The position numbers and the translations under genes were made by a program. A DNA stretch of 64,000 nt from Planctomycetota bacterium (GTDB lineage: Bacteria; Planctomycetota; Phycisphaerae; Phycisphaerales; SM1A02). Each line of letters opens with the position of its first letter. Positions within the stretch are counted from its first letter, which is position 1. The notes under the pieces are model-generated. The model made no database searches and was not told the DNA's origin. It worked only from the letters and a program-made list of their open reading frames with translations. Below are positions 1 to 64,000 of the stretch, in pieces. The stretch spans positions 1 through 64,000 of the forward strand of contig JAAERN010000014.1 in the NCBI GenBank assembly GCA_024230295.1. Direction: 5' to 3'.

Positions 1-128
1 AGACAAGTGCTGGCCGGCTTGTGTTTGCAAAACCCGCACTCAATCAGCCCAACACACTGTCTCATGCAGCAACCCACCAACCTCGCCATACCGGGGGTGG
101 CCCTCAGTCCGAATAGAACGCCGCGAAC

Positions 129-1718
129 CTATTCCCACTCAATGGTGGCCGGGGGTTTGCTTGAGATGTCGTAGACCACCCGGTTGACGCCTTGAACCTC
201 ATTGATAATCCGATTGCTGATCGTCGCCAGAACGTCATAGGGGATCCGAGCCCAGTCAGCTGTCATGAAGTCCTGCGTCTCGACCGCTCGAACCGCCACG
301 ACCGAGTCATAGGTTCGCCCGTCTCCCATGACACCGACGCTGCGCACGGGCAACAAGACAGCAAACACCTGGTTCGTACTGCGATACAAATTGCCCGAGA
401 CGATCTCATCTAGCACGATCTCATCACAATTCCGAAGCAGATCGAGTCGTGGCTGTGTCACCTCGCCGAGAACCCGAACCGCCAGTCCCGGGCCAGGGAA
501 TGGATGCCGCCACACGACATGACTTGGAAGGCCAAGCACCTCACCAAGCGTACGCACTTCGTCCTTGAATAGATCGCGGAGTGGCTCGATCAACTCGAAC
601 CCAAGTTCCTCAGGAAGGCCGCCCACGTTGTGATGCAACTTGATATTCGCCGCCGTTCCGGCGTGGCCTTGGCCTGACTCGATGACATCCGGATAGAGCG
701 TTCCTTGGGCAAGAAACTGAACCGGCGTACCTCCGTCCGCAGCCACCTCGTCGGCGCAACGCCGAAAAACATCGATAAAACGATGGCCGATCAGTCGCCG
801 CTTCTCTTGTGGATCCTCAACACCCGCCAGATCATCCAAGAACTCTTGAGCAGCGTCTACGACGCGTAGATCGAAGTCGAAGTGGTCACGGAAGGTCGTT
901 TCGACGAGTTCTCGCTCATTTTTTCGGAGAAGACCGTTGTCAACGAAGATGCAAGTCACCTGATCTCCCAGAGCTCGGCCAAGCAGTGCCGCCACGACCG
1001 ATGAATCAACGCCTCCGCTGAGCCCGCAGATCACCCGTTGATCTCCAACGAGTTCCGGGAGGATCTTGCACTGCGCCTCCATGAAGTCGGCCATTCGCCA
1101 CGTACCACGACAACCGCACACTTCATAGAGGAAGTTGCGAAGCACATCGACGCCGTGCGGCGTATGCGTCACCTCGGGATGAAACTGCAATCCGTAGAAC
1201 GAGTGCTCGCGGTGCAGAACCGCCGCAGCCGGGCACGTATCGGTACTCGCAATGATCTGAAATTCGTCCGGCAAATGTAAGACCTGATCACCATGGCTCA
1301 TCCACACCGTCATGTCCTGCGGCAAACCCGCAAACAATCCGGAGTCGTCCTCAATGGCCAACTTCGCTCGGCCATACTCCCTCGACTCTGCCCTATCAAC
1401 CGTCGCGCCAAGCATGTGGCACCCCAGTTGCATGCCGTAACAAATCCCGAGCACCGGGATGCCAAGATCAAAAATCCCGGGATCGCACCGTGGTGCGCCG
1501 GGCTCATCGATACTTGAAGGGCCGCCCGAGAGAATGATCCCAGCAGGCTCGAGTGATCTGAGATGCTCCAGAGAAACATCGGGAGCCACCAGAATGCTGA
1601 ATGCCCCCGCTTCACGCACTCGCCGAGCGATCAACTGGGCATACTGGCTCCCAAAGTCGATGATTGGAATGGTCTCGACGCCTGCTGGACGCGTTGCGCC
1701 GATGGCGGATGCTGCCAT
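129..1718 (-). CDS. guaA: GMP synthase (glutamine-hydrolysing)
   Basis: Converts XMP to GMP with glutamine as amide donor, the last step of guanine nucleotide synthesis. The N-terminal class I glutamine amidotransferase domain shows the nucleophile Cys in [10 protein letters not shown] (about residue 93) and the His/Glu of FHPEVTHT. The central ATP pyrophosphatase domain carries the P-loop GLSGGVDSS, and the C-terminal dimerisation domain ends in the usual KPPATIEWE. At 529 residues it is full length. An upstream in-frame TTG at 1724 sits only 3 nt from the AGGAG Shine-Dalgarno, whereas ATG 1718 is 9 nt away, so 1718 is preferred. It is divergently arranged with the RsbW-like gene, about 70 bp apart. 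Confidence 0.97.
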
Positions 1719-1786
1719 GGACAAGAACTCCTGAGAAGGCGGGGAGTCTACACGACACCGCCACGATGTATCATCGGCGGAGCCAC

Positions 1787-2263
1787 ATGAACCGCCCCCC
1801 GCACCATCAACCGGACTTCATTCTCGATATTGAAGCGAGAGCAAGTCTGCTGTGCGTCATTCGCCAGGCCCTCTCGGCATGGTGTCAACGAGCGGGGCTG
1901 GATACCGACCGGACAGATCGCATCTGCCTGGCTGTCGACGAGGCTGCCGCCAATATCATTCGGCACGCATACGCCGGGGCATCTGGCAGAATCAGGCTCT
2001 CGGCCTTCGAGGAACGAGATAGCGAACCCCCGATGCTGCGATTTGTTCTTGACGATGACGGCACTCAGGTTGACTTGAAGACTATCAGGGCTCGTGATCT
2101 CACCGATGTCCGCCCAGGCGGGCTCGGCGTCCATCTCATCTGCGAGGTCATGGATGAGGCCGCGTGGGAGCATCGCCCCGAGGGCGGTACCCGACTGACC
2201 ATGCGAACGCTCCTGACCCCGCTGGGGAATGAGCCTACTCAGGAGAATGTCCACCATGCATAG
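1787..2263 (+). CDS. RsbW-like anti-sigma factor / serine kinase (HATPase_c_2)
   Basis: A GHKL-type ATPase domain protein of 158 residues resembling anti-sigma-factor kinases of the RsbW/SpoIIAB class. The N box is visible in the segment [14 protein letters not shown], and a glycine-rich nucleotide lid in [10 protein letters not shown]. Family members bind ATP and phosphorylate a STAS-domain antagonist, and such a STAS gene overlaps the 3' end here, which supports a partner-switch pair. The start at 1787 has GGCGGAG just upstream; in-frame ATGs further 5' would run into the guaA leader. No sigma factor gene lies nearby, so the regulated target is unknown. Confidence 0.85.
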
Positions 2264-2594
2264 TAAAGATCACGCACCGCTGACAATCGATATCGAACAG
2301 CGGGAAGAAATGCTCGTGATCCGTCCCTCTGGCGAAATCGATCTTGCATCCTCGCCACAACTACGGGCCGTATTGCAATCCAATCTCGCAACCGGTAGCG
2401 ACCCTGTTGTGATCGATCTGGGGGGTGTTCCGTACATGGATTCGTCCGGGGTCGCGACGCTTGTCGAAGCTTTGCAGACGTGCCGCCGTATCCCAAGAGA
2501 CCTCACTCTGGCAAGACTCACGGATCGCGTCGCATCAATCTTCAAGATCTCCAAACTGGATGCCGTATTTACTGTCACGGAGGATGTGGCGTAG
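2256..2594 (+). CDS. STAS-domain anti-sigma factor antagonist
   Basis: A single STAS domain (112 residues). The conserved loop YMDSSGVATLVEAL holds the serine that RsbW-type kinases phosphorylate in SpoIIAA/RsbV proteins. Two upstream ATGs (2229, 2247) are in frame, but the AGGAG at 2241-2245 is correctly spaced (10 nt) only for ATG 2256. The coding region overlaps the end of the upstream kinase by 8 bp, suggesting translational coupling. The MlaE-type permease begins 6 bp downstream. In Mla lipid transporters a STAS protein (MlaB) is a subunit, so this one may be either an anti-anti-sigma factor or an MlaB-like partner. The kinase-like neighbour favours the first. Confidence 0.88.
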   Translation: MHSKDHAPLTIDIEQREEMLVIRPSGEIDLASSPQLRAVLQSNLATGSDPVVIDLGGVPYMDSSGVATLVEALQTCRRIPRDLTLARLTDRVASIFKISKLDAVFTVTEDVA

Positions 2595-2599
2595 AAACC

Positions 2600-3430
2600 A
2601 TGGCCGAGTCACGCAGCCAGTCTATTTTGATCAGAGGCGTCGGCCGCGTCGGCAAGTCCTCACTCGGACTCTTTACGCTGATCGGGGGAACAACAAGGCT
2701 CACTGGCACTGTCGGGCGTTGGTACTGGAAGTCCGGTACAGGCGGAAGTCTCCGGGTTGGGTGGCCAGCGGTCATCGCCCAGATGGTTCGAGTCGGCGTC
2801 CGCTCAATCGGCATCGTGCTGCTGGTCAGTGCATGTATCGGCTTGATTCTCGCCATTGCCATGTACCCGCCGCTCTCGGAACTGGGCCAACAGAACAAGA
2901 TCGCGAACATTGTTGGGATTGCGATCTTCCGCGAAATGGGTCCCATTATCTCGGCTGTTGTCCTGACGGGTTTCGCTGGCGCATCGATTGCAGCCGAGAT
3001 CGGGACAATGGTTGTGGGCGAGGAAATTGAGGCACTTGAGGCGCATGCCCTAGACCCAGTCCGATTTCTTGTGCTTCCGAGGCTCACCGCGACAGCCATC
3101 AGCCTGCTTCTGCTCACAGTGCTTGCGGACGTCGCAGCTGTAGTGTGCAGCGGATTCGTCACTGTGGTGTTCTTTGATGTCGGCGCGCAGGTGTACATCG
3201 ACAACACACTCGCTCAACTGGAAATGGCCGATTTCCTGACAGGGCTGATCAAGGCAATAACCTTCGGACTCATGCTCGGCGCGATTGCCTGCTTCAACGG
3301 TCTCCGCGTCAGCGGCGGCGCTGCTGGCGTCGGAAAGGCAACAACCGATACCGTCGTGCAGACGATCGTTGCCGTCATCGTGAGCGACCTCGTCTACGAC
3401 GCAATCTTCCTCGAACTCGGCTGGACGTAG
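2600..3430 (+). CDS. MlaE-family ABC transporter permease
   Basis: An integral membrane permease of the MlaE/YrbE (DUF140) family, 276 residues. It matches the family in its amphipathic N-terminus, the helix around residue 70 (ILLVSACIGLILAIAMY-like) and the conserved segment FREMGPIISAVVLTGFAGASIAAEIGTM, followed by further hydrophobic helices. The family moves phospholipids between the membranes of Gram-negative cells with an ATPase (MlaF), an MCE protein (MlaD) and a STAS protein (MlaB). No ATPase or MCE gene adjoins it: the next gene is on the opposite strand. The start at ATG 2600 follows the STAS gene by 6 bp. It has no strong Shine-Dalgarno, so it is probably coupled to the upstream gene. 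Confidence 0.88.
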   Translation: MAESRSQSILIRGVGRVGKSSLGLFTLIGGTTRLTGTVGRWYWKSGTGGSLRVGWPAVIAQMVRVGVRSIGIVLLVSACIGLILAIAMYPPLSELGQQNKIANIVGIAIFREMGPIISAVVLTGFAGASIAAEIGTMVVGEEIEALEAHALDPVRFLVLPRLTATAISLLLLTVLADVAAVVCSGFVTVVFFDVGAQVYIDNTLAQLEMADFLTGLIKAITFGLMLGAIACFNGLRVSGGAAGVGKATTDTVVQTIVAVIVSDLVYDAIFLELGWT

Positions 3431-3433
3431 TGT

Positions 3434-3464
3434 TGTGCGATGAGTCAGAATGACTCATCGCGCA
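3434..3464. terminator. 14-bp perfect hairpin between convergent genes
   Basis: A stem of 14 consecutive pairs (one G-U) closes a 3-nt GAA loop, built around TGAGTCA and its inverse. It lies 4 bp after the permease stop and before the end of the convergent 3533-5293 gene, the position of a bidirectional terminator. No T-tract follows on either strand, so intrinsic termination is not certain. It could instead be an RNA 3'-end stabiliser or a protein-binding palindrome. Confidence 0.6.
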
Positions 3465-3532
3465 GAGCAATCATGCACGCAGCGGCCATGATTGCGGTCC
3501 CCTGACTGCCCGCTCGCCTTCCCCCCCTGCGA

Positions 3533-5293
3533 TCACTCCTCCCCCTCGGCATCAGCAGCCAACATCGACCCACGAAGCCGAAATCCGGTGTCGTCAGCCT
3601 CCGCCCACCACACCGCCGGCCCGAGCCGACTGGCAATTCGGGCGATTCGCTCACGCCGAGAGGCTCCCTCTTCATCCACCAATTCGCCCTTGATCTCCTC
3701 CCAGAGTTCCGGATCGTCTGCCCTCAACTCATCCTCCCACACATTCACTTGCAGTCGCATCACATCTGAGACCGCGGTCAACTGTTCGCCAACATCCCAC
3801 GTGCTCCAACAGGCGCAGGGCTCGGACGGCAATACGTTGATCGCTCGCTCCAACCATGGTGGTGGCGTTGCGGCTCTGGATGAAAGGCTTCGAAGCACAG
3901 CCTCGACTCCCAGATCATTCCCGACGAACATCGAGTTGCCCGCGATCGCAAAACTTATCCGTTCATCAACTGGCATTGGAAGCGGCAGCATGCCCACTTT
4001 ATTGGCATCGATGGTCCAGATCTGATGACCCTGAAACTCACGCGCCTCGAATCCTGCCTTCGGACTTGTTGCCGCCAAGGCGTCTTTGAGGCCTGTGGGG
4101 TCGGTGCACGTGATGGCCATCACTTCCTTGAGGCTCTCCATGGTCAGTGGATGCTGAAGTGTTCCAACCATCATCGCCTTCGTGCCGAGCGGATTGAGAA
4201 TCGCTCTTACCGAAGGTTCGAATTGATCAAGCAACTGCCCGACTCCCATCAACATGGGATTTGACGCCACCACTGTTCGAATCCAATCTGGAATCCGCTT
4301 GAAGTCAACGTTGTACCGGGACACCGAAATTGTGTCCGGGCCGATCCAAGCAGGAAGCGAGGCCCGCGGCGATTCAGTTGAGAGCAACCGAAGCAGCCCG
4401 CCCTGCCCGCTGGGCATCCAAATTGCGCCGGATGCCGAGATGATTTCATCTTGCTCACCAATGCCTACGGAAACTGCAATCGAGCGAACAGGGCCGACCA
4501 TTGCATCAAATGAGGCTCGAAGCATGGCCGACATGCCCATTTGATCAATCAGATCGCCAGCGGCAAATGCTGCGTCTACAAGAAGGACTGCGCGGACGTT
4601 GGACGTCCCTTCGAGCATAGACACCACCGGCTCCCACGCCTCCTCATCGACAAGCGACTCCTCTTCGCCGCTGCCATCGAGCACGTCGAGCATTCGTTGC
4701 AGTCCGTTCTGCGTATTCGAGAGCAGAATCCGACTGTCTTCACGAACATGCCACAGCGCCTGTTTCAGCGGAATCGAGCGTTGGTCCTCGGATCTTTCAC
4801 CAAACACATCGACGTCCCGGCCGGACATGACCTCCGTCATCGCATCCGGCCGTTCACGAATCAAGCCCCATGCATCATCCCATGCCTCCGCCACGGCCTC
4901 TGAACCATCGCCAAGATTGACCCATCCGGCAAGAACGAGTTCACCCCGTTCGCCTTCGGATCGATCGATCCAAAGGGCGACCGACCCCGACATCGAACCG
5001 ACAACGTCGAGTGGCTTTGCAGACTTGAAGACGTCGATCCATACTTCGGACATCGAGCTCGGCAACTTCCCAACAAAATCACGGATGCCGTCGTTGATGT
5101 CTTGCGTGTCATCCTCCTCGACCAATCCCGCTCCCTGCAGACGAGCGATGACGTCGCCAACGTCACGAATCTCCATAACGGCGACTGTCTCCCTTGGCGC
5201 TACAGCCTCCATTGAAAATGAATCTGCTCCCACAGCGCGTGGCACCGACGCGAGGAATGCGATTACACACAAAGTCATCGTTCTTACAGTCAT
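3533..5293 (-). CDS. Secreted protein of unknown function, DUF3352-like layout
   Basis: A 586-residue protein with a Sec signal peptide (hydrophobic stretch TLCVIAFLASVPRAVGA, cleavage near residue 22). Its mature start (VAPRETVAVMEIRDVGDV) resembles planctomycete and cyanobacterial secreted proteins of the DUF3352 type. No catalytic motif was recognised. The start codon overlaps the stop of the HtrA-like gene (ATGA), and GGAG lies 8 nt upstream, so the two are co-translated. The location is periplasm or cell surface. The pairing suggests a protease substrate, adaptor or inhibitor, but this is inference from context only. Confidence 0.7.
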   Translation of the reverse strand: MTVRTMTLCVIAFLASVPRAVGADSFSMEAVAPRETVAVMEIRDVGDVIARLQGAGLVEEDDTQDINDGIRDFVGKLPSSMSEVWIDVFKSAKPLDVVGSMSGSVALWIDRSEGERGELVLAGWVNLGDGSEAVAEAWDDAWGLIRERPDAMTEVMSGRDVDVFGERSEDQRSIPLKQALWHVREDSRILLSNTQNGLQRMLDVLDGSGEEESLVDEEAWEPVVSMLEGTSNVRAVLLVDAAFAAGDLIDQMGMSAMLRASFDAMVGPVRSIAVSVGIGEQDEIISASGAIWMPSGQGGLLRLLSTESPRASLPAWIGPDTISVSRYNVDFKRIPDWIRTVVASNPMLMGVGQLLDQFEPSVRAILNPLGTKAMMVGTLQHPLTMESLKEVMAITCTDPTGLKDALAATSPKAGFEAREFQGHQIWTIDANKVGMLPLPMPVDERISFAIAGNSMFVGNDLGVEAVLRSLSSRAATPPPWLERAINVLPSEPCACWSTWDVGEQLTAVSDVMRLQVNVWEDELRADDPELWEEIKGELVDEEGASRRERIARIASRLGPAVWWAEADDTGFRLRGSMLAADAEGEE

Positions 5294-6237
5294 TGTGTCT
5301 GCTCCAACCTCGTTGCCGTCCCTGCATTCTGCCTTGGCGGCGGTCTGTGGTACCGGTGTCCCGTATTCGGATTTGAGGAGTCATAGGCGAATGCCTCCCG
5401 GTTGCGAAGGAAGTCCTTCACGTACCGCGTAGGAATCGCAAACCCCAACGCCTCGCCACCCAGAATGCCCATATTGGTGATCCCAATAACTTCACCGCCG
5501 ACATTGAAGAGTGGGCCGCCTGAATTGCCAGGGTTGATTGCGGCGTCGGTCTGGATATAGGTCAGACCGTCGTAACTACGTTGTGTCGTCGAGACGACTC
5601 CCTGACTTGTCGTCTGCTCCAAGCCGAGCGGGTTGCCGATTGCAAACACCGGCTGCCCCACTTCAATTGACTCCCATGCCTCAAGCGGGACCCATGGAAA
5701 TTCTTCTCCTTCGCTGGACGGCAACTTGAGAAGCGCAAGGTCGAGATGGTTGTTGACCGCCTCAATCTCAATATCTTCAATCGTTCTCCGAGCCAGCGTG
5801 CCATCATCTCTCGGGCTCCAGATAACAAGCCGAAGATCCTTTTCGCCTTGGATCACGTGAGCGTTCGTAACGACATGCCCCTCAGCATTGACAATGACAC
5901 CCGAGCCGGTGCCCGAAGGCGTCTGCACGAGGACAACCGAGGGCTTCACCCGGGCAGCTTGCTGCCGAATGCTCAGGTCCGGCGGATGGTTCACCGTGTG
6001 AAAGATGGACTCTCTGGCCGCCTCTGTGGTCTCGGCAGAATCACTCACACGAACATCGACCACGTCGTTGTTGTCAATCTTCACGATTGTCGGCCCGACA
6101 TCAATCCATAGATTTCGAGCATCCTGCTTGATCACTTCGCCGTGAAGTTCGCCGCCGTGATCGAGCACAACCACGTCGCCAACTACAGTTCCGGCCAGCC
6201 CAGCCACTGCCAACCACATCGCCATCCGAATCAGCAT
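5290..6237 (-). CDS. HtrA-like S1C trypsin-fold serine protease without PDZ
   Basis: A secreted protease of about 315 residues. After a signal peptide comes a short region (about 25-65) resembling small beta-barrel domains seen before planctomycete HtrA proteins. The protease domain has the full triad: His of TNAHV (about 127), Asp of NHLDLALLK (about 166) and Ser of NPGNSGGPL (about 239). No PDZ domain follows, unlike DegP/DegS. The first ATG (6243) directly abuts AGGAG, while the ATG at 6237 is 6 nt away, so 6237 is preferred. Its stop overlaps the start of the downstream secreted protein. It probably acts in periplasmic protein quality control or processing. Confidence 0.9.
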   Translation of the reverse strand: MLIRMAMWLAVAGLAGTVVGDVVVLDHGGELHGEVIKQDARNLWIDVGPTIVKIDNNDVVDVRVSDSAETTEAARESIFHTVNHPPDLSIRQQAARVKPSVVLVQTPSGTGSGVIVNAEGHVVTNAHVIQGEKDLRLVIWSPRDDGTLARRTIEDIEIEAVNNHLDLALLKLPSSEGEEFPWVPLEAWESIEVGQPVFAIGNPLGLEQTTSQGVVSTTQRSYDGLTYIQTDAAINPGNSGGPLFNVGGEVIGITNMGILGGEALGFAIPTRYVKDFLRNREAFAYDSSNPNTGHRYHRPPPRQNAGTATRLEQTQ

Positions 6238-6367
6238 CCGCATCTCCTCTACTGAGTTGACACCATGGTAGCCCCACCGACGTGAGACGCCCCGTCGGCG
6301 ATCGATTCCGCGAACACGCGGCTATCGGGCAGGAGGGCTACCATGGACGCTCCATCGGAGACTCCAC

Positions 6368-8641
6368 ATGCCTGTACCAAGCATCGCCATTGCCCTATTC
6401 GCCACCCTTGCAGGAAGTGGTGATGTCCCCGAACTCGCCGATTACTTCGGATTCTCCGGACTCGAGGTCATCCCGGTGGGCGATCACCCCGGCCCCATGA
6501 TTACAACGGACATCGACGGCGACGGCCTCATCGACATCGTGGTCGCCAACAACCACCGCAGTCGAATCGAGATCCTCCGACAGAAGGCTGGCGGGTCACC
6601 TGACGATCCCATCGAGATACCGCGGGATATCAACGAGTTTCCCGACCACTGGCAGTTCGAGCGAGTGATCGTTCCTGTCGCCGACGCCATCAAAGCCATG
6701 GCAACCTACGATCTCGATCAGGACGGGCTCGACGATCTGATTACTGCAGGCGATCCCGGACGCATCGTGTTCCTCAAGCAGACGAAGCCCGGCTCATTTC
6801 GGCTGGAATCTCGCCGGGATATTCCAAAACTCGCTGCCTCCCCGTCTGCTTTTGCGATCACGGACTTCTCAGGCGACGGCAACCCTCAGCTGCTCTCAGT
6901 CGTCTCCGCCGAACCGGTCATGTGGCCACTTCAGGGGTTCTCGATCGGCACCATGAAGCGGTACCCCGCCGGTGCCCCCATCCTTGCCGTCGTTCCGGCG
7001 GATTACGATGGCGACGGCCTGATGGATCTCGCTGGCATTAGCCCAGATGATCCGGCGCCGATTCGCATCTGGTTCGGCCGGCAAGGCGAGCAGGGTGTCG
7101 AGCCCGGACCCCAGACGATCTTCGAAATGCCGCCGATCAACGAGTTTGAAGCCATTGAACGACCCGGCACTTCCGCCACAGACATCGCTGTGATCGAACG
7201 AAACGCGCACCGAATTGTGCTGTATCACCTGAACGAAGAAGCCGTGAAACAGGGCGGTGACCGAGATGCTTCCTTCACGGTGTATGGATTCCCGGATCCC
7301 GGTCAACGCAAGCGTGCTTGGGCCGTGGTGGATGCCGATGGCGACGGACGCAGTGATGTCATCGCCGCCGACACCCGATCAAACGCCCTCTCGCTCTACC
7401 GCCAAGCCGAAACCGGTGGACTGATGGCTGCGGAGTCATCCCCCAGTCTCTCGGATATCGATGCGATCGCGAGCGTGCCGGCTGTCGAGGATCGTCCAGC
7501 CGAACTCCTCGTTCTGTCCACCGAAGAAGGAATCGTCGGGCGGACGCCGCTCGGCCCTGGAACAATCCCATTTCCGAACCCCCTGCCCGTTTCCGCAGGA
7601 CATCAACCGGTCGCCATGAATGTCGTCCTGCTGGACAACGGAGCGCACGCCGCCATCGTCTCGAACAAGAAGCGTGACTACATGCTCGATCTCGTGGATT
7701 TGAAAACAGAGGAACTGACCTCAATCGACATCGGATCTCTCAGCCGTAAGCCCGACCACATCGACTCAATCGACGTCGATCAAGACGGACGCAGAGACAT
7801 CCTCATTCTCACCCGTGATCGCCCCATGATGCTGCTTCTTGCAGACCCCGAGGCGGACGGCGGTTTCAAGATACTCAAGAAAGAAGACATGGGTCAGTAT
7901 GGGCTCGTGGATGCTGCCGGCGATGACAACACCGCCGCCCTCGATGTCAATGCGGATGGAGCGGAAGAGTTGCTCATCGCCAATGGCAACTTCGTAAGAG
8001 CAGTGCGATTTGAACGAAGTGATGACGGCGGCGAATGGCGGGTCGTGCGGCAATTCAACGCGGACGACCCAGACAGCGAGTTGATCTCGGTGACTCCCTT
8101 GGACGGCATGCTCGTCGCATCCGACAAGGCAAGAGATCGCGTGCTTGTTTTCGCCTCAGACAAAGACGGTGAAGATTGGCGACAGTCCGAAACGCTTCGC
8201 ATCCGAGGGTTCGCTCCGGGGCCACTCGCGGCTGGGCACTTCTCAAACAACGTCTCCGGAGTGCTTACGGTTGGCGAAGACGGGTTTGCGGTCATTCCAC
8301 TTGGCGGGACACGGCGAACGCTTGAAGAGACTGCTTCCTGGAAGAGTTCACTGGATGATCACGTACCACACGAACTGGCAGTAGGTGACGTCAATGCCGA
8401 CGGATACGGAGACATGGTGGCACTCGACGCCGGCGAGCAAATGATGGAGCTCTTCACCTTCGACAAGACCGGGACCATGCTCCATGCAACCGGATTTCAG
8501 ATCTACGAATCACGCCTCTTCCATGGCGGAAACACTCGCGAGTTCCAGCCACGGCAGATCGCTATCGCCGACGTCACCGGCGACGGCGCGCACGACATCG
8601 TCATGCTCATTCATGACCGGATCATCGTGTATCCACAGTGA
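6368..8641 (+). CDS. Secreted FG-GAP/VCBS-repeat protein
   Basis: A 757-residue protein with an N-terminal signal peptide (AIALFATLAGSG) and at least eight calcium-binding DxDxDG-type loops, for example DIDGDGLID, DLDQDGLDD, DYDGDGLMD, DADGDGRSD, DVDQDGRRD and DVNADGYGD. The spacing is typical of integrin-like beta-propellers (FG-GAP/VCBS). Such proteins are extracellular or periplasmic, and many carry binding roles; no enzymatic domain is visible. GGAG lies 8 nt before ATG 6368. It is transcribed divergently from the HtrA operon, with about 125 bp between. Confidence 0.85.
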   Translation: MPVPSIAIALFATLAGSGDVPELADYFGFSGLEVIPVGDHPGPMITTDIDGDGLIDIVVANNHRSRIEILRQKAGGSPDDPIEIPRDINEFPDHWQFERVIVPVADAIKAMATYDLDQDGLDDLITAGDPGRIVFLKQTKPGSFRLESRRDIPKLAASPSAFAITDFSGDGNPQLLSVVSAEPVMWPLQGFSIGTMKRYPAGAPILAVVPADYDGDGLMDLAGISPDDPAPIRIWFGRQGEQGVEPGPQTIFEMPPINEFEAIERPGTSATDIAVIERNAHRIVLYHLNEEAVKQGGDRDASFTVYGFPDPGQRKRAWAVVDADGDGRSDVIAADTRSNALSLYRQAETGGLMAAESSPSLSDIDAIASVPAVEDRPAELLVLSTEEGIVGRTPLGPGTIPFPNPLPVSAGHQPVAMNVVLLDNGAHAAIVSNKKRDYMLDLVDLKTEELTSIDIGSLSRKPDHIDSIDVDQDGRRDILILTRDRPMMLLLADPEADGGFKILKKEDMGQYGLVDAAGDDNTAALDVNADGAEELLIANGNFVRAVRFERSDDGGEWRVVRQFNADDPDSELISVTPLDGMLVASDKARDRVLVFASDKDGEDWRQSETLRIRGFAPGPLAAGHFSNNVSGVLTVGEDGFAVIPLGGTRRTLEETASWKSSLDDHVPHELAVGDVNADGYGDMVALDAGEQMMELFTFDKTGTMLHATGFQIYESRLFHGGNTREFQPRQIAIADVTGDGAHDIVMLIHDRIIVYPQ

Positions 8642-8662
8642 TGTCGCAGGTCGCGACGGCGA

Positions 8663-9811
8663 TCAACGCTCATCCATTGGGATGTAGGGCGCGCCGTGAG
8701 GGCCCGTGTATTGACACCGTGGCCGGATGAGCCGGTTGTCGTCGAATCGTTCAAGCGCGTGCGCCGCCCAGCCCGCATTGCGGCTCATGGCGAAGATCGG
8801 CGTAAACAGATCGATGGCGAGCCCCAGCGAGAAGTAGGTGGTCGCTGAGTAGAAATCCACGTTGGGGTGGATGCCCTTCTCGCCAACCTGAGCGTCCATA
8901 ATCTCCTCGATCCCTCGGCTCATGCGGAACAAGTCCTCGTTTCCGGTTTCCGCGGCAATCGACTCGGCGAACGTCTTGAGGTAGGTCGCCCGAGGGTCGA
9001 TTGCCTTGTAAACGCGGTGACCAAACCCCGGAATCTTTTCTTTCCGAGAGAGCCGCCCGAGTACGAAGTCCTCGACCGCACCAACACCGCCGATCCCCTG
9101 AAGCATGTACATAACGCGTTCGTTGGCACCACCATGCAGCGGACCTCGGAGCGTTCCAATTGCAGCTGTGATCGCCGAGTACATATCGCTCTCGGTGCCC
9201 ATGACGACCATCGTCGCGAACGTCGAGGCATTGATTCCGTGATCAGCATGCAGAATCAGGCAGACATCGAGCGCCTTGGCACTCGCTTCGCCGGGCGTCT
9301 CGCCAGTAAGCATGCGGAGAAAAGACGTTGCCACATTGTCTTCGCCCCTAGGCCTCACCGGTTCGAGTCCACGTCGGAGGCGATCGAAGTTGGCGATGAT
9401 CGCCGGAGTTGCTCCAAGCACGCGAATCGCCTTGGCCTCTTCAGCTTCCCGCGACTGGTTGTCGCAGTCCGGATCCTCCAAGGCCAACATCGCGACCATG
9501 GTCTGGAGCACATGCATGGGCGCCGCCTCTGGAGGCAGAGCCGCAACAGCAGCCCACATCCGGTCCGAGAGGTCGTAGTTGGATCTGAGCCTGGCCGTAA
9601 ACGCATCCAATTCAGCGGCGTCCGGCAGCCGGTCATTCAAGAGCAGGAAGCACGTCTCTTCGAAGGTTGAACTCCGAGCGAGCGTGTCGATGTCGATCCC
9701 GACATATTCAAGGACACCCTTCTGCCCATCGATGAACGACTTCGTCGACTCACCAATGATGGTGTGGTCGAGCCCCTTGTCCATAGTCATCGTCGCTGTA
9801 GCGTCAGGCAT
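8663..9811 (-). CDS. gltA: Citrate synthase
   Basis: Condenses acetyl-CoA and oxaloacetate, the entry step of the TCA cycle. Conserved catalytic segments are present: HADHGINAST, the GPLHGGANERV region with the oxaloacetate-binding His, GFGHRVYKAIDPR, and a C-terminal MSRNAGWAAHALE. Its 382 residues fit the shorter type II/2-methylcitrate-synthase-like bacterial form, so activity on propionyl-CoA cannot be excluded. The start is set at ATG 9811, which has GGGAGTA upstream; a longer in-frame extension to 9916 lacks similarity to the family. It is convergent with the FG-GAP gene and divergent from the rhomboid gene. Confidence 0.95.
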   Translation of the reverse strand: MPDATATMTMDKGLDHTIIGESTKSFIDGQKGVLEYVGIDIDTLARSSTFEETCFLLLNDRLPDAAELDAFTARLRSNYDLSDRMWAAVAALPPEAAPMHVLQTMVAMLALEDPDCDNQSREAEEAKAIRVLGATPAIIANFDRLRRGLEPVRPRGEDNVATSFLRMLTGETPGEASAKALDVCLILHADHGINASTFATMVVMGTESDMYSAITAAIGTLRGPLHGGANERVMYMLQGIGGVGAVEDFVLGRLSRKEKIPGFGHRVYKAIDPRATYLKTFAESIAAETGNEDLFRMSRGIEEIMDAQVGEKGIHPNVDFYSATTYFSLGLAIDLFTPIFAMSRNAGWAAHALERFDDNRLIRPRCQYTGPHGAPYIPMDER

Positions 9812-9925
9812 CACACTTACTCCCTGAATTCCAGTATGTGTTCCCGGCCCTCGGCGGCCGCGGGAAAGGCGATTGTATCGACAAGCCGGGGGGAGATGTT
9901 GCCACTTGCCATACACTGGCGGACT

Positions 9926-11074
9926 ATGTTCATCCTTCTTGGAACAGACCTCATAGGTCGCCGCCGGCCTCTGATCACCGAAGTACTCATCGTCGCGATG
10001 ATGCTGGCATATCTCGGCGTCTTAGGCCTGGGGCTGATCAACCGCGACTTGGCGATCACCGTCCTAGATGAAATGGCACTCTCATCGATCGATTTCCACT
10101 GGTGGCAGACGATCACCTACCAGTTCGCCCATGACAATCCGCTGTTGGCAGGAGAAGATCACGCGCTCTGGAGGCTCCTCCACATCGGCCTGAATCTCAT
10201 GTGCCTCTGGGTATTCGGTGGTGCTGTCGAGAGTCGCATGGGGCGTCTCGGATTTGTGTGTTTCGCGCTGCTCGGCGGAATTGTCGCCGGACTCGCGCAC
10301 ACGTTGTCCAGCCCAAACCCAGTCATCGGAGCAAGTGGCATGGTTGGCGCGTTGGCCGGGGCCTTCCTCGTCCTCGCCCCGGCATGCAAAGTCAGAGTGC
10401 TTGTGATCTTTATCTTCATCCGCATCTGGATGATCCCCGCACTATGGATCATCGCATTCTGGATCGCAATGGATTTTGCCGGGTGGGCTGGCCTGACCGA
10501 CCGGGGTGTCGCGCATGTCGCCCACTTGGCAGGCTATCTGTGGGGCGGGTTGACCGCACTCGTGCTCCTTCCGACGCCCGCCATACAGCGAAGCGATGCC
10601 GATCTTCCTTCGCTCATCAAGCGTTGGCGGCGGCGGCGTGCATGGAATCAGACGGTGAGCCGTACACCGGCCGATCGCCCTGCCCCCGCGAAGCCCATCC
10701 AGCCGAAGTTCGTCTCACAGACTCGCAGTCACCTGCGAGCCAACCAGATCGATGAAGCACTCGCTGCGTGGAAGGGCGGTGCCCAATCCAATCTTGAAGC
10801 GATTTTGCCTGCGTCTGAGCAGTTATTGCTCGCCAACAGTTTCCAGGCCAGAGGCGACAGAGAGGACGCCGCCGACGCCTACAGTCGCTATCTCGAGCGG
10901 TACGGAACCACCCGCGAAGCGGTGGAAGTACGGTTACTGCTCGGACTTCTCCTGACCCGATTTCTCGGAGATCCCGACCGAGCCGCCCCGCTTCTACGGC
11001 AAGTCCTCAAAGAGGCGATTGACGAAAAACGCCGCGTACTCGCCGAGGCCCTCCTGCAAGAGGCCACCGCATGA
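9926..11074 (+). CDS. Rhomboid-family intramembrane serine protease with C-terminal TPR-like region
   Basis: A 382-residue membrane protease that cleaves transmembrane segments. A first helix at about 18-38 is followed by the rhomboid core: HxxxN on helix 2 (LLHIGLNLMCLWVFG), the nucleophile in NPVIGASGMVGA (Ser about 137) and the catalytic His in VAHVAHLAGYLWGG (about 200). Residues about 280-382 are soluble and predicted alpha-helical, with repeat-like pairs (DEALAAWKGG, EDAADAYSRYLERYG) resembling TPRs. The start is ATG 9926 behind a weak GGCGGA. It overlaps trpF by 4 bp, so the two are co-transcribed, though no functional link is obvious. Confidence 0.92.
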   Translation: MFILLGTDLIGRRRPLITEVLIVAMMLAYLGVLGLGLINRDLAITVLDEMALSSIDFHWWQTITYQFAHDNPLLAGEDHALWRLLHIGLNLMCLWVFGGAVESRMGRLGFVCFALLGGIVAGLAHTLSSPNPVIGASGMVGALAGAFLVLAPACKVRVLVIFIFIRIWMIPALWIIAFWIAMDFAGWAGLTDRGVAHVAHLAGYLWGGLTALVLLPTPAIQRSDADLPSLIKRWRRRRAWNQTVSRTPADRPAPAKPIQPKFVSQTRSHLRANQIDEALAAWKGGAQSNLEAILPASEQLLLANSFQARGDREDAADAYSRYLERYGTTREAVEVRLLLGLLLTRFLGDPDRAAPLLRQVLKEAIDEKRRVLAEALLQEATA

Positions 11075-11715
11075 GCGAACGCTGGAACTGCCACACTCCC
11101 GGCCCGGTTCGCATCAAGATCTGCGGCCTCAAAACTCCCTTGGACGTCGAGGCCGCTGTTGCGGCAGGGGCCGATGCGATCGGTCTGGTCATCGCTGAGG
11201 GCTCACCTCGTGAAGTATCCCCTGATCAGGCGGCTGCACTGGCTACCGTCGCCGCGGATCGCGTTGCCGTCGTGACGCTGATGCTTGACCCATTGCCCAC
11301 GCAACTCGCAGTTCGAGCCGCGAACTGGATTCAATTGCACGGACAAGAGGCCCCGTCACTCGTAGCCGAAGCGGCCTCGGCCGGGCCGGTCATCAAGGCG
11401 GTGCCACACAACGACACAGAGGCAATTGCCCTTTGGGACGCAGATCCCAACGTGCGACTCCTCTTGATCGACAGCCCTCGCGGAGGCAGCGGCCAGCCCT
11501 TTGATCATGCTGCGTTTGCGCCGATCGCCCGAGAGATCCGTACACCGTGGGTGCTTGCAGGTGGGTTGAGGCCAGAGACAGTCGCCTCTGCCATCGAGAT
11601 GCTCCACCCATGGGGCGTCGATGTCAGTAGCGGCGTAGAAGTGGCCCGAGGCGTCAAGGACGCTGGACTCATGCAGGCATTCTGCGATGCGGTCCGAGAC
11701 GCATCCCCCCACTGA
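11071..11715 (+). CDS. trpF: Phosphoribosylanthranilate isomerase
   Basis: Catalyses the Amadori rearrangement of N-(5-phosphoribosyl)anthranilate in tryptophan synthesis. The (beta/alpha)8 barrel has the signature KICGLKTP with the general-base Cys near residue 15, the general-acid Asp in VVTLMLDP, and phosphate-binding ends LLIDSPRGGSG, VLAGGLRPETV and GVDVSSGVE. At 214 residues it is of normal length. The start overlaps the rhomboid stop (ATGA). The only other tryptophan-type gene in the window is trpG/pabA at 14.5-15.1 kb, so the pathway genes are dispersed. Confidence 0.95.
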   Translation: MSERWNCHTPGPVRIKICGLKTPLDVEAAVAAGADAIGLVIAEGSPREVSPDQAAALATVAADRVAVVTLMLDPLPTQLAVRAANWIQLHGQEAPSLVAEAASAGPVIKAVPHNDTEAIALWDADPNVRLLLIDSPRGGSGQPFDHAAFAPIAREIRTPWVLAGGLRPETVASAIEMLHPWGVDVSSGVEVARGVKDAGLMQAFCDAVRDASPH

Positions 11716-11726
11716 ACACTCCACGG

Positions 11727-12194
11727 TCAACCTTGCGCAGGCTCAGACTTCTCTTTGAGCACGAGCCGTGTCCCGTCGATGCAAAGGTTCGAGTCAACCG
11801 CCTTGGTCATATCCCACAACGTAAGCGCGGCCACCGAAACAGCAGTCAATGCTTCCATTTCAACGCCCGTCCTTGCTGTCACGACTGATGTCGCCTCAAC
11901 CAGCACAACGCCTGGCTCAACGCGTTCGAAGCGAACCTCCACGTGCTCAAGCGGCAACGTGTGACAAAGTGGAATCAACGCGTCAACTCGCTTGGCCGCC
12001 TGGATACCGGCGATGCGAGCGACGGCAAGTGCCTCTCCCTTCGGAAGATTGCCGGACATGACGCGGTCCAGCGTGTCCGCTGCGGCGCAGAACCTCGTCT
12101 CGGCAACCGCCCGGCGGTGCACGACAGGCTTTGCCGACACATCAACCATGCTCGCCCGTCCTTGCTCATCGATATGCGTTAGTCGTTCAGACAT
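11727..12194 (-). CDS. moaC: Cyclic pyranopterin monophosphate synthase
   Basis: Second enzyme of molybdenum cofactor synthesis, acting on the product of MoaA to form cPMP. MoaC signatures are clear: LIPLCHTLPLEHV (substrate-binding His pair) and MEALTAVSVAALTLWDMTKA with the catalytic Lys and Asp. At 155 residues it is full length. An AGGAG 7 nt before the ATG lies inside the end of the upstream amidohydrolase gene, and the coding regions overlap by 8 bp, so they are coupled. No other moa gene is in the window. Confidence 0.96.
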   Translation of the reverse strand: MSERLTHIDEQGRASMVDVSAKPVVHRRAVAETRFCAAADTLDRVMSGNLPKGEALAVARIAGIQAAKRVDALIPLCHTLPLEHVEVRFERVEPGVVLVEATSVVTARTGVEMEALTAVSVAALTLWDMTKAVDSNLCIDGTRLVLKEKSEPAQG

Positions 12195-13713
12195 TCAATT
12201 CTCCTGGGAGTGTTCCGGCCACCAGTGTCCCATCAATGAAGGTTCCGCGGACAGACGCTCCACAAATATCCTCGAACGGATCTCCGTTCCACAGAACGAA
12301 GTCGCCCGGCCCCCCGGGGACAAGGCCCGGCTGAAGCCCAGCGGCCTCCGAAGCATGGAACGTGGCGGCCATGAAGGCTTCGACCACCGTCATCGCCTGA
12401 TCGGGATAGAACGGTTGGCCGGCGTCGTCTTCACCGGTGATGGCTGCGCGAAGTGTCCGGAGTGGATCAAATGGCACGATCGGCCAGTCTGTTCCGAAAC
12501 TCAAAACCGCTCCAGCATCAACCATCTTGCGCATCGGCAGCAATGACGCAGCGCGATCACCAAGTCGGCTGGCCGCCATCGACGCGTCGCTGGCGCGGTG
12601 GGTGGGCTGGACACTCAATCGCACGCCCCCCATCAGCTCCAAATCTTCGGCGGCGACAACCTCGGCGTGCTCAATTGTGGGGCGCACGTCATCCGGCACA
12701 TTCCGAATCAGTTTCAATGCCCGGCCAACCGCCTCGTCTCCAATGGCGTGAATCACAGGAGACCTCCCCGCAGATATAGCCTGCTGACACCAATCCGAGT
12801 CTTCATCCCGAAGCGCATGCTCGATCCATAATCCTCGCGAGCCTGGTGCATCCGAATATGGGGCCCTCAATCGCGCAGTCTGCGAACCAAGTGTTCCGTC
12901 GAAAAAGCTCTTACAGCCAGTAACCCGAAAGCGATCGGTGATTGGCAAGGCTCCACAAGTCTCCAACGGGAGGGTTCGATCCAATTCAACGATTGACACA
13001 CGGAGTGGAAGCGAGTCCGCCTGAGGAACGTAGTGCCGAGTAATGTCCGCCGAATACTCCATCGATCGAACTGCGGTGATTCCCGCCTTCAGCATCTCTT
13101 GCATGCTCTGAGCCAAGGCACGAGCCCGCTCCTCTTCGGGAGGAGGTGGGATCAAGGGAACAACAAGCTCCCATGCAGCGGCTTCTGACATCAATCCATT
13201 TGCCGCCCCGCATCGATCCCGACCGACTCTCCCTCCCGCGTGAGGTCCGGCGACGTCCAACTGTTTCAAGACAGCGTCATTGACCAGCACGGAGTGCCAA
13301 TCGCACCGCCAACACACCACTGGCCTGTCATGAGCTGCACGCAGCCATGAGCGATCTGGACTCGCCCCCTCCAACCACCCGGTCTCATTCCAACCGGTAC
13401 CGATAAGCCAACGATCATCGGGTAATGATTGGTGCGCTTCCTCTACGGCTGCCTCGAATTCCGCCCTGCATCGCACGTGGGAGAGATCCAATTGCAGGGT
13501 CGACTCCGCACCAAGCAATAGGTGCACGTGCCCATCAACAAGCCCTGGCGTCACCACGGCTCCTTGCACATCAATGACAGCAAGGCCATTTGGTACCGCA
13601 CCGGGCCGCACAACATCGACAATACGCCCGCCCTCAAGCAGGATGTCGGCCGAGCGGCAGCGAGCGTGGCAACCGTTCCAAACGCGCCCATTCTTGACAA
13701 TCAGGTCGATCAT
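12187..13713 (-). CDS. Amidohydrolase family protein (YtcJ-like)
   Basis: A metal-dependent hydrolase of the amidohydrolase-3 (PF07969) type, 508 residues. It has the strand-1 metal motif DGHVHL, a later metal His in HAIGDEAVGRAL, a further His in IEHAEV, and the strand-8 Asp in FGTDWPIVPFDP. A small beta-sandwich is formed from both termini (LIVKNGRVWNG and FVLWNGDPFEDI). Related proteins hydrolyse N-substituted formamides or similar amides. The substrate cannot be assigned. It is upstream of and overlapping moaC by 8 bp, but no biochemical connection is evident. Confidence 0.87.
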   Translation of the reverse strand: MIDLIVKNGRVWNGCHARCRSADILLEGGRIVDVVRPGAVPNGLAVIDVQGAVVTPGLVDGHVHLLLGAESTLQLDLSHVRCRAEFEAAVEEAHQSLPDDRWLIGTGWNETGWLEGASPDRSWLRAAHDRPVVCWRCDWHSVLVNDAVLKQLDVAGPHAGGRVGRDRCGAANGLMSEAAAWELVVPLIPPPPEEERARALAQSMQEMLKAGITAVRSMEYSADITRHYVPQADSLPLRVSIVELDRTLPLETCGALPITDRFRVTGCKSFFDGTLGSQTARLRAPYSDAPGSRGLWIEHALRDEDSDWCQQAISAGRSPVIHAIGDEAVGRALKLIRNVPDDVRPTIEHAEVVAAEDLELMGGVRLSVQPTHRASDASMAASRLGDRAASLLPMRKMVDAGAVLSFGTDWPIVPFDPLRTLRAAITGEDDAGQPFYPDQAMTVVEAFMAATFHASEAAGLQPGLVPGGPGDFVLWNGDPFEDICGASVRGTFIDGTLVAGTLPGELNV

Positions 13714-13757
13714 TCACACATCCATCGTTTCGCAATCGGCCACCATGCTATCGTGCC

Positions 13758-14435
13758 GTGATGGGACGACTGATTACCTACGCAATATTCATTACGGCCG
13801 CGGCCTGTACTGGCTGCAACAAATCCGATGCACCGCCGCCACCTCCAGGACCAGCCCCGACTCAGGAAACGACGAACTCATCTGCCGCCCCCAAGCACGG
13901 CTTGGCTTCGGTCGATACCTCAACGAGTCGATCACGAACGAACACCGAGTCCGCTCACACGCCTCCAGACGACCCGAGCGAGATTCGATTCTTGAATCTT
14001 CGCGGCCCGACCGATCCAACATGGCGCTGGGAACCCCCAAAGAACGCCATGCGCATCACGAATTGGATTGTCCCCGCCCCCGAGGGTGCTGAGCCAGCGG
14101 AACTTGTCATCACACACTTCCCAGAGGCGGCCGGGAATACTCGCGACGCCAACATCGCCCGTTGGTCAAGCCAGTTCCGCGCGGATGATCTGCCACCCCA
14201 AGCGGAGGTCACCGAGATAACCGCCGGCACCATGCCAGCAACCCTGGTCGAACTCCAAGGCGAGTACTTGGGAATGGGTGGCGGGTGGCACAAGGCGGAC
14301 TATGCCATGGTGGTTGCCATGGTGGATTCCGACCAAGGATCTATCTTCATCAAACTGCTCGGTGACGCCGAGACTGTTGATGCCACCCGGGACACCTTCA
14401 TGGCACTGGTGGAAGGTCTCAAGCCTGCAAACTAG
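13758..14435 (+). CDS. Putative lipoprotein of unknown function
   Basis: A protein of about 225 residues beginning GTG ATG (13758/13761; either could serve). The N-terminal segment GRLITYAIFITAAACTGC is a hydrophobic signal ending in a plausible, non-ideal lipobox Cys. A Pro/Thr/Ser-rich linker follows to about residue 75, then a compact domain (ITNWIVPAPEGAEPAELVI onwards to about 220). No family was recognised. It is divergent from the amidohydrolase, with about 45 bp between. Confidence 0.6.
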   Translation: MMGRLITYAIFITAAACTGCNKSDAPPPPPGPAPTQETTNSSAAPKHGLASVDTSTSRSRTNTESAHTPPDDPSEIRFLNLRGPTDPTWRWEPPKNAMRITNWIVPAPEGAEPAELVITHFPEAAGNTRDANIARWSSQFRADDLPPQAEVTEITAGTMPATLVELQGEYLGMGGGWHKADYAMVVAMVDSDQGSIFIKLLGDAETVDATRDTFMALVEGLKPAN

Positions 14436-14476
14436 CCTCAGTGGGCCGTCTCACAACGCCCCATTGCTTCCATTTG

Positions 14477-15067
14477 TCACTGACCCAAGAACGCCGCAAC
14501 AAGATTTTGCCCATCGTGGCTCATGAAGCTCTCGGGATGAAACTGCACGCCAGTCATTGAGGCAGCCGGCCCATGTGGCCAGCCCCCCTTCCATCGCAGC
14601 GCCATGACATCGTCTTCGGCAGTCCATGCCGAGACATCAAAGTCATCGCCCACCGTCGATCGATCCACGATCAACGAGTGGTAACGCGCCGCGGAGATCG
14701 GATCCGGAACTCCCCGAAAGATTCCCGCACCATCGTGGTGAATGTCGGAAGTCTTGCCATGCATGGGGCGATCGTGCCTGCAGACTCGCATGCCGTGCAC
14801 CTCCGCGATGACCTGATGTCCAAGGCACACTCCGAACACTGGGATTTTGCCCGCTGCTTGCCGCACCAGATCCTTGCAGATTCCAGTCTCGGCCGGCGTA
14901 CATGGGCCGGGCGAGAGCACGATATGGCTCGGGTTCATCGCAAGCAACGAATCAACGGACTCCTCGTCGTTCCGCACAACCCGAATCTCCAGATCCGGAT
15001 CGATCACACCGATGCAGTGAACGAGGTTCCATGTAAACGAGTCGTAGTTGTCGACGAGAAGCAGCAC
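14477..15067 (-). CDS. trpG/pabA: Anthranilate / aminodeoxychorismate synthase glutaminase subunit
   Basis: A class I glutamine amidotransferase of 196 residues, supplying ammonia to TrpE or PabB. It shows the N-terminal signature LLLVDNYDSFTWNLVH, the oxyanion segment LSPGPCTPAETGI, the nucleophile in VFGVCLGHQV (Cys about 80) and the His/Glu pair in VQFHPESFMS. Sequence alone does not separate a tryptophan from a folate role; many bacteria use one protein for both. No synthase partner is adjacent. It starts at GTG 15067, and the upstream minus-strand gene (DUF1444) ends 27 bp before it. Confidence 0.92.
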   Translation of the reverse strand: MLLLVDNYDSFTWNLVHCIGVIDPDLEIRVVRNDEESVDSLLAMNPSHIVLSPGPCTPAETGICKDLVRQAAGKIPVFGVCLGHQVIAEVHGMRVCRHDRPMHGKTSDIHHDGAGIFRGVPDPISAARYHSLIVDRSTVGDDFDVSAWTAEDDVMALRWKGGWPHGPAASMTGVQFHPESFMSHDGQNLVAAFLGQ

Positions 15068-15094
15068 GCAGGAAAGGTAGCGGGTCGGGCGAAG

Positions 15095-15889
15095 CTACGC
15101 CGCGGTTCGCGTCCCAGCAATTCCGTCCTGCGTCACGACAAACAGGTCTTTCGTGATCGGATACGGAAGTCGCTCATAATCTCGATCAACTCGGCTCTGA
15201 ACCCGCTCTAGGAAGTCATCGGGCCCCTGTGAGATCGCGAGGAAAATGTCCCGAGCCGGCGCAGCCACATAGAAGTCGCCATTAAGCCGGGGAGCCAGCC
15301 GAACGTGGAGCGAATCCATGAGCAGCCGAGCGGCGTCGTAACCATCCTGAACCGACAGGATTGCCACCCTGCCACCCTCAGCGGATTCCACGACTTTAAC
15401 CTCAACCGACGGAGCGTAGCGAGAGAGGTTGCTCCGAGCCTGCTGCTCGACTTCATCGATGTCCAGCCCCCACCGAATGACTTGTTCCAAAGTAATGCTG
15501 ACGGTCATTCGTGGCAGATCGATCACGTACACGATTGATGTGTTGTTGACCCACGGCGTGTGGGCGACCTGCTCACGGTCGAGATGTTCAAAGAGCGAAT
15601 TGGGCTGAATCCGAGGCATGATTCGGCCACGGGCCAGAGACAGAGGCAGCGGTGACGACACAACCGCGTCGCCTTCACAAATGCGATCGAGATACTCCTC
15701 GACGATTCGCATGCCATTACCAGGATCACACTTCACCATCCGAAACAGATTGGTGAGCGCCAGATGCCTGCCATCAATCACCAAATCCATAGCTCCGGCC
15801 AACTCAACATGTGCTTTAGGCTGCTGCTGCTTGAGCAAACGCAACACCAGCTCGGAGAACGCTTCCGGCTCGCGGGGCATCTGTGGCAT
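15095..15889 (-). CDS. DUF1444 (YtpQ-like) protein
   Basis: A 264-residue cytosolic protein matching the DUF1444/YtpQ family. The first half (LALTNLFRMVKCDPGNG-like segment) precedes the family hallmark in which a paired RIQPNSLFEHL / SIVYVIDLPRMTVSIT region is followed by WGLDIDEVEQQARSNLSRYA. The family's function is unknown. The start at ATG 15889 is supported by a strong AGGAGG 9 nt upstream; longer in-frame extensions would ignore it. It is likely co-transcribed with the glutaminase gene downstream. Confidence 0.82.
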   Translation of the reverse strand: MPQMPREPEAFSELVLRLLKQQQPKAHVELAGAMDLVIDGRHLALTNLFRMVKCDPGNGMRIVEEYLDRICEGDAVVSSPLPLSLARGRIMPRIQPNSLFEHLDREQVAHTPWVNNTSIVYVIDLPRMTVSITLEQVIRWGLDIDEVEQQARSNLSRYAPSVEVKVVESAEGGRVAILSVQDGYDAARLLMDSLHVRLAPRLNGDFYVAAPARDIFLAISQGPDDFLERVQSRVDRDYERLPYPITKDLFVVTQDGIAGTRTAA

Positions 15890-16095
15890 GGTTGCAGGCC
15901 TCCTGATCTTCCCACTGAGGGGGGTCCAGCACTTCGAAGCTACATGAAGGTGCCAAATGCTGACATCGGCGGCTTCAGCCCCCATCTTGACCCCGATCTT
16001 GCAGGTTGTACGCACCCGATTTCTCAATTCCCGACGAAACCCATTCTCGGTTCACCAGAGCAAGTGTTTCCCGGACGTCCTCAGGCGGATAGTCT

Positions 16096-16956
16096 GTGCA
16101 TATGACTGCCATCTGTCGCGTCGGACCCATCAACATCGGCCCCGGAAATGGGCTTGTGGTCATCGCAGGCCCCTGTGTCCTGGAGTCGCCCGCCGTCCAA
16201 GATGCGGTGGCCGATCGTCTCGCGAGTGTCTGCGGCGACATGGGCATCCCATGGATCTTCAAGGGCAGCTTCGACAAGGCCAACCGGACAAGCTTGGCCT
16301 CTCACCGAGGGCCTGGGATTGAAGAGGGGCTCGCCGAGTTGGCTCGAATCAAGGGCGAGTGGAATGTGCCGGTCACGACAGACGTCCATGAGCCGGATCA
16401 AGCTTCTGCGGTCGCAGAAGTGGTTGACATTCTGCAAATCCCAGCCTTTCTCTGTCGTCAAACAAGCCTGCTCGCAGCGTGCGGCGCGACAGGGCTGCCA
16501 GTCAACATCAAGAAGGGCCAGTTCCTAGCGCCCAATGACATGAGACACGCTGCCACAAAAGCACTGGACGCAGGCGCCGCAGGCCTCATGTTGACCGAAC
16601 GCGGAACTTTCTTCGGGTACAACCGGCTTGTCAACGACTTCGTTGGCTTGGGGGATCTTGCTGATCTCGGATGGCCTACGTGTTTCGATGTCACTCACTC
16701 CACTCAGTTGCCAGGAGACGCCGGGGGTCCCGGCGGTGGCCCCGTCCAGACAGGCGGACGCCCCGACCGCGCCGCCCTCCTCGCCCGCGCCGCTACTGCC
16801 GCCGGCGTTGATGCCCTGTTCCTCGAACTCCACCCGGATCCTTCCAACGCACAATCCGATGCTGCAACAGTGCAGTCGCTCGATGCGGCCGAAAGTATCA
16901 TCAGGGAAGCGAACGCCATCCGATGCGCGCTCAATAGTGGGGTCAAAACTCCATGA
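16096..16956 (+). CDS. kdsA: 3-deoxy-D-manno-octulosonate 8-phosphate synthase
   Basis: Condenses PEP with arabinose 5-phosphate to give Kdo8P, committing carbon to the LPS inner core. Family signatures are present: IAGPCVLESP, the IFKGSFDKANRTS catalytic Lys segment, VTTDVHEP, IPAFLCRQTSLL, NIKKGQFLAP, LTERGTFFGYN, FDVTHSTQLPG and LELHPDP. The start is GTG 16096 (GGCGGA 6 nt upstream) or ATG 16102. It heads a five-gene operon and overlaps mcsA by 4 bp (ATGA). kdsD, which makes its substrate, lies at 28.4 kb, so the window encodes two consecutive Kdo steps. Confidence 0.96.
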   Translation: MHMTAICRVGPINIGPGNGLVVIAGPCVLESPAVQDAVADRLASVCGDMGIPWIFKGSFDKANRTSLASHRGPGIEEGLAELARIKGEWNVPVTTDVHEPDQASAVAEVVDILQIPAFLCRQTSLLAACGATGLPVNIKKGQFLAPNDMRHAATKALDAGAAGLMLTERGTFFGYNRLVNDFVGLGDLADLGWPTCFDVTHSTQLPGDAGGPGGGPVQTGGRPDRAALLARAATAAGVDALFLELHPDPSNAQSDAATVQSLDAAESIIREANAIRCALNSGVKTP

Positions 16957-17456
16957 AGTGCGATCAGTGCAATCGACCCGCGGTCGTACATCAGGTGATC
17001 ATTTCCAATGGAACGCATCGAGAGATTCATCTCTGCGAAATCCATGCTGCAGAGGCGGGTGTTCCAAACCCAGGGAAGCAGCCGATCAACAAACTGATGG
17101 CAAAGGTAAGCCAGCCCGTCCAAACGGCCGTCATGCCAACTTGCCCAACGTGCGATACAACGCTTACACACATCCGAAAGTCATCCCTGTTTGGATGCCC
17201 CGACTGCTACGACGCCTTCGCGCAGGCAACCAGACTCATCATCGAAAGCGTGCAAGGCGGAGCCGACCAACATGTCGGCCGCAATCCTCAAAACATCGCC
17301 ACAGACAACACGTCTCGCTATGAGTCAAAGCGGTTGGTTGAGGAACTCGACCGAGCCGTTCGCGCAGAGCAGTATGAACGAGCAGCCAAGATCAAGGCAA
17401 AGCTCGCAATGCTTGCAGAGCAGCGACCCCTCGAAGACAAGAGCGACGACTCGTGA
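16953..17456 (+). CDS. mcsA: McsA-like zinc/UVR-motif activator of protein arginine kinase
   Basis: A 167-residue protein with two CxxC-type zinc-binding units in the N-terminal half: CDQCNRPAVVHQV with the later HLCEIHAAEAG, and CPTCDTTL with GCPDCYD. The C-terminal UVR (UvrB/UvrC) coiled helix lies at about 126-150 (LVEELDRAVRAEQYERAAK). This is the McsA architecture known from Firmicutes, where McsA binds and activates the McsB kinase. It overlaps kdsA by 4 bp and mcsB by 4 bp, supporting a working pair. Confidence 0.92.
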   Translation: MKCDQCNRPAVVHQVIISNGTHREIHLCEIHAAEAGVPNPGKQPINKLMAKVSQPVQTAVMPTCPTCDTTLTHIRKSSLFGCPDCYDAFAQATRLIIESVQGGADQHVGRNPQNIATDNTSRYESKRLVEELDRAVRAEQYERAAKIKAKLAMLAEQRPLEDKSDDS

Positions 17457-18475
17457 CTCCCGACACGCCTACTGACTTGGATGTTGTCCTGAGCAGCCGC
17501 GCACGGCTTGCTCGAAATGTCGCGGGAATTCCATTTGTACATCGCACAACCGATGATCAGCGGCGACTGGTCATGACCCGAGTTACTCATGCCCTTGATG
17601 CCGCGGCCACAGATGTCGAACCTCTGGACTGGATCGACCTTGAGTCAACATCATCGCTTGACCGCAGAGTGCTGTACGAACGGCATCTCATCAGCCGCCC
17701 ACACGCAGATGCGACTGGCCCACGTGGCGTCGCAGTCGCGTCAGATGCCGCCATGAGTGTGATGGTCAACGAGGAAGATCATGTTCGCATGCATGCCATC
17801 GCTCCCGGGCTGTCCATACACGATTGCTTCGCAAGGGTCCGGCGGCTCGATGAGGCCATGGAGCCGCATGTCGGGTGGGCTTGGCACCACCAGTGGGGTT
17901 ACCAATCCGCCTGCCCCACCAATGTTGGCACGGGAGTCCGCTTCTCGACGATGCTGCATTTGCCTGCGCTGCGACTGACACGAGAACTGGACAAAGTCCG
18001 ACAGGCAGCCAAGGACTTACACCTTGCAGTTCGAGGCTACTACGGCGAAGGGTCAGAGTCCTCCGGAAGTTTCTTTCAGGTCAGCAATCAAATCACGCTC
18101 GGCAATTCCGAAGATGAACTGCTCGACGTATTCCTCACGTCCATCATGCCCGGCATCATCAATTATGAACGGGCAGCAAGGCAGGCACTGCTCAAACGAG
18201 ATCGCACGACCATTGCTGACCGAGTACTCCGAGATCTGGCCGTTCTGCGAAATGCCCAACTCGTCAAGGCGGACGAGGCGATGCGCCGCCTGAGCATGAT
18301 CAGACTCGGAATCTGTATCGATCTAATCTCCGACGTCAAACTCCAGACGGTAAACACACTCTTTCACGAGATTCAGGCGGGACACCTGCAACAGACCGCC
18401 GGCACCAGCCTCACGCAGGACGAGTCGCGGGCAGCCAGAGCCACCCTGCTCAGGCAGCGGCTTGGAACCTCCTGA
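17453..18475 (+). CDS. mcsB: Protein arginine kinase (ATP:guanido phosphotransferase)
   Basis: Phosphorylates arginine side chains of proteins; in Bacillus these become degradation tags for ClpCP. The 340-residue protein has the N-terminal nucleotide segment VVLSSRARLARNVAGIPF, the catalytic-acid loop VNEEDHVRMH, the Cys loop YQSACPTNVGTGVR and the glycine-rich GSESSGSFFQVSNQ with LGNSEDEL. It starts at GTG 17453 within a GTGA overlap with mcsA. Neither CtsR nor a ClpC ATPase gene is in the window, so the degradation partner, if any, is elsewhere. The family assignment is firm; the substrate role is inferred from Firmicutes. Confidence 0.93.
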   Translation: MTPDTPTDLDVVLSSRARLARNVAGIPFVHRTTDDQRRLVMTRVTHALDAAATDVEPLDWIDLESTSSLDRRVLYERHLISRPHADATGPRGVAVASDAAMSVMVNEEDHVRMHAIAPGLSIHDCFARVRRLDEAMEPHVGWAWHHQWGYQSACPTNVGTGVRFSTMLHLPALRLTRELDKVRQAAKDLHLAVRGYYGEGSESSGSFFQVSNQITLGNSEDELLDVFLTSIMPGIINYERAARQALLKRDRTTIADRVLRDLAVLRNAQLVKADEAMRRLSMIRLGICIDLISDVKLQTVNTLFHEIQAGHLQQTAGTSLTQDESRAARATLLRQRLGTS

Positions 18476-18490
18476 CGGCACACGCCGCCA

Positions 18491-19438
18491 ATGCCTGATC
18501 CAGACAGAACACTTCGATCAAGACTTGCCCCTTCGCCGACAGGTGCCCTCCATCTGGGAAATGCTCGGACTTTCGCAATCAATTGGGCACTTGCAAGACA
18601 ACGCGGATGGGAGCTTGTTCTTCGAATCGAAGATCTGGATCATCCTCGCGTCAAGCCCGAGACAATCGATCTCGTGAGAGACGATCTTGCATGGCTCGGT
18701 CTTGATTGGGATCGAGAACTGCCACTTCAATCCAGCGATCTAAGTGATGCTCAGGATGCCATGCACACGATCGCCCGACTTGGGAGAGCATTTCCTTGCG
18801 CCCTGACTCGCCGGGAAGTTCAAGCCGCCCAGTCGGCTCCGCATGAACAAGAGCAGGGACTGCGGTATGAGCCCACGCTCAGACCATCCAATGCCGGCAT
18901 CGCGATCGAGAACCCGAATCTCGAGGAGACCTGGCGATTCCTTGTTCAGCCTGAAATCGAAATCGTTTCGGACGAGATCCAAGGCGCTCACGCATTCAAC
19001 ATCGCCGAATCCATCGGCGACTTCCCAATTTGGACCTCGCGTGGCCCCGCCTACCAACTTGCAGTAGCCGTCGATGACGCGCGGCACGGGATTACCGATG
19101 TCGTCCGCGGAAACGATCTGCTCCCGAGCGCCGCAAGGCAGCAATCACTGCTGCGCACGCTTGGCCTGCCATCACCCCGCTGGTGGCACGTCCCGCTGGT
19201 CCGCGGTGAGGACGGCCGGCGATTGGCGAAGCGGCATGGCGACACTCGCCTCAGTACATTTCGGGATTCTGGCACCAAAGCCGAACGGGTCATGGCCCTC
19301 CTTGGGCGGTGGTGTGGTGTCGAGGCTGAATCGGGAGATCGACTCTCGGCCGCGGAATTCGCTGAGCGCTTCTCAATTGACAACCTGCCCAACCGTGACA
19401 TCACGCTGACCCAGGAGGATTTTGCATGGCTCACTTAA
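18491..19438 (+). CDS. gluQ: Glutamyl-Q tRNA(Asp) synthetase
   Basis: A truncated glutamyl-tRNA synthetase paralogue (315 residues, catalytic core only) that attaches glutamate to queuosine in tRNA-Asp. The class I HIGH-like motif is in RLAPSPTGALHLGNAR, the IEDLDHPRV loop is present, and the KMSKS-like motif is RRLAKRHGD. The usual zinc-binding CxC region is reduced to a single Cys (FPCALTRREV), so the zinc site seems lost. It lies 15 bp after mcsB and overlaps the DUF192 gene by 13 bp. Together with QueE (34.3 kb) it indicates the organism makes modified queuosine. Confidence 0.9.
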   Translation: MPDPDRTLRSRLAPSPTGALHLGNARTFAINWALARQRGWELVLRIEDLDHPRVKPETIDLVRDDLAWLGLDWDRELPLQSSDLSDAQDAMHTIARLGRAFPCALTRREVQAAQSAPHEQEQGLRYEPTLRPSNAGIAIENPNLEETWRFLVQPEIEIVSDEIQGAHAFNIAESIGDFPIWTSRGPAYQLAVAVDDARHGITDVVRGNDLLPSAARQQSLLRTLGLPSPRWWHVPLVRGEDGRRLAKRHGDTRLSTFRDSGTKAERVMALLGRWCGVEAESGDRLSAAEFAERFSIDNLPNRDITLTQEDFAWLT

Positions 19439-19917
19439 AACTGATCCCACTGCTCGTTCTCTTACTTACAGCAGTTGCCTGCGAACACCGTGGACCGCGC
19501 GTAGAACAGGTCCAGATTGGTGATCAGGAATGGCTCTTGGAAGTTGCTGCCAGCCAAGCCGCTATTCAGCAAGGGCTCATGGGGCGGCCTTCCATTCCCG
19601 TAGGAACCGGCATGCTATTCGTATTTGACCAGCCCGCAGTTCACCGATTCTGGATGGCCGATTGTCTTGTGGACATCGATCTCATCTTCATTGATGGACA
19701 GGGCCGTATCACTGCGACGCACATGATGAAGGTCGAACCGGCACAAGGGCCAGGCGAGTCACAGACTGCTTACGAACAGCGGCTGCCCCTCTATTCGAGC
19801 CGCATCCCAAGCCGCTATGCAATCGAACTGCCTGCTGGATCAATCACAGCGCTGGGACTTCGTGCGGGCGAGCCCATTGATCTCGATCTACCGAGACTCA
19901 GATCGTTGGCGGAGTAG
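19426..19917 (+). CDS. DUF192 lipoprotein
   Basis: A 163-residue protein with a lipoprotein signal peptide ending in TAVAC (Cys about 19). A complete DUF192 domain follows: QGLMGRPSIPVGTGMLFVF, FWMADCLVDIDLIFID, a mid segment and the ending IELPAGSITALGLRAGEPI. The function of the family is unknown. It overlaps gluQ by 13 bp as the last gene of the kdsA operon. Its 3' end overlaps the convergent ribE by 20 bp. Confidence 0.88.
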   Translation: MAHLKLIPLLVLLLTAVACEHRGPRVEQVQIGDQEWLLEVAASQAAIQQGLMGRPSIPVGTGMLFVFDQPAVHRFWMADCLVDIDLIFIDGQGRITATHMMKVEPAQGPGESQTAYEQRLPLYSSRIPSRYAIELPAGSITALGLRAGEPIDLDLPRLRSLAE

Positions 19918-20509
19918 CAGCGCGAAGCGCCAATTGCCGCTCGATCATCTTGGCGAATACATCAAACTCTAGGTTGACGCTGTCCCCAGAACGAAGACAG
20001 CCAAGCGTCGTATCCCGCAACGTCGTTGGAATCAACGCAACCTCAAACCAGCCAGGGCCGAGATCAGCGACCGTCAATGAGACTCCGGAGATTGCAACAG
20101 AACCTCGCGACACCAGCAATGGTGCATACTCCGAGTCAAACTCGATGCGACAGCGATACTCGTCGCCCCGCTGGCCAGCCGATTCAAGAACGCCCGTGCA
20201 GTCGATATGCCCCTGAACGAGATGGCCCCCAAGGAGGGTATCAGCGACCGCTGCATGCTCCAGATTGACGGGGTCACCAACCGCAAGGCTTCCGAGCGTC
20301 GTCACACGCAGCGTCTGAGGAATGACGTCGAAGAACCACCGGGAGCCACGAGCCTCCACAAGGCTCAGGCAGCAGCCATCAACGGCAATCGATGCTCCGA
20401 TACTCGGCTGATACTGCCAACCTTGAGGGTCAATGCTCAGCCGATCACCCGCATCCGTAGATGTCCGGCTCTCGATGCTCCCCATGTGCTGTATCAGGCC
20501 AGTAAACAT
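19898..20509 (-). CDS. ribE: Riboflavin synthase alpha chain
   Basis: Dismutates two 6,7-dimethyl-8-ribityllumazine molecules to riboflavin. Two lumazine-binding barrels repeat the same motif order: MFTGLIQHMGSIES at the N-terminus with DGCCLSLV, and LLGGHLVQGHIDCTGVL with ISGVSLTVADLG in the second half. At 203 residues the length is normal. The start at 20509 gives the invariant MFTGLI; the long in-frame extension upstream has no family support. It is convergent with the DUF192 gene. No FMN riboswitch-like element was noticed in the 174-bp leader. Confidence 0.96.
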   Translation of the reverse strand: MFTGLIQHMGSIESRTSTDAGDRLSIDPQGWQYQPSIGASIAVDGCCLSLVEARGSRWFFDVIPQTLRVTTLGSLAVGDPVNLEHAAVADTLLGGHLVQGHIDCTGVLESAGQRGDEYRCRIEFDSEYAPLLVSRGSVAISGVSLTVADLGPGWFEVALIPTTLRDTTLGCLRSGDSVNLEFDVFAKMIERQLALRAATPPTI

Positions 20510-20683
20510 CTTCGGCGTGCACGATACGGCCAGAAGGGCTTGCCCGCTTGACTTCTTGGCACAGTCGCACTCCAAAGGGGGACGGACTCCGCGGGACTTC
20601 CTATCCTGTGCCATTCTCCCGTATCCCAATGAATGCCCACGGATCCCAGAAAGCGGGATCCACCAGCCCCGGAGATTCTGAGC

Positions 20684-21910
20684 ATGCCCGTCTCGGCCCG
20701 TATCCCATCCCAATCTCTGCCCACAGTCGTTGCAGCCGCATTGCTGACGATGAGTGGAGTGGCCGTCGCCCAGCAGCCCGATGCCGCCGCAAGAAACGCC
20801 GCCAGAGTGAGCGTGCTTGAAGCACGTATGCCGCTCGGCCCGAAGTCTGCCAAAGGTGTCGGCCTCCAAGCCATGTGGCGATACTCAGTCAACCCAGCCA
20901 GCACGCGGGCCCTCTTTATGTCCGAAGGGGCGGCCTTTCTAATCAATTCGAATAACGAGGTCATCATGCTCGACCTCGAAACAGGGCGAAGGAAATGGAC
21001 CGCCTTTGGCGGCGGCGGAAGCGACCTCATTGTGGACGTCGTGCATGTCAAGGAAGACAACAAGGTTCTGGTCGTCCGCAGCAACTCAATTCTGACGCTC
21101 TCGTCGACAACCGGCCTCCCCATCCCTCTCAGTACAACGCGGTCCAGTGTGCAGCCGTTGGAATGGCTCTCTGACACCCGGGGTGCGATCTCCGGCACCT
21201 ACTACATCTATGGCGGCCTTGCCGGAGAAGTCGTCTGGCAGGATTGGCGTCTAGGCTTCCCGACGAACGCACATCGAATTGGCCGAAAGGTACAAGCAGC
21301 CCCGGCACTCTTTGAGGGCAAGACAATCGCAAGCTCGCGTACTGGCGAACTCGCCGCAATGGCCGCCGACGACGGGCTTCTGCTCTGGCAGAAGATGCTG
21401 CTCGGGCCGATGGCTGGCAACCCTGTTTCAGCCGACATGAGCGATACAGACACAGAATCGGGTCTTGCTATCGTCACTTCCATACTCTTTGTCGCAAGCG
21501 AAGATCAGTACTTGAGAGCGTACAACCTCGCCAACGGAAAACTTCGATGGGCAAGGCTGTTCGATCAACCCCTCAAGAACGGCCCGGTCCTTGCAGGCCA
21601 GCGGATATTGCAGCAGGTTCCCGGAACGGGTCTCGTCTGCATGGAGGGACTTCCAGCTGACTCCCCCGAAGGCAAGGTCGTCTGGAAGGCTCCAACCGTG
21701 CTGGGGCAAGTCATCGGATCTACCGACGATCTCCTGCTTGTCTGGGACGAGGGGAATTCAACGCTCCAAACGGTCTCTGAGGCAACGGGTTCGATCGATG
21801 CCACTTCCACCGCCAGCAACGTCAGCCGCATGGCCATCCAAGACAACACGCTCTTGCTCCTCGGCGGCCAAAACGAGCTCGTGTGCTATCGACCCACCCT
21901 TGGGCACTGA
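20684..21910 (+). CDS. Secreted PQQ-like beta-propeller repeat protein
   Basis: A 408-residue protein with a Sec signal peptide ending near VAVAQ. It has propeller-type repeats in the style of BamB/PQQ dehydrogenases: EVIMLDLETGRRKWTAFGG, AAMAADDGLLLWQKMLLG, YLRAYNLANGKLRWARLFDQ, VVWKAPTVLGQVIG and LQTVSEATGSI. No dehydrogenase catalytic or cofactor residues were seen, so it is more likely a scaffold or binding protein. GGAG lies 9 nt before ATG 20684. It precedes purH by 3 bp, an unusual pairing. Confidence 0.82.
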   Translation: MPVSARIPSQSLPTVVAAALLTMSGVAVAQQPDAAARNAARVSVLEARMPLGPKSAKGVGLQAMWRYSVNPASTRALFMSEGAAFLINSNNEVIMLDLETGRRKWTAFGGGGSDLIVDVVHVKEDNKVLVVRSNSILTLSSTTGLPIPLSTTRSSVQPLEWLSDTRGAISGTYYIYGGLAGEVVWQDWRLGFPTNAHRIGRKVQAAPALFEGKTIASSRTGELAAMAADDGLLLWQKMLLGPMAGNPVSADMSDTDTESGLAIVTSILFVASEDQYLRAYNLANGKLRWARLFDQPLKNGPVLAGQRILQQVPGTGLVCMEGLPADSPEGKVVWKAPTVLGQVIGSTDDLLLVWDEGNSTLQTVSEATGSIDATSTASNVSRMAIQDNTLLLLGGQNELVCYRPTLGH

Positions 21911-21913
21911 CTT

Positions 21914-23503
21914 GTGGCTGACTATGTTCCGATCAATCGAGCACTCATATCGGTCAGCGACAAGGCTGATGTCGCAGCATTTGCAAGAGCGCTCGCTGGC
22001 ATGGGCGTCGAGATCATTTCGACCGGAGGCACCGCAGCAACGCTTCGAGAGGCGGGGATAGCGACCACTGAGGTCACCGACGTCACCGGCTTTCCTGAAA
22101 TGATGGATGGCCGAATCAAAACCCTGCATCCCTGCATACATGGCGGGCTCTTGGCACGGCGTAATGTCGCCAGTCATACCGAAGCCATGGCCGCTCACAA
22201 CATTGTTCCGATCGACCTTGTGTGCATCAACCTGTACCCATTTGAACGCACCATCGCGAACCCCGCAGTCGTGCCAGACGAGGCCATCGAGCAGATCGAC
22301 ATTGGCGGTCCGGCAATACTTCGCTCGGCATCCAAGAACCACGAGTTCGTTGCAACAGTCACAAGCCCCGATCAATACGACGCCATCATTGCCGACATGA
22401 AGGCGAATGACGGAGGCACAAGCCTCAGACTGAGGCGCCAACTGGCGGCCTCTGCATTCGCTCGTACCGCGGGCTATGACGCCGCCATTTCCAACTGGCT
22501 CGCCAGGGCAACCGATGAACCGCTTCCACCTCGTCTCCACATTTCCGCGACCCGCATCAGCGAGCTTCGGTACGGCGAGAATCCACATCAGAAGGCCGCG
22601 GTCTACGCCCTGCCGGGTACAGGCGAAGCTGGCATTGCCAATGCACGCATTATTGATGGCAAGCCACTGAGCTATAACAATCTCAATGATGCTTCTGCGG
22701 TGTACCGGTGTTGCCGAGATCTTGCACGCGCCCAAGGCGGGGCCCCTACCGCGGTCGTCGTGAAGCACGCCAGTCCATGTGGAGCCGCGTCCGGATCGTC
22801 GCCACGGCAGGCGTTTGAGTCCGCGTGGGCAGGTGATCCAATGGCCGCTTTCGGCGGAGTTGTCGGATTCTCCTGCAAGGTGGACGCAGATCTGGCGTCG
22901 GCAATCTGCGAAGGCAAACGGTTCGTCGAGGTCATTGTCGCTCCCGAATTGAGCGATCAGGCCGTCTCGCTGCTCTGTGAGCGATGGAAAAACGTCCGAC
23001 TCGTCGAAGCTTCCGATTTGACCACGCCGCCAGCTACGGCCATTGAGATTCGAAGCATTCCAGGAGGGCTGCTTGCGCAAACTCCTGATCGCGGACTCGC
23101 GCCGGTTGCCTCGTGGATCCATGCGGCGGGCCCCCCTCCAAACGACGAGATGCTCGCCAACGCCTCGGTTGCCTGGATCACCGTCAAGCACGCCGCCTCC
23201 AACGCAATCACAATTGCGGGCGGCGGCCGCCTCATGGGACTTGGAGGCGGACAAGTTGATCGGCTCACAGCCGCACGCATCGCGGTCTCAAAAGCCGAGG
23301 CTGCCATGGGCGAGGCGAGCAACACCGTTGCTGCTTCGGATGCATTCTTTCCCTTCCCAGATGGGCCGGAAGTACTCATCAATGCCGGTATAAGTTGCAT
23401 CGTCCAGCCGGGAGGGTCCAAACGCGACGACGAAACGCTCGCACTCTGTGATGAGCAGGGTGTCACATGTCTTCTGACAGGCACGAGACACTTCAGACAT
23501 TGA
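21914..23503 (+). CDS. purH: Bifunctional AICAR formyltransferase/IMP cyclohydrolase
   Basis: Performs the last two steps of IMP synthesis. The N-terminal IMP cyclohydrolase (MGS-like) domain shows ALISVSDKADV, ISTGGTAATLREAG, GRIKTLHPCIHGG and IDLVCINLYPFE. The C-terminal AICAR transformylase shows LRYGENPHQKAAVY, YNNLNDASA, the KHASPCGAA catalytic Lys-His, ADAFFPFPDG-type SDAFFPFPDGP, and the terminal TGTRHFRH. At 529 residues it is full length, starting at GTG 21914. Confidence 0.97.
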   Translation: MADYVPINRALISVSDKADVAAFARALAGMGVEIISTGGTAATLREAGIATTEVTDVTGFPEMMDGRIKTLHPCIHGGLLARRNVASHTEAMAAHNIVPIDLVCINLYPFERTIANPAVVPDEAIEQIDIGGPAILRSASKNHEFVATVTSPDQYDAIIADMKANDGGTSLRLRRQLAASAFARTAGYDAAISNWLARATDEPLPPRLHISATRISELRYGENPHQKAAVYALPGTGEAGIANARIIDGKPLSYNNLNDASAVYRCCRDLARAQGGAPTAVVVKHASPCGAASGSSPRQAFESAWAGDPMAAFGGVVGFSCKVDADLASAICEGKRFVEVIVAPELSDQAVSLLCERWKNVRLVEASDLTTPPATAIEIRSIPGGLLAQTPDRGLAPVASWIHAAGPPPNDEMLANASVAWITVKHAASNAITIAGGGRLMGLGGGQVDRLTAARIAVSKAEAAMGEASNTVAASDAFFPFPDGPEVLINAGISCIVQPGGSKRDDETLALCDEQGVTCLLTGTRHFRH

Positions 23504-23521
23504 CAACTCGCCGAGGCGGCG

Positions 23522-24091
23522 TCACGTCGCGCCGATGCTCACATCGATGGGCTGTGGTCGCAACTCGTAGTTCGGCTCCAGATCAATCCGCAGCGGCCGA
23601 CGTTTCCCATTCGAATCTACGGGGATTCCTTCCTCGTCGATGATCCTCTGAATCGCCATGATGCCTTCGATCAACATCTCTGGTCTCGGAGGACATCCTG
23701 GAACGTACACATCGACCGGCAAATACTGATCGATTCCCTGCACGACGGCGTAGGTATCAAAGACCCCGCCAGTAGACGCACACGCCCCCATCGAGATGAC
23801 CCATTTGGGCTCGCACATCTGCACATAGATCCTCTGAAGCACAGGAAGGATCTTGATCGGCACGCGGCCGGCCACAATGAGCAAATCCGCTTGCCGCGGG
23901 CTGAACCGAAATACTTCGGCACCGAATCTCGCCAAATCGAACCGGCTTGAAGCGGTCGCCATCAGTTCAATCCCACAACATGCCGTCGCAAATGGCATCG
24001 GCCATACCGCGCTCCGACGGGCCCAGTTCACCAACTGGCTCAGTGATGTGGGCAGAAACCCATCTACTGGAATGCTCGATTCAAGTCCCAT
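23522..24091 (-). CDS. nuoB: NADH-quinone oxidoreductase subunit B
   Basis: Carries the terminal Fe-S cluster N2 of respiratory complex I at the quinone junction. The four Cys ligands are visible: the CC pair in [20 protein letters not shown] and [12 protein letters not shown] 24091 with AGGAG 6 nt upstream gives the family-length 189-residue protein; two longer in-frame starts are disfavoured. It stands alone, flanked by purH and a DUF1570 gene. nuoC occurs 9.6 kb away, and no other complex I gene is in the window. Confidence 0.95.
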
Positions 24092-24170
24092 GACACTCTC
24101 CTGAAGACGCAATCTGGGGTTCATGGTAACGAGACTGGATGCCAACGGCTCTCCCCCCGATACTGGTGAC

Positions 24171-25205
24171 ATGCTCCTTTCAGCAATCTTGCTGGCGACC
24201 AGCATCGCCGGACCAATGCCGCCCACACTCCCCGCCTTCGCAAGCGGAGAGGCTTCCCTTGAACTCGCTCGGCAACTGCTCCCGGACGCGAGGCCGCACC
24301 GAACCAGCCGCTATGTCGTTCTGTCCGATTCGGAGCGGTCGCACATTCGGGGAGCTGAGCTTGTCCTCGAGGAGACCCGCCGGCAGTACGACCGGTGGTG
24401 CCGGGCCATGCGAATCCCGATCACACGGCCCGATGAAAGGCTCCTTTGCATCCTCTTCCACAACCGAGACGACTTCGTCACGTTTGCCGAGCAGACCGAG
24501 GATCTCTCGGGAGCCGCCCACCATATCAGTGGCTATTTCAGTCCTCGGTTTGACTGGGTCGTGTATTTCGATCCAGACGACAGCGCCGACATCGGCGAAG
24601 CCGTGCGCTCGATCGAAGCTGCGGAGGCAGACATCGAAGAGGCTCGCGAGCGAGGCGTCGATCAAGACCGTCTCGACGAGGCCACGGAGTCCGTCGATGC
24701 CGCCCGCGAACATATCCAGTCAGAGGCCCGCGCCCGCCGCACAGCGGTCACGATTCACGAAGCTGTCCACCAACTTGTTCACAACGGACTTGCATTTCCA
24801 GGGCGAGGCAATTGGCCCGCTTGGCTCCACGAAGGCCTTGCTGTTGCATTTGAAACCGATGCCCATCGCAAGCCCTTTGGTCCAGATCGTGACTACCCCT
24901 CGAGATCAAACGGATTTGCCACAGCCTTGAAAACCTCGACTCACATTCCGCTCCCACAATTCCTCGAGCTGAATGAAATACACCACCAAGACGGCGCTCA
25001 CGTGGGAGTCATCTACGATCAGGCGGGATCACTTGTGTCGTGGCTGTATCGAAGACGACGCCCACAACTCCTTGAGTTTCTTCAAGAAGCGGGTATCCCG
25101 GACGCTGATGGGACCGTGCCACCCATTGCCACTCAGTTCACCAAGATCTTCGGGTCAACGAAGGACATCGAGCGGTATTGGCACGCGGACTCGTTACGCG
25201 ATTGA
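24171..25205 (+). CDS. DUF1570 secreted metallopeptidase-like protein
   Basis: A 344-residue protein with an N-terminal hydrophobic signal ([15 protein letters not shown]). A zincin-like HExxH motif sits in [15 protein letters not shown], and 25-30 residues later [12 protein letters not shown] supplies a likely third ligand Glu. This arrangement matches DUF1570, frequent in planctomycetes. An acidic coiled segment lies at about 165-200. Proteolysis is plausible but unproven. The start at 24171 leaves room for the nuoB ribosome-binding region on the other strand; an upstream in-frame ATG at 24123 would overlap it. Confidence 0.82.
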
Positions 25206-26156
25206 CCGCAACTGGCTCCACCGCCTCCGCGCCTTGTGCATGATGACTGCGACCTCCATGCCATACAGAAGGCAAATCCACATCACATAGACCCACAGCA
25301 TGAGCAGCGGCACGAGTCCCAAACTGCCGCCGATCGGGCTCGTACGAACCGCCCCTATGACGAACTTCTCAAGAACCCACTCCCCGACCAACAGCGATAC
25401 CGCCCCAACCAGCGCCCCGGCTCCAGACGATCGCCAGCCCAGACGCCCGGCGGGTATGAAACGGTAGCAGAGCGTGACGAAACCCCAAACTACGACAAAC
25501 GACAGAATCCATTGGCCGATCTTCGCGAGGGACGACACGCCGGTTGCTTCCAACTGGGTGGTGAGATCATTCAGCACTGCCAGACCCCAGATCGCAAACG
25601 CGGGACCAACGACGAGAAGCAGAATTGACACCACCACCCGCACCCACGCCTTTCGCCTCTTTGTTCCTGCCCCGATCACACTGAGACTTCCCTCAATCTC
25701 ATCAAAGAGACGGTAGGCAGCCCAAAGAAGAACCAACAAGCCAATCCAGGTCACACCAGTGATATCAACGTCGGCTGCCTGCGTTGCGAGGCTCTCCAAC
25801 CAGTTCCCGAGATCGAGTTGCTCACCGGCATGATTACCCCCCGCAATCTCGACTCGCTGCAATCCAAATCGGTGGATGAGGTCTCGTACAGTCTCGAGAA
25901 ATGTCTCCCGGGAGACTGACAACCTGGCGATTCCGGCTGCCAGCACCAGCAAGGGGAGCATCGAGAAGAGAACTCGGTATGACAGCGCAGCAGCCATCAT
26001 TCCAGCCCGATTCCTTCGGAGCCGGAGCAAAGAGACCCTCGCGATGTCGAGCGCAAAGCGAATCTTTCGTTCGTGGAGCGTCAAGTCACTCCATCGCCGC
26101 GAGCGGACCCCACGCCGAAACTCTTGCCACGATCGACGCCAGCGTGTAAGCCTCAC
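25194..26156 (-). CDS. YihY/BrkB-family inner membrane protein
   Basis: A 320-residue polytopic membrane protein of the YihY (former RNase BN/BrkB) family. It has a basic N-terminus (residues 1-48), then about six hydrophobic segments including AALSYRVLFSMLPLLVLAAG, WIGLLVLLWAAYRLFDEIEGS and LLMLWVYVMWICLLYGMEV, with the conserved FxxIxxxL-type RFIPAGRLGWRSSGAGALV loop. The biochemical function of the family is unsettled. It starts at GTG 26156, 3 bp after the upstream small membrane-protein gene, so it is probably coupled. Its tail overlaps the DUF1570 gene by 12 bp. Confidence 0.88.
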   Translation of the reverse strand: MRLTRWRRSWQEFRRGVRSRRWSDLTLHERKIRFALDIARVSLLRLRRNRAGMMAAALSYRVLFSMLPLLVLAAGIARLSVSRETFLETVRDLIHRFGLQRVEIAGGNHAGEQLDLGNWLESLATQAADVDITGVTWIGLLVLLWAAYRLFDEIEGSLSVIGAGTKRRKAWVRVVVSILLLVVGPAFAIWGLAVLNDLTTQLEATGVSSLAKIGQWILSFVVVWGFVTLCYRFIPAGRLGWRSSGAGALVGAVSLLVGEWVLEKFVIGAVRTSPIGGSLGLVPLLMLWVYVMWICLLYGMEVAVIMHKARRRWSQLRSIA

Positions 26157-26159
26157 CGA

Positions 26160-26543
26160 TCAGCCGCCATACGCCGCGAGAAAGAAGGTCGCAACGCCAA
26201 TCCATGCGATGGCATTCAGCACGATCCCGAGAACTGCCCGGGGGCGTGCTCGAGAGGCAAGGCTGGCCCCAAGAAGTCCGAGAACGACGCCGACAATCGC
26301 CAGAAAGCCACACGCAGCCAGAACGATGCCCACGATGAAGACTCGCCACTGATCCTGAGTCATGTGATCCTGGCCTGCTGCTTCAAGGTGCGATACCGAC
26401 ATCCCGAGCGGCCCGAAGCAAATCACCGGAACGAATATTCCTGCGATCCAGACCATACTCGCCACCAGAAGCGAGACAGAGGCAAAGAAGGAGGAGTCCA
26501 CCATTGGCGCTTCGGCGGGGGGCATTCCGACCTCACTACGCAT
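26160..26543 (-). CDS. Small membrane protein of unknown function
   Basis: 127 residues with three hydrophobic helices (about 20-45, 65-90, 100-125), rich in Gly, Ala and Val (VGVVLGLLGASLAS, VLNAIAWIGVATFFLAA). No family was recognised; it resembles DUF4190-like small membrane proteins in size and hydropathy only. ATG 26543 is preceded by GGAAGGA at a suitable distance. It is the first gene of a two-gene operon with the YihY protein. Confidence 0.6.
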   Translation of the reverse strand: MRSEVGMPPAEAPMVDSSFFASVSLLVASMVWIAGIFVPVICFGPLGMSVSHLEAAGQDHMTQDQWRVFIVGIVLAACGFLAIVGVVLGLLGASLASRARPRAVLGIVLNAIAWIGVATFFLAAYGG

Positions 26544-26632
26544 GGTTCTGATCCTTCCTTTGAACAACGGCGGTATGCCGGGGCGGTCACTGCTGTAGCC
26601 TACACGCTTACGACGCCCCCACGAACACGCTC

Positions 26633-27550
26633 ATGCCACCGACACCACCGAATCCCGATGATCTCCCACAGGGCTGGGCCGAACTGGCCGACAATGCGCA
26701 TACGCCAAGGCCCCGCACGAGCGACTTCCTTCGTGATTCATCACGTGGCCCCCGCCTCCAAAAGGTCCTCGCGGCCGCGGGGGTTGCGTCCCGTCGCGCT
26801 TGTGAAGCACTTGTCGAAGAAGGCGCTGTCCGAGTCAACGGACACACCGTAAATTCACTTCCCGCCTGGGTCGACCCTTCTAGAGACCGCATCACGGTTC
26901 ACGGCCGTCGTATCCGAACTGGTGCGCCAACCGTGTGCGTGATGCTGTTCAAACCCCGTGGAGTGATCTGCACCTCATCCGATCCCGAAGACCGAAAGTC
27001 AGCAGTTGAGTTGGTACAACACCCAACCAAGGTCAGACTCTTCGCCATCGGTCGGCTGGATATGGATTCTTCCGGCCTGCTGCTTCTGACCAATGACGGT
27101 GAGTTTGCCAACCTTCTCAGTCACCCATCACATCATGTTCGCCGCATCTACGACGTCACGGTGACTGGACAGGTTGAAGCCGCCACGATCCGGCGTCTGG
27201 AACGCGGCATCAATCTCCCCGATCCCCACACAGGACGAACACGTCCAGCAAGATTCGACTCCGTCAAGATCGTCAGGGCCCAGCGGGATCGAACCAAACT
27301 CCGCGTCGTCCTCACCGAGGGACGAAATCGCCAGATCCGCCGGATGATGCTGATGCTCGGTCATCCCGTTCGAAAGCTACGTAGGGTTGCGATCGGCCCG
27401 CTAAAGCTTGCAGATCTTCGCCCCGGACAATGGCGGGATTTGACAGAACGCGAAGTCGCCGGACTCACTGCGGAGGCGCAGCGTCCTCGTCGGAAGCGAT
27501 CTCGACCTCGCAAACAACGTCCTTCTGATCATCCCGAAGCCGAAGGGTGA
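26633..27550 (+). CDS. RluB/RsuA-family rRNA pseudouridine synthase
   Basis: Isomerises uridine in rRNA. An S4 RNA-binding domain at about 42-90 (RLQKVLAAAGVASRRACEALVEEG) is followed by the catalytic domain with Asp in GRLDMDSSGLLLLTNDG and the conserved TEGRNRQIRRM. A basic 25-residue tail (RPRRKRSRPRKQR) ends the protein. Whether it targets 23S (RluB) or 16S (RsuA) positions is not decided. Its final 86 bp overlap the 3' end of scpA on the opposite strand. Confidence 0.92.
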   Translation: MPPTPPNPDDLPQGWAELADNAHTPRPRTSDFLRDSSRGPRLQKVLAAAGVASRRACEALVEEGAVRVNGHTVNSLPAWVDPSRDRITVHGRRIRTGAPTVCVMLFKPRGVICTSSDPEDRKSAVELVQHPTKVRLFAIGRLDMDSSGLLLLTNDGEFANLLSHPSHHVRRIYDVTVTGQVEAATIRRLERGINLPDPHTGRTRPARFDSVKIVRAQRDRTKLRVVLTEGRNRQIRRMMLMLGHPVRKLRRVAIGPLKLADLRPGQWRDLTEREVAGLTAEAQRPRRKRSRPRKQRPSDHPEAEG

Positions 27551-28295
27551 TCGGACCACTCGACTCCTGATCAAACTGCACTTCAAAGCGTCGAACCAAC
27601 TCCAGTACGGCAAGAAACATGCCGACTCGCTGGACTGGCGCCTGCCCAGCAAACGCATCCTGCAGCGTCAGTGGCTGCCCCGCGCGGCGGCGAAGGCGAT
27701 CCACAAGGTCCTGTTCATACAAGGCAATTGGTGTGTCGTCCAACTCAACGACATGGTCGCCAAGCCGAGAGAAATCGATCGCGGAGGCAATCCGTTCGTA
27801 GGCTTCCGCAAGGTCCATCGCGTGGACGTCATCAAGTTCGAGGCCATCGGGCACAACAGGAAGTTGTCCCCGCTGGAATCCAACCGAGATCTGGGCGCGG
27901 CGGCCAAACTCGCGTCTCCCATCATCAAGCGATTCCGCCGCACGGCGAATCCTCTGATACACAAGCAACTGCCTGATAAGCGCATCTCGTGGATCACCGC
28001 TGTCCGAACTGCCCTCATCTGCGTCTGGCATCGACTCTGGTGGAGTCAGCGTTCGCGACTTGATCTCCACGAGGGTCGCCGCCATCACCAGGAATTCGCC
28101 CGCCTGTTCAACATCAACATCTGTCTCGGCCGTGCATCGCAGTACCTCCAGATATTGGTCTGCAATCCGCCCGACAGGGATGTCCTGAAGGTCAACCTCG
28201 GCTCGTCTGACCAGAAAAAGCAGCAGATCGAGCGGCCCCTCGAATGCCTCGAGGGTGACCCGGTAGTCCTTCTGTGTAGGTTGAGGGGCGTTCAT
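27465..28295 (-). CDS. scpA: Segregation and condensation protein A
   Basis: Kleisin subunit of the SMC-ScpAB condensin that compacts chromosomes. The signature FEGPLDLLLFLVRRAEVDLQDIPV is at the N-terminus, followed by QYLEVL, the helical EFLVMAATLVEIKSRTLTP segment and a C-terminal winged helix (VGMFLAVLELVRRFEVQFDQ) at about 230-250. Its 276 residues are typical. scpB usually follows scpA, often with rluB, but here scpB is absent and the pseudouridine synthase gene is convergent and overlapping. Confidence 0.94.
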   Translation of the reverse strand: MNAPQPTQKDYRVTLEAFEGPLDLLLFLVRRAEVDLQDIPVGRIADQYLEVLRCTAETDVDVEQAGEFLVMAATLVEIKSRTLTPPESMPDADEGSSDSGDPRDALIRQLLVYQRIRRAAESLDDGRREFGRRAQISVGFQRGQLPVVPDGLELDDVHAMDLAEAYERIASAIDFSRLGDHVVELDDTPIALYEQDLVDRLRRRAGQPLTLQDAFAGQAPVQRVGMFLAVLELVRRFEVQFDQESSGPITLRLRDDQKDVVCEVEIASDEDAAPPQ

Positions 28296-28420
28296 GCGTG
28301 GGAATCGACCTGCGCGGGTACCATTCCCGCTCCGCCCACCAACGTGGGGTAAGCATCATCCTAGCGATCTACCGGGCGTCTGCTCATCCACAGGCCCCCA
28401 CTTCCCCGAGAGAGACTTCG

Positions 28421-29458
28421 ATGCAGGCAGAAACACAAGGCAAGGCCGCTGCAGATGCCCGAGCAGTCATCTGTGATGTACTCAAGCAAGAGGCCCTCGC
28501 TCTGGAAGCGCTGCGGGCCGGAATCGAGTCGGGCGGCGAGGCTGCTCAAGCCTGGGACGCGGCCGTCAATCTCATCGACAAATGCAGCGGCCATTTGGTT
28601 GTATCGGGAATGGGCAAATCGGGCTTGGTTGGCGCCAAGATCTCAGCCACTTTTTCATCGCTGGGGATCCCCTCCCACTTCGTACATCCCGCCGATGCGG
28701 TCCATGGCGATCTCGGGGCTATCCGAAAATCCGACATCGTCATGCTGCTGAGTTACTCGGGCACCACCCGAGAGCTGCTTGACCTCGCAACGATCCTCCG
28801 AGCAGACGGCGTCAAGCGATTGGGGCTCTCCTGCAGCGACAGCTCTCATCTGGCCAAACTCTGCGACGTTCACATTGCATTGGGCGATCTCGACGAGGCA
28901 GGACCACTGAGCCTCGCGCCCACCACATCAACCACTGCAACCCTGGCATGCGGAGATGCCTTGGCACTTGCTGTAGCCCACCTCCGATCGTTTACCGCAT
29001 CGGACTTTCAGAGGCGACATCCAGGCGGTTCACTCGGCGCACTGCTACGCCCGGTCGAAGCGCTCATTCGATTCCGCCCTGGGCACAATTTGACGACCTG
29101 TACTTCCGAGGTGCCGGTCAAAGACGCGCTCCAACTCGCTGCCACCGATCACGCCGGAGAAGTTCGACACGCAGGCGCCGTTCTGGTGGTCGATTCGCGC
29201 GGCGGCATCGCGGGGGTCTTCACCGATGGCGATCTCCGACGCATGGTTCTCGATCGCCCCGATGATCTCACACGACCCATTGGAGAGGTCATGACCCGCG
29301 ACCCATTGACGATCCTTCAATCCGCCACCGTAGGCGAAGCACGGCAACTCGTTGCAGAGCACAGGATCGACGAGGTTCCGGTTGTTGATGACAGCGGTCG
29401 CCTCGTGGGCCTCATCGACATCCAAGATCTCATCGCCCCGCGGATCACATCGGACTAG
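28421..29458 (+). CDS. kdsD: Arabinose-5-phosphate isomerase (KpsF/GutQ family)
   Basis: Interconverts ribulose 5-phosphate and arabinose 5-phosphate, the substrate of KdsA. The SIS domain spans about 30-180, with VVSGMGKSGLVGAKI, HGDLGAI and LLSYSGTTREL. Two CBS domains follow (about 215-270 and 280-340; GVFTDGDLRRM and GLIDIQDLI). At 345 residues it is full length. GAGAGAG lies upstream of ATG 28421. The next gene starts 4 bp after the stop, giving an apparent kdsD / Ntn-hydrolase / lpt operon. Confidence 0.94.
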   Translation: MQAETQGKAAADARAVICDVLKQEALALEALRAGIESGGEAAQAWDAAVNLIDKCSGHLVVSGMGKSGLVGAKISATFSSLGIPSHFVHPADAVHGDLGAIRKSDIVMLLSYSGTTRELLDLATILRADGVKRLGLSCSDSSHLAKLCDVHIALGDLDEAGPLSLAPTTSTTATLACGDALALAVAHLRSFTASDFQRRHPGGSLGALLRPVEALIRFRPGHNLTTCTSEVPVKDALQLAATDHAGEVRHAGAVLVVDSRGGIAGVFTDGDLRRMVLDRPDDLTRPIGEVMTRDPLTILQSATVGEARQLVAEHRIDEVPVVDDSGRLVGLIDIQDLIAPRITSD

Positions 29459-29462
29459 CCAC

Positions 29463-30041
29463 ATGTCGATCGTTGCAGCAATTCGTCGAAACGGAATCAT
29501 CACCATTGGTGCAGACACGCTGGCTTTATTCGGCGAAGGCATGGCCATTCCGGAAAGCAATGCTCGAGCCGAGAAGATCATCAAACTCGGCAATGCCGTC
29601 CTCGGTGGCACTGGATGGGCCGTGTATGACGACATCCTCACGCATTACATTCGGCAATCCGGTACGCCACGTCTGGACAACCGCGCATCCATCTATGAGT
29701 TCTTCCTTGGATTCTGGAAAGCACTCCGCGAGAACTACTCACTCGTGAATGAACAGGCTGTCACCAAAGAAACACCGTTCGGAGATCTCGACGCAACTTT
29801 TCTCATTGCCTCACCAGGCGGCCTTTTCAACGTCTCAAGCGACTTGGGTGTCACCGAGTTCCAGCAGTCTCACGCAATCGGTTCGGGAGCCGAATACGCC
29901 ATGGGTGCCATGCACGCTCTGCAAGACGCCAACATGAGTGACGTATCGTTCATTCAGAAGGCCTGCGAAGCGGCAATCGCAATTGATACATCCTGTGGCG
30001 GCACCGTAGAAATCATGACAGTCGAGTGCACAGTCACATGA
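29463..30041 (+). CDS. HslV/BPH-like proteasome-family Ntn hydrolase with Ser nucleophile
   Basis: A 192-residue protein with proteasome-fold signatures. Removal of the initiator Met would expose Ser1 (SIVAAIRRNGIITIGADTL). Asp17 aligns with the catalytic Asp of HslV, and Lys37 in ARAEKIIKLG corresponds to HslV Lys33 after a 4-residue insertion. GSGAEYAMGAMHAL matches the HslV GSGGPYAQAAARAL segment. Classical HslV has Thr1, but the BPH (betaproteobacterial proteasome homologue) branch is known to include Ser forms with no unfoldase partner. No hslU lies nearby. It sits 4 bp after kdsD and overlaps the next gene by 4 bp (ATGA). The fold is confident; BPH membership and activity are inferred. 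Confidence 0.82.
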   Translation: MSIVAAIRRNGIITIGADTLALFGEGMAIPESNARAEKIIKLGNAVLGGTGWAVYDDILTHYIRQSGTPRLDNRASIYEFFLGFWKALRENYSLVNEQAVTKETPFGDLDATFLIASPGGLFNVSSDLGVTEFQQSHAIGSGAEYAMGAMHALQDANMSDVSFIQKACEAAIAIDTSCGGTVEIMTVECTVT

Positions 30042-33000
30042 GATCGACTGGACGGGGCGAATTCAAGCTGAGACGAAAGCTGGGAGTCATTGGCGCGACC
30101 ATTTCGATTGTCCTGCTTGGCATCGTCCTTCTCCTCGATAGACCAGACTCAGCACCCACTCCCGACGAGGAACCTTCAGCCGTCGAACTCATCGCGCCGC
30201 TGCCGCTCCAGGAAGACGGCGCGACTGCAGGTGGCATGATGGACCCCAATCTGTCCGTCGCACTCCCAGAGGGAGGATGGCTCCAGATCGCCGGTGACGA
30301 CGGGCAGCTCTCGCAGCAGTACCGATTCACGCACTTGAATCCAAATCCCAACGACCTTCCCACGCACTGGATTCGGATGAAGGATCCAGAAGTCGAGCTG
30401 TTCATGACGGGAGGCCGTCTCGTCACGCTCGCAGGAGATGAGGCCGACGCCTACGCGCCCCGGAGAGCACTCGAAGAAGGTCGCCTCATTGGTAATGTTG
30501 TGATTCGAATGTTCGATCCCGTCAACGGCACCGCGGTCGACCCTTCAACTGCAGCCCCCGCCATGACTATTACGACGGCGGCTGCCGAATTTGACAACCG
30601 ATCTGGTCGAATCACGTGCCCGGGAGAACTCTTCGTTCAATCTGGCACCGAAGAAATGCGAGGCACGGGACTGCGAATCCTCCTGAACGATCGGGATGAA
30701 CGTATCGAGTATCTCGAGATCGCGGATCTGGACTATCTGTTGCTTCGCGATACCGGCAACGCAAGGAAGTTCGCCCACAGGCCAATGATTCATCCAGCGA
30801 TCGCAGTCCACAACAAGACTGCCCCATCGCAGCGAAAGGTATCACGGGTTGCCAAAAATGAACCACCCGAAACCTTCTACCGCTTGACCCTCAACGACCA
30901 AGTTCGGATCGAACAAGCCCCGTCACTTGACGCCGATCCGCCACTTCCTCGAATCGTCACAGCCGACTCACTCCACGCCATCTTCTCGCTCAAGTCGACT
31001 GCATTCAGCGCCGTCACACCGCAGACGACCACCTCCGTCCCAATGAGCATGCCGATGCTTCTGGCCGCCATGGCGATGGCAGCACCCCCGGCGCCAGCAC
31101 CCGAAGAGGTACTCGTCACGTGCGAGGGGCCGCTGACGATGACGCCCGTCGATCCCGGTGTCCCCCTCCCTCCAACACCCAAAGACATGCGCCTTGAACT
31201 CCATGGCGAGCCGGTCCGTGTTCTCGATGCAAGCGAGAACATCACGGCCACCTGCACAACGCTGTCTTGGACTTCCTCCGACAAACGCTTTGATCTCTCC
31301 TCGCCCCAACCAGATGGTGTCACGATCATCGGACAGGACATCACCATCGCCTCGAGTCGCACCTGGGCACAACCCAGTATCGGACTCGGCGGAATTGAAG
31401 GCAGAGGTACGGCGATCCTCATCGAGGCAGTTAATGCGGATTCGGTCACCAGAGATCCCAACAGTCAAAGATCCCAACCATTGACCGGAGCCGAAACCAC
31501 GATCAACTGGGCTGGGCAGGTTGATCTTCGCTTTGATCCTGAGGGACATTCGAATGGCAGCGGCCTGAGATCGATCCGATTCCAGAATGACGTTGTTGTT
31601 GCCAGCCCCGACGGCAACATTGAGGCCGATGATCTTGAGATGAAGTTTGAACGTGATGAGCAGGGTGACGCCGTTCCGGATCGACTTCTCGGCTCTGGCG
31701 GCGTTATGGCATCGAGCGAGGACCAGACCCTGTGGGCTGATAATTTGCTGGCGACATTGGGACCAGCACCGGATTCCGAAACCACCCTCCCCAAGAGCGA
31801 TCGAATCGAAGTTCGCGATGTCCATGCAGATGGCAACGTTCAAGTTCGGCTTGCTGACGGCACGCGAACTTGGGCGGAGAAGTTGCAAGGTGACGCTCGG
31901 CAGGAGTCGGTAGAACTCCTTGGAGCCGATGTCGTGGTGGCTCGCGGCGAGTTGATCATCGAGCATGGCACATCCCTTCGCATTGAGCGAAAGGCAGGGG
32001 TTGGTGAATGGGCGGGATCCGGGCGTGCCTTGATGACATCATCTCCGCCAGACCTCGCGATCCATGCTCGCATTCCGCGACCAGCAACACCGGATCAACT
32101 TGGGGCAGAGGACAGCGAGATTACGTGGGTTGACTCTGTTCATCTGGAGTTCGACCCCGAGGCCGAGTCGCAGGATGCGGCCATGCAGTCAGTGCGATTT
32201 GCGGGGAAGGTTGCGGTCAACAGCCCGGATGGAACGATCGAAGCTGAAACGATCTCAATGTCGTTCACACCTGACGCGTCCGGCCGGTCCGCCCCGAATC
32301 GACTCGAATGCCGACAGCGTGTTCGCGCTCACAGTGATGGGCAGACTATCTGGGCAGACGATCTCACCGCTTTGCTCGAACCAAGACATGACGACAAAGA
32401 GTTAAGGGATTCGGAAGAGGAACAGTTCGCCAGTCGCATCAACGTCAAGGATGTCACTGCAACTGGAGACGTTCAGGTGCTCATGAAGGATGGCGCCCGT
32501 GCATTCGCCGACCGGCTACACGGTGACGCTGCGCAGGAAACTGTCCTCCTCACCGGCATCGACGTCATCATCGCACGCGAAGACGTCCTGATCGATCGCG
32601 GACAACATCTCCTGATCAATCGCCTGGAGGGAACAGCCGATTGGCAGGGCTCCGGCCGCTCACGAATGCTCATCGAGCCCCTCTCCCTTTCGGCAGATAT
32701 GCGGATACTTCCGCCGAGAGTGATCGGGGGTACTGGAAATCCCTCTGTATCGATGCGCACCACTTGGACCGAGTCACTGCACTACGACAACAGGTATGCG
32801 GACGGCGCTGGCGCGATGGATCTGCAAGGATCTGTGCATACAGTTGTCGACCGATCGGATCTTGAACGAAGTAGCTTGCAGGGAGAGACCGTCCGACTGG
32901 AATTTTCGCGACTCGAGGAGAGCACAACAGCAGTACCGACGGCAGCAACGGATCCATTTTCTGGCGGAGGGCGAGTTCTTCACCGGCTGATTGCTCGCGG

Positions 33001-33673
33001 CGATGCCAGACTGGAATCGAGAACATGGAAATCGATCGATCGCGATCTTCTGCCACGGCTCTTCTACGTTTCGGCGCGGCATGTGACATGGGACGACATC
33101 GCAACAGAGGCTGAAGTTGTTGGGAATGGGGACATCGTCATTCGAGAGCCCGAGTGGGCCACCGATTCCTCAGCCAATCGTGGACCATTTTCTGGACCGG
33201 GAACGACCAGATTTGTCTGGTCCGAGCGACTCGACCTGACCCATGAAGCGGACGATCGCTTCCGAATGATCATGCTGGGCGATGTGCAAGGCATGTGGGC
33301 CAGTTCGGCATCCTCACGAGATACGGCAACAATCACTTCGGAGAAAGTCAGCATCCTCACCCACCGAAGCGATGCGGCGGCTCCAACGACGCCAGATGCG
33401 CCGCTCCAACTTGGCGGGGACATGGAGATCGATCGGCTGAGCGCCGTCGGCCGTGTCTATCTCAAGAGCCCAACCCGAACGGCGGACTGCCATATGCTCG
33501 ATTACAACACCCGTACACGAATTGCTGAACTTGTCGCGCGGCCCGGCCGGATGGTTTCACTGACTACGCAGGGGGCTTCTATGCCGGTACAGGCCGCGAG
33601 AATGATCTGGAATATGGACCCCGCGATCGACACCATCACATTGGAGCAACCGCGGGGATCGGGCGGCCGATAG
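30038..33673 (+). CDS. Giant LptC/LptA-like LPS-transport bridge protein
   Basis: 1,211 residues. The N-terminus has a single transmembrane anchor (about 12-35; [19 protein letters not shown]) as in LptC. An LptC-like beta-jellyroll follows ([61 protein letters not shown]). Beyond about residue 300 there are OstA/LptA-like beta-rich segments, including two long tandem repeats (about 485-670 and 690-880) and a third weaker copy from about 905. This looks like an LptC fused to several LptA-like modules. It follows kdsD and the Ntn hydrolase with overlap, recalling the kdsD-lptC-lptA order of proteobacteria. Homology is inferred from motif layout; no lptB is adjacent. Confidence 0.72.
31490..32690 (+). 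repeat. Two tandem ~200-residue repeats inside the Lpt-like gene
   Basis: Repeat 1 (about 31490-32048) and repeat 2 (about 32116-32690) encode the same order of segments: a WxxxVxLxFDPE opening, a VRFxxxVxVxSPDG/IEA strand pair, then LWADNL or [23 protein letters not shown] or [37 protein letters not shown] or [20 protein letters not shown], and a closing W-GSGR. A third, shorter, divergent copy begins near 32750. The divergence points to an old internal duplication. Confidence 0.75.
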
Positions 33674-33713
33674 CAATCCCACACTGCTCCTGCGGCGTTA
33701 CTATGGGAGCCTT

Positions 33714-34268
33714 ATGAGCACAGACGCCCCAGCACATCCAACGCTCGGACTCATCCGCGACGCGTTCCCAAACAAGAAGCTCTCAGGAATGGAGTTTCGT
33801 GGATGCACGACCCTTGTCGTCGAATCGGCAGATCTCCATGAGGTCATGCACTTCCTCCGCGAGGATCCCAGTTGCAGTTACAACCTCCTCTCTGACGTAA
33901 CGGCCGTCGACTATCTGGACTATCCGGTTCCGCAACCGGCCCGGTTTGGAGTCACCTGGGTCCTTCGCAGTCATGCCAATGACCTCATGCTTCTCATTCG
34001 ATGCTGGTTGAGTCCGACTCTGGACACGACAGGAATCGCCGAGGACCCTGGCTTGGTCGTGGACAGCGTGACGGACATCTGGAAAGGCGCCGAGTGGCGT
34101 GAGCGAGAGGTCTTTGACATGTTCGGCATCCGCTTCCGTGGACACCCAGACCTCAGGCGGATCCTTCTTTGGAAGGACTACCCCGGGCATCCGCTTCGGA
34201 AGGACTACCCCTTGCGAGGCCGTGGCGAGCGCGAGAACAACGTCGAGTTGAGCCGCAACGCCACCTGA
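33714..34268 (+). CDS. nuoC: NADH-quinone oxidoreductase subunit C
   Basis: A peripheral-arm subunit of complex I (30 kDa family), 184 residues. Recognised by [47 protein letters not shown] and the C-terminal [17 protein letters not shown] lies 4 nt before ATG 33714. The usual neighbours nuoB and nuoD are missing here: nuoB is alone at 23.5 kb on the other strand, and queE follows 16 bp downstream. Confidence 0.93.
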
Positions 34269-34284
34269 TCGGGCGCTTCACCCA

Positions 34285-34968
34285 ATGGCCGATCGCCTGC
34301 TCATCAACGAGATCTTCCATTCAATCCAGGGAGAGTCCACCTACACCGGACTCCCATGTGTGTTCGTCAGACTCCGAGGATGCCACCTTCGATGCGCATG
34401 GTGTGACACCGAGTACGCCTTCGCTGAAGGGGAGACGATGGCCGTGGCCGACGTGCTCGAACGCGTCATGGAGTTCAGGACGCCGCTCGTGCAAGTCACG
34501 GGGGGCGAACCCTTGCTTCAGGCCGCAGTCCACCCCCTTATGGCAATGTTGTGCGACGAGGGAAGAACCGTTCTTCTGGAAACTTCGGGGGCGTGCGACA
34601 TCTCTGAGTGCGACGAACGCGTCATCCGCATCATGGATCTGAAAGCTCCAGCCAGTGGCGAATCACGACGCAATGATCTTGCCAACATCGATCGGCTTCG
34701 TTCCAGCGATCAGGTCAAGTTCGTCATCGCGGACCGGGAAGACTATGAGTGGGCTCGAGATATCATCAACACGTACCGGCTTGCAGATCGCGTTCACGCA
34801 GTTCTGCTCTCTCCAGCATTCCCTCAGATGGCCACTCAAGAGCTCGCTGGGCACCTGGGTCTCAGTCCCGCCCTGCTCGCTGCTTGGATGCTCGAAGACA
34901 GCAGTTCTGCTCGCCTGCAACTGCAGCAACACAAGTCGATCTGGGACCCGAAGACTCGAGGCGTATGA
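34285..34968 (+). CDS. queE: 7-carboxy-7-deazaguanine synthase
   Basis: A radical SAM enzyme forming the 7-deazaguanine ring on the queuosine pathway. The three-Cys cluster motif is in RGCHLRCAWCDTEYAF, the conserved N-terminal IFHSIQGEST precedes it, and the SAM-binding GGEP (VTGGEPLLQ) follows. At 227 residues it is the normal size. It shares an operon with nuoC upstream and an unknown gene that overlaps by 4 bp downstream. QueE and GluQRS (18.5 kb) together imply queuosine tRNA modification. Confidence 0.94.
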   Translation: MADRLLINEIFHSIQGESTYTGLPCVFVRLRGCHLRCAWCDTEYAFAEGETMAVADVLERVMEFRTPLVQVTGGEPLLQAAVHPLMAMLCDEGRTVLLETSGACDISECDERVIRIMDLKAPASGESRRNDLANIDRLRSSDQVKFVIADREDYEWARDIINTYRLADRVHAVLLSPAFPQMATQELAGHLGLSPALLAAWMLEDSSSARLQLQQHKSIWDPKTRGV

Positions 34969-35576
34969 ACTGGCGCGATCACATTCTGACGATCCCACCG
35001 GGGCCGCATGGCTGGCTGGAAGGAGTCGCGTCCGATCAAGACCGGTCGATTGAAATGACGACCGACAGACTCACCCAGACCACGCAACCAATACAGGGTG
35101 GTGCCTCGACGGTCGTCTGGTCAGGTGGGCTCGGAACATCGCCATTCGAGTCACATCCGGATACATGGCTGCCGCAAGGCTGGCTGGCCTTCCTCGATGC
35201 CTGCGTCCACGCACCGCCGGCAACACTTGTCAGGCCCCATACCTCACATGTCATCAGCGATGGGCTGGCTTGCCGAAGATTCCTAGAACAACCAGAGGCA
35301 GCTCATCTGCGTCTCGCCCTCTCTCCAGCCTCAATGCTCACGGAGAGCATGCTGCTCGACCATCATGATCACCTGATCCGCATCTTTGAGATGACTGCCA
35401 GCGCCGCATCGCTCATCATCCTCGAAGATCTGTCCGACGGCATCCCTTGCTGTGCTGGCCAAGGCGATCTCGAAGGCCCCCTGCTCAGTCACCTTGTGGG
35501 CCTCCATGCCCCTCCCGGAGTCACCCTCATTGTGGCTGCTGAGAGCCGCGAGGAGGCCCTTCGTTGGCTCCAATAG
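34965..35576 (+). CDS. Conserved-context protein of unknown function
   Basis: A 203-residue protein whose ATG overlaps the queE stop (ATGA). No signal peptide or membrane helix. Alternating strand and helix segments (HTSHVISDGLACRRFLEQ, LRLALSPASMLTESMLLDHHDHLIRIFEM, SLIILEDLS, GVTLIVAAESREEAL) with several His/Asp residues could reflect a small TIM-barrel or sugar-phosphate isomerase-like fold, but this is a guess. The tRNA-Leu gene begins 36 bp after the stop. Confidence 0.6.
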   Translation: MNWRDHILTIPPGPHGWLEGVASDQDRSIEMTTDRLTQTTQPIQGGASTVVWSGGLGTSPFESHPDTWLPQGWLAFLDACVHAPPATLVRPHTSHVISDGLACRRFLEQPEAAHLRLALSPASMLTESMLLDHHDHLIRIFEMTASAASLIILEDLSDGIPCCAGQGDLEGPLLSHLVGLHAPPGVTLIVAAESREEALRWLQ

Positions 35577-35612
35577 CCAACCGGCTGTGGTATCCTCCCC
35601 CGCTTCACTCAA

Positions 35613-35698
35613 GCGCGAGTGGCGAAATTGGCAGACGCGCCAGCTTGAGGTGCTGGTGGGAGTAAAATCCCGTGGAGGTTCGAGTCCTCTCTCGCGCA
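35613..35698 (+). tRNA. tRNA-Leu (anticodon GAG)
   Basis: An 86-nt cloverleaf. The acceptor stem GCGCGAG pairs with CTCGCGC and is followed by discriminator A. The anticodon stem CCAGC/GCTGG encloses loop TTGAGGT, with anticodon GAG at 35647-35649 reading CUC/CUU. A long class II variable arm (GGGAGTAAAATCCC) and T-arm GGAGGTTCGAGTCCTC are present. CCA is not encoded. It lies between the queE operon and smpB. Confidence 0.96.
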
Positions 35699-35857
35699 TG
35701 AACTTGGCCCCGCCGGTTGCGGGGTCTTGTCATTGAATGGCGGCTCGCAGATGATCCTGCGGGAGACCGCCCGGTCACCGAGAGATCCCGCTCCCTTCAG
35801 GTCGATTCACAGGGAAACGACCAATACCCTTCTGGTGCCTTTCAGGATGCCGTCCGG

Positions 35858-36337
35858 ATGGCCAAGTCCAAACATCAGACGAAACAGAGTGCTGGTGAGC
35901 CCACCATTCGCAATCGCCGCGCGAGGCATGATTATCTCATTACTGACACACTCGAATGCGGCATGCAACTCAGAGGCACCGAGGTCAAGTCGCTTCGAAA
36001 CGGACAGGCCAGCTTGCAGGAGGGATTCGTCCGCGCCGAGGTTGACCCGCTCACGCTGACGCTCTACGGCGTCCATATCGCCGAATACTCCAACGCCTCA
36101 TCGAACTTTCAACACGACCCAATCCGACCCCGAACACTTCTCGCGCATAAACGAGAAATCAAGAAGTTTGCGAGAGCAGCGTCTGCCAAGGGCGTCACCA
36201 TCGTCCCGCTCGAAATCCACTGGGTACATGGGCGTGCCAAGTTGCTCATTGGCATTGGTACTGGCAAACGCAACTACGACAAGCGGCAAGCCCTCAAGGC
36301 CAAGGCGCACCGACGCGACATCGCACAGCAACAATAG
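35858..36337 (+). CDS. smpB: SsrA-binding protein SmpB
   Basis: Binds tmRNA and delivers it to stalled ribosomes in trans-translation. Signatures are NRRARHDYLITDTLECGMQL, GTEVKSLRNGQASLQEGFV, the HDPIRPRTLLAHKREI segment and the basic C-terminal GKRNYDKRQALKAKAHRRD. At 159 residues it is normal. ATG 35858 gives the conventional start (MAKSK); the in-frame extension upstream is unsupported. No tmRNA gene was recognised in the window. Confidence 0.96.
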   Translation: MAKSKHQTKQSAGEPTIRNRRARHDYLITDTLECGMQLRGTEVKSLRNGQASLQEGFVRAEVDPLTLTLYGVHIAEYSNASSNFQHDPIRPRTLLAHKREIKKFARAASAKGVTIVPLEIHWVHGRAKLLIGIGTGKRNYDKRQALKAKAHRRDIAQQQ

Positions 36338-36346
36338 CCCAAAAGT

Positions 36347-37408
36347 TCACCCGGCCAAACGCGACGCTGCAGGATCGGGCTGGCGGAGCGCCACATGCTT
36401 GCCTTCGTTCTTGGCGATGTACATCGCTTCGTCGGCGTGACGAATCAGTTCGTCCGGGGTTGCCGCTCCACTAAGACTTCGGTGCGCAGCACCAATCGAA
36501 ATACCGAGCTGCCCCGTGGAGAGTCCCCAGATCGGGCACGCCGCCTCAAACTCCGAGGCAATTCGATTTGCAACGCGTGTCGTCGCTTCCAAGTCGGCAT
36601 GAGGCAGCATCACACAGAATTCGTCGCCCCCATATCGAGCGGCGACATCGATTTCTCGGCACGTGTCCCGAAGCAGATCGCCGACACGTCGCAGCACATC
36701 ATCCCCCCGGGGGTGACCAAGCGTGTCATTGAGCCCCTTGAAGCCATCCAAGTCGATCATGAGGAATCCCAATCCGAAGTCATGGCGATCGGACTCGGCC
36801 CACCGCTCCTCCAGAACTCGGTTCAGCCAACGCCGATTTGTCAACCCGGTCAACTCATCGGTCCTGGCCATGTCTTCCAGGCGAAGAACACTGTTTTCCA
36901 GCCTTCGATTCATTTCGGCAAGCTCGGCCATGGAGCGAGTCAGTGTTCGCTGCAGATGCTCGTTGTCTCGTCGCAGTTGCCGATGCACAATGGCTTTCCG
37001 AATGGCCAAAGGAATCGTTACATGCTCGTGCCCGGTTAGAAGCACAAATTCGCTGGCACCACCCCGAATTGCTTCGGCAGCAATCGTCGAGTCGGCAATA
37101 CCTCCGACCATAACGATCGGCAATGTTGGCGCAAGACCTCGAAGGTACGCGATTGCATCAAGACCACACCCGTCCAACATGATCGAGGCCACCAAGGCGG
37201 CCCCAAACTGACGCAGATCCTCACGATGCAAGTGGCCGATGGACTCGACCACAACACAGCCAGCCCAATCCTGCGACTTCAATCCATCGTGGCTCTTCCC
37301 ACGCGAGGCCGCAATGGCCGCGACGAGAGTCGCGGCCACTTCAGGGTCGCTCTCAACCACGAGTATCTGTGGCAATGCTCCATCATGAACGTCTATGACT
37401 GGACTCAC
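36347..37408 (-). CDS. Diguanylate cyclase with degenerate receiver domain
   Basis: 353 residues. An N-terminal receiver-like domain (about 13-130) starts with ILVVESDPEVA, but the phospho-acceptor Asp position falls on Ala/Ser in ALVASIMLDG and the conserved Lys position reads FVLLTG, so it is probably not phosphorylated. A coiled linker (about 140-185) leads to a GGDEF domain with an intact active site (RYGGDEFCVMLP) and DELTGLTNRRWL, giving c-di-GMP synthesis potential. An RxxD inhibitory site is not obvious. It starts at GTG 37408 with AGGAGG 7 nt upstream. It lies downstream of the rne-dxr-rseP block, 170 bp away. Confidence 0.9.
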   Translation of the reverse strand: MSPVIDVHDGALPQILVVESDPEVAATLVAAIAASRGKSHDGLKSQDWAGCVVVESIGHLHREDLRQFGAALVASIMLDGCGLDAIAYLRGLAPTLPIVMVGGIADSTIAAEAIRGGASEFVLLTGHEHVTIPLAIRKAIVHRQLRRDNEHLQRTLTRSMAELAEMNRRLENSVLRLEDMARTDELTGLTNRRWLNRVLEERWAESDRHDFGLGFLMIDLDGFKGLNDTLGHPRGDDVLRRVGDLLRDTCREIDVAARYGGDEFCVMLPHADLEATTRVANRIASEFEAACPIWGLSTGQLGISIGAAHRSLSGAATPDELIRHADEAMYIAKNEGKHVALRQPDPAASRLAG

Positions 37409-37578
37409 ACATGCGCCTCCTGCGGTGTTTCGCCCCAGCTCTCAAAGCTGGTCATGTCCAACATCGTTCAGGTTGGCATTCAACTCCTACGCGAACCGTC
37501 CTTGACGGGTCACTGAATCAGCTTTTGCGATGGAAGAGCCCGCACAGACCGGACAGACCCTCCTGCGGTCGCTTGGCG

Positions 37579-39681
37579 CTACCCGATCAGGCGAGCAATG
37601 TCGTTGTAGAAGGTCACAAAGAACGCCGTCCCGATAAACAGGAGGCCCAGCAGCATGGCTGCGTTTTGGAACCCCACCGGAGGTGGATGACCCGTGAACT
37701 TTTCATACACGAGATACAAGAACATCCCACCGTCAACGATTGGAAGCGGAAGGAAGTTCAGCACCGCAAGGTTCACGCTGATGATCCCCAGAAAGAAGAT
37801 GAGATAGGTCATCCCACGATCAGCCACTTTCGAGCCCAGATGTACGATTCCAACAGGACCATGCAGTTGATCGACACCAACCGAACCTCGGATGAGTCGA
37901 TCAATTGTGAGGTAGGTCAGTTCGATGAACCGCCATGTTTCGGTCGCGCCCATCTTCAACGCTCGCAGCGGATTTCCCTCGCTGCTCAATGTCACGTACT
38001 CAGGCAGAAAGCAGAATGCCGGCGTTCGGGGTTGCCACTGCAGATCAGCTATTCGAGAACGCTCGATTTCATTCAGATGCAACGATACCTGTCGCTGTTC
38101 GCGGCCGGGCGTCGGATTCTCAAAAACAACGTCTACGGTTGATCCCTCAGACTTCGCGACCCGCCGCATGGCCGACCACACGTCGGTCCATGTCTCAATC
38201 GGGTTTCCGTCAACCGAAATCCATCGACTACCCGGCAGCACGCCGTCTGAAATCTGAGCGGCAATCGTTGGCTTGATCTCACCGCCGGCATCTTCGATCT
38301 CATCCATCGGCGCAGCAAGAATAGGCGTGTCCCATGCATACCCCAGAAAGACCCCCGCCTTGGCGGTTCGGTTTGTCAAACCGGTCCGCGTGATTTTCAT
38401 TTCCAAGTCAATCGGATTGCCGCTCCGAAGCACACGCACCGCAACATGGTCGCCCTGGGCCGACAGAATCAACTCCCGTACCGTACGTCGCCGCGGGGCC
38501 ACGACGCCCGCACAGGAGAGAATCACGTCTCCCCCCTGCAGCACTCCGTCGTTGATGCTCCCTTGGGGTACACGCGATATCCGAACAAGCGGAACGAAGC
38601 CCCCGATCCCTTCCTCCCAGCCCAGTACGGTCTCGGGTGTCGCGTGAGCGTATCGAAGCGCCTCCCACTCGGGCGCCGCGTGCAACTCCATTGAGACCGA
38701 ATCTGATCCCTTGCTCCATTGGGTTTGAAGTGGCGTACCGTCCGCCTTACGGGTGGCTCGGTCAAGTTCGCCCCAGTTCGAGACAGGCTCACCGCCGATA
38801 TCCCGCAATACCCAGCCCGGCCCCACACCCTGCTGTGAAAGACCCCACTCAGCAAGCAACTCCTCAATCTGAGGAAACATGCCCGCATCCACAAGTTCAA
38901 GAGAAGACGCAGGGTAGACGCCGATGCCGAGCATTCCGCTGACGGGGCTCTGTTCAGGCGTAACCGAGAACAGCAGTTGCTCAGACACTCCAGGACGATC
39001 GACTGCAACTTGAATCGGAGATCCAGGAATGGACATCGCAGAAGCAACCTGGATGTCCACAAAGGTGTTGATGTCGTCGCCATCGAGCGTTCGAATCGAG
39101 TCGCCCGGCAAGATTCCCGCTGGGATATCCGGAGATACTGCAACCGCGCGGCTTGCAGGACTCCCAGGAACCACCTCGCCGATCACGGGCGCCTCAAACG
39201 GTACTCCGACAGAAAAGGCGATGATGAAGCAGCCCATTGCCAGAAGCACGTTCATCACCACACCTGCGGAAATCACGACCATTCGCCTGCCGACACTGGC
39301 CGCCCCAAACGATCGTGGTCCACTCCCACCGCCGGCCGGGTCAAGATCATCTTGACCAAGCATTCGAACGAATCCGCCCAGTGGCAACCACCGAAGGGAG
39401 TACTCGGTTTCTCCCAAACCTTCTTCTTTGAGTTCACGGTCACTCATCTGGATCGCCGATCGGCCGCATCGCTTCACGATCACAGTTTCACTGGATCCCC
39501 AGCAGAATCCGAGTCCGCGCCGCCAACTGAAGATCGGCGGACCGAACCCAATCGCGAACGCGTGAGTGCGAATACCTGCCCACTTGGCCGCCACAAAGTG
39601 GCCAAGTTCATGAATGCAGACCAGCAGCCCGAAGCCAAGCACAATCAGCAACACATTGATACCGGACGAGAGAAACTCCAT
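37579..39681 (-). CDS. rseP: Enlarged RseP-type site-2 metalloprotease
   Basis: Cleaves anti-sigma factors or signal-peptide remnants within the inner membrane. The zinc-binding HELGH (VCIHELGHFVAAKW, about residues 24-28) is in the first helix. The C-terminal core has NLAVLNFLPLPIVDGGMFLYL supplying the Asp ligand. The protein is 700 residues against about 450 for E. coli RseP. The extra length lies in the periplasmic middle region, where at least three PDZ-like segments can be seen (about 160-230, 285-345, 370-430, possibly another at 460-530). It starts 3 bp after dxr, within a dxr-rseP gene pair common in bacteria. Confidence 0.93.
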   Translation of the reverse strand: MEFLSSGINVLLIVLGFGLLVCIHELGHFVAAKWAGIRTHAFAIGFGPPIFSWRRGLGFCWGSSETVIVKRCGRSAIQMSDRELKEEGLGETEYSLRWLPLGGFVRMLGQDDLDPAGGGSGPRSFGAASVGRRMVVISAGVVMNVLLAMGCFIIAFSVGVPFEAPVIGEVVPGSPASRAVAVSPDIPAGILPGDSIRTLDGDDINTFVDIQVASAMSIPGSPIQVAVDRPGVSEQLLFSVTPEQSPVSGMLGIGVYPASSLELVDAGMFPQIEELLAEWGLSQQGVGPGWVLRDIGGEPVSNWGELDRATRKADGTPLQTQWSKGSDSVSMELHAAPEWEALRYAHATPETVLGWEEGIGGFVPLVRISRVPQGSINDGVLQGGDVILSCAGVVAPRRRTVRELILSAQGDHVAVRVLRSGNPIDLEMKITRTGLTNRTAKAGVFLGYAWDTPILAAPMDEIEDAGGEIKPTIAAQISDGVLPGSRWISVDGNPIETWTDVWSAMRRVAKSEGSTVDVVFENPTPGREQRQVSLHLNEIERSRIADLQWQPRTPAFCFLPEYVTLSSEGNPLRALKMGATETWRFIELTYLTIDRLIRGSVGVDQLHGPVGIVHLGSKVADRGMTYLIFFLGIISVNLAVLNFLPLPIVDGGMFLYLVYEKFTGHPPPVGFQNAAMLLGLLFIGTAFFVTFYNDIARLIG

Positions 39682-39684
39682 CGA

Positions 39685-40863
39685 CTACTCCTGAGCCACC
39701 ACGGAGGGCAATTGCTCGGCAATCCATTGTCTGGCCGCGTAGTCTGCCACTCGAACATCCTCCATGGTGCCTACCTTGGTCGAACGTATCGCTTTGCATG
39801 CGCCCGCAACGAGCGTGAAGATGTCCCCAAACCGAATGCGACCGTCAAGAAAGGCTTCCACTGCCGCTTCGTTCGACGCGTTGAGAACGGTCCCCGAGGT
39901 ACCGCCCTCCCGAATGGCGTCCCATGCCAGTCCGATCATCGGGAAGGCCTCGTGGTCAATCGGCGAAAACTCCAGCGACCGAAGATCTTCCCAGCACATT
40001 TGCCGACCGGATGCGGCTGTCCGCTCCGGCCAAGTCAGCGCCAGTTGAATCGGCGTTCGCATGTCGGGTGGCCCAGCTTGGGCAAGCACCGACCCGTCGA
40101 CGAACTCCACGAACCCGTGGATGATTGACTGTGGATGCACGATGGCATCGATGCGTTCGGCGGGAAGACCGAATAGCCAATGCGCCTCGATAATTTCCAA
40201 GGCTTTGTTTGCAAGTGTGGCGGAGTCGATAGTGATCTTGCGTCCCATAGTCCAAGTGGGATGCGCCAGCGCTTCGTCGATCGTGGCGGCCGCAATGTCC
40301 TCGCGACTTCGCCCTCGAAACGGTCCCCCCGACGCCGTCAGAACGATTCGCTCCACGGCCCGAGGCGGGTCGCCATGCAGACACTGGAAAATGGCGCTGT
40401 GTTCGCTGTCGACGGGCAGCACATCCACGCCGGCGGCGCGAGCCGCAGGCATGACCAACGAACCGGCGGCCACGAGTGTTTCCTTGTTCGCCAGCGCAAT
40501 GCGGCATCCTCGCTCGATCCCTGCCATCACGGCGTCGATACCGGCAGAACCCACAACGGCCGCGATAAGAATGTCCCCTGAGCGAGCATGGCGGCGAACC
40601 ATCTCTGCGGCACCATCCGGCCCTGTATAGACCGTCGCGTCACCTCGATACTGCGAAGCACGCTCCGTGGATGCAATGGACACAAACGCAGCGCCTGTTC
40701 TTGCTTCCTGCTCGGCGAGAAGATCGATATTCGATCCGATCCCCAACGCCGCGATTGGAAACTCGCCAACTCCATCTCGGCGAAGGTGTTCAGCCACCTC
40801 GATGGCATTGCATCCGATCGATCCGGTCGACCCCAGAAGGAAAATGCGAGGCCCGTCACTCAC
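39685..40863 (-). CDS. dxr: 1-deoxy-D-xylulose 5-phosphate reductoisomerase
   Basis: Converts DXP to MEP, the committed step of the MEP isoprenoid pathway. The NADPH site GSTGSIGCNAIEV is at residues 10-22. IALANKETLVAAG, the metal/substrate segment VDSEHSAIFQCL, GRKITIDSATLANKALE and the C-terminal NASNEAAVEAFLDG are all present. At 392 residues it is full length. It overlaps rne by 4 bp upstream (ATGA) and is followed after 3 bp by rseP. Confidence 0.97.
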   Translation of the reverse strand: MSDGPRIFLLGSTGSIGCNAIEVAEHLRRDGVGEFPIAALGIGSNIDLLAEQEARTGAAFVSIASTERASQYRGDATVYTGPDGAAEMVRRHARSGDILIAAVVGSAGIDAVMAGIERGCRIALANKETLVAAGSLVMPAARAAGVDVLPVDSEHSAIFQCLHGDPPRAVERIVLTASGGPFRGRSREDIAAATIDEALAHPTWTMGRKITIDSATLANKALEIIEAHWLFGLPAERIDAIVHPQSIIHGFVEFVDGSVLAQAGPPDMRTPIQLALTWPERTAASGRQMCWEDLRSLEFSPIDHEAFPMIGLAWDAIREGGTSGTVLNASNEAAVEAFLDGRIRFGDIFTLVAGACKAIRSTKVGTMEDVRVADYAARQWIAEQLPSVVAQE

Positions 40864-43496
40864 GCCGGTGCGCTCTCGCTGGTTCGGGCCGACCCGGCTT
40901 CACCAGGCCCCAGTTTTCGACGACTTCCATACAAGGTTCGTCGACGCGGCTTGGCTGGCGGATCTGACTTCGCTGGCGCCGCAGCGGCCTTATCGGCCGC
41001 CGGGGTAGGCGTATCTTGCTTCGATGCTTTCTCGTTTTCTTTGGCCTTCGCCTTCTTCGCGGCTCGCTTCTTGCGAGCCGGTTTGGGGGGGGCCTTCTCG
41101 CTCACGTCGGTCGCCGCTTCGGATGAGACGGACGCCTTCGATCGGCGCCGCCGTTTCTTCTTTGCAGGAACCTTCTCCTCTGCGGACGGCTCGGCTGTTT
41201 CGGCCACGGCCGGCGTTGTTGACTCAGCCTCGCCCGATCCTCCTCGTGATCGGCGGCGACGTCGACGACGCGGCGCTGCCTCGGCAACTTCGGCTTCTGA
41301 TTCTGACCTGTCCTTCGGCGGAGCGTCTGCGACGACAACCTCGTCTTCAGTCGCCCTTCCGCCTCCCCGACCACGACGCCTGCGTCTGCGGGTCTTCTTC
41401 ACGGGTGCCGCGTCATCAGGTTCGGCCGCAGCCCCCTCAGCGGCTGCACCGTTCGCATCGTTCAGCTCTTCGTCACGAGCGAACCATGCCTGAATGCTCG
41501 CTGCCTGTTCGGGTGTAACGGTGGACATGTGACTATTGAGTGTGAACCCGGTGTTCTTCTCACCGCCAGACTCTTCCCACCGCTTGATAATCTGCTTGGA
41601 TGTCACGTCCATCGCCTTCGCGAGAATGTACAACCGCGAAGGCGCTTCGATCAGCGGCGCGGGCTTACGGCGGCGACTGCGGCGGCGGCGTTTTCTGCCA
41701 GCCGGCTTTTGCTCCCCAACCTGCTCGGCTTCTTCTTCCCGCTCCGCCTCGGCATCGAGCGCTTCGAGTTCTCGCTGGAACTCGCCCGAGAGAGCAATCG
41801 CCGCTGCGTCCGCAGGGGGCGTCTTGCGGCGACGGCGTGACCGGCCACGAGCACCGCCCCGTTCCATTTCTTCGGTTGGCGGCGCATCGCTCTCGGCGAT
41901 CAGCGTATCCAAGCTCGGCATATCGCCCGGCGTGAGTTTCTCCAGATCAAGATCGGTTCCTCGAGCGTCGTAGGCGTAGTACACGACCCGGTCCACCGGA
42001 ATGCTCTCGCTCACACGAACATCGACGGGCTTGCCCATCCGATCTTCGATCAAATCCAGCACTCGCCGTTTCGTCGAAAGCAGCGCCGATGCCACGCGAG
42101 GGGAAACGACCACCTCCAATTTGGCAGTCTCGTCGCAATGAAGCAGGTAGCCGATTTCTCTGACCGCGTCGGCAGCCACCATTTCGGGAGCCTTGATTTC
42201 ACCATGCCCGGTGCACGACTGGCATTCGACGTAGTTCGCCATCCGTATGCTCGGACGCATTCGCTGCCGGGTCATTTCCAGAATGCCGAATTCGCTGATC
42301 GGCAGAATGGTCGTCTTCGCGCGGTCGATCTTGAGTAGTTCACGGAACTTCTCGAAGATCTCCTTGCGGCGAGATCGCTGCCTCATATCGATGAGATCGT
42401 GAATCACCAAACCGCCGAGATCGCGAAGACGCAGTTGCCTGGCAATCTCCGTGATCGCTTCCAGATTGGTGCGATAGGCATTCGTTTCACTGTCCTTCGC
42501 GGATCGACTTCGGCCAGAGTTCACATCGATGGCCACCAACGCCTCAGTTTGGTCGATTACCAACCGGCCGCCGCTGGGCAGGTCGACTTCGCGAGCATGG
42601 ATGGTTTCGATCTGTCGCTCCACGTTGAAAGCGTGAAAGAGCGGCATTGGGCGGTGGTAGTGGATGACCGGCGGCGACGAACGTGGGGCGATGACGTTGA
42701 GGAACGCTCGAACACGATCCGCCGCGCTTTCAGAATCCACAACAATGGCCTTGATCTCGGGGCGAAGCACGTCGCGAACCGTTCGAAGAACCAGGTCCGA
42801 CTCCGTATACAACTCGGCGGGGACGCCTGTCTTGTGAATGCGCTTCTCCATCGCCTTCCACATTCGCGTGAGATAGGCGACGTCTCGCTTGAGTTCGCGT
42901 TTGGTCTGCCCCATTCCCGCCGTGCGGAGAATGAATCCGAAGTCATCGGGCAGATCCAGAGAATCAAGCACCTTGCGCATGCTCTTGCGCTCATCCTCGT
43001 CTTCGACTCGGCGGGTAACGCCCACCTTGTCCATGTAAGGCATCATCACCATCAGTCGGCCCGGAATCGAGAGATACCCAGTCAGCGTCGGCCCCTTCGT
43101 GCCAATGCCTTCCTTGAGAACCTGAACCAGGATCTCATCGCCTCTCTTGATCGCCTGCTGAATCAGCGGGCGATCCCGCCGCGCAGTCTTCTTGCCGACT
43201 TTTTCCGATACCTCGCCGCCAGGGAAGTACCGCGGGTGCAGATCAGAGATATGCAGAAAGCCCCGCTGCGGCTGACCATAATCGACGAATGCGGCTTGAA
43301 TAGCCGATTCGACGTTGCTGACACGCCCTTTGTAGATGTTGCCGACGCTGGTGGCTGTCGCCGCCCGCTCAGTAAACAACTCCTCCAGAATGCCGTCTCG
43401 CAGAATCGCGATTCGGCACTCCTCCCCTGCCACATCGTTGACGAGCATGACCTCGCCCGCGCAAGCATCCTGCTTCGCGTCTATTTTCTTTGCCAC
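40860..43496 (-). CDS. rne: Ribonuclease E/G with IF2_N-like domain and Arg-rich tail
   Basis: About 878 residues. The catalytic half has an S1 domain (VGNIYKGRVSNVESAIQAAFV), the DNase I-like catalytic Asp pair in LVAIDVNSGR and LVIHDLIDM, and the Zn-link CQSCTGHG. After about residue 560 come acidic and Arg-rich stretches. One embedded module, near residues 625-680, reads RLYILAKAMDVTSKQIIK then NSHMSTVTPEQAASIQAWF, closely matching the IF2 N-terminal (IF2_N) domain. The tail has RRRRRR clusters like RNA/degradosome-binding regions. GTG 43496 has AAGGA upstream; an in-frame ATG at 43562 is an alternative. It heads rne-dxr-rseP. Confidence 0.93.
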   Translation of the reverse strand: MAKKIDAKQDACAGEVMLVNDVAGEECRIAILRDGILEELFTERAATATSVGNIYKGRVSNVESAIQAAFVDYGQPQRGFLHISDLHPRYFPGGEVSEKVGKKTARRDRPLIQQAIKRGDEILVQVLKEGIGTKGPTLTGYLSIPGRLMVMMPYMDKVGVTRRVEDEDERKSMRKVLDSLDLPDDFGFILRTAGMGQTKRELKRDVAYLTRMWKAMEKRIHKTGVPAELYTESDLVLRTVRDVLRPEIKAIVVDSESAADRVRAFLNVIAPRSSPPVIHYHRPMPLFHAFNVERQIETIHAREVDLPSGGRLVIDQTEALVAIDVNSGRSRSAKDSETNAYRTNLEAITEIARQLRLRDLGGLVIHDLIDMRQRSRRKEIFEKFRELLKIDRAKTTILPISEFGILEMTRQRMRPSIRMANYVECQSCTGHGEIKAPEMVAADAVREIGYLLHCDETAKLEVVVSPRVASALLSTKRRVLDLIEDRMGKPVDVRVSESIPVDRVVYYAYDARGTDLDLEKLTPGDMPSLDTLIAESDAPPTEEMERGGARGRSRRRRKTPPADAAAIALSGEFQRELEALDAEAEREEEAEQVGEQKPAGRKRRRRSRRRKPAPLIEAPSRLYILAKAMDVTSKQIIKRWEESGGEKNTGFTLNSHMSTVTPEQAASIQAWFARDEELNDANGAAAEGAAAEPDDAAPVKKTRRRRRRGRGGGRATEDEVVVADAPPKDRSESEAEVAEAAPRRRRRRRSRGGSGEAESTTPAVAETAEPSAEEKVPAKKKRRRRSKASVSSEAATDVSEKAPPKPARKKRAAKKAKAKENEKASKQDTPTPAADKAAAAPAKSDPPAKPRRRTLYGSRRKLGPGEAGSARTSESAPA

Positions 43497-43741
43497 GGGT
43501 AATCCTTCGTGTCTGTATGCGGCCACACGTGCTCGCTGAGTCAGCAAGGCGTACGCATCCACGCACCAGCAGGAAGCCGGGGGATGCCATATTCCAGAGT
43601 CTGTTCAGCAAGATCGGCATGGCCGTCCTGTTCCTTGTTCGATTCCGACCTTGATTTTCGGTGCTCCTGCCTTTGAAGCGGAGCCTGCCGAGCCGGACAT
43701 CGAGCGTTGCTTGTGTCGTGCCTTCGTCGATCTGGGCGAGG

Positions 43742-45493
43742 TCAATCATCGATCAACTCGCCATCGATCTCGGGAAGCACACGAATGAGTTCATCACGCA
43801 GGACTTTCAAAATCCCGCGTTCGGAGTCAAGGGATCCGATTCGCCTAGCCAGTCGCTCACATTCCTCGATCGTCACACGCCGGACCAATTCACGGACCCG
43901 GGGGATCTGAGCGGGGACAAGCGAGAGGCTTCGAAGGCCGAGTCCCAACAAGAGCATAGTGTACGTGATATCGCCAGCACATTCCCCACAAATGCTCACG
44001 GGCACTGAACGTCGCTGGGCGGCCCGAACCACCGTTTTTACAAGCCTCAGGACCGCTGGGCTTGCTGCCGTGTAGAGGCTCGCCACCCGCTCATTGCCGC
44101 GATCCACGGCGACGGTGTACTGAATCAGGTCATTCGTACCGATCGAAAAGAAGTCCGCGACCCGCGCAAAGGTCGATGCCATGATGGCCGCGCTCGGTAC
44201 TTCCACCATCATCCCGACCGGAATATCGTCCGAAACGGAATGGCCCTCGTCCCTGAGTTCGTCGGCAACGTCGCTCAGCAACATACGAGCCTGACGGAAC
44301 TCCCCGACAGTCGTCACCAGTGGGAACATGACCCGGAGGTTGCCGTGCGGAGACGCTCGGAGAATCGCCCGCAGTTGGCGCCGGAACATCGGTAGGTTTT
44401 GAAGGCTGTACCGAATGCTCCGAAGACCGAGAAACGGGTTCCGCTCGGGCTCCAGCGCTAAAGCTTGCGTGTACTTGTCTGCCCCGAGATCAAGTGTCCG
44501 AAGCGTAAGTGGACGCTCACCCAGCCGCTGCAGCGCTGTCGAATACGACTCGCACAACTCATCCTCGCTGGGCTCTGTCACGCTTGTGAGGTAGGTGAAC
44601 TCGGTTCGATAGAGGCCGACACCGTCTCCACCAACCTTGAGAAGCCCGTCGATCTCTCGGACAAATTCTATGTTCCCCAGGAGATCAATATGGATTCCAT
44701 CTTTCGTGCGCGTCTCACCCGCAGGAGCGACCGAAGCGCGGAATCGCTCGAGCCCTTCCTTGCGGCGGCGATATCGAGCAGTCGTGTCCTCATCGGGCTG
44801 AATGACAACCAGCCCCTCGGTCCCGTCCACGATGATTTGATCACCATCACTGACATCACCAAGAACGTCGCCACAACCAACGACGACTGGAATACCGATC
44901 GCGGAAGCGACAATCGAGGCGTGATCGGTGCGGCCGCCCGCCTCCAGCACGATCGCGAGTACCTGCTCCCCTGAAAGCGATGCGGCATCGGCCGGCGTCA
45001 ACTCGTGCGCGAGCAGCACCACCGGATCCGTCACCTGCTCTAGGCGTTCACGCGTACGGCCGAGCAGATGGTCGAGAATCCGGCGTTCAAGATCGAGAAT
45101 ATCCCGTGCCTTGTCCCGAAAGATGGGGCTTCCCATGGTTCGGAATCGTTCCGCGAGGCCGTGGAAGGCTTCGGAGACGGCGAAAGCTGCCGTAACGCCC
45201 TCATCGCGAATGCGGGATCGGACAGGATCGAGCAGCGCCGCGTCCCGGAGCAGTACCAGATGAACATCGAAGATCTGAGCCGCTTCGGGGCCGAGATCAC
45301 GCTCGACATGCTGTCTATCGGCCTCGAGTGATGCGCTTGCTGCCTCGATAGCCCGATCCAACGCGACCACTTCTTCGGCTCGCCGAGATTCCGCAACGTT
45401 GTCTCTGGCAATACGTTCCCTTGCCTGGTCCAGCACGAAGGCGCTGGACTGAGCAATACCTGGGGCCACCGGGATGCCGCGGAGGGTCTTCAT
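43742..45493 (-). CDS. ptsI: Phosphoenolpyruvate-protein phosphotransferase (PTS enzyme I)
   Basis: Transfers phosphate from PEP to HPr. The N-terminal domain starts LRGIPVAPGIAQSSAFV, the phospho-His lies in GGRTDHASIVA (canonical GGRTSH), and the PEP-binding barrel has DGVGLYRTEFTYL, RTLDLGADKY, NPFLGLRSIRY and SICGECAGD with the catalytic Cys. At about 583 residues it is full length. No HPr or EII gene adjoins it, so it may serve a regulatory (PTS-Ntr-like) role. No GAF domain precedes it, so it is not PtsP. The start at 45493 has only a G-rich upstream region. Confidence 0.94.
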   Translation of the reverse strand: MKTLRGIPVAPGIAQSSAFVLDQARERIARDNVAESRRAEEVVALDRAIEAASASLEADRQHVERDLGPEAAQIFDVHLVLLRDAALLDPVRSRIRDEGVTAAFAVSEAFHGLAERFRTMGSPIFRDKARDILDLERRILDHLLGRTRERLEQVTDPVVLLAHELTPADAASLSGEQVLAIVLEAGGRTDHASIVASAIGIPVVVGCGDVLGDVSDGDQIIVDGTEGLVVIQPDEDTTARYRRRKEGLERFRASVAPAGETRTKDGIHIDLLGNIEFVREIDGLLKVGGDGVGLYRTEFTYLTSVTEPSEDELCESYSTALQRLGERPLTLRTLDLGADKYTQALALEPERNPFLGLRSIRYSLQNLPMFRRQLRAILRASPHGNLRVMFPLVTTVGEFRQARMLLSDVADELRDEGHSVSDDIPVGMMVEVPSAAIMASTFARVADFFSIGTNDLIQYTVAVDRGNERVASLYTAASPAVLRLVKTVVRAAQRRSVPVSICGECAGDITYTMLLLGLGLRSLSLVPAQIPRVRELVRRVTIEECERLARRIGSLDSERGILKVLRDELIRVLPEIDGELIDD

Positions 45494-45580
45494 GGGCGTG
45501 CGCCCCCGCTCCACGGCGGGCCCGAGATTGTAGTTGGTTCGGGCACGCAGCGTGCCGCATCGACGCTACCTTGCCATCCC

Positions 45581-45895
45581 ATGGACAGGAAACACTCACT
45601 CGATCAGCAGCAAGTCCGGCACGTAGCGGCACTTGCCCGCTTGGCCCTTACCGAGGAGGAATTAGCTGGACTCGAGCAAGACCTTCAAGCCATTCTCCAC
45701 CACGTGGATCGACTCGCAGAGGTTGACGTCTCTGATATTGAACCGATGAACTCGCCACATGGCCACTGTTCGCGCCTGCACGACGATGAACCCACAGAAC
45801 CTCTGCCCGTGGCTGCAGTTCTGGAGATGGCGCCGGCCACCGAAGCCGATTTCATCTCGGTTCCCAGAGTGCTTGACGGCGGAGGCGCCGCATGA
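45581..45895 (+). CDS. gatC: Asp/Glu-tRNA amidotransferase subunit C
   Basis: A small scaffold subunit (104 residues) of GatCAB, which amidates Glu-tRNA(Gln) or Asp-tRNA(Asn). Recognised by VRHVAALARLALTEEELAGL, VDRLAEVDVSDIEPM and the C-terminal EADFISVPRVL. It overlaps gatA by 4 bp (ATGA), so translation is coupled. gatB is not in the window. Confidence 0.94.
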   Translation: MDRKHSLDQQQVRHVAALARLALTEEELAGLEQDLQAILHHVDRLAEVDVSDIEPMNSPHGHCSRLHDDEPTEPLPVAAVLEMAPATEADFISVPRVLDGGGAA

Positions 45896-47373
45896 GCCAG
45901 ATCCCGGAGAAAGCCCGCGAAATTGCTGCTGCTGTTCGTGGCGGTGATATCAGCGCCGTCGAAGTCGCTGAGCACTACATCGCACGCATCGGGGCGGTAG
46001 ATCCGAGTCTGGGCTGCTTTCAGAATGTTCGCGCCGAAACCGCTCTGACCATGGCCAAGCGTGTCGATGCCACGATCTCGCAAGGGAGTGATCCCGGCCC
46101 ACTTGCCGGCGTGCCAGTCGCGCTCAAGGACAACATCATGGTTGCGGGAGAGCCCGCGACCTGTGGATCCAGAATCCTTGAGAACTTCGTCAGCCCATAC
46201 GACGCCACAGTAACCCGCCGCCTCACAGACGCGGGCGCAGTGCTGCTCGGGCGGACTCGGTGCGACGAGTTCGCCATGGGATCATCGACCGAGCACTGTG
46301 CCTATGGCGTCGTTCGCAACCCATGGGATCCAGACTTTGTGCCCGGTGGTTCCTCCGGTGGAAGCGCGGCCGCAGTCGCTGCGGGACTCGTCCCCTGCGC
46401 GCTCGGCAGCGATACAGGTGGTTCCATCAGACAACCCGCGGCTTTCTGCGGCATCACCGGACTGAAACCTACCGGAGGAAGGGTCAGCCGTTGGGGCCTC
46501 GTTTCATTTGCACCAAGCATGGACCAGATCGGCCCATTCACCCGCGACGCCGCAGACGCCGCACTTCTGCTCCAGATACTTGCTGGCCAGGACGAACTTG
46601 ATGACACTTCGGCTATGGCGGCGCCGCCTGCTGGCATCGAGGCCCTCGAACGCCCGCTCAATGGACTTCGAATCGGCATCCCAGAAGAACACCTCTCCGC
46701 CGACAATGATCCAGCGATCAACGCGGCTGTTCAAGAAGCCGCCGATGTGTATCGAAGCCTTGGTTGCGACGTCTCGACCGTGCATCTTGAGACCACCGAC
46801 CTTGGAATCGCCTGCTACTACGTACTCGGCCCGGCAGAGGCGTCGAGCAACCTCGCTCGCTTCGATGGCATTCGATTTGGTCGTCGCGCTTCGGGAAAGG
46901 ATCATGATCTTGAGGGGTTGTACTGCGCAAGCCGAAGCGAAGGACTGGGAGTGGAAGCACGCCGCAGAATCATGCTGGGCACGTATGTCTTAAGCGCTGG
47001 CTATTACGACGCGTACTACACCAGAGCACTGAAAGTACGTCGTCTCATCCATGATGAATACGCTCGACTCTTCACTCAAGTCGATGTCATCCTCGGCCCA
47101 ACAGTACCCTCGCCAGCCTTCCGGTTCGACACGCATTCCGATCCCCTCTCCATGTATCTGTGCGATAAGTACACGGTGACTGCGAACATCGCCGGTACCT
47201 GCGGCGTGTCGATCCCCTCTGGCACGGCGAATTTTGAGGGCGTGTCGCTTCCGGTGGGGATTCAACTTCAAGGACCAGTTCTCGGCGAAGACACGGTCCT
47301 CCGAGCAGCGCACCACTTCCAGATCGCGACTGACTATCACACCGCAATACCCCCGATCACTGGCTCGTCGTGA
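45892..47373 (+). CDS. gatA: Asp/Glu-tRNA amidotransferase subunit A
   Basis: The amidase subunit that releases ammonia from glutamine for tRNA-dependent amidation. The Ser-cisSer-Lys triad is visible: Lys in VPVALKDNIMV, and the serines in the signature VPGGSSGGSAAAVAAG with GSDTGGSIRQPAAFCGITGLKPT. At 493 residues it is full length. It overlaps gatC. The 3' end is convergent with the lipoprotein gene, 9 bp apart. Confidence 0.97.
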   Translation: MSQIPEKAREIAAAVRGGDISAVEVAEHYIARIGAVDPSLGCFQNVRAETALTMAKRVDATISQGSDPGPLAGVPVALKDNIMVAGEPATCGSRILENFVSPYDATVTRRLTDAGAVLLGRTRCDEFAMGSSTEHCAYGVVRNPWDPDFVPGGSSGGSAAAVAAGLVPCALGSDTGGSIRQPAAFCGITGLKPTGGRVSRWGLVSFAPSMDQIGPFTRDAADAALLLQILAGQDELDDTSAMAAPPAGIEALERPLNGLRIGIPEEHLSADNDPAINAAVQEAADVYRSLGCDVSTVHLETTDLGIACYYVLGPAEASSNLARFDGIRFGRRASGKDHDLEGLYCASRSEGLGVEARRRIMLGTYVLSAGYYDAYYTRALKVRRLIHDEYARLFTQVDVILGPTVPSPAFRFDTHSDPLSMYLCDKYTVTANIAGTCGVSIPSGTANFEGVSLPVGIQLQGPVLGEDTVLRAAHHFQIATDYHTAIPPITGSS

Positions 47374-47382
47374 CAACGACCC

Positions 47383-47877
47383 TTAGGGCAACTCGGGCTT
47401 CAGCCCCCAAGCCCGAAGTGATTTGAGAACAGCGGCCTGAATGTGAGTCGAAGCCTGCTGCGCCGGTTCTATGTCCGGATAGGGACCTGTAATCGCCTCA
47501 ACCACAACTCCCTCGCTTGACCGCGTTGCGATCACAATTGCGGGGTATCCCTCAATAGTCTTGAGGTGAAACTCGGATCGATCGCGACCGACTTCTTCAT
47601 CCACTACAGCAAACCGCACAACCGCTGTTTTTGCCGAGCCCGCTGATTGAACTGCCCGGCTCATATCACTCCAGCGGATTCCCTCGGCCGGAAGGAGTTG
47701 CAGCGGCCGAGCAGCGGTTCTCGGGGTGGCATTCGCCATAATGGACCTTGCTGCCACGGCCTGATCTGGACTCATCGTCATGCCGGCAGGTGATGCCGGA
47801 GTTTCCAACTGAGCCCCACATCCACACATGACGGCACCCATCGCCGCCAAACCGAACTGTATTCGCAAACATGGCAT
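47383..47877 (-). CDS. Putative lipoprotein of unknown function
   Basis: 164 residues with a signal peptide ending GAVMCGCG (lipobox Cys about 18 or 20). The mature part contains one small alpha/beta region (KTAVVRFAVVDEEVGRDRSEF, YPAIVIATRSSEGVVVEAITGPY) and a C-terminal helix (QQASTHIQAAVLKSLRAWGL). No family was recognised. GAGGA lies 6 nt before the ATG. It is divergent from the HD phosphodiesterase gene, with 143 bp between. Confidence 0.65.
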   Translation of the reverse strand: MPCLRIQFGLAAMGAVMCGCGAQLETPASPAGMTMSPDQAVAARSIMANATPRTAARPLQLLPAEGIRWSDMSRAVQSAGSAKTAVVRFAVVDEEVGRDRSEFHLKTIEGYPAIVIATRSSEGVVVEAITGPYPDIEPAQQASTHIQAAVLKSLRAWGLKPELP

Positions 47878-48020
47878 TGAACTGTCCTCATGACGCGGTT
47901 CCAGAGCCGAGAGCGAAGCGTACCGCGCCTTGGGGTCCTTGATGAGTACACTGCAGCCCAGAGACTGAGAACCTCCCTCACGTAGCGTTCACGCTTCCCG
48001 GACCCGACGAGCAGCCCGAG

Positions 48021-50348
48021 ATGAACACCTCGAACAAGCCCAAGACATCCGGACGCAGCGAGCAGCGGCGACAGGAAATCCGCCGCAATATCCCCAAGCC
48101 CGCCGCGGACATCCGCCAAGCCATTCGCCGCCCCGAATTCATTCGCTCGGCAATCATCATTTTCGCGTTTCTCATCGTCCTGAGCATTCTGGTTGCGTGG
48201 GCTCGCGAGCAGGTTTGGACGTATCCGGGCCTCGTCACCAAGCAAGCGCAACTGACACGCTTGGACTACCGGCTCGAGAACGCTGCCGCGACGCAAACGC
48301 TCCGGGACGAAGCGGAAGCCGCCTCGCCCTTCATCTACATTCCAAACACCGCGGCGCTGGATCGGCTTCACTCCTCACTCTTGGGACTCCCCACCGCCAT
48401 TGCTGGAACCGAATCTCTTGTCGATGTCGCTGATGAACTCAAGCAACTCTTCAAGTTGGACGAAGCGAATCTCGCAAAGGTGAAGCCATTCGCCGGTCCC
48501 GGCGGACCGACAGACGCATGGACAAAGTGGTCGGACGCCCTTGTTAAGGAATCGCTCATTCAAGCACCGATTCTCGATCCGGAAACCTTTCAACTCTTCT
48601 CGACGCAAGCGGCCACGAACCGAGCCCTCGGTTTAGACAACGGCATGTTCGAGCGGCCCCTGCGAGGCGAGCCGCTGAATGTCACGGAGTTGCAAGACGG
48701 CAACGTGCCACCACGGCTCCGAGAAATCGTGCGGCGAGCGGGATTCCCCGCTTCAGTCGACAGTCTTGTCGCAACACGAATCGCCATGGAAGCAAGGCCT
48801 TCCCTGCTGCTCGATCGAAACAGAACCGACACACTGAGGACCGAAGCGGCCAGCGGTGTCGAGCCGGTCATGATCGAACACAGGGCTGGCGAAACGCTCT
48901 ACCTCGCAGGCGATCGAATTTCAGACTCCCAGCAACAAGAGGTGCTCCGCGAAGCCAAAATGTTCGCTCTCAACGCACCGTGGTCGTCGCGATGGATTCC
49001 CAGAATTGGCATCGTTTCTCTGCTCGCAGCGCTGTCAATATTTCTCGCCGCCTTCACGTCGATGACGCACAAGAGAATCGCCAAGAATCCGCTGAGACTC
49101 GTTGCAATCTGCCTGCTCGTAGCACTCTCCCTGTACATCTCCGTCCTGATCTCAGCAGACGCTCCTGCGCTTGCACTCGCAGCATCGCTCGGGCCACTGC
49201 TGCTGTCGGTCATGATTCTGCGGCTCGCCTACGACCAACGGCTAGCGATTGCACTGGGCGCCATTCAAGCCGCCATTGTCACGCTCGCTTTGCAGGAAAC
49301 ACTTGGGTGGTTTCTATTGCTCGCTGCCGGAGCAGGCACACTCGTCGCTCAACTTGACGAGGTCCGAAGCCGAGCCTGCCTGATCAGAGCGTCGAGCATT
49401 GCAGCGGCAGTATCGGCCGTTGGTGCTGTCGTGCTGGCCATGATCGAGTTGCCCAATCTCAGCGCGGCATGGCTGCAAGTCGTCGCGGACGCCGCTCAGG
49501 CTGGCGGCGTTGCGTTGTGTGTTGGATTCCTCGTTCTCGGAATTCTCCCGAGCATTGAGCGGGTCTTTCACATCACGACAGGAATGACTCTGGCGGAACT
49601 ACGAGATCCGCGCCGGCCACTCCTTCGGGAACTTCAACAGCGGGCACCAGGAACTTATGACCACTCGCTTCAAGTTGCGAGCATCGCCGAGGCTGCAGCA
49701 GAGGCAATTGGGGGCGACGGCTTGTTGGTCTATGTCGGCGGGCTTTATCACGACATCGGCAAGATGCACAAACCGCAGTACTTCGTCGAGAACCAGAAAG
49801 GCGGAGAGAACCGGCACGACAATCTCAGTCCGGCGATGAGCCTTCTCGTGATCATTGGTCACGTCAAGGATGGCATTGAGCTTGCCCGTGAATATCGCGT
49901 ACCACGGGCCATCATTCACTTCATTGAGTCGCACCATGGCACGACTCTTGTGGAGTACTTCTTCCACGCGGCCAAGCAGCGGGCGGAAGAGGCTGGCGAC
50001 AAGGAGTCGCCACAGGAAGTCGAATTCCGTTATCCCGGACCAAAGCCGAATACCAAGGAAGCAGCCATCCTCATGCTTTCGGATTGCGTTGAAAGCGCCA
50101 CCCGAGCCATGGTCGATCCAACGCCTGGGCAGATCGAGGGCTTGGTGCATGATCTGGCGAGGAAGCGGCTCCTTGACGGCCAGTTTGATCAGTGCCCCAT
50201 GACTCTGGCGGAACTCAGCAAGGTCAAGGAAGCGATTCTCGCGAGAGTCGGCGCAATCCATCACGGACGGATCGCCTACCCGAGTGAGGGGGACGCCAAG
50301 CCTTCGGAAGAAGAACTCGAGCGAGTCGAGGCGGCCGAGGCTGGATAG
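48021..50348 (+). CDS. PgpH-type 7TM-HD phosphodiesterase
   Basis: 775 residues with the 7TMR-HD layout. A first membrane helix at about 43-63 is followed by an extracytoplasmic region (about 65-320), seven hydrophobic helices (about 325-510) and a cytosolic HD domain (about 540-720) with APGTYDHSLQVASIAEAAAE, GGLYHDIGKMHKP and ESHHGTTLVEYFFH. In Firmicutes such PgpH proteins hydrolyse c-di-AMP; the substrate here is inferred. An HD-GYP motif is absent, arguing against c-di-GMP. A strong hairpin lies 108 bp after the stop. Confidence 0.9.
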   Translation: MNTSNKPKTSGRSEQRRQEIRRNIPKPAADIRQAIRRPEFIRSAIIIFAFLIVLSILVAWAREQVWTYPGLVTKQAQLTRLDYRLENAAATQTLRDEAEAASPFIYIPNTAALDRLHSSLLGLPTAIAGTESLVDVADELKQLFKLDEANLAKVKPFAGPGGPTDAWTKWSDALVKESLIQAPILDPETFQLFSTQAATNRALGLDNGMFERPLRGEPLNVTELQDGNVPPRLREIVRRAGFPASVDSLVATRIAMEARPSLLLDRNRTDTLRTEAASGVEPVMIEHRAGETLYLAGDRISDSQQQEVLREAKMFALNAPWSSRWIPRIGIVSLLAALSIFLAAFTSMTHKRIAKNPLRLVAICLLVALSLYISVLISADAPALALAASLGPLLLSVMILRLAYDQRLAIALGAIQAAIVTLALQETLGWFLLLAAGAGTLVAQLDEVRSRACLIRASSIAAAVSAVGAVVLAMIELPNLSAAWLQVVADAAQAGGVALCVGFLVLGILPSIERVFHITTGMTLAELRDPRRPLLRELQQRAPGTYDHSLQVASIAEAAAEAIGGDGLLVYVGGLYHDIGKMHKPQYFVENQKGGENRHDNLSPAMSLLVIIGHVKDGIELAREYRVPRAIIHFIESHHGTTLVEYFFHAAKQRAEEAGDKESPQEVEFRYPGPKPNTKEAAILMLSDCVESATRAMVDPTPGQIEGLVHDLARKRLLDGQFDQCPMTLAELSKVKEAILARVGAIHHGRIAYPSEGDAKPSEEELERVEAAEAG

Positions 50349-50455
50349 GCCTTCGCAAGGAACTTGGTACTCAGAGCCCCTTGAGTCACTCGGAGCATCG
50401 GCCCTGCCCTGCGAGTTCTAGCAGTACGTACGCAAATCCATGTGTAAATCGAACA

Positions 50456-50480
50456 GGGCTCGCCGACCGTCGGCGAGCCC
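50456..50480 (+). terminator. 11-bp stem, 3-nt loop hairpin
   Basis: GGGCTCGCCGA and TCGGCGAGCCC form 11 perfect, GC-rich pairs around a CCG loop, 108 bp after the upstream stop codon. The following bases (CATTCGTGTG) contain no T-run, so it is a weak intrinsic terminator or a 3'-end barrier. Confidence 0.55.
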
Positions 50481-50693
50481 CATTCGTGTGCAAGGGAGCA
50501 ATTTTATCAGTCTCAGGCCGGGAGTTCCTCGTGAGGCGAGTGTCTCCCGGGTCACCATGTATCCGCGGCAGACCCCCATTTCTGTCAGCACTCCTCAAAA
50601 GAAAACGAAATAGCCACCCCGCAATCTGGCAGCATTGGACACCCACCAACACCAAGCAACATCTCTAAAGGCACGCTCCCACGACCGAACCCC

Positions 50694-50722
50694 TTGCTAT
50701 TGCGAACTGTTCTCAATAGAAT
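50694..50722 (+). promoter_or_regulatory. Sigma70-type promoter
   Basis: A -35 hexamer TTGCTA (50694-50699) and -10 hexamer TAGAAT (50717-50722) are separated by 17 bp. The expected start site near 50729 leaves a leader of about 25 nt to the GTG start at 50754, which carries GGAG. The hexamers are close to consensus in a GC-rich background. Confidence 0.7.
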
Positions 50723-50753
50723 TAGGGCCGTCCACCTCGATTGGAGTCCACCC

Positions 50754-51584
50754 GTGACAGGCCTCAAAGCGTTCCTGCTGATATTCATGATGATGCCCTT
50801 GGGCCATGCGCTCATGGTCGTCATGAATCGTCATCTCGATGAGCAGATTGGCTGGGGAGCCACCAGCCTCTTCCTGGCGGGATGCCTTCTCGTCTTGGGC
50901 ACTCGCTGGACCCGATCATCTGCGTGGCAGAGTTTCCTCGGCGCGTTCGCCGGCGTGCTGCTCTGGACCGGCGCAGTCGAATACGGACTGCTCTACGCCG
51001 CAACCGTCTTAGGCATCGCCGAAGTCAATGGCACCGCGGGCGAGTACCGGCTCATGATGCACACATGGAGTTTCCTGCTCCTCCTCGTCCTATACCTCGT
51101 GATGCACGAGAGCATCCGCTGCAATCTCTTCATTTGGCTTCGGAAGAAACTGCACCTCACAGCAAAGACCCCTGTGACCGGAACGGTCATCAACTACGGC
51201 CCTCGCACCGCATTTGAGATGATCTCAATTCTGTGGTTCTTCTATGTATTGCTTCTGCTTCTGTACGACGAAACCCTCTTGGGTGTACATCACCTTCTGA
51301 CCTACGCCTGCCTTGTGCTGAGCCTCGCCTTCGGAATGTGGCTCTTCGTCCGCCTCCTGCGGATCAAGGACATGGGCTTTGCGATCAGATATGCGATTCC
51401 GACCGTCATCATCATTTGGAATGTCGTCGAGATAACAGCCAAGTGGGGCCTTTATGAGGAGCCCTGGCTGACCTTGGATCCCGCCATCATGGTGGTCATC
51501 TGCATGTCATTCGTTGCAGGCGTCGCATTGGTCGTTCGGGAACTCGTGCAACCCCGTAGCCAAAGACTCGACCCGCGATCCTGA
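50754..51584 (+). CDS. Eight-helix membrane protein of unknown function
   Basis: 276 residues with about eight hydrophobic helices (LKAFLLIFMMMPLGHALMVV, FLGAFAGVLLWTGAVEYGLL, WSFLLLLVLYLVMHE, ISILWFFYVLLLLLY, LLTYACLVLSLAFGMWLFV, IPTVIIIWNVVEI, IMVVICMSFVAGVALVV). No family was recognised. GTG 50754 has GGAG 7 nt upstream. An earlier in-frame TTG at 50694 is the -35 box of the promoter, so it cannot be the start. It appears monocistronic. Confidence 0.72.
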   Translation: MTGLKAFLLIFMMMPLGHALMVVMNRHLDEQIGWGATSLFLAGCLLVLGTRWTRSSAWQSFLGAFAGVLLWTGAVEYGLLYAATVLGIAEVNGTAGEYRLMMHTWSFLLLLVLYLVMHESIRCNLFIWLRKKLHLTAKTPVTGTVINYGPRTAFEMISILWFFYVLLLLLYDETLLGVHHLLTYACLVLSLAFGMWLFVRLLRIKDMGFAIRYAIPTVIIIWNVVEITAKWGLYEEPWLTLDPAIMVVICMSFVAGVALVVRELVQPRSQRLDPRS

Positions 51585-51598
51585 GCAATGACGTCTCG

Positions 51599-52651
51599 TC
51601 ATTCGCTGATAACCGCCAGCACTGCCCGAGCGGCGCTGCTGAAAGCCATGTCGCGCAAATCAGTTTGACGAGCCCACCGAACGCTGTCATCCGACGGAAC
51701 CCGAGCCCCCTTGCGAAGTTCACCTGCATGCACATGCAAATGAACGGTCCTGTGCGTCAGTTTCCTCGTCAATGTCTCAATTTTCACGGCGCTCACCACC
51801 GGAAACGAAATTCGATTCACAACTGCCTTCACTCCCAATTCCATCGTGTCTTCGATTGCAGGTGCTTGCCACAGCCCTCCCCAAAGACCGCCCGGCGGAC
51901 GCTTCTGCACGAGCCACCGCCCACGCCTGCGAATCACAACCGCATGATGGTGAATCACCCGAGACGCCGCCCGCCGCTTTGGGCGAGGAATTTCATGCTG
52001 CCGCCGCGACCGTTTCGCGGCGCATCGCCGCTTCAGCGGGCACTCATGACACAGCGGGGTGGCGGGCACACAGATTCTCGCACCAAGTTCCATCATCCCC
52101 TCGTTGAGCAGCGCCGGACTGCCACAACACTCAACGAGCGCACCCGCACGCGCCCACATTCGATTGGCAAATGCAGCGTCCTCAGCAGCACCATCATCGC
52201 AATGAAGCCGCGCCAGTAGCCGCGACACGTTGCCATCGACAATCGGTTCGGGATGCCCCCCGACGATTGACGCCATACTGCCTGCCGTGTACCTCCCGAC
52301 ACCGGGCAGCGTCCGAAGCACACTCACATCGAGCGGAACCTCGCCGCAGTGCTTCCTCACAATCTCTCGTGCCGCCATTTGCAGATTGCGAGCGCGGCGG
52401 TAGTACCCCAGCCCCTGCCACATGTGCATGACGTCCTGCTCATCCGCCTCCGCTAAATCGCGAGGCGATGGAAACCGCCGCATGAACGCTTCAAATCGCT
52501 CCAATACGCGCATTACCTGCGTCTGTTGCAGCATGAACTCACTTACGAGCGATCGCCAGGGCGTCCGATCCCGCCTCCACGGCAAGTCTCTTGCGTGCAA
52601 CGCAAACCAACGCTCAATCGCCGCCGCCGTGTCTCGCTCAGTCCTTCCCAT
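51599..52651 (-). CDS. mutY: A/G-specific adenine DNA glycosylase
   Basis: Removes adenine mispaired with 8-oxoguanine. A helix-hairpin-helix plus Gly/Pro-rich loop with catalytic Asp is visible in LPGVGRYTAGSMASIVGGHPEPIVDGNV. The N-terminal helix PWRRDRTPWRSLVSEFMLQQTQV and the 4Fe-4S ligands CVPATPLCHECPLKRRC are present. A C-terminal NUDIX-like domain occupies about 225-350. At 350 residues it is full length. It converges with the membrane-protein gene, 14 bp apart. Confidence 0.95.
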   Translation of the reverse strand: MGRTERDTAAAIERWFALHARDLPWRRDRTPWRSLVSEFMLQQTQVMRVLERFEAFMRRFPSPRDLAEADEQDVMHMWQGLGYYRRARNLQMAAREIVRKHCGEVPLDVSVLRTLPGVGRYTAGSMASIVGGHPEPIVDGNVSRLLARLHCDDGAAEDAAFANRMWARAGALVECCGSPALLNEGMMELGARICVPATPLCHECPLKRRCAAKRSRRQHEIPRPKRRAASRVIHHHAVVIRRRGRWLVQKRPPGGLWGGLWQAPAIEDTMELGVKAVVNRISFPVVSAVKIETLTRKLTHRTVHLHVHAGELRKGARVPSDDSVRWARQTDLRDMAFSSAARAVLAVISE

Positions 52652-52719
52652 CGAGCCGCTAGTCTACGGGGAATGGTGAAGCCACAAACACCCTGAATAC
52701 AAGCTCTGGAGCAATGCCG

Positions 52720-54024
52720 ATGATCCGCGCACTCACCCTGATCCTCGCAGTCTCAACACTAACGGCCTGCCACCTCGACTACGTAGTCGAACTCAAGCCT
52801 GACGGCGACCGACTCATTCGCGGCACCAAGGTTGACGCTGGGATCGAGCCAAGCGAAATCGCAGCCTTGGAGGACGCCTATGGGCAGCCGGAGTCTGCCC
52901 CACCCCGCTCACGCGGCAATGACGGCAAACAGACTGAGCCTGCACATCTGGTGTTTCACGGGATCGATTCCGGCACCGGCTGGCCGGATGGGTTCGGAGG
53001 CAAGGGAAGTTGGGCCACCTATGACTCGCCACTTGGCTCGGCGGATTGCTTTCTCGAGTGCCTTGGCGGCGACGTCAACGCGTTGGCCGACATGCTCGCC
53101 CTCCAAGACGGTATTGACGCCGTGGTATCTCGAATCAAAACTCACCTTCGCAAGGGCCTCCGCGGCAACCGCATGCTCCCGCGAATCCTGCGACTCATTG
53201 ATGACCGCCTCACTCCTGACGCTCGCGACGCCGCCGTGCTTGGTTGGGCGCTTCTGTTCTCGTACAAAGCGCTTCCGGAGCATGACGTAACTGGCGATGG
53301 CCCGGGACGCGAACGACTATCCAACTTTATTGAGCTTCGAATCCAAGAGGCCGCCGTGGCATTTCTCTGGCAACGCGGCTGGATCACCGCCAGCGAAGCG
53401 TTGAGGCTCACCAGCCCCACATTGGACATATCCGACCTCTCCAATCGGATCATCGCCCGCAGTCTCGACATGGACCTGAACAGCGATTGGATGACGCAAC
53501 TCGACGAACTTGAAGACGAGGTGTCTGCGTGCTTTCCCAAAGACTTCAACGATCAATTGAAGGCCGACTTTGCGAATGCAGTCGATGGCCACCCACGCCT
53601 TGCTGTGGCATGGGCAGCAACGTCTTCCATTCTGACCAACCGCGAGGTCACGGTTGGTCTTAAAGCCGCCGAGAAGCCTTCGATCACCAACGGCGACTGG
53701 AACAGCGAGCGACAGTCCGTGGTGTGGACCCTCGATACTGCGCCACTCGCAATTGGCCTGACAGCGCCGCCGCTGTGCTGGTCTGCGTCTTGGGCGCACC
53801 CCGATGAGGCTGCGCAGAACCGCCTGCTGGGCCATGTGGGCGTTGACGGCGAATCGCTCGTAACCCTTTGCCTCATGTGGAGTGAGGGCACTGACAAGCA
53901 ACGTTCTGATGCCTTGGACATCATCGACTCCTTCGCAAACGCTCGCCGCGGCACCGACATCAGAGTCGATACGGCCGCACTGCTCGGTGAGTGCAAAGCG
54001 GCTCTTCGCAAGGACGGCCCCTGA
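52720..54024 (+). CDS. Putative lipoprotein of unknown function
   Basis: 434 residues starting MIRALTLILAVSTLTAC, a clear lipoprotein signal (lipobox LTAC). ATG 52720 is 8 nt from GGAG, whereas ATG 52714 is only 2 nt away. The mature region is largely alpha-helical (IDAVVSRIKTHLRKGLRGNRML, LIDDRLTPDARDAAVLGWALLF, WMTQLDELEDEVSACFP). The C-terminal half includes a Trp-rich segment (LCWSASWAHPDEAAQNRL). No family was recognised. Confidence 0.7.
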   Translation: MIRALTLILAVSTLTACHLDYVVELKPDGDRLIRGTKVDAGIEPSEIAALEDAYGQPESAPPRSRGNDGKQTEPAHLVFHGIDSGTGWPDGFGGKGSWATYDSPLGSADCFLECLGGDVNALADMLALQDGIDAVVSRIKTHLRKGLRGNRMLPRILRLIDDRLTPDARDAAVLGWALLFSYKALPEHDVTGDGPGRERLSNFIELRIQEAAVAFLWQRGWITASEALRLTSPTLDISDLSNRIIARSLDMDLNSDWMTQLDELEDEVSACFPKDFNDQLKADFANAVDGHPRLAVAWAATSSILTNREVTVGLKAAEKPSITNGDWNSERQSVVWTLDTAPLAIGLTAPPLCWSASWAHPDEAAQNRLLGHVGVDGESLVTLCLMWSEGTDKQRSDALDIIDSFANARRGTDIRVDTAALLGECKAALRKDGP

Positions 54025-54076
54025 CGATCCTCAGATTTCTTCGGTCTATTTTTGGGGAACGATCGAGGATCCCACC

Positions 54077-54154
54077 ATGTACTTCAAATCATTCACCATC
54101 GCTGCTCTGATTCCAGCGGCAATCGCCCTGGTATCTGCCCCCCACCATCACAAC
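54077..54154 (+). pseudogene. Orphan signal-peptide start, probably a truncated secreted-protein gene
   Basis: ATG 54077 has a good GAGG ribosome-binding site 8 nt upstream. It encodes MYFKSFTIAALIPAAIALVSA, a textbook Sec signal peptide with the AXA-like end, followed by HHHN. The reading frame then continues antisense to the FAD oxidoreductase with no recognisable protein. This suggests the 5' end of a secreted-protein gene cut off by rearrangement, or a small secreted peptide. Confidence 0.4.
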
Positions 54155-55915
54155 TCAAAGCAATGCCGCGATCTGGTCCGTATACGTCTTCGCGTCGAGC
54201 AAACAGTTCTCAACTGCGGGAAGTGCCCAGTTGTCCTGCTGCACGAACCAGATTCGATCGTCCATTGGACGGCGAAGTTCCTCGCACGTCCCGTCCGCAA
54301 TGAGCCCCGGCGCAGCGATTGGCATGGCATGGCCCCATCGCGTCATACGTATCTGTTTGACCGCGGCCGACGACACATCGAGCATCTTGAGCATGCGCCG
54401 AACCTGCACAGCGAGCCGCGATGCGTAGTCCTGCCAACCGTTGCCGATCAGGAGCGTCCAACGCCCGAAGTCGAATGGCAGCGGCCAATAGAGCGTCAAC
54501 ACGCTGCTTGAGCCGATTTGCCCAGTCGGCCGCGTGAACATGCTGCTCAGCATGTCGCAGACCTCGCCGCGATGCTGCGCCTCAAACTCGGTCATTGGAA
54601 AGTCGCCGTTTCCCAGAAGGAAGATGTCGTAGAAGTCCCGCTTGATCGGCGCATCGAGCAGGACATTCGCGATCAGATACGCCCTGTACTCCAACTTGGC
54701 GAACGCCTCGTACTTCGTTGGGTCGCGATCACCCAGATCGTGAATGATTCGCTTGGCAAGTAATTTGGGACAGGCCATCACGACATGCTTCGCGCGGATA
54801 GCGTGGCACTCGCCCTGCGGATCGACGTAGGTGACCATCTCACGGCTAAACGGTAGCGGGCGAACATCGACAACTCGGCAGCCCCCACGAATATGGTGCG
54901 GCCTACATGGTTCCGGAACATCGTCATCCATCGCTGCGAGCACTTCCCACATGCGTTGCGCCATGAATGCATTGCCTCCGGGCGTCACCCAGCGCCCGAA
55001 CTCCTCCGCGGCGAGAAAGTTCCAGCCCGACGCGGCGCTGATCTCATCCCAACCTGCTGCAAAGGATGAGTAACAGTACGCCTGCACTGCGCCAGCAAGC
55101 AGCGGCGGAATCTCCATTCCCATTCGCGCTTCTAGATCTTCCTTGAGCGTGCGCTGATCGAGTTCACGAATCCAATCGTCATCACCACCGGGAAGCGGAA
55201 TATCGGGATACTCCTCGTTCGCCATGAACGAGACGACTTCCCGATACTTCTTCAGAGCCGGAAGCAGCGAGGGATCAACACCTTCGCCGTCAAAGAAGCC
55301 ATTGAGAATCTCACCTTCCAGTTCAATCGGCGCATCGTTCGAATCGACCCGGACCGCCTCGTCCATTCCGAGTTCAGAGTAGATCTGCTCGAGGAATGTG
55401 CCCTCATCCGGCGTGATAACATACGCGTTTCCAAGCGAATAGGGGATTCCCCGCCAGGTTTCGCCCCGGGCCGCGCCGCCGCACCGATCGGCCATTTCAA
55501 TGAGTACCGGCTTGTGATCGCGAAGCAGGTAAGCGGCAGCCAACCCCGAAATCCCGCCGCCGACGACAACGATATCAACATCTTCTGAAACCGCCGGCAT
55601 TCCGTCTTTGAAACAGTTCGGGGGCGTCGCCGGATGTTCCAATCCGGAAAAACTATCACCGGTGTACCACGGCATGAATGGCAGGCCTTCCACCAACGTG
55701 GTCGGCGTCGTATCCGGCAGAATGAGTTGTGGCGAGGTACCGGCAATCGGCCAGGCTCCGGTGCTCGGGCAACCCGTCACCATTCCCCGCTCGCCGTGAC
55801 TGTGACCCCCTGCGCGCAGTCCGGCCACCCTCGCCCCGAACGCCCCGCCTCCACGCAGTGCCATCGCGGCGAATACACCTAGTCCGGTTCCTACAACTTC
55901 TCGTCGCGATCGCAT
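54155..55915 (-). CDS. Tat-exported FAD-dependent amine-oxidase-like oxidoreductase
   Basis: 586 residues. The N-terminus MRSRREVVGTGLGVFAAMAL has the twin-arginine pattern (SRREVV plus a hydrophobic stretch), consistent with folded export with cofactor. The FAD dinucleotide fold is at about 112-140 (DIVVVGGGISGLAAAYLL, then EMADRCGGAARG), and a C-terminal FAD-closing segment appears near DDRIWFVQQDNWALPAVENCL. It resembles flavin amine oxidases and NAD(P)-binding Rossmann proteins. The substrate is unknown. It lies 99 bp downstream of the PqqB-like lipoprotein on the same strand. Confidence 0.82.
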   Translation of the reverse strand: MRSRREVVGTGLGVFAAMALRGGGAFGARVAGLRAGGHSHGERGMVTGCPSTGAWPIAGTSPQLILPDTTPTTLVEGLPFMPWYTGDSFSGLEHPATPPNCFKDGMPAVSEDVDIVVVGGGISGLAAAYLLRDHKPVLIEMADRCGGAARGETWRGIPYSLGNAYVITPDEGTFLEQIYSELGMDEAVRVDSNDAPIELEGEILNGFFDGEGVDPSLLPALKKYREVVSFMANEEYPDIPLPGGDDDWIRELDQRTLKEDLEARMGMEIPPLLAGAVQAYCYSSFAAGWDEISAASGWNFLAAEEFGRWVTPGGNAFMAQRMWEVLAAMDDDVPEPCRPHHIRGGCRVVDVRPLPFSREMVTYVDPQGECHAIRAKHVVMACPKLLAKRIIHDLGDRDPTKYEAFAKLEYRAYLIANVLLDAPIKRDFYDIFLLGNGDFPMTEFEAQHRGEVCDMLSSMFTRPTGQIGSSSVLTLYWPLPFDFGRWTLLIGNGWQDYASRLAVQVRRMLKMLDVSSAAVKQIRMTRWGHAMPIAAPGLIADGTCEELRRPMDDRIWFVQQDNWALPAVENCLLDAKTYTDQIAALL

Positions 55916-56014
55916 TGATTCAGACTACTCGACGAATTGATATGAACTCAACACATCTTGCAGCACTTTCGGATTTACAGGCACCCGAAAATCTATTGAG
56001 TCCGAATACCGGCC

Positions 56015-57046
56015 CTATAGGCCGACCCATCTTCCCTGCTCCGGAACGTCAAACCCTCGTTCACCGATTTCAGCCACGAGTTTGAGATCGGAGAGTGCGG
56101 GATTCGTGTGGTTGAGATGAATAAACTGAATCCGCCCTGGGTGCGCCTTTGCCAGATCGCCCAGCGTGGTCAGGGTATCCCGCATGAAGGGGTGGGGAAT
56201 TTCGTCGGCGCATCGTCCCACCTCCTGCTCGTCGTAAAACGTTCCATCGACATAGGCCACATCAACACCATCGAGCAACCGTTCGATCATGCCCTCGTTC
56301 CTCGACCACTGATCGATGTCGGGAACCCACAGCAGTGTCTTTGCCGGACCGTGGAGTCGAAACGCCACAGTATCGCTGTACTCATCCCGGTGTGGCACTT
56401 GGATGGCCTCGACTCGGAGGCCCTCGACCGGCTCAAATACCGCGGCCCCATCGGTTCCCATCACAATCTCTTGCAGATCAACATGCCCGCCTGTCACCAA
56501 CCCGGACCAGGGCGCATGAGCACGAATAAAGTCCGCCATCTTCGGCGTACAGAAGATCGGCAACTCATCGGTGGCGGCGACTTCCTTTCCGAACTGCATC
56601 AACCCGGCGTAGTGGCCGATATGCGCGTGCGTCAGAAGCACACCGTCGACAGGGACACGATCTCGCGGATCGACCTCGGCGAGCGTGTGGAGCATCGCCA
56701 CCTGCGACTCAACCGCTGGAGTCGCCTCGATAAGCAGGAGCGCGCCGGTCAGTCTGTCCCGCACACCAAGGCTGCACGGATACTCCACCCGCCCCTCGCG
56801 TCGAGCCACTCTGCAACACTCCCGCACGCAGCCCAGATGCGGCACCCCGCCATCCTGAGCCCGGCCGAGAAGCCACGTATCAAAGCGAGCGCTGCCGTCC
56901 ATCGCCAGAGGGTACTCGCGTTGACAAGCCAACCCGGCAGTCACGACCACCGCCAAACTCGCATAGCACAAGAGTTTTTTGCCGCACAGCCTGTTGGGGC
57001 ACAAACACTTACGCCTCCACTGACTTGATGGCGTCCGAAACCTCAT
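56015..57046 (-). CDS. PqqB-like metallo-beta-lactamase-fold lipoprotein
   Basis: About 343 residues with a basic start and a hydrophobic segment ending VTAGLAC, a probable lipoprotein signal. The MBL metal motif reads VLLTHAHIGHYAGLMQFGKE, in the HxHxGH style of PqqB. DIDQW (about 250) and later HLNHTNPA may supply further ligands. An early Cys-rich stretch (LGCVRECCRVAR) also occurs in PqqB-like proteins. It is secreted, so a role in cytosolic PQQ synthesis is unlikely. The start at ATG 57046 is tentative. Confidence 0.8.
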   Translation of the reverse strand: MRFRTPSSQWRRKCLCPNRLCGKKLLCYASLAVVVTAGLACQREYPLAMDGSARFDTWLLGRAQDGGVPHLGCVRECCRVARREGRVEYPCSLGVRDRLTGALLLIEATPAVESQVAMLHTLAEVDPRDRVPVDGVLLTHAHIGHYAGLMQFGKEVAATDELPIFCTPKMADFIRAHAPWSGLVTGGHVDLQEIVMGTDGAAVFEPVEGLRVEAIQVPHRDEYSDTVAFRLHGPAKTLLWVPDIDQWSRNEGMIERLLDGVDVAYVDGTFYDEQEVGRCADEIPHPFMRDTLTTLGDLAKAHPGRIQFIHLNHTNPALSDLKLVAEIGERGFDVPEQGRWVGL

Positions 57047-57055
57047 GTTTCTGAC

Positions 57056-57306
57056 TTGCCTTATGCATGCCTTGGGACATTGTTTCCTTGTGCGGGGCAT
57101 CAGGAGAGCCACGGCCCGAACGCACCACCAACACCCACACCCCCAGCGTTCATCACAGGCTCACGGAGGCCAACCTCTGCCGAGACCAGCTCACCGCTGA
57201 ACTTGCTTAACATCGGCAAGACTCGCGGTCTCCATGGTGCATCGGGATGAACGCAGGAAGAGAGGGCTCCCCATCGGCCATCGGTTGATGGGGAGCCTGT
57301 TCTTTT
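57056..57306 (+). ncRNA. Candidate structured ncRNA, copy A
   Basis: About 250 nt with no plausible coding content, homologous over its length to 61380-61646. The best-conserved part is 57171-57220, where CCGAGACC and CTCACCGCTGAA are nearly identical. An outer helix GCGTTCATC (57146-57154) with GATGAACGC (57246-57254) encloses TGCCGA (57178-57183) with TCGGCA (57213-57218). It ends in an intrinsic terminator. Both flanking genes are on the minus strand, so a plus-strand terminator here has no gene to serve other than this RNA. Copies differ by 1-nt indels, which argues against translation. No tRNA, tmRNA, SRP, RNase P or 6S hallmark was recognised. Confidence 0.55.
57265..57306 (+). terminator. 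Intrinsic terminator of ncRNA copy A
   Basis: A 15-bp stem GGCTCCCCATCGGCC / GGTTGATGGGGAGCC (two G-U pairs) with loop ATC is followed by TGTTCTTTT. The orientation is plus-strand. Confidence 0.85.
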
Positions 57307-57472
57307 GCAGACTGTTGCGTGCTGGATATCGAGGTACGGTGTTGACGAACACACTCCCAGGGCTTCGATCAACTACAGCAGGTCATCGATTTCGGCAGTG
57401 CTACAGGCTTCGCCACTACAAAACCAGCGATGGAACACACCATTTCAATCTGAAGACCATTCTTGCCCAACG

Positions 57473-59023
57473 CTAGATGCAGGGCCCCCACGCGTTGAGC
57501 ATCATGAGCAGATCGTCAATCCCGACATCGCCGCTCTGATCCAGATCCGCGCTTCCCGATTGCCCCCATTGGCCGATGAGCGTCAGCAGGTCGTCCACTC
57601 CCACATCACCGCTTGTATCGATATCGCCTGCACACTGTGGATTCGTATTCATGTACAGACTCGGGCTCCGCACGGCCCGGTATCCCGCACGGAGTCCGAC
57701 GCATACCTCCTGATTCAGGATGGACAGGTTCCACGCAGAATCGCCCTCTGCCGTCACCTCATGTATACCGAAGAGTTGCGTCGCGGTCACAAGCGTGTTT
57801 CCATTCGCCAGTCGATTGGCATCTCCGGTTGAGCTGCAATATTGCGGGGTCTCCCATGACCAGACGATCTCGGCCTGGGCAGGAGGATCGCCGGTCAACG
57901 CAATCTCGACGGCGCGGGACCAGCCATCACTGCCCACATCCTTGCCACCGCGGCGATTGCCATTGTCAAAGAGCAACAGCGTGCCATCTTCCGTCAGCAT
58001 CGGTGAATGCTGATACGAGAACAGATCATCACCGACTGGTACATCACCCGAAGGCATTGCCATACCAATATTGGCAGTGATGTCGCCTGTGTCATAGTCG
58101 ATACTCGTCACTCGACTCAGGTGACGGCTGGAAATCCAGACGCGTCCATCATGTTCTTCGTAGTGTGCATCGTTGACATGCGTCCAGTCGTTCCAATGAT
58201 TGGTCTGGTGGACGTCGTAATCACCCGTGTCGTAGTGATCGAAGGTCGACCAGTCAAATACGATCGCATTGGTCTCGGGATCCATCTCGACAATTCGGTC
58301 ACCTTGCCAGTTTCGGACAACACCATCCTGCTCGATGTCGCGGTACTCGCGCACCACCATCAGCACGCCGCCCCACGGCGTCATGGACGCACAATGGTGG
58401 ACCCGAAGATCGGCGTCGTCCGGCGAACTCCAAACGACCTCGCCACTCAAGGAGAGTATCCTCGCCTGCCCACCACCGACGCATAACAACCGGCCATCCG
58501 GCACGACCCGCACGTCCGAAAGTCGATCCGGCGCATCGATAAGCAGTTGAAGACCACCGTCAGTGTCATATCCAACGATCTGATCACAGTGATTGAAGAT
58601 GGTCAATCCCGGAGCAGCCATGCCAATCCCCTGCTTCACCTCGACCTCAAGGGGGAATCCGGGCGGTATGCCCCGAATCGAGAAGGATAAGGGCGGAAGC
58701 CACGCCTCTGGTTGCCCATCCACGATCGCGCGGGTCCGCCACAGGCAGTTGTCCCCGAACTCAAGCCAGTCTTTGACGATATGGCTGGCCGTCGCCGTCG
58801 TAGCGTCACCGAGCAAATTGGCAAACGGGTTGGACGATCCATCATCGATCGCGACCTGCAACTCATACTGATCAGCGGCATGAACCGCTTCCCACACCAA
58901 GCGAACGTGGGTCGTCTGAATCTCAGCACCATCCGGCGGCTCAACAGCAAACATCGCGTTAGGCACGATTGCGAGGCAAAACATGGCAACAGCACCTGCG
59001 ACACCATATCGATTATCAAACAT
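57473..59023 (-). CDS. Secreted arylsulfotransferase-like protein with dockerin-like tail
   Basis: 516 residues with a signal peptide (GAVAMFCLAIVPNAMFA). An Ig/fibronectin-like segment lies at about 30-125 and an ASST-like six-bladed domain at about 135-450, recognised by WTHVNDAHY, YQHSPMLTEDG, LLLFDNGNRRGG and DANRLANGNTLVT. The last 50 residues hold two dockerin-type calcium repeats (DIDTSGDVGVDDLLTLIGQW and DLDQSGDVGIDDLLMMLNAW). Arylsulfotransferases move sulfate between phenols; whether this one does is unproven. The start is ATG 59023; longer in-frame starts precede the signal peptide. Confidence 0.83.
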   Translation of the reverse strand: MFDNRYGVAGAVAMFCLAIVPNAMFAVEPPDGAEIQTTHVRLVWEAVHAADQYELQVAIDDGSSNPFANLLGDATTATASHIVKDWLEFGDNCLWRTRAIVDGQPEAWLPPLSFSIRGIPPGFPLEVEVKQGIGMAAPGLTIFNHCDQIVGYDTDGGLQLLIDAPDRLSDVRVVPDGRLLCVGGGQARILSLSGEVVWSSPDDADLRVHHCASMTPWGGVLMVVREYRDIEQDGVVRNWQGDRIVEMDPETNAIVFDWSTFDHYDTGDYDVHQTNHWNDWTHVNDAHYEEHDGRVWISSRHLSRVTSIDYDTGDITANIGMAMPSGDVPVGDDLFSYQHSPMLTEDGTLLLFDNGNRRGGKDVGSDGWSRAVEIALTGDPPAQAEIVWSWETPQYCSSTGDANRLANGNTLVTATQLFGIHEVTAEGDSAWNLSILNQEVCVGLRAGYRAVRSPSLYMNTNPQCAGDIDTSGDVGVDDLLTLIGQWGQSGSADLDQSGDVGIDDLLMMLNAWGPCI

Positions 59024-59490
59024 TGCTTTGACTCGCTCCGACTCCGCCGCCGTGATTCCACGGCATCTCATCCATACCCACGAAACAACTTGCTTCGTGT
59101 TGCTTCGTGCCGTTGCTCCCCGTGAGCGCATCGGACCTCTACTGCCTGTTCGATCAAATCGCTGTGGGGATGCGATGTTTTAAATTCTGTCGCACTTTAT
59201 TTTGAATCCCACCCTCGCATTACCCGATCGGTCGGCCGAGCAACCGCATGTCACACAGTGCGTCATCCTTCATGGAAGTCTTCTGCGACACCGGTGATGG
59301 ACACGAAACTCTGGTGGCGTAATGCTTCGTCTGCCAAGTCACCACGAGCGTCCCCTCGCCCACAAGAGGCTTGCAAGCGATTCTTCATGAGCCAATAGCA
59401 CGAAATTCACCAATCAGAAGATCTACTCTTGTTGGCTGCTTGCACAAAGCGATAAGGTGGTTTTCAGAGAGATCGGGTTCGGAGACAACC
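59024..59490. other. 467-bp divergent intergenic region
   Basis: Separates the two dockerin-tailed protein genes, which diverge from it. It holds a perfect tandem duplication of TTGCTTCGTG (59090-59109) and an AT-rich stretch near 59174-59207 that is the best candidate promoter zone. No coding sequence or convincing promoter pair could be assigned. Confidence 0.45.
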
Positions 59491-60846
59491 ATGGCAAATC
59501 ACCGAGTTTGGACAGCGTGCAGCCTCCTGACAATGACCACGGCAATCGCCGGAAGCGAGACATTCCCCGATCGCTACATCGTCACCGTGCTTGAACATCC
59601 CGAAGGCAACGGTACAAAGACACTTGTTCCGTTTGATCTCGACAATGACAATCGAATCACGGGATTTGTATTCCATGGGTATGGGCTTGATATGACCCGC
59701 CAACCATTCCTGTACTCGGATGGCAATGTACAAATCGTTCCGGCTGAGTGGGATTACACAGAGGGCCACCAACTCGCAGCCGACGGAACTGCCTTCGGAA
59801 TTGACGACACGACCGACAGCATCATCCACATTGATCCATCTGGCGCAACCGCCGTTGCAAACGCAACGTTCGGGCCCTTCACCGGGCTCACGCATGTCAC
59901 TACCTCCGGCTTTGTTCTGGGTCTGGACTACGACGAAGGCTTCGTCTGGCAAGAAGACATTGGCTATGTTCGACTAAGCACGCTGGAGGGAAGCACTGCC
60001 CCGACGTATGCCGCGGACGTCAACGAGTCCGGCATCGTCGTCGGCACCAACAATTTCAACAACGGGTCCGCATCACGCGCATTTTTCTGGGATGGATCGG
60101 CGTTGTCCGACCCGGCCCCCGGCCTCTCCGGGGCGACCCGATGCGTCGCCGTCGATCAGCAGGATCGCCTCGTTCTGGCGCACGCTCCAAATGGATTCTG
60201 GCCCGGTGGTGGCTTGCACACGATCTATCTCGCCACGCTGGATGACGGAACACTCGCGCTCGGCAATCCGGTAGCAAGCATCAGCGCCGCCTACAACTTC
60301 GATGTCATCGCCAATGACCACGGCGAGATCGCGATGTCGTGGCACACCAACAATGAAGATCCACACCTGCTCTTGGCCGGGCCAGACGGAATCGCAGCCA
60401 CATCTCTCACGCTCCCTCCTGGCATGATCGCCATCGAACTGACTGGTATCACCGATGCGGGCATGGTCTACGGCCAATTTCTGGACGCCCAGTACACCAG
60501 CCACGGCTTTGTCGCGTCGGCCGAGAACGGCGTCCATCTGATCGGGCACCGACTCATCGGCGCACCCCCCCTCTCGCCATACGGCACGCCCCGAGATGCC
60601 AACGCTTCGGGCACCATGATCATCAGTTGGGCTCACAACTACAACTACGGGCACTGGGCACTGATCGAACCGGCGCTCGAGGGCGACGCTGACGGAACAT
60701 CGACGATCGATATCAACGATGTATTGAGCGTGATTGCCGCGTGGGGGTCTCAGCCTGCGGGATCCATCTGCGGCCCGGACCTCAACATGAACGGCGTTGT
60801 CGACGTCAACGACCTTCTCGAAGTACTCGAGCATTTCGATCTCTGA
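59491..60846 (+). CDS. Secreted protein with HAF-like repeats and dockerin-like tail
   Basis: 451 residues with signal peptide MANHRVWTACSLLTMTTAIA. The body has repeated short motifs of the kind seen in HAF-repeat autotransport proteins (YAADVNESGIVVGTNNF, RAFFWDGSAL, ELTGITDAGMVYGQFLDA, SHGFVASAENG). The C-terminus has two calcium-loop repeats (GDADGTSTIDINDVLSVIAAW and DLNMNGVVDVNDLLEVLEHF), as in the neighbouring arylsulfotransferase-like protein. GGAG lies 6 nt before ATG 59491. The function is unknown; the location is extracellular or outer surface. Confidence 0.78.
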   Translation: MANHRVWTACSLLTMTTAIAGSETFPDRYIVTVLEHPEGNGTKTLVPFDLDNDNRITGFVFHGYGLDMTRQPFLYSDGNVQIVPAEWDYTEGHQLAADGTAFGIDDTTDSIIHIDPSGATAVANATFGPFTGLTHVTTSGFVLGLDYDEGFVWQEDIGYVRLSTLEGSTAPTYAADVNESGIVVGTNNFNNGSASRAFFWDGSALSDPAPGLSGATRCVAVDQQDRLVLAHAPNGFWPGGGLHTIYLATLDDGTLALGNPVASISAAYNFDVIANDHGEIAMSWHTNNEDPHLLLAGPDGIAATSLTLPPGMIAIELTGITDAGMVYGQFLDAQYTSHGFVASAENGVHLIGHRLIGAPPLSPYGTPRDANASGTMIISWAHNYNYGHWALIEPALEGDADGTSTIDINDVLSVIAAWGSQPAGSICGPDLNMNGVVDVNDLLEVLEHFDL

Positions 60847-60911
60847 GTTCACGCTCAGATACGACGATCCGACTGCATCAACTTCTCGATACGACCGAGG
60901 GTCTCGTCAAT

Positions 60912-61237
60912 ATGAACAAGCGTGTCTCCCTGCGGCTCAGCGGCACGCTCACTCATGTGGTGATGGGACACAAGACTGTCACGCTAGGGCAGAACATCAT
61001 TACATCGTCGACTTTGACGACTGGGAATCCGAGTCCGCCGTCCGCGATGTTCACTTCCTTGGGCCTGACGGAACGCTTGTAGGTCCGACCTATGAACCAC
61101 ACTTTGGTGACCACGCCATTCTGTGCCCAAACGGCGTGCTCGATGTGCAGTACATGTACATCAATCTCGCTGGTATGGACGGCGAAGGTGGCGGACCGTT
61201 CAATGGGATCGAATTGGCGAAGTTGCTGAATCCTTAG
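60912..61237 (+). pseudogene. Frame-broken gene of unknown function
   Basis: ATG 60912 (GAGG upstream) opens a frame reading MNKRVSLRLSGTLTHVVMGH. Coding-like sequence then continues in the -1 frame from about 60990 (YIVDFDDWESESAVRDVHFL, FGDHAILCPNGVLDVQYMYI) to a stop at 61237. No start codon exists in the second frame after the upstream gene ends. A single-base indel, assembly error or -1 frameshift would restore a protein of about 109 residues. No family was recognised. Confidence 0.5.
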
Positions 61238-61379
61238 CAGGCCAAACCCGAGCCTTCCATACCGCACATCGCACCATAGACGCACGCTCGTTGCAGCTTT
61301 TTGCGTCACGCATCCCACTGAATGTCAAGAACTTACGGGTCGCTGGCAAGGCCCGGCCCCGCAATCCTCAACATTCCGC

Positions 61380-61646
61380 CTTGCCTAAAGGCGATTGTGA
61401 GGCATGGTTCCTCATGTGCGAGGGGTTTCAAAAAGGGCACTGCCCAAACTCAGCTCGGACCTTCAAACACTACCCACACCCCTTCGTTCTTAGCGGGCCC
61501 TTGGAAGCCAAACTCCGCCGAGACCATTCTCACCGCTGAATTGCCTTAGAAGTCGGCGAGATGCACGGCTTTCACACCCGACCCACAAAGAGCGTAGGAA
61601 GAGAAGGCTCCCCATTGGCTTCGGCTAATGGGGAGCCTGTTTTTTG
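61380..61646 (+). ncRNA. Candidate structured ncRNA, copy B
   Basis: Homologous to 57056-57306. Both start with CTTGCC, share TGTGCG and CCCACACCCC-type segments, and share the core GCCGAGACC..CTCACCGCTGAA. The equivalent outer helix is CGTTCTT (61485-61491) with AAGAGCG (61588-61594). The inner helix is CGCCGA (61516-61521) with TCGGCG (61553-61558). Relative to copy A the inner helix changes U-A to C-G and the outer helix changes A-U to U-A, both compensatory. A small TGAGG/CCTCA hairpin occurs near 61398-61415. It ends in a UUCG-loop terminator. The 61238-61379 stretch before it shows nothing recognisable. Confidence 0.55.
61606..61646 (+). terminator. Intrinsic terminator of ncRNA copy B (UUCG tetraloop)
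   Basis: GGCTCCCCATTGGC and GCTAATGGGGAGCC form a 14-bp stem (one G-U) closed by a TTCG tetraloop and followed by TGTTTTTTG. The first 10 bases of the stem are identical to the copy A terminator. Confidence 0.9.
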
Positions 61647-61729
61647 AACCGCCACACACTGGAAGCACATCGCAGTTCCCCCTTCGACCCGTCGGGTCGA
61701 CCAAGGCAGCGGCTCTATCATGGCTGCCA

Positions 61730-64000
61730 ATGTCACTCCCCGTACTCATACTGGTCACCGCCATCGCATCTACAAGCGGATCGCCGGTCACGCTCATGAC
61801 ATTTAACATCCGCTATGACAATCCTGCAGACGGCGCCAACATCTGGAATGCTCGCCGGACGCTCGTCGCGGACACCATCCGCCAAACCGACCCGGCCGCC
61901 ATTGCCATTCAAGAAGCGCTCCCCCACCAACTCACGTGGCTCCTTGAGACGTTGCCTCAGTACACGCAAGTCGGCACGCCCCGCACCTCGAACGGCGAGT
62001 TCAGCGGATTGCTTATTGACCCCACCAGACTGGAGATCCTCGCCTCGGGACAGATCTGGCTCTCCGAGCAACCGGACGCGCCAAGCAGCACCGGATGGGA
62101 TGCAGCGCTACCACGAACCGCAACGTGGACCCGCGTGCGCCGCTCCGGAACTTCCAGCCCCGTCATACTCCTCGTCGGAACACACTTCGATCATCAAGGC
62201 CGCGAAGCCAGAGCACAGAGCGCCGCCCTCATTGTGTCGAGCCTGCCGGAGTGGTGCGACGGCAAGCCACTGCCCATCGCCATCATGGGAGACTTCAACG
62301 CCTCACCCGGAAGTCCTCCCATAACTACGTTCGAAGATGCTGGCTTTGCCCCAAGCATTTCCAAAGGCGAAGGTACGTTCCACCGATTCGACGGAGAGTC
62401 AACCGGCCCTCACATCGACGACATCTTGCTCAATGATCAGTGGACAGGACAGCGAGCCGAGGTCCTGCGCCCCCGAGCAGGCAAGCGCACCGCGTCTGAT
62501 CACGACCCAGTATTCCTCAGTGCGGTCCCCAAGGCACCGACCGGCACCATCGGCTTACCGCGCCAACTCACACAGACATGGCACCCTCCCGCCTCAACCA
62601 TTGTCAACCTTGCCGCACTCGGCCTACCGCCAAACATCCAGCAGCAAGCCCAACGTGTAGCAAATGTGCTCAAAGATCGCGGCCACACCGAAACCGATCA
62701 CCACCAACTCTCCCGTGTGCTCGCGCCATTTACGCACCCATTTGCGCTTCCCGAACTCGGTCTCGATGTCACCGACTCACTACGGGAACTGCCGCAGCAT
62801 CCCGGCGCCATCCGCGACATCGCTGCAGACATGCTCGACACAACGCCTTCGCCAGGCAACCGCCCTCGCGGCGATCGCGAGTTGGCAGATCGGCTGCTAG
62901 CCTTTCTGGAAGTCCCAGCAGGCACCCTCTATATCGAGGACGACTTACCCGCGATGCTCGGCGTCATCCGCGCATCGGTGGACATCGACTTCGGCGCGAT
63001 CACCGCCTCTCTTGTCGTTCCCCAAGCAACGTCACAGCCCTTCTTCGGCCGCGCGAAGCCTCCAGGCGTCACTGGATCGATCCTTGCCGGCGAACATGGT
63101 CGCAACGGTTGGCGCGTCGTGGGCGGCGATGGCCCCAACACCTATGACATGAGCCTACTCGCCGAAGTCTTCGATATGGGCGGCGATGATCGCTACACCG
63201 CGAGCGACCTCGTACTCGGCGACCGACTCGTTGTGGATCTCGGCGGGAACGACGTCTACACAGGCACGCCTTCGCAAGGTCCGGCTGCAGGCCTCTTCGG
63301 CACGTGGATCATCGACGACCGCAGCGGCGACGATCGCTACGGGCAGAAAGGCGGCCGTTTCTCGACCGGCGCGGGCGCATTCGGCGCGGGCATGATCATC
63401 GACCGCGGCGGGGATGATGTCTACATGGGAACGCACTGGTCGATCGGCGCCGCGGTGTATGGGGCGGGCATCGTCATGGATCTTGGCGGAGGCAACGATC
63501 AGTACCTCGGCGACTTTCTCACAGACGCCGTCGGCGGACCGCGTGGGTTTGGACTCGTGCTGGATGCAGGCGGCGACGATCGCCACATCGCCGACGGGCC
63601 GACGTCATCTGTCTATGGCACCCCAAATGTGCATGCTTCCTTAAGCCAGGGCATGGGCTTTGGCTACCGCAAGTATGCGGCGGGGGGAATCGGCGTGTTG
63701 TGTGATCTTGCGGGCGACGACCACTATCAGGCCGGCGAATTCAGCCAAGGGGGCGGCTACTACCACAGCCTCGGCGTGCTGCGCGACGTGAGCGGCAATG
63801 ACATCTACAACGGCAATCGCTACGCGCAGGGCTTCGGCGTCCACCAGGCCTTCGGTGTCCTGGTCGACGACGCGGGCAACGATGCCTACGACGCCATGAC
63901 GGCGGCAGATCAGGGATCCGCCTGGGATATCGCAGCGGGCGCGCTGCTTGATCGCGGCGGCAACGACACCTACAACGCAGACGGCATGGCGCAGGCATCA
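61730..64000 (+). CDS. Endonuclease/exonuclease/phosphatase protein with GGDD repeats (partial)
   Basis: An open frame from ATG 61730 to the window edge (757 codons, 3' end missing). A short hydrophobic signal (LPVLILVTAIASTSG) leads to an EEP domain at about 20-265 with MTFNIRYDNPADG, AIQEALPHQ, GTHFDHQGREARAQSA, MGDFNASPGSPP, PHIDDILL and the terminal SDHDPVF, so all core metal/catalytic motifs are present. A helical middle region of unknown type spans about 270-475. From about residue 478 onward come GGDDxY-type repeats. The EEP subclass resembles secreted nucleases and phosphodiesterases. Confidence 0.85.
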   Translation, partial: MSLPVLILVTAIASTSGSPVTLMTFNIRYDNPADGANIWNARRTLVADTIRQTDPAAIAIQEALPHQLTWLLETLPQYTQVGTPRTSNGEFSGLLIDPTRLEILASGQIWLSEQPDAPSSTGWDAALPRTATWTRVRRSGTSSPVILLVGTHFDHQGREARAQSAALIVSSLPEWCDGKPLPIAIMGDFNASPGSPPITTFEDAGFAPSISKGEGTFHRFDGESTGPHIDDILLNDQWTGQRAEVLRPRAGKRTASDHDPVFLSAVPKAPTGTIGLPRQLTQTWHPPASTIVNLAALGLPPNIQQQAQRVANVLKDRGHTETDHHQLSRVLAPFTHPFALPELGLDVTDSLRELPQHPGAIRDIAADMLDTTPSPGNRPRGDRELADRLLAFLEVPAGTLYIEDDLPAMLGVIRASVDIDFGAITASLVVPQATSQPFFGRAKPPGVTGSILAGEHGRNGWRVVGGDGPNTYDMSLLAEVFDMGGDDRYTASDLVLGDRLVVDLGGNDVYTGTPSQGPAAGLFGTWIIDDRSGDDRYGQKGGRFSTGAGAFGAGMIIDRGGDDVYMGTHWSIGAAVYGAGIVMDLGGGNDQYLGDFLTDAVGGPRGFGLVLDAGGDDRHIADGPTSSVYGTPNVHASLSQGMGFGYRKYAAGGIGVLCDLAGDDHYQAGEFSQGGGYYHSLGVLRDVSGNDIYNGNRYAQGFGVHQAFGVLVDDAGNDAYDAMTAADQGSAWDIAAGALLDRGGNDTYNADGMAQAS
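63165..64000 (+). repeat. GGDD/GGND repeats in the C-terminal part of the EEP protein
   Basis: At least ten copies of a [GSA]G[DN]D-x-[YH] motif (GGDDRY, GGNDVY, SGDDRY, GGDDVY, GGNDQY, GGDDRH, AGDDHY, SGNDIY, AGNDAY, GGNDTY) recur about every 20-35 residues. Each is preceded by a short hydrophobic strand such as GAGMIID or GFGLVLDA. The pattern suggests a calcium-binding beta-solenoid and continues beyond the window. Confidence 0.8.

Follow-up and report, generated by a model that had tools for sequence, protein, structure and literature searches.

The window, a stretch of 64,000 nucleotides from the genome of an uncultured ocean planctomycete, referred to here as G000, contains a noncoding segment (copy A, 57056-57308, plus strand) that lies between two genes on the minus strand, and the question is what kind of transcript this segment encodes, if any. 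The strand of both neighbours, as described in an earlier note on this DNA, is confirmed by the ORF list and by Pfam: a gene for a lactamase-fold protein (PF12706) diverges from copy A, and a gene for an arylsulfotransferase (PF05935) converges with it. The earlier note called the segment antisense to both genes. It is indeed on the strand opposite to both, but it does not overlap their likely coding regions. The lactamase-fold gene may start at ATG 57046, which is the preferred reading, or at GTG 57112, and copy A is intergenic if ATG 57046 is used, so that the term antisense is too strong. The reported homology of copy A to a second segment, copy B (61381-61647, plus strand), holds; the two are homologous predicted transcription units with an identity of 72% over 174 nt, or 68% across the predicted transcripts. 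Downstream of copy B is a plus-strand gene of the endonuclease/exonuclease/phosphatase family (PF03372). The features of both copies are summarized in Table 1. A third copy is not detected in the 64-kb window with model R2, even with the filters off, and a search of the whole G000 genome with R2 gives only A, B and two partial reverse-strand matches to their terminators. Reverse-strand terminator matches at the RNA loci themselves are not counted as relatives. A phage or plasmid origin is not indicated, in that copy A, the sole query used, has no match in a viral or plasmid collection. Two protein genes near the copies (57473-59131, minus strand, and 59371-60846, plus strand) end with repeats, which we take to be dockerin-like. 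The product of the latter gene has no Pfam match, and a counterpart of this gene is present near the RNA in two sister species (G004 and G007).

Table 1. Predicted features of copies A and B, in window coordinates
Feature	Coordinates	Strand	Basis
Copy A -35 hexamer TTGCCT	57056..57061	+	TTGNNY-N16-CATNNT common to 8/8 loci
Copy A -10 hexamer CATTGT	57078..57083	+	Motif across loci; window motif count
Copy A predicted 5' end (about 57090) and 5' hairpin	57090..57125	+	MFE fold
Copy A C/A-rich linker, unpaired in fold, 3' end CCCCCA, proposed pairing seed	57126..57145	+	Fold
Copy A P1 5' arm GCGTTCATC	57146..57154	+	Anchored arm-swap test; RNAalifold
Copy A P2 5' arm TGCCGA	57178..57183	+	RNAalifold helix, columns 38-42/80-84
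Copy A P2 3' arm TCGGCA	57213..57218	+	RNAalifold; pair-change count
Copy A P1 3' arm GATGAACGC	57246..57254	+	Arm-swap test; RNAalifold
Copy A invariant purine tract AGGAAGAGA	57255..57263	+	Same in 8/8 loci
Copy A intrinsic terminator, 16-pair stem 57264-57298 and U-rich tail	57264..57308	+	Terminator scan
Copy B -35 hexamer TTGCCT	61381..61386	+	Motif across loci; window motif count
Copy B -10 hexamer CATGGT	61403..61408	+	Motif across loci; window motif count
Copy B 5' region, predicted start about 61415, hairpin and C-rich linker	61415..61483	+	Folds
Copy B P1 5' arm TCGTTCTT	61484..61491	+	Arm-swap test; fold
Copy B P2 5' arm CGCCGA	61516..61521	+	RNAalifold; pair-change count
Copy B P2 3' arm TCGGCG	61553..61558	+	RNAalifold; pair-change count
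Copy B P1 3' arm AAGAGCGT	61588..61595	+	Arm-swap test; fold
Copy B purine tract AGGAAGAGA	61596..61604	+	Same in 8/8 loci
Copy B intrinsic terminator, 15-pair stem 61605-61638 and U-tail	61605..61646	+	Terminator scan

Eight loci of this RNA are detected in six of the nine species of the genus: A and B in G000, G003a and G003b in G003, and one each in G001, G004, G006 and G007, with one or two copies per carrier genome. Neither G005 nor G008 gives a match, and G002 gives nothing better than E 0.06, when the search is done with R2 and neighbourhood loci are also examined; single absences are weak evidence, because the genomes are drafts. In G008, a gene that is presumably dockerin-like is followed by tRNA-Gly, with a gap of about 220 nt and no RNA element between them. 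The identity of the lactamase-fold protein between G000 and the five other carriers is 60-65%, and the phosphatase-family protein of G000 is 68% identical to that of G001 and 58% to that of G006. The tree of the lactamase-fold protein, which was constructed without G002 as no match is found there, does not group RNA carriers and non-carriers (three changes, equalled by shuffles).

All eight loci have their own sigma70-like promoter motif, as judged from the sequence, in that TTGNNY and CATNNT, separated by 16 nt, are located upstream of every one of them. This motif was defined by eye, after reading, from the eight loci themselves. Its stricter form occurs twice in the window (both strands, 128,000 bases), at A and B only, and its looser form occurs four times; a similar form occurs twice in six neighbourhood loci. 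The motif is not among the five sites given by a sigma70 consensus scan, and the promoter of copy A has 7 of the 12 sigma70 consensus bases by our own count. The tRNA-Gly genes of all five sister genomes viewed (G001, G003, G004, G007 and G008) have TTGCAM-N16-TANANT upstream, and this uniform pattern is found at L102, L103, L104, L097 and L030. The putative RNA promoter shares the start of the -35 box and the 16-nt spacing with the tRNA-Gly promoters, suggesting that it is of a housekeeping-like type in the genus. Its -10 box differs from that of tRNA-Gly. The earlier note placed the beginning of the element at 57056. This position must be corrected, because this base belongs to the -35 hexamer, and the RNA of copy A probably starts near 57090.

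The strong plus-strand intrinsic terminator noted at copy A is found again. There are five terminator-like sites in 56900-61800 (mean of 3.3 for shuffles), and the stems of A and B contain 16 and 15 pairs respectively, while those of the other three contain 6-7. The length of the RNA family is about 205-305 nt, as judged from the positions of the predicted promoters and terminators. These loci have three features of an intrinsically terminated bacterial sRNA gene, namely a putative promoter, a predicted terminator on the same strand and no conserved ORF.

The genes downstream of the RNA differ from locus to locus. They are a minus-strand gene at A, a phosphatase-family gene at B and G001, a co-directional ORF, which we take to be NUDIX-like, at G003a and G006, and tRNA-Gly at G003b, G004 and G007. 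In the latter three species, about 130-225 nt separate the RNA from a co-directional tRNA-Gly(GCC) downstream (L007 1688-1759, L008 1001-1072 and L010 306-377). If the RNA were a cis-acting, riboswitch-like leader or attenuator of the downstream gene, it would be expected that B and its G001 relative precede the same phosphatase-family gene and that G003a and G006 precede the same co-directional ORF, as they do. This explanation is hardly probable, because the gene downstream of A is on the minus strand, three loci precede tRNA-Gly, and no co-directional downstream gene is common to all eight loci; a leader of one gene was rejected on this ground. It is still harder to regard the RNA as a short mRNA encoding a small protein. 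One frame through the purine tract reads RRKRGLP in six of the eight loci, those where the stretch was viewed, but the distance to the first upstream start codon in this frame varies from 18 to 273 nt, B has none, and the stops differ. In addition, the loci differ by single-base indels, as the earlier note had seen between the two copies. No reading frame is common to the loci, and a small ORF was rejected.

Beyond the genus, model R1 (3' module) gives a match at E ≤1 in 51 of 181 genomes of the family, the genus included. Matches below 1e-5 are confined to the genus, except for one in G178 (3.7e-6), and nearly all of those 17 of the weaker matches that were read by eye are plain hairpins without the tract. 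G178, which belongs to another genus, has GGAGGAAGAGAAGG before a strong terminator (L057 1501-1558) and is also matched by R2 (E 7.7e-6), with no clear promoter seen; it possibly carries a distant relative. G096 has GCAGGAAGAGA at a gene start, with no U-tail. Two other candidates were dropped as relatives: G045, which matches over 33 nt at E 4.9e-4, and G004:C124, which has two mismatches and no terminator. When 400 genomes of the order are searched with R2, the six carriers are matched at E 1.7e-27 or better, and ten other genomes at E 0.0018-0.064, which is taken as chance. An exact 18-nt string is found in 21 stretches among genome contigs, six of which are Phycisphaerales loci. One of the other 15 (L026, Propionigenium) has a hairpin following it, as seen by eye, and this is also taken as chance. 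Two viral contigs with the string have no matching hairpin in the stretch viewed. These results suggest that, on present evidence, the RNA family is confined to part of one genus.

The body of the RNA is closed by a stem, P1, and within this stem is a hairpin, P2, which is kept across the loci with some broken pairs. The predicted transcripts of A and B fold better than all of their 200 shuffles, with z of -4.76 and -3.97 respectively. The part from P1 to the purine tract, with the terminator excluded, gives z of -3.43 (A) and -3.14 (B), and the parts enclosed by P1 in G001 (z -1.18) and G007 (z -1.37) are weakly better than shuffles. When folded alone, the 5' hairpin of either copy is no better than shuffles. 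RNAalifold recovers P1, P2 and the terminator unaided from a MAFFT alignment, together with a 3-pair helix that was not used. Changes on both sides are found in 7 of 25 pairs, compared with a mean of 2.5 for shuffles, none of 500 of which reaches this number, and with 0 to 3 for slid controls. These two-sided changes are distributed over P1 (2 of 4 pairs), P2 (1 of 5) and the terminator (4 of 16). The change of the inner stem from TGCCGA/TCGGCA in A to CGCCGA/TCGGCG in B is present as described, and so is that of one outer-stem pair from A-U in A to U-A in B; the latter pair is C-G in G001, as read directly. P2 is broken in 4 of 40 cells, and its hairpin is weaker in some copies. Single-sequence folds partly disagree with P2, and the MFE structure of A pairs the P2 region otherwise.

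P1 extends beyond the aligned columns. Its arms are GCGTTCATC/GATGAACGC in A, GCGAACGG/CCGTTCGC in G004, ACGTTCC/GGAACGT in G001, and GCGTCCA/TGGACGC in G003a and G006; P1 is imperfect in G003b (one bulge), G007 (one mismatch) and B (weaker arm). An unanchored test of P1 was weak for single loci. The loci that stood out were A, which none of 500 shuffles reached, and G004, which 2 reached, the numbers for B, G001, G003a, G003b, G006 and G007 being 118, 100, 51, 66, 67 and 224 respectively. Anchored tests, in which the 3' arms are exchanged among the bodies of the loci, were designed later, once this result and the sequences had been seen. The swaps exclude G006, because it is a near copy of G003a (97%). 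When one bulge is allowed, the true assignment of the arms is the sole best of 5040 for the seven loci. Without a bulge, 2 of 5040 assignments reach the true score, and 5 of 5040 reach it if the arm is free anywhere. Thus, the sequence of the predicted P1 stem varies across loci while its pairing is kept, which is covariation. Little covariation comes from A and B alone; it is provided by the six further loci.

The most conserved part of the RNA is its 3' module, CGYAGGAAGAGARGGCTCCCC, which spans 21 columns and runs into the terminator. Its mean identity is 96% over seven rows, compared with 48% for the body. The lower stem of the terminator is unvarying in all eight loci, and the upper pairs vary with pairing kept. 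If the RNA were no more than a conserved terminator or a repeat in decay, with no function of its own, the peak of conservation at the terminator and the G008 tRNA-Gly locus without the element would be explained. This is improbable, because a promoter motif at all eight loci, the covariation of P1 and the presence of one or two copies per genome, not many, would not be expected from it.

The fixed 3' module may instead be recognized by a protein. That the RNA binds CsrA or another protein through this module, titrating or guiding it, is a possibility we hold only tentatively. It would account for the contrast in identity between module and body, and for the fixed sequence of the lower terminator stem, since any stem would terminate. 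It would also agree with the presence of a single invariant AGGA in the module and of CsrA in all nine genomes (two matches in eight genomes and one in G003). The 11-nt sequence exactly complementary to the purine tract, CCTCTCTTCCT, points the same way. In G000, G001, G003, G004 and G006 it occurs nowhere but at the RNA loci, with other sites in G007 (three) and G002 (one), so that the tract is unlikely to be a long mRNA seed shared among the carriers, five of six of which confine it to the RNA loci. The reversed control of CCTCTCTTCCT occurs 0-2 times per genome, and no depletion is thus shown. Against protein binding, GGA counts are near chance in all eight loci (4-7, compared with 3.4-6.5 expected), CsrA is also encoded by the three species in which the RNA was not found, and folds show the purine tract partly paired (unpaired probability of 0.26-0.49), its partner in A and B being the U-tail. 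The RNA resembles CsrB/RsmZ-type sponges in being a predicted autonomous RNA of CsrA-encoding genomes, but differs from them in that GGA is not enriched, and a CsrA sponge was rejected. It is equally doubtful, though conceivable, that the near-invariant 21-nt module is a docking site for an RNA chaperone in a fast-evolving family with no detected Hfq, the body being free under structural constraint. With a body that varies freely and a 3' module that does not, the idea of a protein partner can be put to the test. The spacer of the tRNA-Gly promoter in G008, a species lacking this RNA, contains CCTCTTCCTGCG (L097, around 12008-12036). This near reverse complement of the conserved tract is probably due to chance.

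No known RNA class is recognized, in agreement with the earlier note, in that no Rfam match reaches its threshold at A or B. With Rfam 15, the window gives one match above threshold, a tRNA at 35613, and the six sister loci show nothing but three tRNAs at E up to 0.5. Weak matches in 56950-61750 at E up to 5 are ctRNA_p42d, SCARNA21 and one on another stretch. ctRNA_p42d (RF00489) is the best Rfam match to A (28.1 bits, E 0.004), but this falls short of the gathering score (50), and the match spans no more than the terminator with its flank (57261-57308). SCARNA21, at 18.9 of 60 bits (E 0.79), overlaps copy B in its 5' part. 6S RNA (RF00013) is similar in that it is structured, measures about 200 nt and has a gene located outside coding genes; it was rejected, because A and B have no match to it in 56950-61750 even at E 5. 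A separate 6S-like RNA is located at other loci of the genus. This divergent RNA scores 15-27 bits in six sister species, compared with the RF00013 threshold of 46.4 (L043, L044, L045, L046, L047 and L048, around 1501-1674; L045 716-879). It is found in G001, G003, G004, G006 and G007, more weakly in G008, and not in G000. It shares long blocks but scores below the threshold, indicating that the Rfam cut-off misses it in the genus.

Two outcomes that the earlier note named as refuting its reading, a match to an Rfam family and a lack of homologues or covariation, were not observed. Thus, the autonomous, structured, noncoding transcript proposed in the earlier note is the best reading of copy A, judging from the promoter-like motif, the terminator, the P1 covariation, the lack of a shared frame, the lack of an Rfam family and the sister homologues, and the RNA represents a real, conserved and probably autonomous small RNA family. 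A and B are probably two copies in G000 of a regulator RNA without earlier description that recurs in sister species. Among the titles and abstracts listed from the openly licensed PMC literature, none concerns this RNA. The Rhodopirellula-1 motif is a candidate structured RNA of Proteobacteria and Planctomycetes (Weinberg et al. 2010, PMC2864571), and it was considered by its listing alone, where no Rfam number is printed. About 550 bacterial sRNA families are counted in a 2022 review, the table of which gives eight for the whole PVC group (PMC9029176). An RNA family with a promoter motif, a structure and a terminator that can be tracked across sister species would provide a handle on post-transcriptional control in bacteria in which Hfq is not detected.

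Hfq (PF17209) is not detected in any of the nine genomes of the genus, while the PF17209 control is positive in 5 of 14, and an Hfq-dependent sRNA was rejected for this reason. The best reading is a genus-restricted, Hfq-independent small regulatory RNA. We lean, by a little more than an even chance, to the view that A and B are paralogs within this sRNA family and act in trans without Hfq by C-rich or pyrimidine-rich pairing. The RNA would be transcribed on its own and act after transcription. The C-rich or pyrimidine-rich stretch immediately before P1 would pair with G-rich ribosome-binding regions of mRNAs, P1 and P2 would keep this seed open, and the 3' module would supply termination, stability and possibly a docking site for a protein. 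A run of at least four C residues is found within 12 nt 5' of P1 in A, B, G001, G003b and G004, five of the eight loci, compared with a chance rate of about 0.9 of 8 summed over shuffles, the loci being related. The sequence before P1 in G007, G003a and G006 is CCUC or CCUCC. The 25 nt before P1 of copy A are 64% C, with a mean unpaired probability of 0.74. This probability is 0.69-0.79 among A, B, G003b and G007, 0.54 in G001 and 0.57 in G004. The linkers of G003a and G006 are 32% and 28% C and mostly paired (0.35 and 0.33).

RNAIII and RsaE of Staphylococcus are Hfq-independent trans-acting sRNAs with C-rich motifs. We know of no sequence relation of the present family to these RNAs or to sX13 of Xanthomonas. 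Without Hfq, sX13 uses its C-rich loops to repress mRNAs that carry G-rich motifs close to the start (PMC3771888). It is by analogy with this precedent that pairing with G-rich ribosome-binding regions is proposed here. The RNA resembles these sRNAs in several features: a putative promoter, a predicted terminator, stable stems, exposed C-runs and no detected Hfq. It differs from sX13 in the position of the C-runs, which are located in the linker before P1 in the present family, but in apical loops in sX13.
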